The translations under genes and the position numbers were made by a program. The notes under the pieces were generated by a model. The model saw nothing but the letters and a program-made list of their open reading frames with translations. It did no database searches and was not told where the DNA came from. From NCBI GenBank assembly GCA_947478865.1, contig CANJXF010000007.1, positions 65,273-100,755 of the forward strand: a stretch of DNA of 35,483 nt, given 5' to 3'. Within the stretch, counting starts at the first letter, position 1, and each line of letters opens with the position of its first letter. The stretch comes from Verrucomicrobiales bacterium. GTDB lineage: Bacteria > Verrucomicrobiota > Verrucomicrobiia > Limisphaerales > CANJXF01. This document shows positions 1-35,483 of the stretch, piece by piece.

Positions 1-2
1 CC

Positions 3-731
3 ATCGCGGCGCTTTCGGCTGATTTTCCCGGCGTGACCCGCAACTTCCTTCGTGAGCAGTTAGGTCGAAAGGTTCACGCCCAATTTGTCCAAGGGCTGGC
101 CGGCGATGTTCGGCCGCGCGCGGTGGCGGATCTTCCGAATAAACGTTTTCGCACCTCGACGGCGGACGACTTGCAAAAGGCTGGAGCCGGTTTGGCCAAC
201 GACGCTCTCGCCGCGCTGAGAGGCGAAGGCAAAACCCTCTCGCTGAATATCGCCGGAGCGGGCGATCGCGCCTTCCTGCCCCGCGACAAGCCGCCGGCCC
301 GAGACCACTATGAAAAAATGCGCGTTGAAGGGGCCTCGAAGACCAACTCGTTTCTGACCGGCGTGAGCGACTACTGGCTGTCCTGCTACGATTCCGGCCT
401 CGGTTTTTCGAAAGGCGACGCGTGGCCAGTCGGCTTGATTCGGTTGGCGGACAACCAGTGGGTCTGCTATTTCGCGGGCGAGCCGTGCGTCGAGTGGCGC
501 GCGAAGATCACGCAGTGGCTGCCGGGAAAACAAATTGTGCCGTGGGGCTATTGCCAGGAGGGAATCGGCTACCTTCCCACCACGGAAATGTTGCCGGAGG
601 GCGGGTATGAGGTGGCGGAATCCAACCGCGCGCGACTGAGCAGTCCCGCACAGCATGCGCCGGGAATCGACCCGGCCATTCGCGAAAGCTTGCTGCGCCA
701 ATTGTCATTCATCAACTCCGAGGTAAAGTAG
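3..731 (+). CDS. C-terminal part of a neutral ceramidase-like protein (5' end outside window)
   Basis: The frame is open from the left edge to a TAG at 729-731, so the gene begins upstream; the GTG at 33 is internal, not a start. Near the visible N-terminus is FVQGLAGDVRPR, which resembles the QG-x-AGD-x-x-P segment of the neutral/alkaline non-lysosomal ceramidase N-terminal domain. That domain is common in Verrucomicrobiota and Planctomycetota in secreted or periplasmic proteins of unproven substrate. The remaining part (VWPVGLIRLADNQWV-like stretch, then GYCQEGIGYLPT) fits the end of that metal-dependent amidase fold. The visible part is about 243 residues, with no membrane segment. Family membership is inferred from motif resemblance; actual ceramide hydrolysis is unproven. 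It lies 37 bp upstream of the pterin dehydratase gene on the same strand, with no obvious functional link. Confidence 0.6.
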   Translation: MAALSADFPGVTRNFLREQLGRKVHAQFVQGLAGDVRPRAVADLPNKRFRTSTADDLQKAGAGLANDALAALRGEGKTLSLNIAGAGDRAFLPRDKPPARDHYEKMRVEGASKTNSFLTGVSDYWLSCYDSGLGFSKGDAWPVGLIRLADNQWVCYFAGEPCVEWRAKITQWLPGKQIVPWGYCQEGIGYLPTTEMLPEGGYEVAESNRARLSSPAQHAPGIDPAIRESLLRQLSFINSEVK

Positions 732-768
732 ATCGAAGCAGCGACATAGACTCAACCCAGGTATTTCG

Positions 769-1098
769 ATGAATGAATTAGCCGAAAAAGAATGCGTGCC
801 GTGCCAGGGCGGAATGCCTCCGCTCAAGGGCGCTGAACTGGAAAGCCTCGCCAAAAAACTCGGCGGCGATTGGAAGATCATCAACGGGCATCACCTCGAA
901 AAAGAATACAAATTCAAAAACTTTCGCGACGCGCTCGCGTTCACCAACCGGGTTGGTGAACTTGCGGAACGAGTCCAACACCACCCGGATATCTACCTCG
1001 CGTGGGGCCAGGTGAAATTAACGCTTTGGACCCACAAGGTTGATGGGCTAACGGAAGGCGATTTCGTTTTCGCCGCAAAGGTGAACGAGCTTTCCTGA
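769..1098 (+). CDS. 4a-hydroxytetrahydrobiopterin dehydratase (pterin-4a-carbinolamine dehydratase)
   Basis: This is a 109-residue protein of the small PCD/DCoH family, the usual full length. It dehydrates 4a-hydroxytetrahydropterin to quinonoid dihydropterin, recycling the cofactor of aromatic amino acid hydroxylases; in bacteria lacking those it may serve other pterin or molybdopterin metabolism. The family signature is plain: EYKFKNFRDALAFTNRV (residues 46-62), catalytic HHP at 71-73, and WTHKVDGLTEGDF (87-99) carrying the second conserved histidine at 89. It is cytosolic, with no signal peptide. The N-terminal CVPCQGGMPPL segment is a frequent extension in bacterial members. A weak AGG lies upstream of the ATG. 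No phenylalanine hydroxylase gene is in the window. Confidence 0.93.
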   Translation: MNELAEKECVPCQGGMPPLKGAELESLAKKLGGDWKIINGHHLEKEYKFKNFRDALAFTNRVGELAERVQHHPDIYLAWGQVKLTLWTHKVDGLTEGDFVFAAKVNELS

Positions 1099-1263
1099 TT
1101 TCTGGAACGGAAGCCAAGTCCGGGGAGAGTTGACTCGCTTGCGGCTCGCGCAGGCGATTTGGAACTCGTCGCTAGAAGCTTGGGCAACCTCCGCTCCCTT
1201 CACCACCCAGAGCGTCCGAGGCACGCCGCTTGACCGAGGTTTATTGCTCGACATAATTGTTCA

Positions 1264-1749
1264 ATGAACCCGACCGCCACCCCAAATCCTGCCGCGCGCG
1301 CAACTTCAAAAAACCAGTTCCTGGCGGGTAGGTGGCGGTTCGCGCTGAGGACCTGCCTGGCGATCGCGTTGACCCAGCTTTCTATGCCGATCCAGGCGAA
1401 GATGCAAATCGCCTCGGAAGGAACAGCTCGTTGCGTGATCGTGACCCAGCCCGGCGCGACCGTGGCGGAGCGTTATGCGGCCGATGAACTGGCTTCGATG
1501 CTCAAGCAAATTACCGGGGCAGCATTTGAAATTAAGGAACTGAAGGACGACGCGCCGGCATCAGCGATCATCGTGGGACCCGGGCCGGTGTCAGCGAAGG
1601 TTTTTCCCGAGGTCGAACTTTCCAAATTTGGCAACGAAGATTACGCCATCCGCACGAAGGGCGGGCGCCTGCTGCTTGCTGGCGGGCGGCCGCGCGGGAC
1701 GCTTTATGCGGTCTATCGTTTCCTGCAGGAGGAGCTAGGCGTCCGCTGA
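1264..1749 (+). pseudogene. truncated DUF4838-type protein, N-terminal remnant
   Basis: This 161-codon frame is the N-terminal part of a protein closely related to the full-length DUF4838 protein at 6928-9327. Shared blocks include TARCVIVTQPGAT, AERYAA(D/E)ELA, LKQITGA, and GGRLLLAGGRPRGTLYAVY followed by RFLQ and LGVR. It keeps a signal-like N-terminus (hydrophobic core near residues 33-45, then QAK). Similarity to the paralogue holds through ggcgtccgct (1738-1747) and stops abruptly; the next bases give TGA instead of the YYAPW of the intact copy. About 640 residues, including the whole TIM-barrel region, are missing, and the sequence that follows belongs to a LuxR-type regulator. The retained alpha/beta domain alone is unlikely to be an enzyme. 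The remnant has no internal stops, so the truncation may be recent. A short expressed domain cannot be excluded. Confidence 0.8.
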
Positions 1750-2042
1750 TAGCGGAATTGTCCAGACCCCTGACCCGCGAAAAGATCGCCTCCCACATCC
1801 GGGATTACTTCCAACGGCTTTCTGCTCCGCTGCCCGCCGGCTCTTCCTCCGGAAAGCTTGCCAAACTCACCCCGTGCGAACACGAGGTCCTGGCTTTCCT
1901 AAGCAAAGGCTTTCCGGACAAGGAAACTGCCGACTCCCTGCGCATCAGTATTTGGACGGTGAATGGCCATGTGAAAAACATCTTTAAAAAACTCGGCGTC
2001 CACAGTCGCACCGGAGCGGTCGTCAAGTTCCTGAAAAAGTGA
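1748..2042 (+). pseudogene. C-terminal remnant of a LuxR/NarL-type response regulator
   Basis: The frame encodes the linker and the LuxR-type helix-turn-helix DNA-binding domain: LTPCEHEVLAFLSKGFPDKE, then TADSLRISIWTVNGHVKNIF and KKLGVHSRTGAVVKFL. In NarL/FixJ-family regulators this domain follows an N-terminal receiver, which is absent here. The open frame runs back to the DUF4838-remnant junction at about 1748 with no receiver sequence and no convincing ribosome-binding site. The only nearby start is a TTG at 1758. I interpret it as the right half of a deletion or recombination joint whose left half is the truncated DUF4838 gene. A translated stand-alone HTH protein (GerE-like, 60-95 residues) is the alternative, since such small regulators do exist. 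Confidence 0.7.
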
Positions 2043-2043
2043 A

Positions 2044-2114
2044 ACCCAAGCCAGAAGGCGGAGGGCAGAGGTCTGACGTTTGGCTTCCGACTTTCGCCCT
2101 CTGACTCTTGCCAC
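2044..2114. repeat. ggcagag-type intergenic repeat, copy A
   Basis: This copy begins cccaagccagaaggcgg, continues gagggcagaggtctgac, and ends with a partly inverted half, ccgactttcgccctctgac. It resembles copy B at 2240-2342 both directly (cccaagcc(a/g)ga, gagggcagag) and in reverse complement (ccgactttcg with ctctg blocks). It therefore looks like an imperfect hairpin element. It sits directly after the LuxR remnant. Confidence 0.55.
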
Positions 2115-2218
2115 CCACCAAAACAAGGCATTGTGAAAGCGTGTTGGCAGCGTAATGTGGCATCAAACAGGCGGGCTGGCTCGTATCGGCTCGCATCCAT
2201 TTTGTTTACCATGCATCT

Positions 2219-5200
2219 ATGAAATGTCTTTACGGAAGCCCAAGCCGGAGAGCAGAGGGCAGAGGGCAGAGGGCAGAGCTCGAAAGTCGGACTTCTGGTT
2301 TCGGACTTCTGTCTGCCTGCTTCGGCCTACTGACGTTCGCCTTCATGGGCTTGGTCGCTCCAGCGCCGGCGGCTCCAATTACCCTGCCACTGCCGATTCA
2401 TCTTGAAACCTTCGATGCCGCCCCCGAAGGCGGCATGCCGGCGGGTTGGTCACGAACGAACTATTCAACCCTGCCGCAATCGAATTCCAATCTGCTGGAA
2501 CTGGCTTCCGTCCCGTACGCCGGCTGGCTGGTCGTGGATCGCGGTCGGTTCACTTCCAATTTTCTGACTTACACCAGCCATACGCCCGAGGATTATTCGC
2601 GCGTCCTGGCTTTCAATCCGGCCAATGTGGTGAATGGCCAGGTGGTGACAAATCTGGCCCTAGGAAGATTCCTGTTCTGTACTTCCGGTTGGCGCGAGGG
2701 CAGCCAGATCCAATACTTGTTTTCGCCGGATTTCAATTTGACCGGCCAGACCAACATCTACGTCTCGTATCACAGTCTCTTTGAACAAAACCAGGATAGC
2801 TTTGGCGCGGTGGAATATTCCGTGAATGGCGGCATCACTTGGTTGCCAGTCGTTTATATGCTCGATGGACCGGACGTAATCACTGGTGCCGGCGGCCTCG
2901 TCGATGCCGTCAAAACGTTGACCAATCGCTACTCCGATGTGGCCACCAACTTCATCGGCAGAACATCCTACGGCGGATATTACGGCGCCTTCATCGCGGC
3001 TTCCATCTCGCAATCGTTGGCGACGAACATCAGCGCGCGCATCAACGATGATCCAGTGGAATCCAAGCGGGTGGAATTATTCCGCCTGACCGCAGCCGAC
3101 AACCAACCGGCCGTTCGCTTCCGCTTCGCTCATGCCGGCACCGATAGCTGGTACTTCGGTGTGGATAACTTCGGGCTTTACAGCATCACGCCCGGCGCCC
3201 TCCCGGTCATCTCAAATGCACCGCCCAGCTTGAATGTCAGCGTGGGTGCCACCGCTACTTTCACCGTCACCGCTGGTGGCGCGCCGCCGCTCAGTTATCA
3301 ATGGCGGATGAACGGCACCAATATCCCTGGGGCGACGAACGCCACTTATGCCCTCTCGCCCGCGAGCAACATAAACCAGGGAGTTTACACGGTGGTGGTG
3401 AGCAACAGTTCTGGCGGCATCGAAAGCGGCGGTGCCACCTTGACCGTTTACGTGCCAGTTGTGACCGGGCAATGGGATTTTGATTTCGGCGATCTGCGCG
3501 CGACGGTCGGCGCGGAGTTGGAGTACCTCGCCGATACCGGGACGATCACGACGTTTCCGGGAATGGCGATCATCGGTCACCCAGCGCAGGTGATGGGTTT
3601 TGGGAGTAATGCCATCAATCAGGGTTGCTACGTGCGCCACGGGGCCAAGCCCAACGGCGGCGGCCAGTTCGTCAATCAATACACGCTGCTCCTGGACGTG
3701 ATGTATCCCGCCCCGAGCAGCGACGAATGGCGGGCGTTGTTCCAATCCGATCCATTCAACCACGCTGGCAATGACGCGGAATACCTAGTCGGCAATCTCG
3801 GCGCGCTCCCGGATCCGAACGGCATTGGCGCCAATGGCCAGTTCAACGGCGGCTTGGCACCGGATGCTTGGTATCGCCTGGCGTTTGCGGTGGACCTGAC
3901 CGCCCCGGCAGGCCAGCAGCTCACGAAGTACGTGAACGGCGTGAGCGTCGGCAGCCAGTCGCTGGCCGGCGGGGTGGATGGTCGGTACGCCTTGGGGCCG
4001 ACGGCCCAGCTCTTCACCGCCGGGGTCGGTGGTTTCACGCAGTCAGGGTTCGTGAACAGCATTCAGTTCGTGAACGGCTGGCTGTCGCCCGCCGCCATCG
4101 CTGTGCTTGGCGGGCCGACGCCCGATGGCCTGCCGCCCGGCAACGCTGCGATCCGAATCACCGACCTGACTACCAGCGCGGCTTCTGTCACCTTGAACTG
4201 GACGGGGCCCGACGGCGCATGCTTCGTGGAGCGGATGACGAATTTGTTTGCCCCGAATTGGTCGGTGGTCGCCAGCGCGATCACCAATCGCAGTCTCAGC
4301 GTTCCCATCAGCAGCACACCGACGTTCTACCGCGTCGGCCAGCTCAAGCCCGACTTCATGGTTGGCCAGTTGCCGGATGGGGAGCAATCCATTCCGTCGA
4401 AACAAATCCTCCGCGCGGCTGGAAAGCAGATTCAGTTCGGCGGCCGGCCGGTGGATCTGGTGCTCTCGCCCGATGGAAAATTCATCTATATCAAAAATAT
4501 AAACAACCTGCTCGTGGTGGAGGCCGCGACCTGGACGTTGGTGCAAACCGCGAGTTACCCCGGCAGCGGCGCTTCGATGCACGGGATCGCGATGCGCCAC
4601 AGCGGTTCGCATATCTATGTGACCGGTGCTGGGAATGAACTCTACGAATGGGCCGTGGCTGCGAATGGCACGGTCACATTTTCGCGTACGATCACGATGC
4701 CCGCTGACTCATACCCCGCGTATCCCTGCGGGCTCGCCATCTCGGCGGACGATGCAAAAGCTTATGTGTGCCTGTCGACCCCCAACCAGCTGGCCGTGGT
4801 GAACCTCGCCAACGGCAGCGTCGCCCAGCAGATCGGCGTGGGCATCGCACCATGGGATGTGGCGCTTTCGCCGGATGGCAACACCGCCTACGTCTCGGAT
4901 TGGGGCGGGCGCTTCCCCACAGGCAACGACCTGACTTCGCGCATCAACGGCACGTATGTTGTGATCGACAGCCGGGGTGTGGCGGCGAGTGGGGTCGTGT
5001 CTTTCGTAAATCTTTTGACCGGCCTAGAGACCGCACAAACGGCAACCGGGTTGCACCCGTGCGATCTCGAACTGAGTGCCGATGGCCAGACCCTTTATGT
5101 AGCCAACGCGAACTCCGACACCGTGAGCGTGATCCACACCGCGACGCGGGCGGTGAAGGAAACCATCCTGGTGCGGCCCGATCCCACCTTCCCGTATGGC

Positions 5201-6850
5201 AGCGCGAGCACGGGCCTGGCGCTGAGCAAGGATGGATCCAGGTTGTTCGTCACCAGTGGCGGGAACAATGCCCTCGCCGTGGTGGAACTCCCAAACGCGC
5301 AGCACACCAACAGTCTGGTCCATGGATTTCTCCCCACTGATTGGTATCCCGGCGCCGTGGTGGCGGACAGCAGTCACCTCTATGTCGCCAACGTGAAGGG
5401 CCTCGGCAGCCGTTTGGGTCAGCCCGTCTCCACCTCCTGGCAGATTGGGGCGTACCTGGGCACCGCCAACAAGATTCCGATCCCCGCGGCCGAGCCTTTG
5501 AGCAAATACACCGCGCAGGCCTTCGAAGATGGTCGCGTCTCCTATATCAAGCAGGCCCAGCAGCCCTCGCTCGCCGGCCAGCCGCCCGTGCCGGTGCCAA
5601 GGCGCACGGGTGAACCCTCCGTCTTTCAGCACGTCGTTTATATCCTAAAGGAGAACAAGACCTACGATCAGATTTTTGGCGACCTCCCGCAGGGCAACGG
5701 CGATGCTAGCCTCTGCATTTACCCGCGATCGGTCTCACCCAATCATCACCTGCTCGCGGAACAATACGTCTTGCTCGACAATTTCTATTGCAATGGCGTC
5801 AATTCAGCGGACGGCCACTCTTGGAGCACCGAAGGCAACAGCGGCGACCACCTGGAAAAAGCCTTTGGCGGTTTCACTCGCAGCTATACCTTCGGTGACG
5901 ATCCACTCACCTACTCTTCGACCGGCTTCATCTGGAACAACGTCCTGGAGCATGGCTTGACGTTCCGAAATTACGGCGAGATGGACTACGCCTCCACTTC
6001 GCCTGCCAAAACGTGGTTGCAGATCTATCAGGATTATACCAACAACACCGACACGATTAGTTACGTGCAAAACATCGGCATCGCTGCGTTGCGCCCCTAC
6101 AGTTCGACGAATGTCCCTGGTTGGAATATGAACATTCCAGATGTCGTCCGGGCGCGCGGCTTCATCAAGGAACTCAATGCGGCGCAATCCAACGGCGTCT
6201 GGGCGTCGTTTCATCTGCTATACCTACCGAATGACCACACTGGCGGCGCTCCTTCGCCCCGCGCCCAGGTTGCCGACAACGACCTGTCGCTTGGCCAGGT
6301 GGTAGAAGCCATTACCAAGAGCCGCTTCGCCAGCAACACCGTGATCTTCGTCATCGAAGACGATCCGCAGAGTGGCTACGACCATGTGGACGGCCACCGC
6401 TCGATCTGTCTCGTCATCAGCCCTTACACCAAGCGCGGCCAACTCATTAGTACGTTCTATAATCAAGCCGGGGTCCTGCACACGATGGAGCGCATCCTCG
6501 GCTTGCCACCCATGAACCAACAGGACGCCATGGCCCCGCTCATGTTCGAGTGCTTCACCAACGTTCCCAATTTCGCGCCGTATACCGCGCTGCCGAGCAA
6601 CATCCCCCTGGCCGAGAACGTCATCGCAAGTCAGATGTCGTCCAAGCAGCGTTACTACGCGAAAAAGGTTCAGAAGATGGATTTCAGCAAACCGGATCGA
6701 ATCAACGACGACACATTCAATCGCTACATCTGGCACATGAACAAAGGCGATGCCCGTTATCCAGCCAAATTTGTCGGCGGCCACGGCAAGGGGCTGAAGC
6801 AACTCGGCCTAGTGCTCGTGAAGAACGCAAAAGACGACGATGATGACTGA
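2219..6850 (+). CDS. secreted Ig/LamG-like/beta-propeller/phosphoesterase protein (YncE-alkaline phosphatase type)
   Basis: This is a 1543-residue exported multidomain protein. Visible order: a signal-like N-terminus (hydrophobic SGFGLLSACFGLLTFAFMGL, then APAPAA, about 27-52); an unassigned beta-rich region; an Ig-like domain (about 335-413, YQWRMNGTNIPGATNATY); a LamG-like jelly roll (about 417-634); a short FN3-like stretch (about 640-705); a YVTN/YncE-type beta-propeller (about 730-1060, repeated LSPDG and AYV/LYVAN blades); and a PF04185-type phosphoesterase (about 1135-1500). The phosphoesterase carries ILKENKTYDQIFGDL near 1143 and IEDDPQSGYDHVDGHRS near 1380, which supply the conserved Asn, Thr, Asp and His metal/nucleophile positions of the acid phosphatase/phospholipase C family. 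Substrate is unknown. The C-terminus ends in five aspartates. ATG 2219 has no good Shine-Dalgarno, but later starts would remove the basic n-region of the signal. That n-region and part of the core are encoded by repeat copy B. Confidence 0.85.
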   Translation: MKCLYGSPSRRAEGRGQRAELESRTSGFGLLSACFGLLTFAFMGLVAPAPAAPITLPLPIHLETFDAAPEGGMPAGWSRTNYSTLPQSNSNLLELASVPYAGWLVVDRGRFTSNFLTYTSHTPEDYSRVLAFNPANVVNGQVVTNLALGRFLFCTSGWREGSQIQYLFSPDFNLTGQTNIYVSYHSLFEQNQDSFGAVEYSVNGGITWLPVVYMLDGPDVITGAGGLVDAVKTLTNRYSDVATNFIGRTSYGGYYGAFIAASISQSLATNISARINDDPVESKRVELFRLTAADNQPAVRFRFAHAGTDSWYFGVDNFGLYSITPGALPVISNAPPSLNVSVGATATFTVTAGGAPPLSYQWRMNGTNIPGATNATYALSPASNINQGVYTVVVSNSSGGIESGGATLTVYVPVVTGQWDFDFGDLRATVGAELEYLADTGTITTFPGMAIIGHPAQVMGFGSNAINQGCYVRHGAKPNGGGQFVNQYTLLLDVMYPAPSSDEWRALFQSDPFNHAGNDAEYLVGNLGALPDPNGIGANGQFNGGLAPDAWYRLAFAVDLTAPAGQQLTKYVNGVSVGSQSLAGGVDGRYALGPTAQLFTAGVGGFTQSGFVNSIQFVNGWLSPAAIAVLGGPTPDGLPPGNAAIRITDLTTSAASVTLNWTGPDGACFVERMTNLFAPNWSVVASAITNRSLSVPISSTPTFYRVGQLKPDFMVGQLPDGEQSIPSKQILRAAGKQIQFGGRPVDLVLSPDGKFIYIKNINNLLVVEAATWTLVQTASYPGSGASMHGIAMRHSGSHIYVTGAGNELYEWAVAANGTVTFSRTITMPADSYPAYPCGLAISADDAKAYVCLSTPNQLAVVNLANGSVAQQIGVGIAPWDVALSPDGNTAYVSDWGGRFPTGNDLTSRINGTYVVIDSRGVAASGVVSFVNLLTGLETAQTATGLHPCDLELSADGQTLYVANANSDTVSVIHTATRAVKETILVRPDPTFPYGSASTGLALSKDGSRLFVTSGGNNALAVVELPNAQHTNSLVHGFLPTDWYPGAVVADSSHLYVANVKGLGSRLGQPVSTSWQIGAYLGTANKIPIPAAEPLSKYTAQAFEDGRVSYIKQAQQPSLAGQPPVPVPRRTGEPSVFQHVVYILKENKTYDQIFGDLPQGNGDASLCIYPRSVSPNHHLLAEQYVLLDNFYCNGVNSADGHSWSTEGNSGDHLEKAFGGFTRSYTFGDDPLTYSSTGFIWNNVLEHGLTFRNYGEMDYASTSPAKTWLQIYQDYTNNTDTISYVQNIGIAALRPYSSTNVPGWNMNIPDVVRARGFIKELNAAQSNGVWASFHLLYLPNDHTGGAPSPRAQVADNDLSLGQVVEAITKSRFASNTVIFVIEDDPQSGYDHVDGHRSICLVISPYTKRGQLISTFYNQAGVLHTMERILGLPPMNQQDAMAPLMFECFTNVPNFAPYTALPSNIPLAENVIASQMSSKQRYYAKKVQKMDFSKPDRINDDTFNRYIWHMNKGDARYPAKFVGGHGKGLKQLGLVLVKNAKDDDDD
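2240..2342. repeat. ggcagag-type repeat, copy B, inside the signal-peptide coding region
   Basis: The element reads cccaagccggagagcag, then tandem agggcag units (2251-2278), then two direct copies of tcggacttctg (2287-2297 and 2301-2311), then ctgcctgcttcggcc. It matches the opening of copy A about 190 bp upstream. It is fully contained in the reading frame starting at 2219, where it encodes the basic SRRAEGRGQRAELESR stretch and most of the hydrophobic signal core. Confidence 0.6.
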
Positions 6851-6927
6851 GCCTGCCGTGACAAATCTGGATTTCGACCATCGCCGCAGGGCTTGACGAG
6901 CGTGGGTCGCGATGGATAATCGCGCTG

Positions 6928-9327
6928 ATGAATCGCCCCAAATCCCACTCCTTAAGCAAGCCGGTCGTTACCAAACCGCAATCTCCGTCTTCCCAACCGC
7001 GAATCGTCTTGCTGCTCCTCGCATCTGTGCTGACGCTGGGCTGGCTGCCAGCTCAGGCAAAGCTAAAGCTGGCGGACGGTGGAACGGCTCGTTGCGTGAT
7101 TGTGACCCAGCCGGGCGCCACACCAGCAGAACGTTACGCTGCGGAGGAACTCGCGGCCACGCTCAAACAAATCACCGGGGCGTCGTTTGTGACAAAGGAG
7201 TTGGCCGACCATGCTCCGGAGTCGGCCATCGTGGTGGGCGCCGGACCGTTGACGGCCAGGTTGTTTCCCGAGGTGGATCTGGCCACTTTCGGCGGCGAGG
7301 AATACCTCATTCGCACACACGGTGGGCGCCTGCTGCTTGCTGGTGGCCGACCGCGCGGGACGCTCTATGCCGTCTATCGCTTTTTACAGGATCAACTGGG
7401 CGTCCGCTACTACGCCCCCTGGTTCACCCACTATCCGGATCGCGCGTCGCTAACGCTCGGAACGTTGAATGTGCGCGGCAAGCCCGCGTTCGAGTATCGC
7501 GATCCGTTCTGGTTTCCAGCCTTTGATGGCGACTGGGCGGCGCGCAACGGCTCCACCAGCGCCACCGCGCGGCTCACGGAGAAACACGGCGGGCAGACGA
7601 CCTACAAAGGGTTTGTCCACACATTCTATCCGCTTGTGCCGCCGGACCCGCATTTTAAAACGCATCCCGAATGGTACTCGCTCGTGAAGGGCAAGCGGGT
7701 GGCGGAGGGCGCGCAACTTTGCACAACCGATCCGCAGTTGCGCGACTTCATCGTCGAGCGGGTGAAAGCCTGGCTGCGCGAATCGCCGGATGCGAAGATC
7801 GTTTCCGTATCGCAAAACGATCACGCCGGCGCGTGCGAATGCGCGCGGTGCGCGGCGGTGGACGAGCGCGAGGGCACGCATGCCGGATCGCTGCTGGAGC
7901 TGGTGAATTACATGGCCGAGAAAATTGAGCCGGAGTTTCCAAACGTGCTCGTGGATACGCTCGCCTATCAATACACGCGCAAAGCGCCGAAGACTTTGCG
8001 CCCGCGCCGCAACGTCATTATCCGGCTCTGCTCCATCGAGTGCAATTTTGCCAAACCGCTCACCGATCCGAGCAATGAATTGTTCGCGCGCGACATCCGC
8101 GACTGGCATCGGCTCACCGAGCGGCTTTACATCTGGGATTACACGACGGACTTCTCGCACTATCTGCTGCCGTTTCCGAATTATTACGTGCTCGGGCCGA
8201 ACGTGCGTTTCTTCCATCAGAACGGCGTGGTTGGCCTGTTCGAGCAGGGCGCGTATCAGTCCTCCAGCGGCGAAATGTCCGAGATGCGCGCATGGGTGAT
8301 CGTACAGTTGCTGTGGAATCCCTACCAGGACGATCGCAAGCTGGTGCGCGAATTCATCGAAGCTTATTATGGCAGGCCCTCCGCGCCGTTCATCTTGAAG
8401 CACCTCGATCTCATCAGCAAAGCCGCACAACCCTACTATGTCGGCATCGGCCATCCGGATGCGAGTCCGTATCTGCGCTTCCCAACGCTGGTGAAGGCGG
8501 AGCAACTGTGGCAACAGGCCGAGGATGCCGCGCGCGGTCAACCAGATCGCCTCTGGCGCATTCGGCAGGCGCGACTACCAATCAGTTATCTCTGGCTCTC
8601 GCAATGGGTGGGCTTGCAGCGCGAGTGCCGCGAGTTGGGCGCGACGTGGCCGATTCATCCCTCGCGCAAAGCCTACGCCGCGCAATGGCTCGCGACGGTG
8701 AACGAACCCGGCCCCGCCGGCTGGACGCCGATGACGATCATGCGCGAGTCCGGGCAGAAGCCCGTTGATTTTGCCGCTGAGGTTGGCAGCGACCCGGCTG
8801 AAGCGCTCTACGAACCAGCGAAGAGTCACGCCGTTGCTTCGCTGCCGGATGATCTGCCAGCCGATGAACGAAAATCCGCCATCAGCGTGCAGGATGACAG
8901 TGCCGTTATTTTCCGTGAACCCGCTTGCGCCCGCCCGACGGCCGATGCGGCGGCTTCGGATGGCGTTGCGATTCAGATGACCGCCGGCCCGAACGGCGCA
9001 CGCGGCGCGATTGAGATTCACGGCGGAAAGTTTCCGGCAGCCTTCAAGCCCGGACGCTACAAAGTTTATTACGTTGCCCGCATCGAGGTTGCTGATCCGG
9101 CGAAGCCACAGGCAACGGCGTTCAGTGCGCGCGTGCATGACGGGCCTTCGGGAAAATACATCGCCGAGCGAGCCGTCAAGGTTTCCGAAACTGCGCCAGG
9201 TTATCGCTCGTATCTCGTCGGCACAATGGAACTGGGTCAATACACGCGCCTATGGATGGGCCACGCGCATGACGACGCGGTGAAAACCGTGTGGCTTGAT
9301 CGCGCTGTCCTGGTCCCGGTGAAGTAG
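6928..9327 (+). CDS. exported DUF4838 domain protein (glycoside hydrolase-like)
   Basis: The 799-residue protein has a long basic n-region and an export signal (RIVLLLLASVLTLGWLPAQA, about 26-45). An alpha/beta domain like the GH20/GH67 N-terminal domain follows (about 50-160, ending GGRPRGTLYAVYRFLQ). The DUF4838 TIM-barrel-like region (about 165-600) contains FVHTFYPLVPPDPHFKTHPEW and a cysteine cluster C303-x-C305-x2-C308 after SVSQNDHAGA. The C-terminal 150 residues look like a beta-sandwich (GRYKVYYVARIEV, then a WLDRAVL ending), possibly carbohydrate-binding. DUF4838 proteins are widespread in glycan-degrading Verrucomicrobiota and Bacteroidota, but I know of no proven reaction. It lies 77 bp after the phosphoesterase gene and 41 bp before the oxidoreductase gene, so cotranscription is plausible. 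The remnant at 1264 is its truncated paralogue. Confidence 0.88.
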   Translation: MNRPKSHSLSKPVVTKPQSPSSQPRIVLLLLASVLTLGWLPAQAKLKLADGGTARCVIVTQPGATPAERYAAEELAATLKQITGASFVTKELADHAPESAIVVGAGPLTARLFPEVDLATFGGEEYLIRTHGGRLLLAGGRPRGTLYAVYRFLQDQLGVRYYAPWFTHYPDRASLTLGTLNVRGKPAFEYRDPFWFPAFDGDWAARNGSTSATARLTEKHGGQTTYKGFVHTFYPLVPPDPHFKTHPEWYSLVKGKRVAEGAQLCTTDPQLRDFIVERVKAWLRESPDAKIVSVSQNDHAGACECARCAAVDEREGTHAGSLLELVNYMAEKIEPEFPNVLVDTLAYQYTRKAPKTLRPRRNVIIRLCSIECNFAKPLTDPSNELFARDIRDWHRLTERLYIWDYTTDFSHYLLPFPNYYVLGPNVRFFHQNGVVGLFEQGAYQSSSGEMSEMRAWVIVQLLWNPYQDDRKLVREFIEAYYGRPSAPFILKHLDLISKAAQPYYVGIGHPDASPYLRFPTLVKAEQLWQQAEDAARGQPDRLWRIRQARLPISYLWLSQWVGLQRECRELGATWPIHPSRKAYAAQWLATVNEPGPAGWTPMTIMRESGQKPVDFAAEVGSDPAEALYEPAKSHAVASLPDDLPADERKSAISVQDDSAVIFREPACARPTADAAASDGVAIQMTAGPNGARGAIEIHGGKFPAAFKPGRYKVYYVARIEVADPAKPQATAFSARVHDGPSGKYIAERAVKVSETAPGYRSYLVGTMELGQYTRLWMGHAHDDAVKTVWLDRAVLVPVK

Positions 9328-9368
9328 GAAAATCATTTCGCAATCATCAACTAATGCAGGAGTCTCAC

Positions 9369-10760
9369 ATGTCACAAAAACCTGATATCAACCGGCGGCA
9401 ATTCATCAACACGAGCGGCAAGATCAGCCTCGGCCTCGCCGCGCTGGGTGGCTTCAATACCTGGAGCGCGAACGCCAGAATCATCGGCGCGAACGAGCGC
9501 ATCCGCCTCGCGGTTTGCGGCGTGCGCAAGCGCGGCTTTGATCACGTGCGGCTGTTCTCCGAAATCCCGAACGTCTCCATCGAGGCGATCTGTGACATCG
9601 ACGAAAACGTTCTCCGCGAACGCGTCGCGAAAATGGAAGAACTCAAACTGCCGAAACCCCGCACCTACACCGATGTTCGCAAGCTGCTGGAGGATCAGTC
9701 CATTGACGCCGTGTGCATTGCCACCCCGCATCATTGGCATGCGTTGATTGCGTTTTGGGCGATGCAGGCGGGCAAGGACGTGTATGTCGAGAAGCCCTGC
9801 TCGCACAACTGGTGGGAGGGCCGGCAACTCATCCGCGCGTCGAAACGTTATAGCCGCATCATACAGCACGGCACGCAGACCCGTTCTTCCGAATCCGCGA
9901 ACGAGGCCATCCAGCATCTGCACAAGGGGACTATCGGCGAGGTCTATCTGGCGCGCGGCTTGTGCTTCAAGCGTCGGCCCAGCATCGGGCACACCCCTCC
10001 TGAACCGGTGCCGGCGGGTGTGAACTACGATCTGTGGACCGGCCCCGCGCCGGCGCATCCGTTCACCAGGAATCGCTTCCACTACAACTGGCATTGGTTC
10101 TGGGAATACGGCAACGGCGACCTCGGCAACCAGGGCGTGCATCAGGTGGACATCGCGCGCTGGGGACTCGGCGTCGGCTTCCCGAACAAGGTCACCGCGA
10201 TGGGCGGCCATTTCGTGAACGACGACGACCAGACCACGCCGAATACGCTCGCGTGCTCGTTCCAATACGACCTGCCCGGCGGCAAGCGCAAGATGATCGA
10301 ATTCGAAGTGCGTCACGGCATCACCAATCGCGAGGCGGATATCGGCACGGAAAAACTTGGCAGCGGGAATCAAGGCCCGAACACCATCGGCAACATCTTC
10401 TACGGCGCGGACGGCTATCTCGCGCTCGGTGATGAAGACACGGCGAACGCCTACCAATTCTGGCTCGGTTCGGAAATGAAAGCCGGCCCGACCGGTCACA
10501 AAGGCGGCAGCCGCTACGCCTTCGCGAACTTCATCAAAGCCCTGCGCAGCCGCAAACAATTGGATATCGCCGCGACCATCGAGGAAGGCCACATTTCCTG
10601 CACGCTGGTGCATCTGGCGAACGCGTCCTATCGCCTGGGTCGCTCGTTGAACTTCGATCCCGCAAAGGAAGAGGTCATCGGCGATTCCGAGGCGAACCGG
10701 CTGCTGCGCGATGCCGATCGCGGCTATCGGAAGGGATTCCGGATTCCGGAGCACATTTAA
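9369..10760 (+). CDS. Tat-exported Gfo/Idh/MocA family oxidoreductase
   Basis: This is an NAD(P)-dependent sugar oxidoreductase of about 463 residues. ATG 9369 is preferred over the in-frame ATG at 9354 because AGGAG (9358-9362) lies 6 nt before it. The N-terminus carries a twin-arginine signal (NRRQFINTSGKISLGLAALGGF), so the folded enzyme with bound cofactor is probably moved to the periplasm. The Rossmann segment begins IRLAVCGVRKRGFDHV, slightly unlike the usual GxGxxG. The family EKP motif is present in DVYVEKPCSHNWWEG, and the C-terminal domain includes GDLGNQGVHQVDIARWGLG with the conserved Asp/His region. Members with this architecture are numerous in Verrucomicrobiota and Planctomycetota and often sit with ThuA, DUF1080 and sugar isomerases, as here about 12 kb away. 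The substrate is not predictable from sequence. Confidence 0.92.
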   Translation: MSQKPDINRRQFINTSGKISLGLAALGGFNTWSANARIIGANERIRLAVCGVRKRGFDHVRLFSEIPNVSIEAICDIDENVLRERVAKMEELKLPKPRTYTDVRKLLEDQSIDAVCIATPHHWHALIAFWAMQAGKDVYVEKPCSHNWWEGRQLIRASKRYSRIIQHGTQTRSSESANEAIQHLHKGTIGEVYLARGLCFKRRPSIGHTPPEPVPAGVNYDLWTGPAPAHPFTRNRFHYNWHWFWEYGNGDLGNQGVHQVDIARWGLGVGFPNKVTAMGGHFVNDDDQTTPNTLACSFQYDLPGGKRKMIEFEVRHGITNREADIGTEKLGSGNQGPNTIGNIFYGADGYLALGDEDTANAYQFWLGSEMKAGPTGHKGGSRYAFANFIKALRSRKQLDIAATIEEGHISCTLVHLANASYRLGRSLNFDPAKEEVIGDSEANRLLRDADRGYRKGFRIPEHI

Positions 10761-10837
10761 CCGCTTGGTTGAAAACTCCGATTGCCGCGCCGACGGCGCT
10801 TTGGAGTGCGGCGACTTGTCGTCGTCGAATGTAGTGA

Positions 10838-11059
10838 GAACGCCAACGACGTTCCAGCCTTCAGCCCAGGGTTGCGCCAAAGGCGCTACCCTGGGGGCAC
10901 AGTCAAACGTTTCACAACCCTGAAAGGGTTGAAGCCATGGGCAAAGCCCGAACCGATTCAACCCCTTCAGGGTTGGAGGAAATTTAGGCGACTTACCCAG
11001 GGTAGGCGTTCGTTCCTCGCGCCAACCCTGGGCTGGAAGATGGAACGCCGTTGGCGTTC
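10838..11059. repeat. nested palindromic intergenic element (about 220 bp, cruciform-like)
   Basis: The 510-bp gap between the oxidoreductase and sigma-factor genes is dominated by nested inverted repeats with one centre near 10944. Paired arms are: 10838-10855 with 11042-11059 (gaacgccaacgacgttcc against its complement, 17 of 18); 10862-10878 with about 11019-11035 (core cagcccagggttg); 10887-10895 with 10996-11004 (taccctggg, perfect); and 10915-10933 with 10957-10975 (caaccctgaaagggttgaa, 18 of 19). At the tip, gggc (10939-10942) pairs with gccc (10946-10949) across a 3-base loop. The third and fourth arms are also self-complementary or nearly so. It looks like a REP/MITE-like dispersed element. 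Read-through frames across it on both strands are by-products of its composition. Confidence 0.8.
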
Positions 11060-11270
11060 TGGTTGGCGGGCTTTCGCTAACCATTTCGCTAACCGCAAAC
11101 GCAGACCGGTCGGCCAGGCGAAAAAAGCGGTGACGAGTCACCTCACTTTAAAGGTTGCGCCGTGGGGTCGGCCAGCCCGTAATTCGGACAGACTCCGAGG
11201 CATTTCCCGCTTTCGCTCAAACTTTTTTGTTCGGTTTCGCCCTTCGGCGGCATTTTACTGGTGATTGAAC

Positions 11271-13097
11271 ATGACAGACCACCAAACCTTGCTCGCCGAA
11301 TACACCCGGAACGGCTCGGACGCCGCCTTTCGGGAACTGGTCACCCGCTACGTTGACCTGGTCTTTTCGACGGCGCTCCGGTTGGTCGAGGGCGACACGC
11401 ATCGGGCGGAAGATGTGGTGCAGACCGTCTTTGTGGACCTGGCCCGAGTCGCGCGGACGCTTCCTGCGGATGTTAAACTGGGCGGTTGGTTGCACCGGGA
11501 CACCTGTTTCGTGGCCGCCACCCTCATGCGCGGTGAACGCCGTCGTCAATCTCGCGAAAGGCAGGCCGTGGAAATGAATACGCTCCAAAATCACGCCGAA
11601 GCGGACTTCTCCCAGGTCGCGCCGCTGCTCGACGAAGCCATCAATGAACTGGACGAAGCGGATCGCACGGCCATCCTGCTCCGCTTCTTTGAGCAGCAGG
11701 ATTTCCGCGCGGTCGGTCAGGCGCTGGGCAGCAACGAGGACGCCGCCCGCATGAGAGTGAGGCGCGCGTTGGAGAAGTTGGAGGGCTTGCTGAAGCGCCG
11801 GGGTGTCACAACGAGCGCCGCCAGCCTCGGCGTGGTGCTCACGGCCAACGCCGTCCAAGCCGCGCCCGTCGGATTGGCCGTCACGATTTCAACCGCCGCC
11901 GCGCTTGCTGGAACAACCATCGCCGCCACCGCAACCGCCACCGCAATCAAGACCATCGCCATGACCGCACTGCAAAAAACGATTATCGGTGCAACGCTTG
12001 CCGCCGCTGTCGGCACGGGAATTTATGAAGCTCGACAAGCTTCAATGTTGCGCGACCAAGTTCAAACCCTCCAGCGACAGCAAGCGCCACTGGCGGAACA
12101 AATCCAGCAGTTGCAAAGCGAGCGGGATGATGCGACGAATCGATTAGTCGCACTCCGCGACGACAACGAGAGGTTGAATCGAAACACTGGTGAATTGCTC
12201 AAACTGAGAGGAGAAGTCGGCGTGTTACGTCGGCAACAAACCTCACAGCAAGATCAACAACTTGAACAAGAGAAGACGGAAAGGGAATGGATTAAAAGCA
12301 TCGTATATCGAGGCGATGATGACCAAATCAAGTTGTGGCGATCCCGTGGCCCAAATGGAATCCAAATACTCGTTCGGGCGTTGAAGTCTCCAGTGTATGA
12401 TCATTCGACCCGCATGTGCGTCGCGAGCCTTATCAGTCAGTTGGGAAGCTATGCCAGGAGCGCCATTCCAGAACTCATCAGCATGATTAAAACAGAAAAA
12501 GACGAAAGTGTTCGCGGCATCTTGCTTGGATACTTTGAAGGGCCAATCGAAGGGTTGGGGGAAACGGAGAAAGGTGAAATGTTTCCCGAATTAATCCGTG
12601 CGCTACAAAGTAGCAATGGCAGCGTGCGGAATAATGCCCTGGTTTTGCTCCAGTCCTATCCCAACCAATCCGATACTTTGATTCCGCTCATGGTGAAATC
12701 GTTGCAAGATTCCAGTCCGGGAGTTCGACTGATGGCGGTCAAAGCCTTGAAGAAGGTTGATCCACAAAACTCCGCCGGAGTTGAGCAAGTGGCGGTGGTG
12801 GTGGGATGCTTGAACGGCCCGGCGGGCGATACTCCAGGATCGGCCAATGACGCTGCAATCATGTTGGGGGAATTGCATCGCGAGCCGGACTTGGCTGTGC
12901 CTGCTCTCATCCAAAGCCTCCAAAGTGCTGACCGTTATGTCCGCCAAAACTCGGCGGTTGCTCTGAGCAAGTTTGGTGAGCAGGCCAAACCTGCCATCAC
13001 CGCGCTGACGAAAGCGCTCGCAGATTCCGACAGTGGCGTCCGCAGTCAAGCCGCTGCCGCGATAGCCAGCATCAATTCCGCGCCACCTGCGAAATAG
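11271..13097 (+). CDS. ECF-type sigma factor fused to membrane, coiled-coil and HEAT-repeat domains
   Basis: The protein has 608 residues from ATG 11271 (a TTG at 11265 is also in frame). Residues 1-95 match sigma-70 region 2 (AFRELVTRYVDLVFSTALRL, then HRAEDVVQTVFVDLAR). Residues about 120-180 match region 4 (INELDEADRTAILLRFFEQ, then AVGQALGSNEDAARMRVRRA). An Ala/Thr-rich hydrophobic stretch follows (about 182-255) with one or two likely membrane segments, then a coiled coil (about 258-335, rich in Gln/Glu/Leu heptads). The C-terminus carries HEAT-like repeats (about 350-605, for example PALIQSLQSADRYVRQNSAVALSKFG). ECF sigma factors normally end after region 4 at about 190 residues. The extension suggests a membrane-tethered sigma factor with a protein-interaction sensor in place of a separate anti-sigma factor; that role is inference. 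No anti-sigma gene is adjacent. The palindromic element lies just upstream. Confidence 0.9.
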   Translation: MTDHQTLLAEYTRNGSDAAFRELVTRYVDLVFSTALRLVEGDTHRAEDVVQTVFVDLARVARTLPADVKLGGWLHRDTCFVAATLMRGERRRQSRERQAVEMNTLQNHAEADFSQVAPLLDEAINELDEADRTAILLRFFEQQDFRAVGQALGSNEDAARMRVRRALEKLEGLLKRRGVTTSAASLGVVLTANAVQAAPVGLAVTISTAAALAGTTIAATATATAIKTIAMTALQKTIIGATLAAAVGTGIYEARQASMLRDQVQTLQRQQAPLAEQIQQLQSERDDATNRLVALRDDNERLNRNTGELLKLRGEVGVLRRQQTSQQDQQLEQEKTEREWIKSIVYRGDDDQIKLWRSRGPNGIQILVRALKSPVYDHSTRMCVASLISQLGSYARSAIPELISMIKTEKDESVRGILLGYFEGPIEGLGETEKGEMFPELIRALQSSNGSVRNNALVLLQSYPNQSDTLIPLMVKSLQDSSPGVRLMAVKALKKVDPQNSAGVEQVAVVVGCLNGPAGDTPGSANDAAIMLGELHREPDLAVPALIQSLQSADRYVRQNSAVALSKFGEQAKPAITALTKALADSDSGVRSQAAAAIASINSAPPAK

Positions 13098-13133
13098 AGG
13101 ATCAAAGGAATCGCCCGCCAGGGACGATAGCCT

Positions 13134-14915
13134 TCACTTCTTCCCCGCACGATTCACCGCCCGTCGCAACGGCGGACGGACGCGATGGTGATAGGGATCA
13201 TCCGTTTCGATCTGGCAGTGGTAGATCTCCACCAGCCGGAGCATGGCCGCTTCGGCGGTTGGACTGTCAAGGGAGCCACCTGCGAAACGCTCGCGATCCA
13301 GCACCGCCCGCAGTTGCAAGATTTCCCAGCGCCAGTTTCGTCTGGCCCAATCGGGCAGGCGAGCCGCGACGGCTTCGGTGTGGTAGTAGGCCCTCAGGAC
13401 CGCTTCCTGGTCCACGGGCTTTTTGCGATAGGAGTTTGACGCGGTGGCTTCGAGCAGATCAATGACTGCCAGCACGTCATTCGTCACTCCCGGGCCGAAC
13501 TCGTAGGCGATGTATTCCTCGAGGGTGGCCCGGGCGGTTCGGTTCGGATCCCAATAGAACTGAACTACCGCCGCCTTGTTCATGTCCTCATAGATGCCTT
13601 CGCTGTAGGGAAAGCCGCCGCGCACCGACAGCTTGACCTGATCCCACAGCCGCTGAAACCGGGCGGGCAAGGGATTCGCGCCAAAACCGCCCCACGGCGA
13701 GTTGCCCCACATGCTGATCTCCGGAAAGTTGAGCAACGGCAGTTTTCCCGGCACGCCGACATCGAGTGGATACCGCGGAAAATCTTCGTGCGCATCCGCG
13801 AGAATGAAATCCACCCAGCGCTCGCCTTTGGTCAACGCGTCGGTCAGGCCTTGCCATTCGCCTTCGGGCGGTGTGTCGAACATCCAGGTGCTCAACACTG
13901 TTTTCATTTTCGGGAAATAGCTTTGGCACAGCCGCGTCAGATCCCGCGAGAGTTTCAGGTAGCCGTTGCTGCCCCACGGCTGGCATTGTTCACAAGCGCA
14001 ACCACCTTCGTCATACGGCCAGTGGACGAGGATATCGAGGCCGACATCCGCCAGCTTGGCGTAAAGCTGTCGGGCGTTCTCCATCAAGTAGGCGTGGCCC
14101 TCCGGATTGCTCGGGCAAATCGGATGGCCGCTGTTGCCGCGCCGCCCGGTCGGGTCGGGCAGGCGCTTGGCCCGGATGTTCGCCGGCGCGCCGATGAACA
14201 TGCAATTGTTGATGCCGGTGGCGAATTGGATTCCCAACTCGCGGGCCGTGCGGGCGCATTTGCGCACCGCGTCCATGGCGGGCGCGGCCTCCGGATCGTT
14301 CCAGCCCTGAAGATTGATCATTGGAAAGATCACCATGACAGCGTTGACGCCCCAGAGCGCCAGGTCCTCCATGTAACGGGCGATCTCCGCCTCCGATGCC
14401 TGAACATACCAGTTGTGAAAATGGCTGGCGAAATACATGCCGCGCAGCGAGCCGCGCGGCTGCGAAGTGCCGCGCCAGGGCGAGGGTTGAAACGTTCCGT
14501 CATACCGGCTGGTGCGGAGAAGCTTTCCCACCCCATAAAGCAAACCTCGCGGCGAACCTCCAGCCACGCGCACCGCGCCGCCGGTTTGATCCATGCGGAA
14601 AGCCTCGGGCGGCAGGCGATCATCAATCGTCAGGATGATCTGCGCTCGATTGCGGGACTCGACGACGTTCACCGCGCAACGCAGCTCAATCCGATCCTTG
14701 AGAATCGCAAACGTCCGGGCAACGAGCGGATCGGCTGACGCTGGCACTTTTACTCGAACCTCGCGTCGAGTTGTCCCGCCGGGTTGAACCGCGCTTTGCT
14801 GATGGGTGGCGACGCATCCCGGCAATCCCAAGCCGACGGCAGCAACTCCAGCACACTTGAGAAATGTCCTGCGACTGTGCGCATCCAGCATTTGCCTCTC
14901 AACGGGAAAATTCAT
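13134..14915 (-). CDS. Tat-exported lipoprotein, putative glycoside hydrolase (GH20/GH67-like barrel)
   Basis: The 593-residue protein carries a twin-arginine signal SRRTFLKCAGVAAVGLGLPGC (RR at 15-16) whose end, LPGC (31-34), is also a lipobox, so it may be a Tat-exported lipoprotein. An N-terminal alpha/beta domain (about 50-140, ending GGSPRGLLYGVGKLL) parallels that of the DUF4838 protein. A TIM-barrel-like region from about 155 follows (RGMYFASHFHNWYVQASEAE). An acidic pair D302-E303 in HWPYDEGGCACEQC resembles the catalytic Asp-Glu of GH20 enzymes, and it is followed by C306-x-C308-x2-C311, echoing the DUF4838 protein. The reaction is unknown. The annotated ATG lacks an SD; ATG 14891 (MLDAHSRRTF) has GAGAGG 3 nt upstream and gives a more typical short Tat n-region. 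It is the last gene of the - strand operon, 31 bp after its neighbour. Confidence 0.78.
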   Translation of the reverse strand: MNFPVERQMLDAHSRRTFLKCAGVAAVGLGLPGCVATHQQSAVQPGGTTRREVRVKVPASADPLVARTFAILKDRIELRCAVNVVESRNRAQIILTIDDRLPPEAFRMDQTGGAVRVAGGSPRGLLYGVGKLLRTSRYDGTFQPSPWRGTSQPRGSLRGMYFASHFHNWYVQASEAEIARYMEDLALWGVNAVMVIFPMINLQGWNDPEAAPAMDAVRKCARTARELGIQFATGINNCMFIGAPANIRAKRLPDPTGRRGNSGHPICPSNPEGHAYLMENARQLYAKLADVGLDILVHWPYDEGGCACEQCQPWGSNGYLKLSRDLTRLCQSYFPKMKTVLSTWMFDTPPEGEWQGLTDALTKGERWVDFILADAHEDFPRYPLDVGVPGKLPLLNFPEISMWGNSPWGGFGANPLPARFQRLWDQVKLSVRGGFPYSEGIYEDMNKAAVVQFYWDPNRTARATLEEYIAYEFGPGVTNDVLAVIDLLEATASNSYRKKPVDQEAVLRAYYHTEAVAARLPDWARRNWRWEILQLRAVLDRERFAGGSLDSPTAEAAMLRLVEIYHCQIETDDPYHHRVRPPLRRAVNRAGKK

Positions 14916-14946
14916 GGCGCATTACTGACAGAGCACGGCGGGAAAC

Positions 14947-17535
14947 TCAATACCGCAACACCCGCACCTCACCTGCATCCATCAGCAGGGTAAGGCTCGG
15001 TCCGCGACCAAGCTTAGCGCCGGTCAGGGCGTCAACCATCGCGCTCGATCGACCCGTCTGAATCACGAGCGGGCCGCTCGTGTGCGCCTGAACGGAGAGG
15101 AATCCTTCCGCCGCCCAGACCGCGGCATTTTCTTCCGTGAACAGATGCACGCCGGACATTTTGGCGAAGGCGCGCACCAGTTCTGGAGTCAGCGCAGGCA
15201 CGCCAAGGAAGACGTCCAGACCGCTCTTGCTGCGGCGGAGGGCGACGGCGGGCGAGCCGTCCTGATAGGTTGCCAGCGTTTCCACGCCTGTCGCATCAAC
15301 GGTGAACAATGGTTGAACGGCTTCCTTCGGCCCCCACGGTTTCGTCAATCCCAGTTTGCGTCCGGCTTCCGTTGGCGTTGCCTCCGCCGAGTTTGGCGAG
15401 ACGGCGCGATGCTTGAAGCCAGTAACGTCGTTCATGGCGCCGATATCAGTTCGGCTGGGCAGCAGGTAGCCGGGCGCGTAGCACCAAACGCGAGTGGTGT
15501 TCCGCGGGCGATTGGCAATCAGCGCCTGCCGATCGGCCGGAGTCAGGGACCAGCTGGCGAGGAAGAATTGCAGTTTCGCGGGCACGTTGCCCGCCAGCGC
15601 GTCGGGCAGCGCGAATTGTCCATAAGGTGCGCCGCAGCGTCCCAACGCGGCGCGGCCATCATAGATTAACGGCTTCGCGGCAAGGCTCGAACCACCCGTC
15701 AGATGACAAAGGCTGTCTTCGCCCACAATCGCCGCAATCTCCGGCGCGAACGGCTGGGCGCGCTTAACCATCGCCTGCTCGACCGGCCTCAATCGTTTCT
15801 GTTCCTCCCAGATCGCGGCGTCATTGAACCAACCTTCGCCGGGCAGATCCATCCACCACGTACCGAAGCCGCGCAGGGCAGCCTGAGCGGTGTTGCGCAA
15901 CATGACTTGCTGGGTTTGCCTCAGGTTGACCAATCCTCCCTCCTGCACATGCTCGGTCGTCCGCGTGTCGAGGTGCGTGCGCGAGTCGTCCTCGTTGAGC
16001 CAAAGGATGCCCGCGTTGCGAACACTCTCGGCGGGACTCATGGATGGCGCGGTGCCGAGCCATTCACGGTCGAAGTAGGAAATCGGCGAGCAGAGGATGT
16101 CTATGTCCTTGGATTTCAGCACTGGTGCCAGCGCGTAGTGCCCGCTGGTCGCCGCGCCGTTGGCCAGCGGCGGGAACTCGAATTGATAACCGTAGAAGAA
16201 AACGACCAGCTTCTTGCCATCGCTGCCGCGTCGGGCAGCGGCGGCCAGGGCCAAAACCATGTCCGCCATCTCGCGTTGTTGAAAGCGCGCAAACTCGATC
16301 AGCCTCCGCTCGCGGGCCGGATCGCGCAAAAAACCGTTGGGATGGGCGCGCCGCTCGTCGGCGGTCGGCGGTTCGGCGGTGGCAAAGTCCGCATCGCCGC
16401 GCTCCTTCAGCCAGGCGCGAAACGCTTCACGGGCAGCCGGATCGTAACCGCTCAAGGGACGTTCCCAGGAGCCTTCGTAAAACCACTCGCCGGTGTTCTG
16501 GCCGCAAGGGTGAACGCCGGCGAAGTGCTCGGGAAACGCTTGCATGAGATGCCGGCAAAGTTTTTCGAGGTGCGCGGCAGCAGCAGCGCGATAAGCACGG
16601 TGGGAGACCGACGCGAAATGGCCGGGTTGGTTGGTATCGTAAACCATGAGCGCTTCGGGATTTTGCCGCAGCCACCAATCGGGTGCGTTGGCGTTGACCC
16701 GCGGCACGAGCAACACCTTGGGGTTGACCTCGACGATTTGCCGGCAGAGGTCGTCGAGCGGCCGCCAGTCCAGCGGCTGCTCCGGCGACGTCCAGCAGTT
16801 GGGCGCGCTGTACGAAACGAGATTCACGCCCGCGTCCCGCGCCAGCGCAACCTGCTGGAGGAACGGTCCGGGCGGGCCGCCGATGCCGATGTACTCGCCA
16901 TTGTTGACCTGATGCATGGCCGGGTAGATCTGCCGCTTCGGTGTCGCTCGCGCGCGAAATGTGACGCGGTATTTCCGGTTGGCGGAAAAATTCAGACCCA
17001 GATGGCTGTGAAGATGAAAGTCGGGCCAGGTGCCGGACGGCGGATTGGTCAACGTGACCCGGAGCGCGCCGTTGGTCACGGCCACCTTGCCGACGGTATT
17101 CTGCTCTCGCAGCGGCCAGAGATTCCAAACCTCGTTGAACTTTTCCGAGGTTGCAAAACTTCCGGGCGACATGACGTCGCCGCCGGTCTCGGCATCCACC
17201 ACGCGCACGTCTGAAAGCCAGACCTCGCCTGGAAGTTGACCGAATCGAAAGTGGAGCGTGCCGGCAGCCTTGACGTCCGCGCCCGGAGTGAACTCAAATG
17301 TGTGCTGCGTCCAGTTTTCATCAATCGTGCTGGTGCCGCTGCGCGGCACGCCGAAGAAGAACCGTGGCGGAACAGGTTTGCCGTTGACGTGGATTTGCGA
17401 TCCGCCTCGCGTGGGCTGGACACGGACGGCCAGCGGCGCGGCAAGAAGGGCGTTGCCGACAGCCAGCCACCCCAACCACAGGCTGAGCGGAAGGGATTTC
17501 ATCAGATGAAAATCGGAGCGCAGGTTCGGTTTCAT
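14947..17535 (-). CDS. secreted GH42-like (clan GH-A) TIM-barrel protein with N-terminal beta domain
   Basis: The 862-residue protein has a signal peptide (MKSLPLSLWLGWLAVGNALLAAP; this inner Met is residue 12). A beta-sandwich like carbohydrate-binding modules occupies about 30-190 (TIDENWTQHTFEFTPGADVK, then HFRFGQLPGEVWLSDVRVVD). The barrel runs from about 195. Supporting segments are DAGVNLVSYSAPNCW, VLLVPRVNANAPDWWLRQNP, HPCGQNTGEWFYEG (a plausible acid/base Glu) and ILWLNEDDSRTH (a plausible nucleophile region). These resemble beta-galactosidase-type GH42/GH-A proteins, but exact family and catalytic residues are not certain. Its ATG overlaps the stop of the GH172 gene as ATGA at 17532-17535, indicating translational coupling, and an AGG lies 6 nt before it. 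It is inferred to act on an oligosaccharide together with its operon partners. Confidence 0.72.
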   Translation of the reverse strand: MKPNLRSDFHLMKSLPLSLWLGWLAVGNALLAAPLAVRVQPTRGGSQIHVNGKPVPPRFFFGVPRSGTSTIDENWTQHTFEFTPGADVKAAGTLHFRFGQLPGEVWLSDVRVVDAETGGDVMSPGSFATSEKFNEVWNLWPLREQNTVGKVAVTNGALRVTLTNPPSGTWPDFHLHSHLGLNFSANRKYRVTFRARATPKRQIYPAMHQVNNGEYIGIGGPPGPFLQQVALARDAGVNLVSYSAPNCWTSPEQPLDWRPLDDLCRQIVEVNPKVLLVPRVNANAPDWWLRQNPEALMVYDTNQPGHFASVSHRAYRAAAAAHLEKLCRHLMQAFPEHFAGVHPCGQNTGEWFYEGSWERPLSGYDPAAREAFRAWLKERGDADFATAEPPTADERRAHPNGFLRDPARERRLIEFARFQQREMADMVLALAAAARRGSDGKKLVVFFYGYQFEFPPLANGAATSGHYALAPVLKSKDIDILCSPISYFDREWLGTAPSMSPAESVRNAGILWLNEDDSRTHLDTRTTEHVQEGGLVNLRQTQQVMLRNTAQAALRGFGTWWMDLPGEGWFNDAAIWEEQKRLRPVEQAMVKRAQPFAPEIAAIVGEDSLCHLTGGSSLAAKPLIYDGRAALGRCGAPYGQFALPDALAGNVPAKLQFFLASWSLTPADRQALIANRPRNTTRVWCYAPGYLLPSRTDIGAMNDVTGFKHRAVSPNSAEATPTEAGRKLGLTKPWGPKEAVQPLFTVDATGVETLATYQDGSPAVALRRSKSGLDVFLGVPALTPELVRAFAKMSGVHLFTEENAAVWAAEGFLSVQAHTSGPLVIQTGRSSAMVDALTGAKLGRGPSLTLLMDAGEVRVLRY

Positions 17536-19205
17536 TTGTAGCCTGCCATGTCTTCCAGGCGGAGCAGGATCAGCGAATTCAGACCAAAGGCAAACCGCGG
17601 CGGGGCTTGGGTTCTTTGATTTGGCGAAGCCCCGCGCCCGACAAACTTGAGCGTGTGTTTCCCTGGCTTTAAATCGTGCAGATCAAAGCTGAACCAGGTC
17701 CAATCCTCGCCCGAGTTGCAGAGGTCCAATTCCGGGCCGACGGACTGGCCATCGAGGAAGGGTTGATAGCGTGCGCTGAAAAGAGAGAGGATCAGGACGC
17801 CAGCCACCTGATAGCGTCCTGATTCGGCCACCTCGAAGTCGAATTCAATCTCCGCATCTGGTTTGCCCGGCGCGTAGATCAATCCCTCCTCCTCCCGAGT
17901 CACGAGGGTCGGCGGGTTTGCGCGGAAGGTCAGGGCTTTCGCCGGCAGCACGCGGTAGGGAGCAACGCGGTTTGTGGCAGGCGGCAGAGGCTCCGGGCCC
18001 GCGACCGGCGGCGCTTGATACCAGAAAGCCACCGAGCTTACCCAGTCCGGGCGCTCGTTGGAGGACGACTGTTTTACGCCTGCGTCGTTGACTCTGCTGC
18101 CTTTGTGTTCGATGGAAACTTTGAGCGCAGTCTGGAAGCGCACGGGATCCGACAAGTGCCAGCGATAAGCGCTGACCCGGTCGCCGGCGAAAACGCCTTC
18201 ATACAAGGTCACTCCATGCGCTGGCCCGGCGAACTGCCGGAAGCCCCATGCGTCATTGAAATAATCCTCGGTGCCGGTGCCGCACAGCGAAGGCAGCGCC
18301 TCGCCATCAATGTAGAAATGGTCGTCGCCCTCGCCAAACCAGCCGGTCTTTACCTGGTGAACGGAATAAACCGTCCCCACGTAGTTGCCGCGGCCCTTGG
18401 TTTCCAGAATGGGAAAGTCGCCGGGTGTTGCCGGGAAGGCCTGGTGATAGCGCGCGTGGAAGTAGAGCGAGTCCTCCGGCAGGCTCGGCAGCTTTTCCCA
18501 GTCAACGTAATAGTAAACCTCCACGTCACCGAACCCGCGCCCCTCGTTGGTCAACGTGATCTTCGCGCTCTTGCGAAATGGCATCCGCCAGAAGCACGTC
18601 CGCGAACGGCCATAGGAGGAAACGCTCACCGGCAGCGAATGAAAGTCGGCAATCGCGCCATGGCCGACGCCGAAGAAATCCCCCAGCGGCACCTCGATGC
18701 TTGGCTTCGTCATTCCGTCCCAGTAAATCCGCAGCACCAGCGATCGGCCGGAGAATGGATCCTGCGAAGCGACCGTATTCCAAAGATGCGTGATTGCGCC
18801 CGGCCCGGTTAATTCGGCGAGCACCCGCGTTTCGCCTTCCTTGATGACGCGCGAGTCGCCATTGCTGTTTATGTCGGGACTGGTGCTGGAGACGCGCCGG
18901 GTCTGGGCGTCCGTAAATTGCGTCAGAGCCACCAATGGATTCTCGCTTGGCTTTGCGGTATTTGTGCCCGGCGTCCCGGGTTGCGCGTGTCCGATGGCTG
19001 CGCCCAGCAAAATGATTAGCGCGAACGCCGCTTTTCGAAAAAGTTTTCCGGGTGAGTCGTGTAAAGGGACGAAGGGGTTTGATCTGTCCACGCGACAAAC
19101 CTTGATTGCTGACCGAACGGAGACAAGCAAAAAGTCCAACCCGCGTCCCATTAGGTGACCGGGTTCCGGGACGCAGATTGGTTTCGCGATCCGCTTAGAA
19201 CGCAC
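17532..19205 (-). CDS. DUF2961/GH172 family glycoside hydrolase
   Basis: This is a DUF2961 family member, now classed as GH172, whose characterised members act on fructofuranosides and arabinofuranosides. The family blocks are clear: GPGAITHLWNTV, FFGVGHGAIADFHSLPV, GEGDDHFYIDGE, then CGTGTEDYFNDAWGF. Numbering from the GTG at 19205, Glu292 (GEGDD) and Glu313 (GTEDYF) are 21 residues apart, the spacing I recall for the catalytic glutamates of the difructose dianhydride I synthase/hydrolase. A C-terminal extension (about 440-557) looks like a beta-sandwich, with APGKPDAEIEFDFEVAESGR and LKPGKHTLKFVG. The start is uncertain: the 19205 GTG overlaps the previous gene by 11 bp, ATG 19151 is possible, and a GTG near 19090 precedes the signal peptide LFRKAAFALIILLGAAIGHAQ. 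The protein is exported and the catalytic pair appears intact. Confidence 0.88.
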   Translation of the reverse strand: MRSKRIAKPICVPEPGHLMGRGLDFLLVSVRSAIKVCRVDRSNPFVPLHDSPGKLFRKAAFALIILLGAAIGHAQPGTPGTNTAKPSENPLVALTQFTDAQTRRVSSTSPDINSNGDSRVIKEGETRVLAELTGPGAITHLWNTVASQDPFSGRSLVLRIYWDGMTKPSIEVPLGDFFGVGHGAIADFHSLPVSVSSYGRSRTCFWRMPFRKSAKITLTNEGRGFGDVEVYYYVDWEKLPSLPEDSLYFHARYHQAFPATPGDFPILETKGRGNYVGTVYSVHQVKTGWFGEGDDHFYIDGEALPSLCGTGTEDYFNDAWGFRQFAGPAHGVTLYEGVFAGDRVSAYRWHLSDPVRFQTALKVSIEHKGSRVNDAGVKQSSSNERPDWVSSVAFWYQAPPVAGPEPLPPATNRVAPYRVLPAKALTFRANPPTLVTREEEGLIYAPGKPDAEIEFDFEVAESGRYQVAGVLILSLFSARYQPFLDGQSVGPELDLCNSGEDWTWFSFDLHDLKPGKHTLKFVGRGASPNQRTQAPPRFAFGLNSLILLRLEDMAGYK

Positions 19206-21189
19206 CGCGTCCCAAAATGGTCATCAGCGCATCGTCCTTCTCTTTACCGGAAATAAAATCAAGGGCGCGGAAATAACGAGCGCGATCCTTTTCGGTCGTG
19301 GCCGAATCAGAAATCAATTGCGCGAGATAGGCGGGCGTTTGGGTTGAATGAATCCGCCAGACGATGTCGCGGCCGGTCGAGGTGTTCCATTGGCCGCCGC
19401 TCTTTTTCAACCATGCAGTGAAAAATTCGTTCTCCTGCTTATCGGCTCCGATTGCCAGCGCCTCCAGATACCAGCGATCTTTTCCGTCGTGCTGCGTGGC
19501 GAGCTCAGCCCAAAGGTCGGCCGCAGCCGGCCCGCTCCTGTGCCGGAGGGCAAGGGCGCACTCGCGCCGAACCTGTGGGGAAGAATCCCTGGCCAATGTC
19601 TTTAGATGCGGCGTCAAATCCATTTTCAGTTCTTGAGCGATACGCAGAGCGGCAATGCGAAGATCTGGATTTCCATCGCGCAACGCCTGTCTGATCTGAA
19701 TGGTTCCGTGGCTTGGATCACGGGCAAGGAGTTGCAAGGCTCGCGCGCGCATCCGCGGTTCGCCGTTCTTCCAAAGCGCGAGCAGTTGGGGCTGGACCGC
19801 TGGTCCGGCCATCAGCAAGTCAACGCCTTTGGCCTGGCTTGTTTGCGACGAGGTTTTCGCGAGCGAGGACTGTATCTTCGTCCAAGCGAGATACCGGATG
19901 GAATGGTTTGGCGACTGCAATGCCTGGGTGAGACCGGAAGCGGTTTTCAGATCAAGCTTCGGAACGCTCGGCTTGTTTCCCGGCGGAGCGATGCGGAAAA
20001 TGCGTCCCTTCATCGTCTTGAATTCGTGATCGGCCATGTTGTGTCCGCCCACGCCGGCATCGTTCCAATCGGCGACAAAGATCGAGCCGTCTGGCGCAAC
20101 GCAGACGTCCGACGGACGAAACCACGTGTCGCTGCTGGAAAAAATATCGGTCGTTTTCGCGGCGTAACCCGCTCCATCCTGGCTGACTGAATAACTGCGA
20201 ACCACCCGCGTTCCGGCATCACAGTGGATCATCTGATTCTGAAAAACTGGCGGAAGCAACTTGCCTTCGTAAATCGCGATGCCAGTCGGAGCACCCGCCC
20301 CTGTTACCAAGGTGTTTGGCACGACACCCGGATCCATTTGGTGCCAGTGATAGAGCGGCTTGTCGTCATCGGGAACCCCTTTGCCTTTGGTTTTTTTCCA
20401 GGCTTCACTCCACCCTGCGCCGGTCAACGGGTCCGTGTAGCCAAAATTTCCATGCTGCATCACGTAGTTGATGCGCACCGACCGGTTTCCATCATCGTCA
20501 TTGTCGGATTGCCAGACCGTGCCAAAGGAATCCACCGCCAGCTCGTATGGATTGCGAAAATTGTGCCCGAGCACTTCCAGGTTGCTGCCGTCCAGATCGC
20601 AGCGAAACGCCATTCCTTCGCGATACGGTTTGCCCTTGGCCTCGACTTCGTTTCCTTCGAGGTCAACGATGAGTTTGCCGTTCTTGTCTTTGAGATGTTT
20701 GCCGGCGTTCCCGAAGTTGAAATATAATTTTCCATCCGGCCCGAACACCATGGCGTGGACTCCGTGATCGTGGTCGAATCCTTCCACGCTAAACAGCGTT
20801 TCAACTGTGTCAGCGCGATCGTCGCCATCGACATCCGTGAGGATCAATACTTTGGGCGAACAGGAAACGATGACGCGGTTGCCCAGCACGCAAATGCCGA
20901 GCGCGCTGTTGATATTCGTGCCCTGGTAAAAAGTCTTCGCCTTGTCGGCCACGCCGTCGTGGTCGGTATCTTCGAGAATTACGATGCGATCGCCGGCGGG
21001 ATCGAGCGCTCCCCAGGGCTTGAAGCTGCTGCGGTAATTCACTCCTTCGCAAACCCAGACCCGGCCCCGCGCATCGATGTCGATGTCCGTCGGGTTGCGC
21101 AGCATTGGTTCAGCCGCGAAAGCTGTGGCTTCCAACCCGGCCGCAACCGTCGTGGTTTTGAGAAATTCCCGGGCGGCAGCCAAACCCAA
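19195..21189 (-). CDS. PVC-type 'membrane-bound dehydrogenase' propeller plus HEAT protein, heme domain absent
   Basis: The conserved region starts REFLKTTTVAAGLEATAFAAEP, then NPTDIDIDARGRVWVCEGVNYR, as in the putative membrane-bound dehydrogenase (TIGR02604-like/DUF7133) proteins typical of Planctomycetota and Verrucomicrobiota. A beta-propeller fills about 25-400 (VFGPDGKLYFNFGN, FRNPYELAVDSFGTVWQSDN, FRPSDVCVAPDGSIFVADWND), followed by HEAT-like repeats (about 410-660). Longer relatives carry a C-terminal CxxCH cytochrome domain; no CxxCH occurs here and the protein ends at 664 residues. The start is problematic: the only start near the homologous region is TTG 21189, with no signal peptide, unlike every neighbour. 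The frame stays open upstream to a TAA at 21253-21255, through a Lys/Gly/Ser/Ala-rich linker, into the ThuA gene. A -1 frameshift in the A10 run would make this the second half of a ThuA fusion. Confidence 0.82.
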   Translation of the reverse strand: MGLAAAREFLKTTTVAAGLEATAFAAEPMLRNPTDIDIDARGRVWVCEGVNYRSSFKPWGALDPAGDRIVILEDTDHDGVADKAKTFYQGTNINSALGICVLGNRVIVSCSPKVLILTDVDGDDRADTVETLFSVEGFDHDHGVHAMVFGPDGKLYFNFGNAGKHLKDKNGKLIVDLEGNEVEAKGKPYREGMAFRCDLDGSNLEVLGHNFRNPYELAVDSFGTVWQSDNDDDGNRSVRINYVMQHGNFGYTDPLTGAGWSEAWKKTKGKGVPDDDKPLYHWHQMDPGVVPNTLVTGAGAPTGIAIYEGKLLPPVFQNQMIHCDAGTRVVRSYSVSQDGAGYAAKTTDIFSSSDTWFRPSDVCVAPDGSIFVADWNDAGVGGHNMADHEFKTMKGRIFRIAPPGNKPSVPKLDLKTASGLTQALQSPNHSIRYLAWTKIQSSLAKTSSQTSQAKGVDLLMAGPAVQPQLLALWKNGEPRMRARALQLLARDPSHGTIQIRQALRDGNPDLRIAALRIAQELKMDLTPHLKTLARDSSPQVRRECALALRHRSGPAAADLWAELATQHDGKDRWYLEALAIGADKQENEFFTAWLKKSGGQWNTSTGRDIVWRIHSTQTPAYLAQLISDSATTEKDRARYFRALDFISGKEKDDALMTILGRGAF

Positions 21190-21233
21190 TTTCGGCTCGG
21201 AAGCGCTCGCCCCGGAACCGCCGGATGATTTAG

Positions 21234-22127
21234 CTACTTTTTTTTTTGGCCTTTAGGATCGAGGTTCTGCTGCAAATCTTCGGCCGTGAGGTTGGATTCC
21301 ACCCCGTTTTTCGGAACGTTCACCTTTGCCGTCCAGAGAATGGCGTTGAGCACCAGCTTGCGGAAATTTTCGTCGCCCCAGTTTTTATGAAAATGCGCCC
21401 CGGTGAAACCGAAGCCGCGCCCGCCATCTTTGCGATCGTAAACCCATGCCACATGTTGAGGCTCGCCGCGTTTGACTGCCGCGCGCACGGCGGGATTGCC
21501 GCTGTGGGTTCCGTCGTCACGGCTCATCGTGCTCGCGGGCGGCACAGCCGACAAGACCGGTGTGACCCCCTTCATCCCATCCTGGAAACGCATGTTGAAA
21601 TACCATTCATCGTTAATCGTGAACGGTTTCACGCCGCGCGTCACAGGATGCTTTGGCATGGTTGAAAAGTTCGCGTCCCAATGGGGATTGACCGACCAAT
21701 TGATCTCAAAGGCGCCGCCAATCCATTCCAGAAATTCCTTCTCGCCTTTTTTGATCGTCGGCTCCACCGCGTAATGCACGCAGGCCAGGCCGACCCCTTT
21801 TTTCATCAGCGCGTCGAGCTGTTGCAGATGGTCGCCTTGCAAGGCGCCATGGCCTTCGCCGCCGTCCATGAAAAGAAGAATCGTGCTCGCACCATCAAAC
21901 GCGTGCGCGTCCGCCGGCCAGCCATTCAAGTGCGCCTCGGCTTTCACGCCGGGAACTTTATCCAGACATTTCTTGAGCAGGAGAACGCCGGCGTTGTGCT
22001 CGTGTTCGCCCGGGCCGTGGCTGATTTTTCCGGCAACCAAAACAATTTTCTTATCGGCAGCCGAGGCCGAGAAAGCGAGCGAGAGAAAAGCCGTCGCGAA
22101 AAGGATGAGGAATTTTTTCATTTTCAT
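21234..22127 (-). CDS. ThuA domain protein, exported
   Basis: ThuA (trehalose-utilisation/class I glutamine amidotransferase-like) proteins adopt a flavodoxin-like fold and recur in sugar-catabolic clusters; no reaction is firmly established. The family segments are present: KKIVLVAGKISHGPGEHEHNAG near the N-terminus, then ILLFMDGGEGH, GVGLACVHYAVEP, INWSVNPHWDANF, HPVTRGVKPFTINDEWYFNM and FTGAHFHKNW. I chose ATG 22127 (MKMKKFLILFATAFLSLAFSASA), about 297 residues, because it begins a clean signal peptide. The longer frame from 22220 runs back through the neighbouring terminator. The gene ends in GQKKK encoded by CAA AAA AAA AAG TAG, a run of ten A with the A AAA AAG heptamer immediately before the stop. 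The next gene overlaps in the -1 frame. Confidence 0.92.
   Translation of the reverse strand: MKMKKFLILFATAFLSLAFSASAADKKIVLVAGKISHGPGEHEHNAGVLLLKKCLDKVPGVKAEAHLNGWPADAHAFDGASTILLFMDGGEGHGALQGDHLQQLDALMKKGVGLACVHYAVEPTIKKGEKEFLEWIGGAFEINWSVNPHWDANFSTMPKHPVTRGVKPFTINDEWYFNMRFQDGMKGVTPVLSAVPPASTMSRDDGTHSGNPAVRAAVKRGEPQHVAWVYDRKDGGRGFGFTGAHFHKNWGDENFRKLVLNAILWTAKVNVPKNGVESNLTAEDLQQNLDPKGQKKK
21237..21247 (-). promoter_or_regulatory. possible -1 frameshift site (A AAA AAG) at the end of the ThuA gene
   Basis: On the coding strand the ThuA frame reads GGC CAA AAA AAA AAG TAG. The last seven bases before the stop are A AAA AAG, the same heptamer used for efficient -1 frameshifting in E. coli dnaX. 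Slipping back one base continues as AAA GTA GCT AAA TCA in the frame of the downstream propeller protein, with no stop until 19195. The fused product would be about 977 residues with the ThuA signal peptide. I saw no strong stem-loop after the site and no clear internal Shine-Dalgarno before it. A true 11-A run misread as 10 A, or a fixed indel, would look the same. Confidence 0.45.
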
Positions 22128-22202
22128 GTGATCGTGAAAGAGTTTAGAAATTTTCCGCCGCGTGGAAAGCCCCAAATTGTTTGTCGCGACAGATCCTGGT
22201 GC

Positions 22203-22237
22203 AAAAAAACTCTGAGCCATCGAAATGGCCCAGAGTT
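22203..22237 (-). terminator. Rho-independent terminator after the DUF1080 gene
   Basis: On the - strand, aactctgggccat (22237-22225) pairs with atggctcagagtt (22220-22208), 12 of 13 positions, across a 4-base loop. Seven T follow (22209-22203). It lies 22 bp after the DUF1080 stop and upstream of the ThuA start, so it separates two transcription units. Confidence 0.88.
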
Positions 22238-22258
22238 GGGGAAGAGAAAACGCAATTT

Positions 22259-22978
22259 CTACTTCAGCGTTTTAATGCGGATATTTTTGAACTGCACGGT
22301 CATGGGCGGACCGGCGTGGAGTTGCAGGGCGAGCACGCCGCTCATCACGCGCTTTGATTCACAATCGTCCGTGACGTCCACGGTCTGCTTGCCATTGATG
22401 AAGTGTTGCAGGTGATTGCCTTTTGCGATGACGACATACTCGTTCCAATCCTCTTTTTTGATGCCGGCCTGGATTTCGTCCGAGTTTCCGACTGAGCCGG
22501 TCACTTCCTTTTTGCAATCCTTGGTCCAAACGACTTTCTCGCCGCGTCCCGCCATGATGCCTCGGGTCATCCGTTCCTCGTAGAGAATGCCGGAGTAAGT
22601 CGTGCCCGCTTCGAAATCGGCCTGGTAGCCGCCGACGACCCAGTTGTTGGTGTCCAAAACTTTGCTGCGATATTGCACGCCGGAATTGCCGAAGCCTTTG
22701 TCGTTGTTCGGCACGATTTTGTAGGAGAAGCGCAGTTCAAAATCCGCCACCGGGTTGTTCGTGAAGATCAGGAACGTGTTTCCCTTGGTCGGATGCGCTT
22801 CGGTGGTTTGGCCGGTGATGGTGCCGTCTTTCACGGACCACAACTCGGAATTGCCGGTCCAGCCGGAAAGGTTTTTGCCGTTGAAAAGCTTCTTGAAGCC
22901 TTTTTCCGCCTTGTCCTGCGCCGAGGCGGACACGACTAAAGCCACTGTTATAATTGTGGAAACGATTATTTTTTTCAT
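22259..22978 (-). CDS. secreted DUF1080 protein (3-keto-disaccharide hydrolase type)
   Basis: The 239-residue protein has a signal peptide (MKKIIVSTIITVALVVSASAQ) and one DUF1080 domain (PF06439) of LamG-like jelly-roll fold. Diagnostic segments are KGFKKLFNGKNLSGWTGN, WSVKDGTITGQT, FELRFSYKIVPN, NSGVQYRSKV, VGGYQADFEAG and the C-terminal GVLALQLHAGPPMTVQFKNI. Relatives have been linked to cleavage of 3-keto-glycosides after sugar oxidation, often beside Gfo/Idh/MocA oxidoreductases and sugar isomerases. That role fits this context but is not shown by sequence alone. The gene follows the isomerase stop by 4 bp, so the two are almost certainly cotranscribed, and a strong terminator closes the unit. 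The export signal places the hydrolase in the periplasm, whereas the paired isomerase appears cytosolic. Confidence 0.93.
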   Translation of the reverse strand: MKKIIVSTIITVALVVSASAQDKAEKGFKKLFNGKNLSGWTGNSELWSVKDGTITGQTTEAHPTKGNTFLIFTNNPVADFELRFSYKIVPNNDKGFGNSGVQYRSKVLDTNNWVVGGYQADFEAGTTYSGILYEERMTRGIMAGRGEKVVWTKDCKKEVTGSVGNSDEIQAGIKKEDWNEYVVIAKGNHLQHFINGKQTVDVTDDCESKRVMSGVLALQLHAGPPMTVQFKNIRIKTLK

Positions 22979-22982
22979 AAAT

Positions 22983-23828
22983 TTATTTCAGGACTGTTTT
23001 CAAAAATTTCAAACCTTTCACGGCAATCTCTTCGGTCGTCGGCTCCATGCGACGCCAGATCGCAGCGGCGCGGGCGATGAGTTTGACGTCCGTCGTGAAT
23101 GATTCAATCACCACATCGCCATTGTATTTGATGTCTTTGAGCGCTTTGACAATCGGCTTCCAATCAATGTGATCGTTGCCGGGCGTGCCGCGGTCGCTGC
23201 CGCAGGCGTGAAAATGGCCGAGCAGTTTTCCCGCTTTGCGGATGGCTTTGGCCTGGTCTTTTTCCTCGATGTTCATGTGGAAAGTATCGAGGTGCAGCCG
23301 GAGCGCAGGGCTGCCGACATCCTTGATCATCTGCAGGCCCTGGTCGCAGGTGTTGATGAAATCGGTTTCAAAACGATTGAGCGGTTCGAGGCAAATTTGC
23401 CTTTTGTTTTTCGCCGCGTATTTGGCCAGCGTTTTCAAATGCTTCACCACGGTTTTCCACTGCTGTTTGTATTCCTTTTCGGGAACCGCGTCGGCGCGTC
23501 CCACTTCCGAATAGACCGGGCCGATCAACGACGGGCAATCGAGCACGACCATTTGGTCGATCAATTTCATCATGTAATCCAAGGCGTTTTTCTGCTGCTC
23601 GGGCGTGCCGCGCAGATCGCGCCCGCCGCCCATGCAGGCGCAGACCGATCCGCAAACCAGACCGTTTTTGTCCAGCTCCCGCTTCACGTGGGCCGGATCG
23701 ATGTGCGAGGGATCTTCAATCGGGATTTCGATGGTCTGAAATCCCCACTTCTTGAACTGCGGAAACAATTTGGTGCTTTCGTTGGTGAAAGGTGAGGTGA
23801 ACAGGAACGTGTTGATGCCAAGTCTCAT
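22983..23828 (-). CDS. sugar phosphate isomerase/epimerase, D-tagatose/D-psicose 3-epimerase type
   Basis: The 281-residue TIM-barrel protein belongs to the xylose isomerase-like/AP-endonuclease 2 superfamily. The four metal ligands of the ketose 3-epimerase group are recognisable: E148 (ICLEPLNRFET), D181 (LHLDTFHMNIEE), H207 (GHFHACGSDRGTPG) and E242 (GDVVIESF). Their spacing matches that I recall for Agrobacterium D-psicose 3-epimerase (E150, D183, H209, E244). R213 and H184 also fit the substrate-binding positions. It therefore probably epimerises a free or keto sugar at C3 using Mn2+ or Co2+. It is cytosolic, with no signal. It is the first gene of a two-gene unit with the DUF1080 hydrolase, in divergent orientation to the lipoprotein gene at 23979. 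The true substrate could instead be a 3-keto-sugar. Confidence 0.92.
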   Translation of the reverse strand: MRLGINTFLFTSPFTNESTKLFPQFKKWGFQTIEIPIEDPSHIDPAHVKRELDKNGLVCGSVCACMGGGRDLRGTPEQQKNALDYMMKLIDQMVVLDCPSLIGPVYSEVGRADAVPEKEYKQQWKTVVKHLKTLAKYAAKNKRQICLEPLNRFETDFINTCDQGLQMIKDVGSPALRLHLDTFHMNIEEKDQAKAIRKAGKLLGHFHACGSDRGTPGNDHIDWKPIVKALKDIKYNGDVVIESFTTDVKLIARAAAIWRRMEPTTEEIAVKGLKFLKTVLK

Positions 23829-23978
23829 AAAATTTTCAGAAGGCTAGTTAAACAAGGTGCAGTGTCAAAGAATTTTCCAAATACCCGGCGCAGCGCACCG
23901 GTGCCGCGCTGGACAACGAGACAACGTGGGTTTAGAAATCTGAAGGCAAATTTAAAAAACGGTTGGGTTGCAATATTT

Positions 23979-24398
23979 ATGAAAACATTATCGTTCGTAC
24001 TGGTTCTTGGCATTGCATTAATCTCGTCCGGTTGCGGAGGAATGTTTAAAGGCAAAAAAGCTGCAGAACAGAGCATTGCGGATTTCCACCAAATGTTTAA
24101 CGACGGTAAACTCACCGAGATTTATGCCGCTAGTCACTCTAAGATGAAAAACGCCGCCAAAGAGAAAGAGTTTGTGGATTTTCTCGATGCCGTGCAGCGG
24201 AAACTCGGAAAGGTAACACAAACCACCAACGTGAACTTCAACGTACGCTCAATGAATTTGACAACTACGATTGCTTTAACGCAAAGCACAACCTTTGAAC
24301 AAGGGGCTGGGAGTGAGACCTTCACGTTCGAAATGGACGGCGACAAAGCGGTGTTAATCGGCTACAACATCAATTCGAAGGATTTGATTTTGAAATAA
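23979..24398 (+). CDS. small DUF4019-like lipoprotein
   Basis: I chose ATG 23979 because it starts a lipoprotein signal (MKTLSFVLVLGIALISSGCGG, lipobox ISSGC). The longer frame from 23862 adds 39 residues of unlikely arginine-rich sequence. The mature part (about 120 residues) contains DFHQMFNDGKLTEIYAASHS, FVDFLDAVQRKLGKVTQTTN and FEMDGDKAVLIGYNINSKDL. This pattern matches the NTF2-like DUF4019/DUF3887 group of membrane-attached proteins of unknown function. It is expected to be anchored in the inner or outer membrane. Its upstream region is shared with the divergent isomerase gene. Base composition is lower in GC than the neighbours, a weak sign of different history. Confidence 0.8.
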   Translation: MKTLSFVLVLGIALISSGCGGMFKGKKAAEQSIADFHQMFNDGKLTEIYAASHSKMKNAAKEKEFVDFLDAVQRKLGKVTQTTNVNFNVRSMNLTTTIALTQSTTFEQGAGSETFTFEMDGDKAVLIGYNINSKDLILK

Positions 24399-24550
24399 GC
24401 CAAGCTGGAGGTAGAGGCTAGCCGCTTTGGTGATTGACCTGATTCTCGCCACCCAGACACGTCACCGCTTCGCCGCTTCCCGATCCGCCACTCGCCGCCC
24501 GGTAATTTTTTTCTCGGTTCGCTTTTTGAAAAGCGTTAAAACCGTGGGCG

Positions 24551-27500
24551 TTGAACATCCACAAGAAAACCGGCCTTAGTACCGTCACTCGCGTTGTCAT
24601 CCTGATCGCCTTTTATTTCATCGGCGGACTCGTCGGGAAAGAATCGTCGTTCATGTCCGGGAATGTCTCCCTGGTCTGGCCGCCCGCCGGAATCGCGTTG
24701 GCGGCGATTTTGTTGTTCGGCTACAAATTCTGGCCCGGCGTGGCGCTCGGCGCGATCTTGTTTGCCACGCTGAACGGAACGCCCATCGGATTTTTTACCT
24801 TTGGAACCGCCATTGGTAATTCAGTCGGCGCGGTGGTTTGCGCGTTCCTGCTGGAACGGTTTGTAAAATTCCACACCTCGCTCGACCGCGTGCGCGACGT
24901 CGCGGGCTTCGTCTTTTTTGCCTGCGTGCTCGGCACAACGGTCAACGCCGCGTTCAACGTCGTCAGCCTCTGTTACAGCGGAGAAATTCCCTGGGACAAC
25001 CTCTTTCCTTCGGTGCTCGTCTGGTGGGTGCCGAACGCGATGGCCGCCTTGGTCGTGACGCCGTTTATTATTACCTGGGGTTCGCCCTCGGAAATCGAAT
25101 GGAAACCCAAGCTGCTCGCCGAAGCGGCCATCTGCAGCATCGGCCTGATCGTCGGAACGCTGGTGTCGTTCAACTCCTGGTTCGTTTACGGCATCGAAAA
25201 CTATCCACTCGCCTACCTGCCGTATCCGTTTTTGATCTGGGGCGCCTTGCGCTTCGGCCAGCGCGGGGCGACGACTGGAACGCTGCTGGTGGCTGCGCTC
25301 GCCATTTTCGCCCTGCTGCAAAAGCGCGGCCCATTTGTCACGCACAACGAACAGGACAGCCTAAATCTGATCGGCAGTTATATCGGCGTTCTTGCGGTGA
25401 CCAACATGTTGCTTGCCGCAGTCGCCGTCGAACTGCGCCGCGCAGAACAGGATCGCCGGCAAAGCGCCGATCGTTTTCGCGTGGTTGCCAGCGCGACGAA
25501 TGACGCTATTTGGGATTGGGATCTGGTGACGAAAAAAGTCTGGCGCAACGAAGGAATGCGCACGTTGTTTGGCCATGCCGGGCAGGAAATGAGCGGGGAA
25601 ATGGAATGGTGGAATGAAAAGATCCATCCCGAAGACCGCGCCGGGATCGTCGAAAGCCTCGCTCGTTTCATCGCCAGCAACGATCAATCATGGTCGGCCG
25701 AATACCGCGCCCGCCGTACCGATGGCAGCTACGCGTTTGTTCTGGATCGGGCTCACCTCGTGCGGGATGGCGCAAACGTGATTCGAGTCATTGGCGCAAT
25801 GATGGATATCACGGAGCGCAAACGGATCGAAGCCGACCTCGCGAAAGCGCGTGACGCGGCCTTAAGCGCAGCGCGGCAGAAATCAGAATTCCTCGCAAAA
25901 ATGAGCCACGAAATCCGCACGCCGATGAATGGCGTCATCGGCATGACGGGCTTGTTGCTCGACACGACGTTGAATCCGCAGCAGCGGAACTACGCGGACA
26001 CGATTCATTCCAGCGCCGATTCACTGCTCACCATCATTAACGACATTCTTGATTTTTCGAAGATCGAGGCTGGCAAATTAACCTTTCAAAAACATGACTT
26101 TGATTTGCGCGATGCCGTTGAAAACACGCTCGAACTGCTGGCGCGCGAAGCTCAAGCGCGCGGAAATGAACTCGTCGGCTCAGTTGCTCCGGCGACGCCT
26201 GCAATGGTCCGCGGTGACCTCGGCCGCCTCTGCCAGATCCTGAACAACCTCGTCAGCAACGCCGTTAAATTTACCGAGAATGGCGAGGTCACCATCCGCG
26301 CAGCGATGCTGAGCGAAACCGATTCCGACGTCTTGCTGCGATTCGAGGTCAAAGACACCGGAATCGGGATTCACCCGCAAGCGCAGGCCCTGCTTTTCCA
26401 GTCGTTCAGCCAGGCCGACAGTTCCAAGACGAGAAAATATTCCGGGACTGGGCTGGGCCTGGCCATCGCCAAGCAACTGGCAAACATGATGCAGGGAGAA
26501 ATCGGGCTGGATAGCGAACCGGGGCGCGGCTCAACTTTCTGGTTCACGGCCCGCCTCGAGAAACAATCGCCCGCGTTGTCGCCGGCCTCCGCGGTTCCGG
26601 CGCTGACCGGCAAACGCATCCTGATCATTGACGACAGCGCGACCGTTCGCGAAATTTTGGCCGAGCAATTAGACGCAGCAAAAATCCGCCACGGCAACGC
26701 TCCCGATGGAAACGCGGCGCTGGAACAATTGCGCGCGGCGGCCGGGGAAAATCATCCATTCGATCTCGCCATTCTGGATTTGGAAATGCCGGGCATGGAT
26801 GGAATCGCCCTGGCTCGTGCCATCAAAGCAGAACCAGCCCTTGCGCAGACAAAATTGATCGCGCTCGCCGCGTTGGGGCAAGGTCCCGAAGAGTCCACGC
26901 TCAATGCGATTGGAATCGACGAGTGCATTTCCAAACCGCTCAAGCTATCCAAAATTTTCAACACTTTGCAGGAGGTTTCGAGCAGCGGTTTTCACGAGCG
27001 AAAAACGACGCGGCGCGAGGAAAGCGAGTCCAATCCCGCAGCATGGAGCGGGGCCGCTCCGCTTTCTCCGGTTCGCATTTTGGTGGCCGAGGATAATCCG
27101 GTAAACCAGCGCGTCGCAGTCGGGCAATTGCAGAAAATCGGCTACACCGTGGACGTGGCGGCGAACGGTTTTGAGGTGCTGAAAACGCTCGAACTGATTC
27201 CGTACGACATCATTTTCATGGATTGCCAGATGCCGGAAATGGACGGCTACGAAACGACGCGAAAAATTCGCGAACGCGAAGCCGCGCTTTTGGCGCAGGG
27301 GAAAAACAAGACGCCGATCCACATCATCGCGCTGACCGCCCACGCCATGAAAGGCGACCGCGATGAATGCCTACAGGCGGGCATGAATGATTACCTGAGC
27401 AAGCCGGTGAGCGAATTGGAACTGCGCGTGGCCCTCCAGCGCTGGCGTCCGCACAAGACTGGCGACACCGCCTTTTTTCGCCGCACCACGGAATCGCCTG

Positions 27501-27877
27501 CGAACGAAGCCCATGCCCAATCGGCGTCCGCCAGCCCATTGCCGGTCAACGTGCAACGTTTGAAAGAAGTTTCCTTCGGCGATCGCGACAAGCTGTGCAA
27601 ATTGCTTGAACTTTATTTTACCCAGGCCGATGAGGTCATCACCCATTTAGGCGCAGCGGTGCAGACCGGCTCGATCGAAGAGGTCCAGTATTTTGCCCAC
27701 AAGCTCGGCGGAGCGAGTTTCAATTGCGGAATGTTGGCCATCGTTCCATCGCTGCGTGAGCTGGAGCGCTTGAGTCGGTCGGGCAATCTCGCCGGGAGCG
27801 ACAAATTGTTCGCCGATGCCGCGCATCAACTGGTGCGAATCAAAGAGTTTATGTCGGATTATTTGAAAACGGCGTAG
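24551..27877 (+). CDS. MASE1 hybrid sensor histidine kinase with two receivers and an Hpt domain
   Basis: The 1108-residue membrane kinase begins with a MASE1-type multi-pass sensor (about 10-300; SFMSGNVSLVWPPAGIALAA, then YPLAYLPYPFLIWGALRFG). A PAS_3-like domain follows (about 308-430, WDWDLVTKKVWRN). HisKA has phospho-acceptor H453 (FLAKMSHEIRTPMNGVIGM), and HATPase_c spans about 555-680 (NLVSNAVKFTENG, GTGLGLAIAKQL). The first receiver has D743 (ILDLEMPGMDG), the second D891 (FMDCQMPEMDG) with EDNPVNQ, and the C-terminal Hpt has H1050 (FAHKLGGASFNCGM). All phosphorelay residues are present, so signals can pass H-D-H to a separate output regulator, which is not in the window. An in-frame TGA at 24527 leaves TTG 24551 as the only nearby start. 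Confidence 0.93.
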   Translation: MNIHKKTGLSTVTRVVILIAFYFIGGLVGKESSFMSGNVSLVWPPAGIALAAILLFGYKFWPGVALGAILFATLNGTPIGFFTFGTAIGNSVGAVVCAFLLERFVKFHTSLDRVRDVAGFVFFACVLGTTVNAAFNVVSLCYSGEIPWDNLFPSVLVWWVPNAMAALVVTPFIITWGSPSEIEWKPKLLAEAAICSIGLIVGTLVSFNSWFVYGIENYPLAYLPYPFLIWGALRFGQRGATTGTLLVAALAIFALLQKRGPFVTHNEQDSLNLIGSYIGVLAVTNMLLAAVAVELRRAEQDRRQSADRFRVVASATNDAIWDWDLVTKKVWRNEGMRTLFGHAGQEMSGEMEWWNEKIHPEDRAGIVESLARFIASNDQSWSAEYRARRTDGSYAFVLDRAHLVRDGANVIRVIGAMMDITERKRIEADLAKARDAALSAARQKSEFLAKMSHEIRTPMNGVIGMTGLLLDTTLNPQQRNYADTIHSSADSLLTIINDILDFSKIEAGKLTFQKHDFDLRDAVENTLELLAREAQARGNELVGSVAPATPAMVRGDLGRLCQILNNLVSNAVKFTENGEVTIRAAMLSETDSDVLLRFEVKDTGIGIHPQAQALLFQSFSQADSSKTRKYSGTGLGLAIAKQLANMMQGEIGLDSEPGRGSTFWFTARLEKQSPALSPASAVPALTGKRILIIDDSATVREILAEQLDAAKIRHGNAPDGNAALEQLRAAAGENHPFDLAILDLEMPGMDGIALARAIKAEPALAQTKLIALAALGQGPEESTLNAIGIDECISKPLKLSKIFNTLQEVSSSGFHERKTTRREESESNPAAWSGAAPLSPVRILVAEDNPVNQRVAVGQLQKIGYTVDVAANGFEVLKTLELIPYDIIFMDCQMPEMDGYETTRKIREREAALLAQGKNKTPIHIIALTAHAMKGDRDECLQAGMNDYLSKPVSELELRVALQRWRPHKTGDTAFFRRTTESPANEAHAQSASASPLPVNVQRLKEVSFGDRDKLCKLLELYFTQADEVITHLGAAVQTGSIEEVQYFAHKLGGASFNCGMLAIVPSLRELERLSRSGNLAGSDKLFADAAHQLVRIKEFMSDYLKTA

Positions 27878-27898
27878 CTTCACGCTGGCTCGCCAACG

Positions 27899-29281
27899 TC
27901 ACTCGAACATTTTCCCCGGATTCAAAACGCCGTTCGGATCCAGCGCTTTCCGCAATTCGCGATGAATGCGCATTTGCGCGTCGCCTAAAAATTTTGGAAG
28001 AAAGGTTTTCTTCGCCAAGCCAACGCCGTGTTCGCCCGTGATCGTTCCGCCGAGGCGAATGGCTTCGTCGAAAATCTCGTTAAACGCCTCGTGGATGCGA
28101 TGCATTTCCTCGTGGTTCCGTTCATCGGTCAAAAACGTTGGATGCAAATTTCCGTCGCCCATGTGGCCGAACGTGCCGATTTTCAATTTGTATTTCTTGG
28201 CGATGGCTTCGACGAATCGAATCATTTTTCCGAGTTCGCTGCGTGGAACCGTCGCGTCTTCGAGAATGGTGGTGGGCGCGACTCGAGCCAGCGCCGAGAA
28301 CGCCGAACGTCGCGCGCTGGCCAGTTTCGTGGCTTCGACATCGTCCTTGGCGACTCGCACTTCCAGACATCCGCGTTCCCGACAAATCTTTTCCATTTGC
28401 GCAGCCTCATCGGCGACGGCTGCCGGATGACCATCACTCTCGATGAGCAAGAGAGCTTCGCAATCGAGCGGCAAACCAATCTTCGCGTAATCCTCGACGC
28501 AATGAATTGTCATGCGATCAAGGAATTCCAACGTGCAGGGAATGATTTGCGCCGCGATGATGGCAGAAACCGCTTCGGCCGCGTGATCCATTTGCGAGAA
28601 TGTGGCGACCATCGTTTTCTTGGCCGCCGGTTTGGGAATCAGCCGCAGCAAAACTTTGGTGATGACGCCGAGCGTTCCTTCCGAGCCAATGAAAATATCC
28701 TTGAGCGAATAACCGGCGACATCTTTGACGCATTTATTGCCCATCGTCATGAGTTCGCCGTTGGGCAAAACGACTTCGAGCCCCATCACGTAATTGCGCG
28801 TGATGCCGTATTTCAATCCGCGCAAGCCGCCGGAATTCTCCGCCACATTTCCGCCGATGGTGGAAATCTTCATCGAGCCGGGATCGGGCGGATAAAATAA
28901 TCCCACCGCGCTCGCCGCGTCCGCAATGGTCAATGTGGTCACACCCGGTTCCACGAGCATCGTCAGATTTGCGCAGTCCACCTCGAGGATTTTGTCCATC
29001 CTCACCGTGCACATCACGACACAATCCTTGCTCGGCATGCTTCCGCCGCTCAAACCCGTGCCGGAACCGCGAGTGACAATAGCTAAACTCTTTTCGTTGG
29101 CGAGTTTGAGAATGGCGGAAATCTCCGCCGCGCTTTTGACGAAGAGCACGCAGCCCGGCATTTGCTGCAACGCAGCCGTGCCGTCGAATGAGTAAGGAAT
29201 TAAATCCTCCTTTGCAGTGAGGACGTTTTCGCTTCCGACAATGCGGCGCAGTTCAGAAATAATTTTTTCAGCCAAAGCCAT
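27899..29281 (-). CDS. glcD: FAD-linked oxidase, glycolate oxidase subunit GlcD / D-lactate dehydrogenase type
   Basis: The 460-residue protein has the two domains of the VAO/PCMH flavoprotein family. The FAD-binding domain contains VTRGSGTGLSGGSMP (69-83), FYPPDPGSMKISTIGGNVAE (129-148), SGGLRGLKYGITRNYV and KDVAGYSLKDIFIGSEGTLG. The C-terminal FAD-oxidase domain contains GHMGDGNLHP (372-381), GEHGVGLAKK (416-425) and a DPNGVLNPGKMF ending. These match GlcD, which oxidises glycolate to glyoxylate, and also the closely related FAD D-lactate dehydrogenases. Without GlcE and GlcF genes nearby the exact substrate cannot be fixed. It is cytosolic or peripheral to the inner membrane. It is convergent with the hybrid kinase gene, 21 bp apart with no visible terminator between them. 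Confidence 0.9.
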   Translation of the reverse strand: MALAEKIISELRRIVGSENVLTAKEDLIPYSFDGTAALQQMPGCVLFVKSAAEISAILKLANEKSLAIVTRGSGTGLSGGSMPSKDCVVMCTVRMDKILEVDCANLTMLVEPGVTTLTIADAASAVGLFYPPDPGSMKISTIGGNVAENSGGLRGLKYGITRNYVMGLEVVLPNGELMTMGNKCVKDVAGYSLKDIFIGSEGTLGVITKVLLRLIPKPAAKKTMVATFSQMDHAAEAVSAIIAAQIIPCTLEFLDRMTIHCVEDYAKIGLPLDCEALLLIESDGHPAAVADEAAQMEKICRERGCLEVRVAKDDVEATKLASARRSAFSALARVAPTTILEDATVPRSELGKMIRFVEAIAKKYKLKIGTFGHMGDGNLHPTFLTDERNHEEMHRIHEAFNEIFDEAIRLGGTITGEHGVGLAKKTFLPKFLGDAQMRIHRELRKALDPNGVLNPGKMFE

Positions 29282-29358
29282 AGAATTGAGCAGCGAGGAT
29301 GGGCAACGCGCGAAGTGCGGTCAAGAAATCTGGAATCGAACGCGATTTAGCCAACGAA

Positions 29359-29742
29359 TCAGCGAATGGTCCAGTAACCTAAGATTTGAAATCTCTCCGA
29401 TCCCGGAACCTGCTTGAGGCGAATTCCAATAGATTTTCCCGAATCATTTTTTAAAATCAGCCTGCTACATGCAGAGCTATCTCCAATTGGGGACGGCTCA
29501 TCTCCGATCAAGACGTCAGCTACACGGGTGGTTGAAGCAAACAAGCCTGCGAGTTCAGCCTGCAAACCGGGTCCAATCTGGATTAAGCAGGGAGAATTAG
29601 TTGCAGCGATCAGATCGATTCCGATTTGTCGTGTCTGCGCGGTGATAAAATGGCGGTGATTGCGTTGGCCGCGAACAAACGTAGAAATCAGCGCGAATAA
29701 CGCCAAAGCGACCAGCGGCAGAATAATTTGGAGTTTTCTCAT
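29359..29742 (-). CDS. small membrane-anchored hypothetical protein
   Basis: I do not recognise this 127-residue protein. The N-terminus (MRKLQIILPLVALALFALISTFVRGQ) is a signal anchor or uncleaved signal peptide. The rest is soluble and probably faces the periplasm, ending RLKQVPGSERFQILGYWTIR. Two cysteines (in NSPCLIQIG and DSSACSRLIL) could form a disulfide. GTGAG lies just before the ATG. The gene follows the serine acetyltransferase stop by 28 bp and precedes glcD by 77 bp on the same strand, so it may be cotranscribed with either. No functional prediction is justified. Confidence 0.65.
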   Translation of the reverse strand: MRKLQIILPLVALALFALISTFVRGQRNHRHFITAQTRQIGIDLIAATNSPCLIQIGPGLQAELAGLFASTTRVADVLIGDEPSPIGDSSACSRLILKNDSGKSIGIRLKQVPGSERFQILGYWTIR

Positions 29743-29770
29743 AACTCACGCCGTTGCATTTGGCGCGAAT

Positions 29771-30721
29771 CTAAATCTGAAAATCCGTCTTCGCTTTCGC
29801 GCGATCCTTCTTATTCATCACTTTTACGTCGCACGCCTCGACGACGACCACGGAGTTTTCGGGGACGCTGTTCATCAGGAAAACATTTGCTCCGATCGTG
29901 CTGCCCGCCCCGATCACGGTTTCGCCGCCAACGATGGTGGCGTTTGCGTAGATCGTGACGCGGTCCTCGAGCGTTGGATGACGCTTCTGCCCGCGCAATT
30001 GCTGGCCGCCGGAGAGCGAGCGTGCGACGAGCCCCACGCCTTGATAAAGTTTCACATGGCTGCCGATCACGGAAGTTTCACCAATCACTGTGCCGGTGCC
30101 GTGATCGATGAAAAAGTGCGAGCCGATTCGCGCGCCCGGATGAAGATCCATGCCGGTGCGGCTGTGCGCCCATTCGGACATGATGCGCGGGATGAGCGGA
30201 ATATTTTTCCCGTAAAGTTCGTGCGCCATGCGTTGCACGGCGATGGTTTCGACAAACGGATAGGCAACAATAACTTCTTCTTTGCTCAACGCGGCAGGGT
30301 CGCCGTTGAACGCAGCTTCGGTGTCGGTTTGCAGAAGTTCGCGAACACGCGGAAGGTTGCTCAAAAATTCCAGGGTCAAACTGCGGGCGGTCGCGCGTAA
30401 ATCCTTTTTACTGGAATCCTCGGGCGGGGCATACTCGAGGCTTTTGTAAATTTCGTCTTCGAGCCGGCCGAGAACGGAATCGAGCAAAATCGCGGTTTCG
30501 ACCTTTAACTCGGATGAGTGAATCGGTTTTTCGTCGAAAAACCCGGGGAAAATCAAGCGAAGCAAATCCAGCGTGATCGAAGCAATAGCCGTTTTTGACG
30601 GGAGATTCTTTCCATCGAGATGATTGATGCCACCAATGCGGGCGTAAGAAGCAATCAGTTGGTCGGTCAATTGCGTCACATTCACGGCGGGCAGTATTCC
30701 GCAGCCGCCGGGCAAACGCAA
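29771..30721 (-). CDS. epsC: serine O-acetyltransferase, EpsC/CysE type
   Basis: This enzyme transfers acetyl from acetyl-CoA to L-serine, giving O-acetylserine for cysteine synthesis. The C-terminal left-handed beta-helix (about 190-285) has the hexapeptide repeats and the catalytic histidines in DLHPGARIG (H194) and IDHGTGTVIGE (H207). A long alpha-helical N-terminal region (about 15-185, LPLIPRIMSEWAHSRTG at its end) is typical of the EpsC-like subgroup, about 310 residues against about 270 for E. coli CysE. The start is uncertain: the outer start at 30721 is TTG, while GTG codons at 30685 and 30679 begin VNVTQLTDQLIASY, a more natural N-terminus. It is cytosolic. The EF-hand gene terminator lies just upstream, so this gene probably has its own promoter. 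Confidence 0.93.
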   Translation of the reverse strand: MRLPGGCGILPAVNVTQLTDQLIASYARIGGINHLDGKNLPSKTAIASITLDLLRLIFPGFFDEKPIHSSELKVETAILLDSVLGRLEDEIYKSLEYAPPEDSSKKDLRATARSLTLEFLSNLPRVRELLQTDTEAAFNGDPAALSKEEVIVAYPFVETIAVQRMAHELYGKNIPLIPRIMSEWAHSRTGMDLHPGARIGSHFFIDHGTGTVIGETSVIGSHVKLYQGVGLVARSLSGGQQLRGQKRHPTLEDRVTIYANATIVGGETVIGAGSTIGANVFLMNSVPENSVVVVEACDVKVMNKKDRAKAKTDFQI

Positions 30722-30760
30722 GCGACGGGAAACGGGGCGCTGAATCGGGCGCGCGCCTCA

Positions 30761-30799
30761 AAAACAAAAAAAGCTGGCGCACGAAATGTGCGCCAGCTT
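30761..30799 (-). terminator. Rho-independent terminator after the EF-hand gene
   Basis: On the - strand, aagctggcgcac (30799-30788) pairs perfectly with gtgcgccagctt (30782-30771), 12 bp with a 5-base loop. T-rich sequence follows (complement of 30761-30772, interrupted by one G). It lies 20 bp after the stop of the EF-hand protein gene. Confidence 0.92.
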
Positions 30800-30818
30800 G
30801 CGAAAAGCTTATTCAGGC

Positions 30819-31082
30819 TTACTTGCTGTCGGATTTCTTTTCCGCAGCGCCGCCGTCTTTCTTCTTGCCGGGAGGCTTTGGCATTTTGGCTTTGTCTTCC
30901 TCGCTCATTTTGGAGCGCTCTTCTTTGTCGAGCTTGCCGTCTTTGTTCGTGTCGTATTTTTCGACGATCTTCTTCTGCTCTTCAGTCAAAGCGGGGCGCT
31001 TGTGTTCTTTCTTTTCCTGAGCTTGGGAGACCACAGTGCCGAGCAAGCTGAGACCGAGTGCAATTGCTACAATTTTTTTCAT
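30819..31082 (-). CDS. small secreted EF-hand protein
   Basis: The 87-residue protein has a signal peptide (MKKIVAIALGLSLLGTVVSQAQ) and a single EF-hand loop, DTNKDGKLDKEE (about 44-55), with Asp/Asn/Asp at positions 1, 3 and 5, Gly at 6 and Glu at 12. This is the canonical calcium-binding pattern, preceded by LTEEQKKIVEKY. The C-terminal third is Lys/Pro/Gly-rich and probably disordered (PKPPGKKKDGGAAEKKSD). Single-EF-hand exported peptides of this size are frequent in Verrucomicrobiota, with no known role. It is transcribed alone: a strong terminator follows and the heptosyltransferase gene upstream ends 92 bp away. Calcium binding is predicted from the loop only. Confidence 0.85.
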   Translation of the reverse strand: MKKIVAIALGLSLLGTVVSQAQEKKEHKRPALTEEQKKIVEKYDTNKDGKLDKEERSKMSEEDKAKMPKPPGKKKDGGAAEKKSDSK

Positions 31083-31173
31083 AATTTCGATGGTGCGACT
31101 TTGCTCTGAGCGACGCGCCCAGTCTGCATTGCCACGTTGTTCGGTAGTTAGGACGAAGTCGAGTTTGCGGTGG

Positions 31174-32289
31174 TTACAGCCTTTTTAAAATGGCCTGGCA
31201 GGCGCCGATTACGGCCTGAACGTCGATGGACCTCATGCACCGAAAATCAATGGGGCATTCGCGTAAAAAGCAAGGCGCGCAGGGCGTGGGGGACTGCAAA
31301 AAGATATGGTCATCGCCGCCGGGCAGGCCCGGGCCAGTCAATTCCACGGAAGTGCTCCCAAATGGAACAACCACCGGCGTGCCGACCGCTGCGGCAACAT
31401 GCATTGGGCCGGTGTCGTTGGTCAGGACCAGGTTGCAGAATTTCAGCCCGACGCACAATTCACGCAGGGTCGTTCGTCCGGAGAGGTCCGCCAAAGCTTC
31501 GCGGCCTAGTTTTTTTCCGAGCTCTCCTGCGATGTGGCGGGTGGCTGGATCGTTCGCGCCAAAAATCAGCCAGCCGCACTTGGAGTGGCGATGGAGCTCC
31601 ACGGCAGCCGCAATGAAGCGTTCCTCCGGCCAGCGTTTCGCGGGGCCGTATTCCGCGCCGGGATTCAGCCCTAGCCAAAGCCTTGTTTCAGAACCCGCCA
31701 TCGCGTGGAGGCGAGCGCCGAAGGCGGCCAGCTCACTTTCGCTAATCGCGATTCGGGGCGCCATCGGTTCGGCTTTCACGCCCAGCGCCTCAATCAGGTG
31801 CAGGTATTGAAAAATGTGGTGCGCCGCGGGATCAGGGTGAGCCACAGCCGGGGAGCGTGAGCCGGAAATCAGTTTTCGAATTTCTGAAACCGAGCGCTTT
31901 TTCATCTCAACTGCGCCGGCCCGCTGAGAAACCGTTTGCGTGAGAAACACGTTTCGCCACGGGCGTCTGTATCCGATCCGCCGTGGAATTCCGGCCGCCC
32001 AAAGCTCGATCGCGGAGCGAGGTGAATTGGGCAGCGCCAGGGCGAGCTGAAAGTTCAAAGAGCGCAATTTTCTCCCGACCTGCCAGGCATTTTCGCGAGA
32101 CGAAAAAGTTTGGACTGCATCGATGGCCGAATGATTTTCCCAAAGACCGGCCAGCTTTTCATGCGTCAGCAGGGTGATATGCGCCGCCGGTTTTCCTTCT
32201 CGCAACCGCTGTAGCGCGGGCAGGGTCATCACGGCGTCGCCCAGCCAATTCACTCCGCGAACCAGGATTTTTTCGGGCACGTGGTTCAT
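31174..32289 (-). CDS. waaF: lipopolysaccharide heptosyltransferase II (GT9)
   Basis: This 371-residue GT9 glycosyltransferase adds the second L-glycero-D-manno-heptose to the LPS inner core from ADP-heptose, on the cytosolic face of the inner membrane. Family landmarks are KILVRGVNWLGDAVMTLPAL at the N-terminus, ALALPNSPRSAIELWAAGIP with RIGYRR, LGLNPGAEYGPAKRWPEERF (nucleotide-sugar domain start) and VLTNDTGPMHVAAAVGTP with VVVPFGST near 290-312. The length matches WaaF. Its ATG overlaps the stop of the acyltransferase gene as ATGA (32286-32289), so translation is coupled. It is the last gene of the lpxK-acyltransferase-waaF operon. Other GT9 members (WaaC, WaaQ) are less likely given the NWLGDAVM and PGAEYGPAKRWP motifs typical of WaaF. 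Confidence 0.92.
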   Translation of the reverse strand: MNHVPEKILVRGVNWLGDAVMTLPALQRLREGKPAAHITLLTHEKLAGLWENHSAIDAVQTFSSRENAWQVGRKLRSLNFQLALALPNSPRSAIELWAAGIPRRIGYRRPWRNVFLTQTVSQRAGAVEMKKRSVSEIRKLISGSRSPAVAHPDPAAHHIFQYLHLIEALGVKAEPMAPRIAISESELAAFGARLHAMAGSETRLWLGLNPGAEYGPAKRWPEERFIAAAVELHRHSKCGWLIFGANDPATRHIAGELGKKLGREALADLSGRTTLRELCVGLKFCNLVLTNDTGPMHVAAAVGTPVVVPFGSTSVELTGPGLPGGDDHIFLQSPTPCAPCFLRECPIDFRCMRSIDVQAVIGACQAILKRL

Positions 32290-33215
32290 GGTTCAGCCAC
32301 TGGTTCAACCGGCGTGTTCCGAGGGGCACGGGTTTTCGCGGTGCGCGGCTTCCATCGATTATGGACCCAGAACCAATTAGCGGGATCACGGCGAATCGCA
32401 TTTTCGAACACGCGATTGACGTCGGTCATGATTTCCACTGCGGAACGTGGTTGTCCGTTTTCGTGCGTGGGAATTTCTTCACCCGCTTCGATGCGCCATT
32501 TGGCCAGGCCAACGCGGTAACAGAATCCCGTCATCAGCGGACAACGATACCGCAGAGCAAAGACTGCGGGCGCAGCGCTCGTGGAACATTCGTGGCCGAA
32601 AAATGGGATGCGCAACCCGCTGTTTCCTGCGTGTTGATCCGCGAGCAGTCCGAGAATCAGGCCCGGTTTGCTCATCGCCAGCTTGAGCGCGCCAGCATCG
32701 GTGCGCCGCTCAAAAAATAGGCAGCCGGATCGCTCACGCATCGACTGCATGAGCCGATTCAACGATGCCTGCCGAAGTCCGCGGTAAGTCGTGGCCGTTT
32801 GGAAAATCGGCATGAATTGGCCGAACCGAGCATAGAGTTCGAAGTTGCCGAAATGGCCGATGGCAACGACAAAGGTTTTCGCCAATTCACATTTCCTGGG
32901 AAGAAAGCGGTCAGCGGAAGCGAACTCGATGTGCCCGTCCAATTCTTCCAAAGTCATCACCGCCGTTTTAATGGCGCAGGAATAGTTTTCGCCGATTCGG
33001 CGAAAGTTTTCTTTCGCTAAAGCGTGAATTTCCTCCTCGGATTTTTCTGCTCCGAAACAGCGCCGCAGGTTTTTCAGAGCGACTTTTCGATGGCGCGCAT
33101 CGACGACGTAAAACAATGCGCCCCCAGCCCGGCCAAGGCGCGCAACCCAGGTGAGCGGCAGGGCTTGCAGCACGGCAATCAGCGTGCGCGCGGCAAAATA
33201 AAGGATCGCGTCCAT
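32286..33215 (-). CDS. lipid A biosynthesis acyltransferase (LpxL/HtrB family)
   Basis: This membrane-associated acyltransferase adds secondary acyl chains to Kdo2-lipid IVA. From ATG 33215 it has about 309 residues, the normal length (about 300). The catalytic H-x4-D/E motif is present as H121-FGNF-E126, followed by LADQHAG and a PLMTGFCYRVG segment typical of the family. A hydrophobic N-terminus (AILYFAARTLIAVLQALPLTWV) anchors it to the membrane. I chose ATG 33215 because it follows the lpxK stop by one base; the longer frame from 33257 overlaps lpxK by 41 bp. It sits between lpxK and waaF, completing a compact lipid A/core unit. Which acyl chain is transferred (LpxL against LpxM type) cannot be told here. 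Confidence 0.9.
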   Translation of the reverse strand: MDAILYFAARTLIAVLQALPLTWVARLGRAGGALFYVVDARHRKVALKNLRRCFGAEKSEEEIHALAKENFRRIGENYSCAIKTAVMTLEELDGHIEFASADRFLPRKCELAKTFVVAIGHFGNFELYARFGQFMPIFQTATTYRGLRQASLNRLMQSMRERSGCLFFERRTDAGALKLAMSKPGLILGLLADQHAGNSGLRIPFFGHECSTSAAPAVFALRYRCPLMTGFCYRVGLAKWRIEAGEEIPTHENGQPRSAVEIMTDVNRVFENAIRRDPANWFWVHNRWKPRTAKTRAPRNTPVEPVAEP

Positions 33216-33216
33216 T

Positions 33217-34389
33217 TCAACGCAGGCAAATTTTCCGAACGCAATCCTCAAAGCCATCGGCGCCCTTGAGGATTTTTATTTCCACTCGCATGAAATAAAT
33301 CGAGAGATCGCGCCGGTCAATTTTCGGAAAGCGCACGGCATCTTTTTGCGTGGTGATGATGGCGAAAGCCTGGCGCTTTTTGCTGCGATTGATGGCGTTG
33401 AGAATCTCCTGCTGAGTGAAGCGATGGTGGTCGGCAAAGCGTTTTGAATAGACCAATTCGCCGCCGAGTTTGACGAGGCTTTGCTCAAAACTTTCCGGCT
33501 GGGCGATGCCGCTGAGCGAGGCGATTTTCCTGCCCTGCAACAGTTCCAGCCCTTTGCGTTCTCCGCTGAAAACATCTTCGAAATAAAGCGGCGCATGAAT
33601 GCATTCGATGATTCCCGCATCCGGATTGTATTCGGCAATCCGCTTGCGCAATTCCTCGGTTTTTCCATCGCTCTTGGTAATAAAAATGGTTGTCGCCCGA
33701 GCCAGGTGCGACGGCGGCTCCCGCAGCGTGCCTCGCGGCAGCAAGTGCTCGGTGCCGAACGGCTGCTGCCGATCAATCAGCACCACATCCTGGCGGCGTC
33801 CGCGCAATTTCCAGTATTGAAAACCGTCGTCGAGCAGGAGTGTGTCGCAACCGAATTTCTCGATCGCGTAACGCCCGCTTTTGACCCGGTCTTTGTCCAC
33901 GAGAACGATTACGTCCTTCAAATTGGAGGCAAGCATGTAAGGCTCATCTCCAGCTGTTTCGGAATCGAGCAGCAATGATTTCCCGTCCGAGACCACGCGG
34001 GGCGGGGTGCTTTCGCGGCGAAACAAAAGTGTATCCCACAACCGTTTGGTAATCGGTGGCGGCTTGGATCGGTATCCGCGAGAAAGGATCGCCACCGTGC
34101 GGCCCTGATCCTGCAATTCGCGCGCAAATTTTTCGACGACCGGAGTTTTGCCGGTGCCCCCAACGGTTAGATTGCCAATGGCGATGACTTGAACGCCAAG
34201 GGTGGAATCCCGCAAAATACGGGCGTTGTAGAGGAACTGGCGGGCTTTGACCGCGCCGGTGAAAATCTTGGAGAGGCCAAACAAGATGCCACGGAGAATC
34301 GTCGCCCGTTTTCCGCGGCGTTCTCCCAGAATCACTTCGAGAACAAAAGTCTCGGTGGCTTCCGTCCAGGCTCTGAAGGTTTCGCGCAT
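33217..34389 (-). CDS. lpxK: tetraacyldisaccharide 4'-kinase LpxK
   Basis: LpxK phosphorylates the 4' position of tetraacyldisaccharide-1-phosphate to give lipid IVA, at the inner membrane. The 390-residue protein has the P-loop GNLTVGGTGKTP (72-83), AILSRGYRSK (99-110), the LLLDDGFQYWKL segment (184-195) with the conserved acidic pair, LLPRGTLREPPSHL, and a C-terminal TTQKDAVRFP motif. It is about 50 residues longer than E. coli LpxK. Part of the extra length is an insertion after the RGYRSK motif (PPPITKRLWDTLLFRRESTPP), so this variant has an unusual loop. It is the first gene of the operon and diverges from the hydroxylase gene over a 210-bp gap. Its presence shows the organism makes lipid A. 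Confidence 0.95.
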   Translation of the reverse strand: MRETFRAWTEATETFVLEVILGERRGKRATILRGILFGLSKIFTGAVKARQFLYNARILRDSTLGVQVIAIGNLTVGGTGKTPVVEKFARELQDQGRTVAILSRGYRSKPPPITKRLWDTLLFRRESTPPRVVSDGKSLLLDSETAGDEPYMLASNLKDVIVLVDKDRVKSGRYAIEKFGCDTLLLDDGFQYWKLRGRRQDVVLIDRQQPFGTEHLLPRGTLREPPSHLARATTIFITKSDGKTEELRKRIAEYNPDAGIIECIHAPLYFEDVFSGERKGLELLQGRKIASLSGIAQPESFEQSLVKLGGELVYSKRFADHHRFTQQEILNAINRSKKRQAFAIITTQKDAVRFPKIDRRDLSIYFMRVEIKILKGADGFEDCVRKICLR

Positions 34390-34599
34390 TCGCTGGAGCT
34401 TGCCAACTTGGCCGATTCAGAGCAAGCGGCCTCGTTTCCCTCCCGGCTGCGATATTTTCGCGCCCGCATCTCCCGGCCCAACGAGTTTACCCTCGGAACA
34501 ATCTTGTTTTGCGATGAACAATTTAGGTGCGCATTTTCAGCCCGTATAAAGCGAAAAGTTATTTGCAATTTTTTTGAGGACGCGGGAAGTTTTTGACCA
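34390..34599. other. 210-bp divergent intergenic region between lpxK and the hydroxylase gene
   Basis: Both flanking genes are transcribed outward, so their promoters should lie here. The right half is AT-richer (gcgaaaagttatttgcaattttttt near 34548-34572, in part) than the surrounding coding DNA. For the + strand gene, gggaag lies 10 bases before ATG 34600. I could not identify convincing -35/-10 boxes or an operator. Confidence 0.4.
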
Positions 34600-35199
34600 A
34601 TGTTTTTCTCAATTCTTGGCTTTGTGTCAGGCATCATCTTCGCCTCGTTTTTCGAATGGGTTTTGCATCGCTACGTGATGCACCGGCCCGTGGGTCGATT
34701 TGTTTACCCGTTTGAAGCGCACGCCATCGTTCACCATCGCACGTTCAAAGCGGACCACACCTACCATCTCATTCACGAAGCCGACAAATACACCATACCC
34801 ATGGCCTGGTGGAATGGCCCGGTCCTGGTGCTCTGCTGCCAGATTCCATTCCTGATCGCTTCCATCATGATGGGAAATTACTGGCTGCTGCCCGGATCGT
34901 TTATTTCCTGTTCCGGCTACTATGCGGCTTATGAATACATGCATTGGTGCATGCACCTTCCCAAGAGGCGCAATCTGGAACGCTCTTGGATTTTCTTCCG
35001 CCTCAACGGCCATCACCTTTTGCACCACCGTTACATGCACAAGAATTTCAACGTGGTTCTTCCTCTCGCTGATCTTTTCACCGGCACCTTGATGTTGCGC
35101 TCCAAAATTTCTTTTGCCCAGGCGCAAGGCGCGCCGGTCCCCAATGTTCAACCGAGAATCAAGAAAAAGGTCGGCGACCGCGAAACAATGTCCGCGTAG
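34600..35199 (+). CDS. histidine-motif membrane hydroxylase/desaturase-like protein (fatty acid hydroxylase superfamily)
   Basis: The 199-residue integral membrane protein belongs to the sterol desaturase/fatty acid hydroxylase type (PF04116-like). Hydrophobic segments are MFFSILGFVSGIIFASFF, then VLVLCCQIPFLIASIMMG and WLLPGSFISCSGYYAAYEY. The di-iron histidine clusters are recognisable: HRYVMH (about 23-28), HAIVHHR (about 42-48), HWCMH (about 113-117) and GHHLLHHRYMH (about 137-147), followed by NFNVVLPLADLFTGTL, the usual family ending. Such enzymes hydroxylate or desaturate a lipid chain using O2. Here it adjoins lipid A genes, so a membrane lipid or lipid A acyl chain is a reasonable but unproven substrate; carotenoid or hopanoid-type substrates are alternatives. 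It is short but close to the size of bacterial CrtZ-like members. Confidence 0.85.
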   Translation: MFFSILGFVSGIIFASFFEWVLHRYVMHRPVGRFVYPFEAHAIVHHRTFKADHTYHLIHEADKYTIPMAWWNGPVLVLCCQIPFLIASIMMGNYWLLPGSFISCSGYYAAYEYMHWCMHLPKRRNLERSWIFFRLNGHHLLHHRYMHKNFNVVLPLADLFTGTLMLRSKISFAQAQGAPVPNVQPRIKKKVGDRETMSA

Positions 35200-35230
35200 G
35201 TTTTGCGGATTTCCATTTCGTTATCTCGCA

Positions 35231-35482
35231 TTATTTTTGGGGCGTGGAGGGTAATGACCATGTATGTGGAGCCTGATAGACCCACCTAAAATAGGAACCA
35301 TTGCTGCCGGTGCCATCTACGACAAAATCAATATAGGTTCCTCGACGTTTGTAGTGGGTAATGATGTCGGGGGGAAGAATGCGGCAGGTGACGCAGAGGT
35401 TGGCAGCGGCTCGGAGAACACCGAGCTGCGCGCAACATCTTGCAGGAAACTTAAGAAACGTCGAGAATTGCCGATGGCAGGA
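35231..35482 (-). CDS. possible C-terminal end of a gene entering from the right edge (unresolved)
   Basis: On the - strand a frame open from the right edge runs 83 codons to a TAA at 35233-35231. It contains ILPPDIITHYKRRGTYIDFV and ends in a segment rich in Tyr, Phe and Trp. I do not recognise a family. A competing + strand frame starts at an ATG near 35266 (MWSLIDPPKIGTIAAGAIYD), with a GGAGGG about 12 bases upstream, and stays open to the window end. Codon use does not decide between them. At most one is real. Confidence 0.25.
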   Translation of the reverse strand, partial: SCHRQFSTFLKFPARCCAQLGVLRAAANLCVTCRILPPDIITHYKRRGTYIDFVVDGTGSNGSYFRWVYQAPHTWSLPSTPQK

Positions 35483-35483
35483 A

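Follow-up and report, generated by a model that had tools for sequence, protein, structure and literature searches.

Background

Several genes are known in which a run of A's on the coding strand sets the reading frame of the product. The dnaX gene of T. thermophilus carries a run of nine A's at which transcriptional slippage generates mRNAs in all frames (PMC1088944). In C. rodentium, the A11 tract of tssM1 yields mRNAs of 10-15 A's and 20-25% fusion, both forms are needed, and the slippage was tested by cDNA mass spectrometry and Western blots (PMC4256274). The dnaX gene of E. coli undergoes -1 ribosomal frameshifting at A AAA AAG (PMC5009743). When the E. coli polymerase slips in A-runs, single-A insertions predominate and deletions are rare (PMC5574713).

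A text search of the literature returned no report in which ThuA is connected with slippage or frameshifting. To our knowledge, slippage-expressed cellular genes are few and are found mostly among dnaX, secretion genes, insertion sequences and endosymbionts. Here we describe a locus in which a ThuA frame and a DUF7133 frame meet at a run of ten A's, and compare it with related loci of the same order. The two frames very likely constitute one fusion gene.

Methods

The window is the whole stretch of 35,483 nucleotides that was analysed. Orthologues of the downstream part were sought in an order-wide search of 320 genomes, 143 of which held one at E <= 1e-160; nine loci were added from GTDB genomes, and four duplicates were removed. 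The window's family was represented in this comparison set by the window genome only. Substitution rates were calculated by the Nei-Gojobori method. For the control of tract quality the surroundings of the tracts were fetched, except for twelve tracts of genome G123 and three of G125.

Results

The ThuA gene occupies 22127-21234 on the minus strand and encodes a ThuA-family protein (PF06283) of 297 residues with a signal-like N-terminus, MKMKKFLILFATAFLSLAFSASA. Its 3' end reads CAA AAA AAA AAG TAG. The A10 tract, the proposed slippage site, lies at 21238-21247 (minus strand; T10 on the plus strand), contains A AAA AAG and is the only homopolymer of at least eight in the 35 kb window. It is followed by a G and by the TAG stop (21234-21236, minus strand) that terminates the short ThuA product. 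Beginning at 21252, 5 nt ahead of the A-run, the -1 frame stays open as far as a stop at 19195, so the ThuA frame and the downstream frame overlap by only 19 nt (21234-21252, minus strand). Any shift must fall inside this overlap, and the A-run with the following G makes up 11 of its 19 nt. Reading in the -1 frame at the run gives a protein of 977 residues, whose downstream part (19195-21237, minus strand) comprises a DUF7133 / PVC-type N-terminal domain (TIGR02604) and HEAT repeats. All that precedes the conserved part of the downstream frame is the linker VAKSSGGSGASASEPK (21190-21237, minus strand) and a TTG at 21189, with no ATG and no hydrophobic signal peptide. The initial annotation had described the A10 terminus of ThuA, a -1 reading that leads into a propeller/HEAT frame open to 19195, a downstream protein with a TTG start only and a predicted fusion of about 977 residues, and these sequence features are borne out here.

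The window genome contains 25 tracts of at least nine A's in 4.4 Mb, and the expectation for such a tract on the correct strand in a given 19-nt overlap is about 5e-5 when Lys-rich coding bias is ignored. On this expectation, the A10 in the overlap is more than chance.

Both halves of the putative fusion belong to recognized families. ThuA scored 58.3 bits against the PF06283 gathering cut-off of 33.4, and the downstream part scored 328.9 bits for TIGR02604 (curated cut-off 122.2) and 203.8 bits for DUF7133 (PF23500; cut-off 27). A CxxCH haem-attachment motif is absent from the 680 residues of the downstream protein. Searches of the PDB returned no sequence match for ThuA; the matches of the propeller were weak and confined to soluble quinoprotein glucose dehydrogenase.

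The surrounding minus-strand cluster is ordered as TIM barrel, DUF1080, ThuA, DUF7133, DUF2961, GH42-like and GH20b-like. It includes a xylose-isomerase-like TIM barrel (22983-23828), the upstream neighbour of ThuA, which is a 3-keto-disaccharide hydrolase domain protein (PF06439, DUF1080; 22259-22978), and, as the next gene downstream, a DUF2961 protein (PF11175; 17532-19205). This sugar-related gene run (13134-23828) resembles a 3-keto-sugar degradation cluster. DUF1080 proteins elsewhere in bacteria are 3-ketotrehalose or putative 3-ketolactose hydrolases (PMC9007349); a role of the cluster in exported 3-keto-sugar breakdown is thus a fair inference, but no more. Two further observations concern individual ORFs. 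From its GTG start, the DUF2961 ORF shares 11 nt with the end of the DUF7133 frame, and a later start ahead of its hydrophobic leader seems likelier. On the plus strand, a single ORF with a TTG start (11265-13097) encodes sigma-70 regions 2 and 4 together with HEAT repeats at the C-terminus, an unusual sigma-factor architecture.

ThuA lies directly upstream of the propeller in 81 distinct loci, which fall into three forms. Fifty of the 81 have separate genes, with a hydrophobic N-terminus on the downstream member (called by a hydropathy heuristic, with L060 and L091 checked by eye). Single-ORF ThuA-propeller fusions, which the initial annotation had expected to exist, account for 27; a short linker or an NPCBM domain connects their halves, and a junction A-run of at least eight occurs in none of them (0/27). 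The remaining four, namely the window, L034, L035 and L037, carry A9-A10 at the same spot, after a conserved NLDPKG/NLDLKG motif. These are exactly the loci that are frame-broken and have no signal peptide on the downstream part. In all four, the ThuA frame stops 0-27 nt past the matched end of ThuA, and the downstream frame is open across the A-run and has no leader. Among the 31 loci whose downstream part has no signal peptide of its own, the A-run is therefore divided 4/4 versus 0/27 between broken and continuous frames (Fisher ~3e-5, with relatedness ignored). In relatives with a stand-alone ThuA gene, that gene likewise ends at NLDPKG(K), for example in L013, where NLDPKGKKK is followed by the stop; the short product thus resembles a normal ThuA, and the long one a normal fusion. 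The reading of the two frames as one fusion joined at the A-run is supported, and three other genomes show this arrangement too.

Three seeming extra cases, L060, L091 and L076, were brought up by the hydropathy filter or an A8 tract and were rejected, each having its own signal-like N-terminus. A pattern search of 384 genomes of the class for the motif followed by A9 returned only the window, the pattern being strict enough to miss variant motifs. The run-bearing loci span two families, and three of them belong to one family. Some rearrangements of the neighbouring domains were also seen. An NPCBM domain between ThuA and DUF7133 is Pfam-confirmed in L034-L037, and L028, L030 and L033 have an NPCBM-like N-terminal region, by sequence resemblance only, with no adjacent ThuA; judged from these arrangements, NPCBM domains appear to shuffle around DUF7133. 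At L034/L128 (contig C275 of G123), two DUF7133 genes occur in tandem, the second being 52% identical to the query and having no ThuA directly upstream.

The frame that has to be reached differs among the four loci. One extra A (the -1 frame) is required in the window, L034 and L037, whereas L035, an A10 locus of the same genus as L037, requires the loss of one A or the gain of two (the +1 frame). In the window and L034, A AAA AAG stands in the zero frame. L037 and L035 read AAA AAA AAA AGC/AGT, and the zero-frame heptamer of L037 is A AAA AAA. Of the conservation that was to be expected in orthologues, that of the A-run itself thus holds in L034, L035 and L037, but that of a uniform -1 frame does not.

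Between L035 and L037, dN was 0.18 and dS 2.4 for the downstream frame, 0.34 and 1.9 for the first 189 codons after the A-run, and 0.06 and 1.3 for the upstream ThuA. Across the comparisons of L034, L035 and L037, dN/dS of the downstream frame was ~0.07-0.18 with saturated dS. These ratios indicate that purifying selection acts on both sides of the break. The A10 tract is kept in both L035 and L037 despite saturated synonymous sites, and from the saturated dS and low dN/dS among the three loci it follows that the A-run has persisted for longer than synonymous sites take to turn over. With the amino acids and the codon usage of each gene taken as fixed, the probability of at least nine A's in all four loci is ~0.01. 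The junctions are Lys-rich and their codons AAA-biased, and single-locus probabilities are accordingly 0.26-0.45, so that no single locus is striking alone.

A careful tree of the downstream part united L034, L035 and L037 (99/100) and paired the window with the in-frame fusion L008 (91/94), and the tree of the ThuA part agrees. On these trees, the A-run needs two state changes, either one gain and a loss in L008 or two gains; an AU test of a single clade for the run-bearing loci gave p 0.11. A group of the four run-bearing loci with L008, present in a quick tree, was absent from the careful tree, and for this reason a single origin of the A-run is not claimed.

The four genomes hold 25, 23, 8 and 14 tracts of at least nine A's. 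Among the tracts whose surroundings were fetched, all eight A/T tracts of 9-10 in Pfam-supported ORFs of these assemblies are in frame, namely those of ligA (A10), a glycerol-3-phosphate dehydrogenase-like gene (A9), 6-phosphogluconolactonase (T9), VTT (T10), DUF1080 (A9), a response regulator-kinase (A9), a TPR protein (T10) and ribonucleotide reductase (A9). General miscalling of homopolymers in the assemblies is rejected on this ground; as a rule they do not miscall such tracts. The NAD-dependent DNA ligase at L046 (contig C65 of G000) has its in-frame A10 ahead of the BRCT domain, where the protein is rich in Lys and Glu, and would be a useful natural in-frame control for slippage. A mechanical screen of the four genomes for frame breaks at A-runs also returned four further candidates, L176, L177 and L191, which on inspection look like non-coding frames, and L193, which looks like a distinct gene that begins with a signal-like sequence; all were set aside.

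When 80-90 nt 3' of the site were folded, no conserved stem-loop or pseudoknot was shared among the four loci. The folds gave z-scores of -1.1 to -1.5. Stability was mild at L035, L037 and the window locus, and at L034 it depended on the position of the folded segment, with a z of 0.05 after a shift by one base.

Discussion

We consider it probable that slippage on the poly(A) run expresses the ThuA-DUF7133 fusion, with RNA polymerase preferred over -1 ribosomal frameshifting as its agent. On this proposal, the locus would be one ThuA-DUF7133 fusion gene whose Lys-rich junction is written as ten A's and is out of frame by one. RNA polymerase would slip on the A-run and make mRNAs with varied numbers of A's. 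By analogy with T. thermophilus dnaX and C. rodentium tssM1, most transcripts would give exported ThuA, which stops right after the run, while a minority would be in frame and give the 977-residue exported ThuA-linker-DUF7133/HEAT protein. The recurrence of the out-of-frame A-run in three related genomes suggests that slippage makes both the short protein and the long fusion. The occurrence of slippage, its transcriptional rather than translational nature, the ratio of the products and the use of both are inferences. Points against slippage are that the loci number only four, three of them in one family, that the trees require two state changes for the A-run, and that Lys-rich, AAA-biased junctions make nine A's moderately likely at any one locus.

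Ribosomal frameshifting by -1 at the A-run, which the initial annotation had put forward as the mechanism, would suit the window and L034, where A AAA AAG stands in the zero frame, with the window's stop immediately after it and AAGG-like bases a few nt upstream, a layout for which dnaX variants have been described (PMC5009743). We nevertheless regard it as unlikely. L035 needs the opposite frame and L037 offers A AAA AAA; the AAGG is not independent of the protein, because conserved PKG codons fix it; and downstream folding is unremarkable and not conserved. Since the needed frame differs in sign among the loci, polymerase slippage can serve all four and a -1 ribosomal slip cannot. Ribosomal slippage could contribute at the window and L034, because both carry the dnaX-type heptamer. 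Another account places the variation in the DNA, with gains and losses of A's making the tract differ among the cells of a population, some of which would encode an in-frame fusion and others ThuA alone. Long poly(A) tracts mutate fast, that of inlA ~1000-fold above point mutation (PMC2831843), the products are predicted to be exported, and the assemblies are single-consensus metagenome assemblies. Such phase variation seems doubtful to us, however, when an out-of-frame length is found in 4/4 assemblies (a chance of ~0.2 if lengths were random), when all four loci keep A9-A10, and when exported sugar-degrading enzymes are not typical phase-variable genes.

The gene could also be a plain in-frame fusion with a tract miscalled in sequencing or assembly. 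Homopolymers of 10 are error-prone and the same clade has many in-frame fusions, that of the likely sister L008 among them, so an error of this kind, which had been raised in the initial annotation, is possible for one genome; it is a poor account of four, as the same type of error would be required in four separate assemblies in which eight other 9-10 tracts are in frame, and we think it very unlikely. Little more can be said for two separate proteins, with ThuA stopping and the propeller re-initiating at the internal TTG at 21189, 45 nt past the stop. The genes are indeed separate in 50 relatives, the very arrangement, with a signal peptide on the second gene, that had been held to speak against a fusion; these orthologues sit in other clades, however, and so do not decide the case of the window. 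No ribosome-binding site can be recognised, and the signal peptide is absent where every separate-gene relative has a hydrophobic N-terminus; a re-initiated propeller would remain cytoplasmic, and the account deserves scant credence. Gene decay often begins with a frame break in a homopolymer, and a last account is a decaying fusion that a recent indel has broken. Decay into a pseudogene is scarcely conceivable here, given the low dN/dS with saturated dS downstream, no other stops and a break common to congeners.

With slippage by RNA polymerase as the preferred reading, three of the four loci need the event that is favoured in E. coli, where the polymerase mostly inserts, and L035 would depend on a +2 insertion or on the rarer deletion (PMC5574713). 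A wider reading, which we offer tentatively and would not press, is that the relative amounts of free exported ThuA and of the ThuA-(NPCBM)-DUF7133 fusion are governed by a conserved, selected poly(A) switch. Since a slipping polymerase has access to every frame, such a switch would let the needed frame drift between -1 and +1. Both architectures, which relatives encode separately, would then come from a single gene, and this gene would represent a natural intermediate stage between genes that are separate and genes that are fused.

As a conserved case in free-living, uncultured Verrucomicrobiota, and in a gene of exported sugar degradation, the locus would bring the mechanism to a new phylum and a new pathway. 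If slippage holds, such fusions are concealed by automated annotation, which lists them as two genes, one of them seemingly without an export signal. The evolution of gene fusions is also directly testable here, with separate, in-frame fused and slippage-joined forms coexisting in one order.

Comparison with known systems

By family, the window protein matches ThuA (PF06283) and DUF7133/TIGR02604 above the curated cut-offs of Pfam and NCBIfam; it differs from PVC-type haem-binding CxxCH proteins in having no CxxCH haem motif. The single-ORF ThuA-(NPCBM)-DUF7133 fusions of the same order (for example L008/L036, L009 and L055) have a continuous frame and no A-run of at least eight, unlike the window, but share with it their domains, the domain order and a junction in which a Lys/Pro/Ala linker comes after NLDPKG. 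The slippery sequence A AAA AAG of E. coli dnaX is also present in the window and L034; unlike E. coli dnaX, the loci described here have no conserved stem-loop, one of the four needs +1, and the arrangement of products is reversed.

The dnaX gene of T. thermophilus and the window both have A9-A10 on the coding strand, a stop soon after it in one frame and two products per gene. The long product is the unshifted one in T. thermophilus dnaX and the short product in the window, the gene families differ, and slippage is known for the former but putative for the latter. C. rodentium tssM1 encodes a secretion-system protein and has its stop 28 nt on, whereas the stop of the window gene is immediate. 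No stimulatory RNA structure lies near the tssM1 tract, and no conserved one was seen at the four loci described here. In both tssM1 and the window, a stop after the poly(A) tract ends the short form, and one additional A restores the full-length product.
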